A stretch of DNA of 64,000 bases from Tridacna crocea. Its lineage: Eukaryota > Mollusca > Bivalvia > Cardiida > Cardiidae. A program made the translations under genes and the position numbers. Under the pieces are notes generated by a model, which ran no database searches, was not told the DNA's origin, and saw only the letters and a list, made by a program, of their open reading frames with translations. Location of the stretch: contig OX031063.1 of the NCBI GenBank assembly GCA_943736015.1, forward strand, positions 20,505,501-20,569,500, given 5' to 3'. The number at the start of each line of letters is the position of its first letter. The stretch's first letter is position 1. Below are positions 1 through 64,000 of the stretch, piece by piece.

Positions 1-60
1 GTTTTCATACGCCTTCTTCCTCAGGATTCTTAGAGCTCTGGATTGTGTGGTAAAAGGTTA
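1..60 (+). mobile_element. TH-A MITE, R end only
   Basis: Right flank of a TH-A element (CCTTCTTCCTCAGG ... GGATTGTGTGGTAAAAGG), cut by the window edge. Confidence 0.7.
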
Positions 61-415
61 AAAAGATAAATTTGTAGAACAGCCAATTTTCCTAAACCAT
101 GTACAAATAACTTTTCTTTTGTCCCTGATGTACAAAATGTTTCAAAACATTGTAGAAAGAGAATCAATAGCTTGCAACAACCACTTCTCCATTTCTAACA
201 TTATTTTCCACTCAACCCAGGGGAAAATGTTCTTTCACCGTCAAGTGATTTTTTTTGAAACCTAAACAGTAACGGGTTAATTTGTAGAAAATGTGGGTAA
301 CACAGAAATCAATACAAGCAACACATTTTGGAACAGACATAAAAAAATGACATCAAGTGAAACATTTAGGGTTGGAAAATGTTCAGGTAATGATTTTTCA
401 TCACATAAAAAACTA

Positions 416-559
416 TTAACTCTTTACCAAACAACAAAATTTTAGAATTGTCTGAATTGAAAGCATCAGCCGATGATGGATGACAAATCAAATTTGACAC
501 AACACTTGATATTCTTTCAATTTGGACAGGTCCAAAGTTCTGTCGTGTGGTTAAAGGGA
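416..559. mobile_element. TH-A MITE, L/L' chimera
   Basis: Starts TTAACTCTTTACCAAAC (L flank) and ends with the inverse of the same L flank (CTTTCAATTTGGACAGG...). The central hairpin is lost. Confidence 0.7.
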
Positions 560-597
560 ACCCTTTAACTGAGCATATTGATTCTTTATCAACCGAC

Positions 598-812
598 ACA
601 ACCCTTTACCACACATTCCCGCCTTTTATAGTCCCTGAGAAAGAAGCCTTTTGGAAGTTTTGTCGGTAAAGGAGAACATGCTGGTGACATTCATTTTCTC
701 TGTTTTCAACAATGTTTTCTACCCTTTCCATAACAAATATCACATTTATTTTGACGCCTGCAAATACTTTAAATTTGGAACAGTCAAAATTTTGCTGTTT
801 GGTGGAGTTGAA
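598..812 (-). mobile_element. TH-A MITE, diverged
   Basis: R'-hairpin-L' order: ACCCTTTACCACAC, then CCCTGAGAAAGAAGCC, hairpin remnant near 670-690, ending AAAATTTTGCTGTTTGGT. Confidence 0.7.
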
Positions 813-2936
813 CTCGTCCATAATGGAACATTTATTGAAGACAAATGTGGTAAAAGGATAAAACACATTGTGGCAACTTGGGATTGTACCGCATTTTCTT
901 TTCCCACGTTTTCAAACATAGGCAAATCTTTAAAATCGTTTCAGTCGCACTGAATTTATGTAATATTTTTAATTTTAACAAGTCTCTTTTTCTCTTTTGA
1001 TTAACATTTTAAATGAAGGTACAGGGGCATAACTAGACGAAGATGAAATAAACACAAAACTAATACCAAAGGTATTATCCGAGGCCCGGAGTGCTTAGAG
1101 TGCCGGGAGGGGTTCAAAGTAGGTCTGGAGGGCCTCACCATGACTTTTATTATTTTTAAGACAATTTATTGGCCTCTGGTGATGTGTTGTAGCACAAATG
1201 GTTCTCTTTTCTTTCATGAAGTCGCATGAGGCCATTTCCGGTACCCAGGTTCGGTCAGATGATGTGGTCATACATGCTGTGAAGGACTTTTTGAACTGTC
1301 AAAGAACAGACTTCTTTAGAAGTGGTATTGAGGCCCTTATACATCGTTATTACAAAAAAAAACTGGTAGAAACCGGAGGGTATTGTGTCGAAAAATGATG
1401 CCAATATGTACAAACCCCTTACATATGTGGCTCATAACTTATTAATCAGCTCTCGTAAAACATTGTGTCAAACCAAAAACTTGTTAGAATGCAGATGATG
1501 GTACTAATGGCTTATAAAGAAACAAGTAACAGTGGATATGCATGTTTCTGCAATATTTTTAATAAATTTATACAAAGTATAACTGTATAGACTTTTGATA
1601 TATAATATATGACATAATCAAGTGAAACTTACAGAGTAGTGTTTCTAATACATAACGAAAAAATATCAAACAAAATGAACCAAAGTTGCCTTTATCTGAA
1701 GACACAAGTCTCTTTAAACTCTTTTACCAGAATAACCAGAATTTTATCCTTTACCAGAATATTTTCTTCTCTTTAAAAGACTATTACGACCGTCGAGCTT
1801 TATTTGTCGCCAGAAAGTTCTTGCCATTTGGACAACTCCAAAATTTTGTTGTTTGGTAAAGAGCTGATACACTTCAAAAAGCGTATTTCTAATAGTGAAT
1901 TTATAGACCTATGATTCAATGAAAATTTTCCGCAAACAACTGAATACAATGTAAGACAAGAGCCAGAGATTGGCTGCAGTTGCTGTTTCTGTAAAAATTC
2001 TTAGTCAAAAAAGAGAATGAAATGTTCCCAAATATTTCTAGTCGTGCACTATGAAAACAAGGTTTCATGCATTAGCACAATGTATTGACCACAGCCAGGC
2101 TGACATTTGTCGAAACTCTTTGCTATTTGTCAATTTTCTGCATTTAAAAGGATCATTCTATGTGATGTTTCAGTCAATTGTTTTGTCAGACAAAGTTAAA
2201 TCTACGGTTCTATATTTATCTGTTGCTTGGTACAATGCCTCACACAGATGCATTAAATCCCCTTTTGTGAGAGGTGGCCCATTTTGTGGTTTACCTGAGC
2301 TTCTTGTATGGGGTACCCTCTAAACAGTTGTCAAAGAGACTGACTTGGAAATGAAATATCTTTATATCAGTTGTGACAGATACATGTATTAGAATCTTAT
2401 CAAATTTTTCCACAATGCCAATGTAAACGACAAAAGGGTTATGAAAATATCTCGATGTTTTCTTTGAAAAACGCAAAACTAAACATAATAATAATAATAA
2501 ATTTTGATATACATGTATAAACCATGGGAAAAAGGGGCTTAATGCATCTGTGGAAAATATCAACTTGGGTCAGCCTGTGCAGTCTGTGAAGGCTGACTTG
2601 GGCAGAACCTTTTCACTACTGGTCAACTTTTGTATGTCCAAGGATCATTCTAACTGAACATTAAGTCATAAAGTGTTAAAAAAAGTGGTTTTTATGGATC
2701 CATAAGTGTGTAATGGCTAGATTGGTACCACGCATCACAGAGATCAATAAAGCCGCCTTTTCCCAGAAATATGGCTCAAAAATATTGTGTTCTGTGTATT
2801 TCTGTGCTTACGAATGTAATAAATTACAATATCTGATAACAATGAAACAAAATATGAACAATCTCTTACGTAATGCTTATATATCACAGACGGAATTAGG
2901 TCATGGAATACATACTAGATAATTCATCCCATTCCC

Positions 2937-3124
2937 ACACAATGACGACTTTTGATGACCCTTGGAAAGAAGCCTTTTGAAAACATTGTGGAAAAGGAGA
3001 AAATACTGGTAACCAGCATTTTCTCCATTGTTAAACAATTACACCATTTGAGCCACATTGAAATTTGTCATCTGCAATGCTTTCAATTTGTACAGGGCTA
3101 AAATGTTGTCGACTGTTAAAGGGA
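2937..3124 (-). mobile_element. TH-A MITE
   Basis: R' flank (ATGACGACTTTTGATGACCC), hairpin centred at 3010, L' flank ending in GTTAAAGGG. One of the two copies whose centres bound a 419-bp difference between units 1 and 2. Confidence 0.75.
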
Positions 3125-3305
3125 TAACTGTTTCATTTACAGACCATTTTTAGATATATCATTAACCAATATAACATGAAAAGAAAGAGAAATGTCTCAT
3201 TAACTTTCTCCCACCATAACGAGTCTTTTTTCTAAGGAGGCAGAAAACATTTTGGTAATAGAAGCATAATTATGTTGATTGCAGGGCCTCAACTTTTTAT
3301 AATAC

Positions 3306-3514
3306 GGCAAAACTTACGTCATGTCCAAATTGAAAGCATTTGTAAGTTGACGCATAAATAGTGGCTGAAATGGTGATATTTGTCTATAAAAGAGTAGAAA
3401 ACAATGTAGGAAAAGGGGGAAATGCTGGTTACTAGCATTCTCACCTTTTCCCATGTTTTCATAAGCCTTCTTCCTCAGCATTATCAAAGCTCTGGATTGT
3501 GTGGTAAAGGGTTC
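3306..3514 (+). mobile_element. TH-A MITE
   Basis: L flank from GTCCAAATTGAAAGCATT, hairpin centred at 3430, R flank ending GGATTGTGTGGTAAAGGG. Confidence 0.75.
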
Positions 3515-3870
3515 AAAAGATATATTTGTAGAAGAGCCAGTCTACCCCAAACCATGTACAAATAACTTTTCTTATTATCACTGCTGTACAAGTTGTTTCA
3601 AAATATTGTGGGAAAAGAACCAATAGCTTTCAACAAACCATTTCTCCATTTCTAACATTATTTTCCATTCAATCCGGGGGAAAATGTTCCTTTACCGTCA
3701 GGTATTTTTTTTTTGTATCTAAACAGTAACGGGCTAATTTGTAGAAAATGTGAGTAACACAGACATCAATACGAGCAACACGTTTCGGAACAGACACAGG
3801 AAATGACATCAAATGAAACATTTCAGGACAGGAAATATTCAGATAATGATTTTTATCACATAAAATACTA

Positions 3871-4095
3871 TTAACTCTTTACCAAACTACAAAATTTTAG
3901 AATTGCCTAAATTGAAAGTATCTGCCGATAATGGATGATAAATCAAATATGACTCTACACAAATTTGTTTGTTGAAGAGTAGAAAATGTTGTGGGAAAAG
4001 GTGAAAAAGGCATCATTGAGCCACATTGAAATTGTTGTCTGGATATGCTTTCAATTTGGACAGGTCCAAAATTTTGTCGTGTGGTAAAGGGGTAA
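3871..4095. mobile_element. TH-A MITE, L/L' chimera
   Basis: Begins TTAACTCTTTACCAAAC and ends CAAAATTTTGTCGTGTGG plus TAAAGGGG, so both flanks are L type. Paralogous to 416-559 but retains part of the hairpin (GTTGTGGGAAAAGG). Confidence 0.7.
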
Positions 4096-4318
4096 CCCTT
4101 TAACTGAGACGATTGATTCCCGCCTTTTATAGGCCCTGAGAAAGAAGCCTTTTGGAAGTTTTGTAGGTAAAGGAGAAAATGCTGGTAACAATCATTTCCT
4201 CTATTTTCCCACCATGTTTTCTACCTTTCCCATAACAAATGTCACATTTATTTTGACGCCTGCATATACTTAAAATTGGAACAGTGTAAAATTTTGCGTT
4301 TTGGTAGAGTTTGAACGT
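4094..4318 (-). mobile_element. TH-A MITE, diverged
   Basis: R' flank (GGCCCTGAGAAAGAAGCC), hairpin remnant GGAGAAAATGCTGG, and a degenerate L' flank. Paralogue of 598-812. Confidence 0.65.
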
Positions 4319-4874
4319 TAATTGAGGACAAATGTGGAAAAAGGATATAACATATTGGGGAAAAATGAAGAAAATACTATCTTCAAAAGGACTTTCCCTT
4401 CAGGTCATTCAAACTTGGGATTGTATGGCATTTTCTTTTCTCACGTTTTCAAACATAGGCAAATCTTTAGAATCCTTTCAGTTGCACTGAATTTATGTAA
4501 TACTTTTGCTTTTGACAAGTCTCTTTTTCTCTTTTGATTAACATTTTAAATGAAGGGACAGGGGCATAACTAGCCAAAGATTAAATAAATGCAAAACTAA
4601 TATCAAAGGTATTATCCGAGGCGCGGAGTGCTTGGAGTATCGGGAGAGGGATTTTCATAGTGGGTCTAGAGGGCTTCACCATGATTTCACATTATTTTGG
4701 CCTCTGGTGCTGTGTTACGTCACAAATGGCTACCTTTTCTTTCAGACTTCTTTAAAAGTGAATTGAGGCCCTTAAACATCGTTGTCAAAAATCTGTAGAA
4801 ACCAGAGGGGATTGTGTCGAAAAATAATGCAATATCTCCAAACCCCTTACATATGTGGCTCATTACTCATTAAT

Positions 4875-5080
4875 CCTTAAGCTGCTAAGCGCGACTCACT
4901 GATCTTTTGCGGACAGCGTAAATTCAGATCAGACTGCACAAAACGCGCAGCCTGATCTTGGATCTACGCTATCCGATGAGGAGAGATACCATGCCCAAAA
5001 ACATAACTTTGAAATAGCAATATTTGGGTTTTTACAGTAGACTTGAAAATGTCATTTTAGTTATTTAGCAGGATAAAGAA
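4875..5080 (+). mobile_element. 206-bp hairpin MITE (family TH-C), insertion defined by an empty site
   Basis: Inserted in unit 2 of the segmental duplication between two TAAT copies (4871-4874 and 5081-5084). Unit 1 has the intact site with one TAAT at 1442-1445. The ends are an imperfect inverted repeat (CCTTAAGCTGCTAAG versus CTTTATCCTGCTAAA). Inside is a hairpin around 4910-4975 (CAGATCAGACTGCAC / GCAGCCTGATCTTGGATC). Diverged relatives are at 14318-14400, 14895-14985, 18650-18715, 51880-51960 and 54395-54490. Confidence 0.75.
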
Positions 5081-6584
5081 TAATCAGCTGTCGTACAATG
5101 TTGTATCGAACCCATTTTTTTTCAAAATGCAGATGATGATACTACTGGCTTATAAAGGAACAAGTAACAGTTGATATGCATGTTTCTGCAATATTTTTAA
5201 TAAATTTATACAAAGTATAACTCTATAGACTTTTGATATATAATATATGACATAATCAAGTGAAACTTACAGAGTAGCGTTTCTAATACATAACGAAAAA
5301 TTATCAAACAAAATGAACCAAAGATGCCTTTATCTGAAGACAACACATTAATTTTTTTAAAGTCCACAAGTCCCTTTAAACTTTTTCACCAGAATAACCA
5401 GAATTTTCTCCTTTTCAAGAATATTTTCTTCTCTTTAAAAGACTATTACGACCGTCGAGCTTTATTTGTCGCCAAAAAGTTCTTGCCACTTGGACAACTC
5501 CAAAATTTTGTTGTTTGGTAAAGAGCTGATACACTTCAAAAAGCGTATTTCTAATAGTGAATTTATAGACCTATGATTCAATGAAAATTTTCCGCAAACA
5601 ACTGAATACAATGTAAGACAAGAGCCAGAGATTGGCTGCAGTTGCTGTTTCTGTAAAAATTCTTAATAAATAAAGAGAATGAAATGTTCCCAAATATTTC
5701 TAGTCATGCTCTATGAAAAAAAGGTTTCATGCATATGCAGAACGTATCGACCACAGCCAGGCTGATATTTGTCGAAACTCTTTGCTATTTGCCAATTTTC
5801 TGCATTTAAAAGGATTATTCTATGTGATGTTTCAGTCAATTGTTTTGTCAAAGTTCAATTCATGGATCCATATTTATGTGTTGCTTGGTATAATGCCTCA
5901 CACAGATGCATTAAATCCCCTTTTGTGAGAGATGGCCCATTTTGTGGTTTACCTGAGCTTCTTGTTTGGGCTTCCCACTAAACAGTTTTCAAAGAGACTA
6001 ACTTGGAAATAAAATATCTTTATATCAATGGTGACAGATACATGTATTAGAATCATATCAACCTTTTCCAACAATGTCAGTGAAGACGACAAAAGGATTA
6101 TGATATAAAAATCTATCTTGATGTTTTCTTTGAAAACAGCCGAACTAAACATTACAAGATATTTTGGTGTACATGTATATAAACCATGCACTGTGAAAAG
6201 GGGGCTTAATGCATCTGTGGAAAGTATCAACTCTGTGCAGGCTGACTTGGGCAGAACTTTTTCGCTTTTGATCAAAGTTCTGTAGGTCAAAGGATCAGTC
6301 TTACTCAATGTTAAGTCATCAGTGGTTAAAACAAGTGGTTTTTATGGATCCATAAGTGTGTAATGGCTAGATTGGTACCACGCATCACAGAGATCCATAA
6401 AGCCGCCTTTTCCCAGAAATATGGCTCAAAAATATTGTGTTCTGTGTATTTCTGTACTTACGAATGTAATAAATTACAATATCTGATAACAATGAAACAA
6501 AATATGAACAATCTCTTACGTAATGCTTATATATCACAGTCTGAATTAGGTCATGGAATACATACTAGATAATTTATCCCTTTC

Positions 6585-6738
6585 CTACACAATGACGACT
6601 TTTGATGACCCTTGGAAAGAAGCCTTTTGAAAACATTGAGGAAAAGGAGAAAATGCTGGTAACAAGCATTTTCACCTTTTTCCATAAGCCTTATTCCTCA
6701 GGTTCTTAAAGCTCTGGATTGTGTGGTAAAAGGTTAAA
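6585..6738. mobile_element. TH-A MITE, R'/R chimera at a duplication junction
   Basis: Left flank GACCCTTGGAAAGAAGCC and right flank AAGCCTTATTCCTCAGG are the same R flank in inverted orientation around a hairpin centred at 6660. Confidence 0.75.
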
Positions 6739-7264
6739 AAGATAAATTTATAGAAGAGCCGATCTTCCTAAACCATGTACAAATAACTTTTCTTCTTATG
6801 TCCCTGCTGTACAAAATGTTCCAAAGCATTGTAGATATAGAATCAATAGCTTGCAACAACCACTTCTCCATTTCTAACATTACTTTCCATTCAATCCAGG
6901 GTAAAGTTCCTTCACCGTCAAATGCAAGTAACACAGAAATCAATACGAGTAACAAATTTTGAAACTGACATAAAAAATGACATCAAGTAAAACATTTTAG
7001 GGATGGGAAATGTTCAGGTAGTAATTTTTCATCAGATAAAGTACTATTAATTCTTCACCAAAGCACAAAATTTTAGAATTGTCTAAATTGAAAGCATCAG
7101 CCGATGACAAATCAATTATGACTCAACACTTGACATTTGTTTGTGGAAGAGTAGGAAATGTTGTGGGAAAAGGAGAAAATGTTGGTTACCAGCATTTTCT
7201 CCTTTTCCCACAATATTTTCAAAAGCCTTCTTTGTCAATGTTGTTGAAACTTGGAATTGTTTAA
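6681..7264. repeat. Tandem segmental duplication, unit 3 (partial)
   Basis: Third, truncated copy. 6681-7110 follows 1-490 of unit 1 (CTCTGGATTGTGTGGTAAAA, the AACCATGTACAAATAACTTT block and the ATGACATCAAGT block). Similarity stops inside a TH-A element at 7047-7264, so the duplication boundary falls in a MITE. Confidence 0.75.
7047..7264 (+). mobile_element. TH-A MITE, canonical L/R
   Basis: TTAATTCTTCACCAAAG start, hairpin GGAGAAAATGTTGGTTACC, R flank to TTTAATTA. At the same place in units 1 and 2 the element is L/L'. Confidence 0.75.
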
Positions 7265-7728
7265 TTAGAAGTTGAAAGCTGCCTACAATAGTTACTTTGC
7301 AGAGTTGATCAAGATTAGACTGAAATCTTTCTTGGATCTACATTCTGACATTGTAAGTAATTTATGCCAAACTTTTCAAAGATATATAGGATCTACATAT
7401 ATATTTCTTAATTGTCTTTACTCAGAATGTTTCTTTCGATTTATATGGCTATTCAATTTACAGGTAAAATAACAAAAATAATCTCCCTTTTCCCATGTTT
7501 GATTTCACTGCTATTTTCAAATGCTTTTCATTTGAACCACTGCATGTGCATTGATCAAATTTCTAGACAACCTGAGGAAAACTAGAAAATGACCGAAGAC
7601 GTTACTCATAACATTCAATGAACTACATATACCTCTTTACTCATGATGAAATGTGTATCTAATTTTATGCCAATCCTTTGAACAGTTGATCCGTAGTTAT
7701 CTTTGCTTCTAGTATGACATTTTCTCTT

Positions 7729-7915
7729 TTAACCCTGTCCCAGAAAACACTGTGGAAAAAGGAGAAAATGCCCATAATGTGCATTTCCTTAATTTTTCAC
7801 AGTGTTTTCTTCCCTTCCAGATAAAACTACCACCTTTTCAGCCGCTCTAAATCTGTCATTTGCAAATTCTTTCGATTTCAGCAGACAAAAGTTAACTCGT
7901 CTGGTAAAAATTTAA
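7729..7915 (-). mobile_element. TH-A MITE, partial
   Basis: TTAACCCTGTCCCAG start, most of the R' flank deleted, weak hairpin, L' flank ending CTGGTAAAAATTTAA. Confidence 0.65.
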
Positions 7916-8017
7916 TAAACAATTTTCAATCAGGATAAAACCCTCATTCTATCATTAGTTTTGAGCTACAATCAATATGTCTTCTTAACTTGTTTTCAAT
8001 AGACAGTTTTAAAAAAA

Positions 8018-8225
8018 AAATTGATGTGTCTAAATTTAGAGCAATAGCAGACAACACATATGTTACATTTGACTGAAATGGTGGAATTGCCTTAAGAAAG
8101 GGAAGAAAACATGGTGCAAATAGGAGAAAATGCTGGTTACCTGCATCTTCTCCTTTACTCACAATGTTTTCAAAAGCCTTCTTCCTCAATGTCTCTGAAA
8201 GTCGGAATTGTGTAGAAAAAGGTTA
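8018..8225 (+). mobile_element. TH-A MITE in 3' flank
   Basis: L flank from GTGTCTAAATTTAGAGC, hairpin GGAGAAAATGCTGGTTACC, R flank CCTTCTTCCTCAATG, ending AAAAAGGTTAA. Confidence 0.75.
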
Positions 8226-8312
8226 AGTCTTGTCTGTTCAAGATGGTTCGGAAAAAAAAAACCCAATAAATCCACTTTTTTTCATGTTTGAACAATCTAG
8301 ATTTTATAGAAA

Positions 8313-62640
<54,328 letters not shown>

Positions 62641-63128
62641 TCAAAATCGCTTCCAGACGGCATGAAATCAAAACAAGTTCTTTGCAGAGCGGTGCATATA
62701 TGCCCAAAAGGGCTTATCAGTGCCCGTACCAAACTTAAAATTAACAAAAGTCAATAACTCACAAAATAAGAATGGCACAGTTATGGTTCTTGTAAACTGC
62801 ACTTCCCCATAATGAGTTCTATCAGTGTATCTATAGGCAGAATAGATCATTGTACACTTGTATAGTTTCATGAAATTCCATCTGATGGTATCGGAGATAT
62901 GTCCTGGACAGACACAAGGACGGATGGACATAGACTACAAGTTAAAAGTGGCTCAAATGACAATTTTGAAAAGGCAAAAAATGTTGGAAAAGAAGAAACT
63001 CTGAAAGTACATGTAACTGGTATTTTATTGTTGTCCCATATTGTTACTGCCAATCATTCCTCAATGTTAAAAACAAAATATGGATAATGAGGTAAAAGGT
63101 TAATATGTGACATAGATTCTAGGACACT

Positions 63129-63343
63129 TCAACTCTTCACCAAATGCTAAAACTGTAGACAGGTCTATTTTGAAAAGCACTTGCTAGGGACAAATGTGGT
63201 TCAAATGATGGGATTTTCACTCGAAATGGAAGAAGACATTGTTGGAAAAGACCATTTTCTTCCTTTCCAACAATGTTTTCAAAATCCTTCTACCACTCAC
63301 AGTGCTCTCTGAACTCAGAATTATAAGTATAGTAATGGCTTGA
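63129..63343 (+). mobile_element. TH-A MITE, short hairpin
   Basis: CAACTCTTCACCAAATGC start, hairpin ACATTGTTGGAAAAG / CTTTCCAACAATG, R flank to AGTAATGGCTTGA. Confidence 0.65.
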
Positions 63344-63556
63344 CCCTTTACCACACAATCCCAAGTTCTAACAACTACTGGGAGCAAAGCCTTTAAAAAC
63401 ATTGTGGAAAAAGGGAGAAAATGCTGGTAACCAGCATATTCTTCTTTTCCAACAATGTTTTCTAGTCTTTCCAGGCCAAACTCCACCTTTTCAGCAACAT
63501 CTGATTGGCTGTCTGGCAAAGAACAAGCTCAAAATTTGATCTTGTGATGGAGAGTG
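63340..63556 (-). mobile_element. TH-A MITE
   Basis: TTGACCCTTTACCACAC start, R' flank, hairpin GGAGAAAATGCTGGTAACC, L' flank fading near 63556. Confidence 0.72.
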
Positions 63557-64000
63557 AACCAGTAAAAATGGCAAACTGTTCTAGGGGAATTCCCAACAGA
63601 TACAAAATGACAAAGGTGTCAGGTCTCATCTACATCTAGACAGGAAAACCTACTTGACAAAAATGTTACAGAGATGATTAGATTCATCATGAGATTTGAC
63701 AAATTCCTAATATCTCCCATAAATGTCATGCAACCATAGAAACGATAGCAATCTGCGAAGATTTACAAAGTACAGAAGTCATCTACAGGCAATGACCAAC
63801 AGTGTCCTTAAAATGTGCTGCAAAAAACCTGGATATGAAGTTCTAAAGTAATAAGATACATCAAAAATTTCTTTCGAGGCAACTGGCTACTTTTCCACAC
63901 GAATACAAACCCAAGTCAACTTCACTTAAAACATTTGATTTTTTTTCGCTGTGTCTTCTTTTACCAAAAATTTCATTCTGGTAACTTGATTATTTGATTG

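Follow-up and report, generated by a model that had tools for sequence, protein, structure and literature searches.

A hybrid copy of the TH-A element at positions 6575–6740 of the window (the whole 64-kb stretch of DNA that we analyzed) was probably left when the central cores of two TH-A elements in opposite orientation underwent homologous exchange, deleting the inner arm of each element and the spacer between them (L'-spacer-L) from the third unit of a tandem array. The hybrid, which we call J2, has the configuration R'/R. The palindromic core reads alike on both strands, so that opposite-facing TH-A copies share a direct repeat, namely their cores; only the sequence beyond the core forms inverted repeats in such a pair.

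TH-A is a MITE of about 220–230 bp: it is short, has terminal inverted repeats, and occurs in many copies. A profile HMM prepared from five full copies recovered dozens more, and a consensus was built on 35 copies. In this consensus, the inverted termini are TTAACTCTTTACCAAAC and TTAACCCTTTACCACAC, with TTAA flanking each end, and the middle of the element is occupied by a self-complementary core of 67 bp, perfect in the consensus, in which the palindrome arms match over 33 bases on either side of an odd center. Beyond the core, TH-A is asymmetric, with a left arm (L) of about 105 bp and a right arm (R) of about 55 bp. TTAA itself is conserved at both ends and the one base outside it holds only 0.01 and 0.09 bits, a pattern that fits a putative TTAA target-site duplication. 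Kolobok elements share TTAA yet have the termini 5'-RR...YY-3', according to the available text of PMC9587614; inside TTAA, the TH-A consensus has the termini CT...GG, unlike Kolobok. The combination of a TTAA target with ends other than RR...YY agrees with piggyBac, and from TTAA and the terminal bases we classified TH-A as a putative piggyBac-like MITE. As in piggyBac-type MITEs, TTAA is present at both ends and the terminal bases are of the form YY...RR; in contrast to them, TH-A has a long central palindrome, which to our knowledge is not a defining trait of piggyBac.

We called 91 TH-A cores in the window, weak ones included, 40 of them with both arms, and the copies in its first 12 kb are about 60–90% alike in an ungapped comparison. 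In an arbitrary sample of twenty 10-kb stretches (200 kb), we counted 93 two-sided cores, or about one TH-A per 2 kb; if this sample is typical, extrapolation gives two-sided cores in the order of half a million genome-wide. A full copy at 55333–55582 showed 39 other genome matches at 97–99% identity among the 40 candidates scored, and appears to be a member of a recently active subfamily.

The unrearranged junction of unit 2 (J1) consists of element P1 (R'L', minus strand, 2928–3128; core center 3011; HMM match positions 5–230), with arms R' at 2928–2978 and L' at 3033–3125, a spacer of 159 bp (3129–3287), and element P2 (LR, plus strand, 3288–3513; core center 3430; HMM match positions 5–232), with arms L at 3291–3395 and R at 3463–3513. 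J2 has a single core centered at 6661, flanked by R' (6576–6628) and R (6686–6736). We compared J2 with P1 and P2 by separate local alignments and called the arms with arm HMMs. We observed that J2 follows P1 to the left of the core and P2 to the right. The offset between the junctions is 3650 on the left (2941 to 6591 and 3010 to 6660) and 3231 on the right (3435 to 6666 and 3441 to 6672), a drop of 419 that reproduces by alignment the shift described in the first-pass annotation; the single R'/R chimera that it had set opposite an R'L ... LR pair is J2, both arms of which were seen by the HMMs. The core centers that it had proposed (3010/3011, about 3430, and 6660) were near, the center being odd and located at 3011, 3430, and 6661. 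Identity to J1 is 94% in the left flank of J2 and 81% in the right, and the outer flanks of J2 are collinear with those of J1 and of a third junction, J0, described below. Counting 33 bases to either side of each of the 91 called core centers, 9.2% of the window is covered, and a rough estimate of the chance that unrelated breakpoints would fall in two cores in matching register is of the order of 1e-4 (0.092 × 91/64000).

The direction of the change is settled by sequence outside the window; the window by itself shows two states, with the direction resting on parsimony. We searched an assembly of 1,048,827,098 bases (1.05 Gb), in which the window occupies C8:20505501–20569500, and read 30 kb upstream of the window in addition to its 64 kb. 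In the whole-assembly search, the query 2900–3520 gave a second full-length match directly upstream of the window, 88% identical over 621 bases. This match belongs to a further unit, which runs from about −2670 to 505 on the numbering of the window, aligns with the window from near position 571 onward, and has its own R'L'-spacer-LR junction, J0. The two paralogous units recognized earlier are both real, but the array consists of three, an additional unrearranged one lying upstream. The middle part of the spacer (3135–3265) has exactly two matches in the assembly, J1 itself and J0 (92%), both unrearranged. Since the spacer is kept in two of the three units, both of them unrearranged, unit 3 must be the one that lost the spacer and the inner arms. 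The inner ends of P1 and P2 in J1 reach the element termini (arm-HMM positions 2–94 and 2–105), and these complete ends indicate that the unrearranged state comprises two complete elements, with no later insertion. A deletion by exchange between repeats (NAHR or single-strand annealing, SSA) calls for unrearranged paralogues with collinear flanks, which are provided by J0 and J1, as well as for a single remaining hybrid copy and homology at each breakpoint, both of which are found in J2. These sequence comparisons indicate that J2 is derived by deletion; the earlier proposal of a deletion between inverted MITE copies is borne out by two unrearranged paralogues and by the absence of the spacer from unit 3.

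The location of the switch between the two parental sequences was less well predicted. The first-pass annotation had taken the equality of 419 bp with the center-to-center distance as a sign that the palindromes were resolved at the hairpin tips. Every breakpoint in the ungapped aligned core yields 419, so this value is no independent evidence for the tip; moreover, the centers in J0 are 444 bp apart versus 419 in J1, which is net 25 bases shorter, mainly through two gaps (10 and 15 bases) immediately to the right of its first-core center. We fitted a one-switch model to positions −20 to +22, with the unrearranged copies as parents and under nine settings (three divergences by three parent choices); for columns −20 to −15 of J0, six in all, the J1 bases were used on account of a one-base deletion. 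Across the nine settings, the posterior was 0.43–0.92 for a switch at +10 to +13, 0.02–0.32 left of −6, and up to 0.07 right of +13. With J0 as the sole parent, the value for +10 to +13 fell to 0.43–0.75 and that left of −6 rose to 0.14–0.32. Within 3 bp of the center, the posterior was 0.02–0.10, compared with 0.18 from the uniform prior (8 of 44 positions).

At individual markers, J2 is P2-like at −6, P1-like at 0 and +10, and matches neither parent at +3. At −22, beside a one-base length difference, it resembles the P2 of J1, the rest of the left flank being P1-like. Markers −13 and −11 single out only the P2 of J1, as the P2 of J0 shares the P1 bases there, and at +13 and most informative sites beyond it J2 is P2-like. 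Because the markers at −22, −6, and +3 conflict, the exact base of the switch cannot be named, and alignment at base level placed it in the core. From the bases shared with J0 and J1 and the posterior in the nine settings, the interval most likely to hold the switch is 6641–6674, its best part being 6671–6674 (+10 to +13). The switch was most probably located in the right stem of the core, 10–13 bp right of the center, which is away from the hairpin loop and still inside the palindromic core.

According to the mechanism that we propose, the core of R'L' on the left and the core of LR on the right would have paired in unit 3 as direct repeats and would have been joined by homologous exchange, a step for which we infer one of three routes: breakage and single-strand annealing, an unequal crossover of sister chromatids, or slippage during replication. 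What remains would be a single hybrid core, with R' to its left and R to its right, and L', the spacer, and L would be lost. Annealing-type deletions leave one hybrid repeat, with loss of the intervening DNA. The initiating break may have been supplied by extrusion of a hairpin or cruciform. The simplest reading is that homologous exchange anywhere in the core explains J2 without hairpin resolution. The cores of P1 and P2 agree at 33 of 41 positions in J0 and at 31 of 41 in J1; this identity of 76–80% over 41 bp is low for an ordinary crossover, although it is a present-day figure, and the cores may have been more or less alike when the exchange occurred. The weak points of the exchange model are the assumption of a single switch and the parental markers, which are not cleanly split.

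An alternative in which both palindromes were extruded as hairpins or cruciforms, and their tips were cut or bypassed and then joined, places the breakpoint at the center by its very mechanism. The cores can indeed fold as single-strand DNA hairpins (z of −4.0 for P1, −6.6 for P2, −4.5 for the hybrid, and −12.0 for a well-kept copy), hairpin-capped breaks arise at palindromes in yeast and human cells, as stated in the accessible part of PMC7999016, and later repair might have shifted the markers. Nevertheless, the low posterior within 3 bp of the center, below its prior, together with the fact that the supporting arithmetic is equally true for any breakpoint in the core, makes resolution at the tips improbable. 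We also consider it unlikely that J2 resulted from exchange or conversion between units, its left half coming from the R' core of one unit and its right half from the core with which another unit begins (window position 1 is an example). To the right of J2, the sequence is 90.3% identical to unit 1 and 85.0% to unit 2, the former pairing having 39 informative sites in its favor, versus 24 and 16; however, this closeness is equally expected if unit 3 inherited a unit-1-like copy before the deletion, and an exchange of whole units needs an extra step for the homology stop at 7179.

Repeats of this kind can mislead assemblers, and the assembly is our single source for this case, so we evaluated the possibility that two cores were joined and the spacer skipped during assembly. 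The divergence of the J2 flanks from those of J1 argues against a collapsed J1 copy or a simple misjoin, and there is no N across the 94 kb formed by the upstream 30 kb and the window, making such an artifact very unlikely. Finally, R'/R could be ancestral, with L'-spacer-L gained by the other units, or a mobile R'/R element could have inserted here. R'/R forms are present at other loci; in contrast, a gain would require a precise insertion completing two full elements, and the collinearity of the outer flanks across all three units speaks against insertion or gain. Of 3058 candidates for the hybrid at 6661, 40 were scored, and among these J2 itself was the only one with an unbroken match over the full 165 bases, which gives no indication of a mobile R'/R subfamily as its source. 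Both versions of this explanation are extremely improbable. Core-to-core homologous exchange is the reading that we favor for J2. A broader idea, that any two TH-A copies can recombine through their self-complementary cores irrespective of orientation, is one that we advance only tentatively and regard as doubtful.

The architecture of the array points to a possible role for core exchange in its formation as well. The three units meet at L/L' hybrids (about 505 and 4007) whose cores are mostly gone. In the hybrid between units 2 and 3 (3868–4095), L spans 3873–3980 and L' spans 4012–4092 by HMM, most of the core is lost, and the alignment ends at 4007/7179. In its paralogue between units 1 and 2 (417–555), with L at 417–516 and L' at 509–555, the center is deleted further, leaving a 79-base gap relative to 3960–4038. 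The two hybrids lost differing amounts of their centers, as if long L/L' palindromes had been trimmed further after duplication. The homology between units 2 and 3 ends at 7179, inside the core of an LR element (7044–7265, plus strand) and eight bases short of its center at 7187. It is from the L/L' boundaries together with this stop inside the LR core that a role of core exchange in building the array may be proposed. The 3' edge, with its stop at 7179, fits a clean exchange with the LR core at 7187. A clean exchange between the 5'-edge core and that LR core found no support, as the 5'-edge L' is just 71% like the L' at 4012–4095 and ranks 146 of 201 L arms (query included).

The units differ by about 10–15% where well aligned and are mosaic. 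The S1 copies show identities of 86.7% (a-b), 90.3% (a-c), and 85.0% (b-c); the S2 copies are 86.1% identical overall, reaching 97% in the best 250-column stretch and 42% in one badly aligned stretch. By eye, about 200 bp at approximately 4880–5080 in unit 3 have no counterpart at the corresponding place of unit 2, near 1440, and may be a different repeat that was inserted. On the minus strand, the window also contains a 399-aa open frame at 8313–9512. It gave no Pfam family at E 0.001, but its residues 245–398 match part of talin as known from solved structures (best E 9.4e-6), and it may be the final exon of a gene on that strand. Other long minus-strand frames lie at 19469–20791 and 29945–30433.

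Hybrids are not confined to this array. A looser count with the arm HMMs gave 4 hybrid calls among 91 two-armed cores in the sample, 3 among 38 in the window, and none among 7 in the upstream 30 kb. Two of these calls, L006:9436 and window position 42510, were rejected, since a shortened R arm adjoins the core there and is followed by the L' of another element. From the letters, 3 of the 4 sample calls look real: L012:8892 (R'/R), and L010:1646 and L023:6354 (both L/L'). The element at L010:1646 has a differing core loop (..AGAAATTACTTGTAACAAGTAATTTCTCC..), and the L arm may also be present in another, symmetric subfamily. Under a stricter rule, in which calls are made from the bases adjoining the core and cores below 25 bits are dropped (L023:6354 included), 93 of 163 sample cores were called on both sides, 92 of them canonical and 1 R'/R; R'/R accounted for 2 of 31 two-sided cores in the window and 0 of 4 in the upstream 30 kb. 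This rule, which undercounts L/L', called no L/L' hybrid in the sample, the window, or the upstream 30 kb, and 70 of 163 sample, 31 of 62 window, and 8 of 12 upstream cores were without a call on one or both sides. Hybrids thus recur, at roughly 1–3% of cores in the arbitrary sample. Four sample stretches hold 5–7 cores each with a single arm type throughout (L007 and L018, R'/- only; L017 and L020, -/R only), and may be tandem or satellite-like arrays that arose from one half of TH-A.

The second R'/R hybrid in the window lies at 55640–55808 (center 55726). When 40 of 5807 candidates were scored against it, six other loci (L025–L030), all further R'/R copies, matched at least 168 of 177 bases, and a seventh matched bases 1–152. 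The 25-base flanks of L025–L030, L012, 55726, and 6661 showed no likeness by eye. Identity between the arms inside one R'/R copy is 69–87% (the value of 87 coming from 15 bases only), and the median between-locus arm identities in the R'/R set are 82 for left-left, 79 for right-right, and 76 for left-right; the left-left excess may reflect the choice of R'/R loci with one query. As the first-pass annotation had anticipated, further R'/R copies exist in the genome; an unrearranged paralogue was seen for neither 55726 nor L012:8892 among the 40 candidates scored for each, those places being filled by nearby TH-A copies.

Inverted repeats are usually not expected to delete the DNA between them, and J2 provides a polarized case in which two inverted mobile elements did so. 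In the titles and abstract openings of the open-licence literature that we searched, we found no report of inverted MITEs deleting DNA by way of their central palindromes. If cores often exchange, the counts of R'/R and L/L' would directly measure recombination between short diverged repeats; since hybrids are rare in our samples, the effect may be modest. One close parallel is Galileo, of the P superfamily, whose chimeric and "two recombinant TIR" copies in Drosophila mojavensis are ascribed to ectopic recombination or conversion in the available portion of PMC3573991. As in J2, the halves of one such copy come from different elements; Galileo, however, has long terminal inverted repeats, whereas the exchange in J2 took place in the short central palindrome of MITEs of about 220–230 bp, at a site with unrearranged paralogues. 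Annealing between inverted repeats in yeast gives inverted dimers and fold-backs, and the sections available of PMC6103520 report these products rather than a deletion of the J2 type. J2 resembles NAHR and single-strand annealing in that one hybrid repeat stays and the DNA between is lost, and differs from these processes at dispersed repeats in that direct register is confined to the self-complementary core of nominally inverted repeats. Palindromic AT-rich repeats are long palindromes that break near their centers and rearrange between chromosomes. Rearrangements mediated by palindromes, as outlined in the accessible part of PMC7999016 (see also PMC4255720), likewise join sequences at palindromes; in J2, by contrast, the switch is most likely off-center and the event is local. 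In relation to these systems, J2 adds a new and well-polarized case to the repeat-mediated deletions already known, and its general interest is modest.
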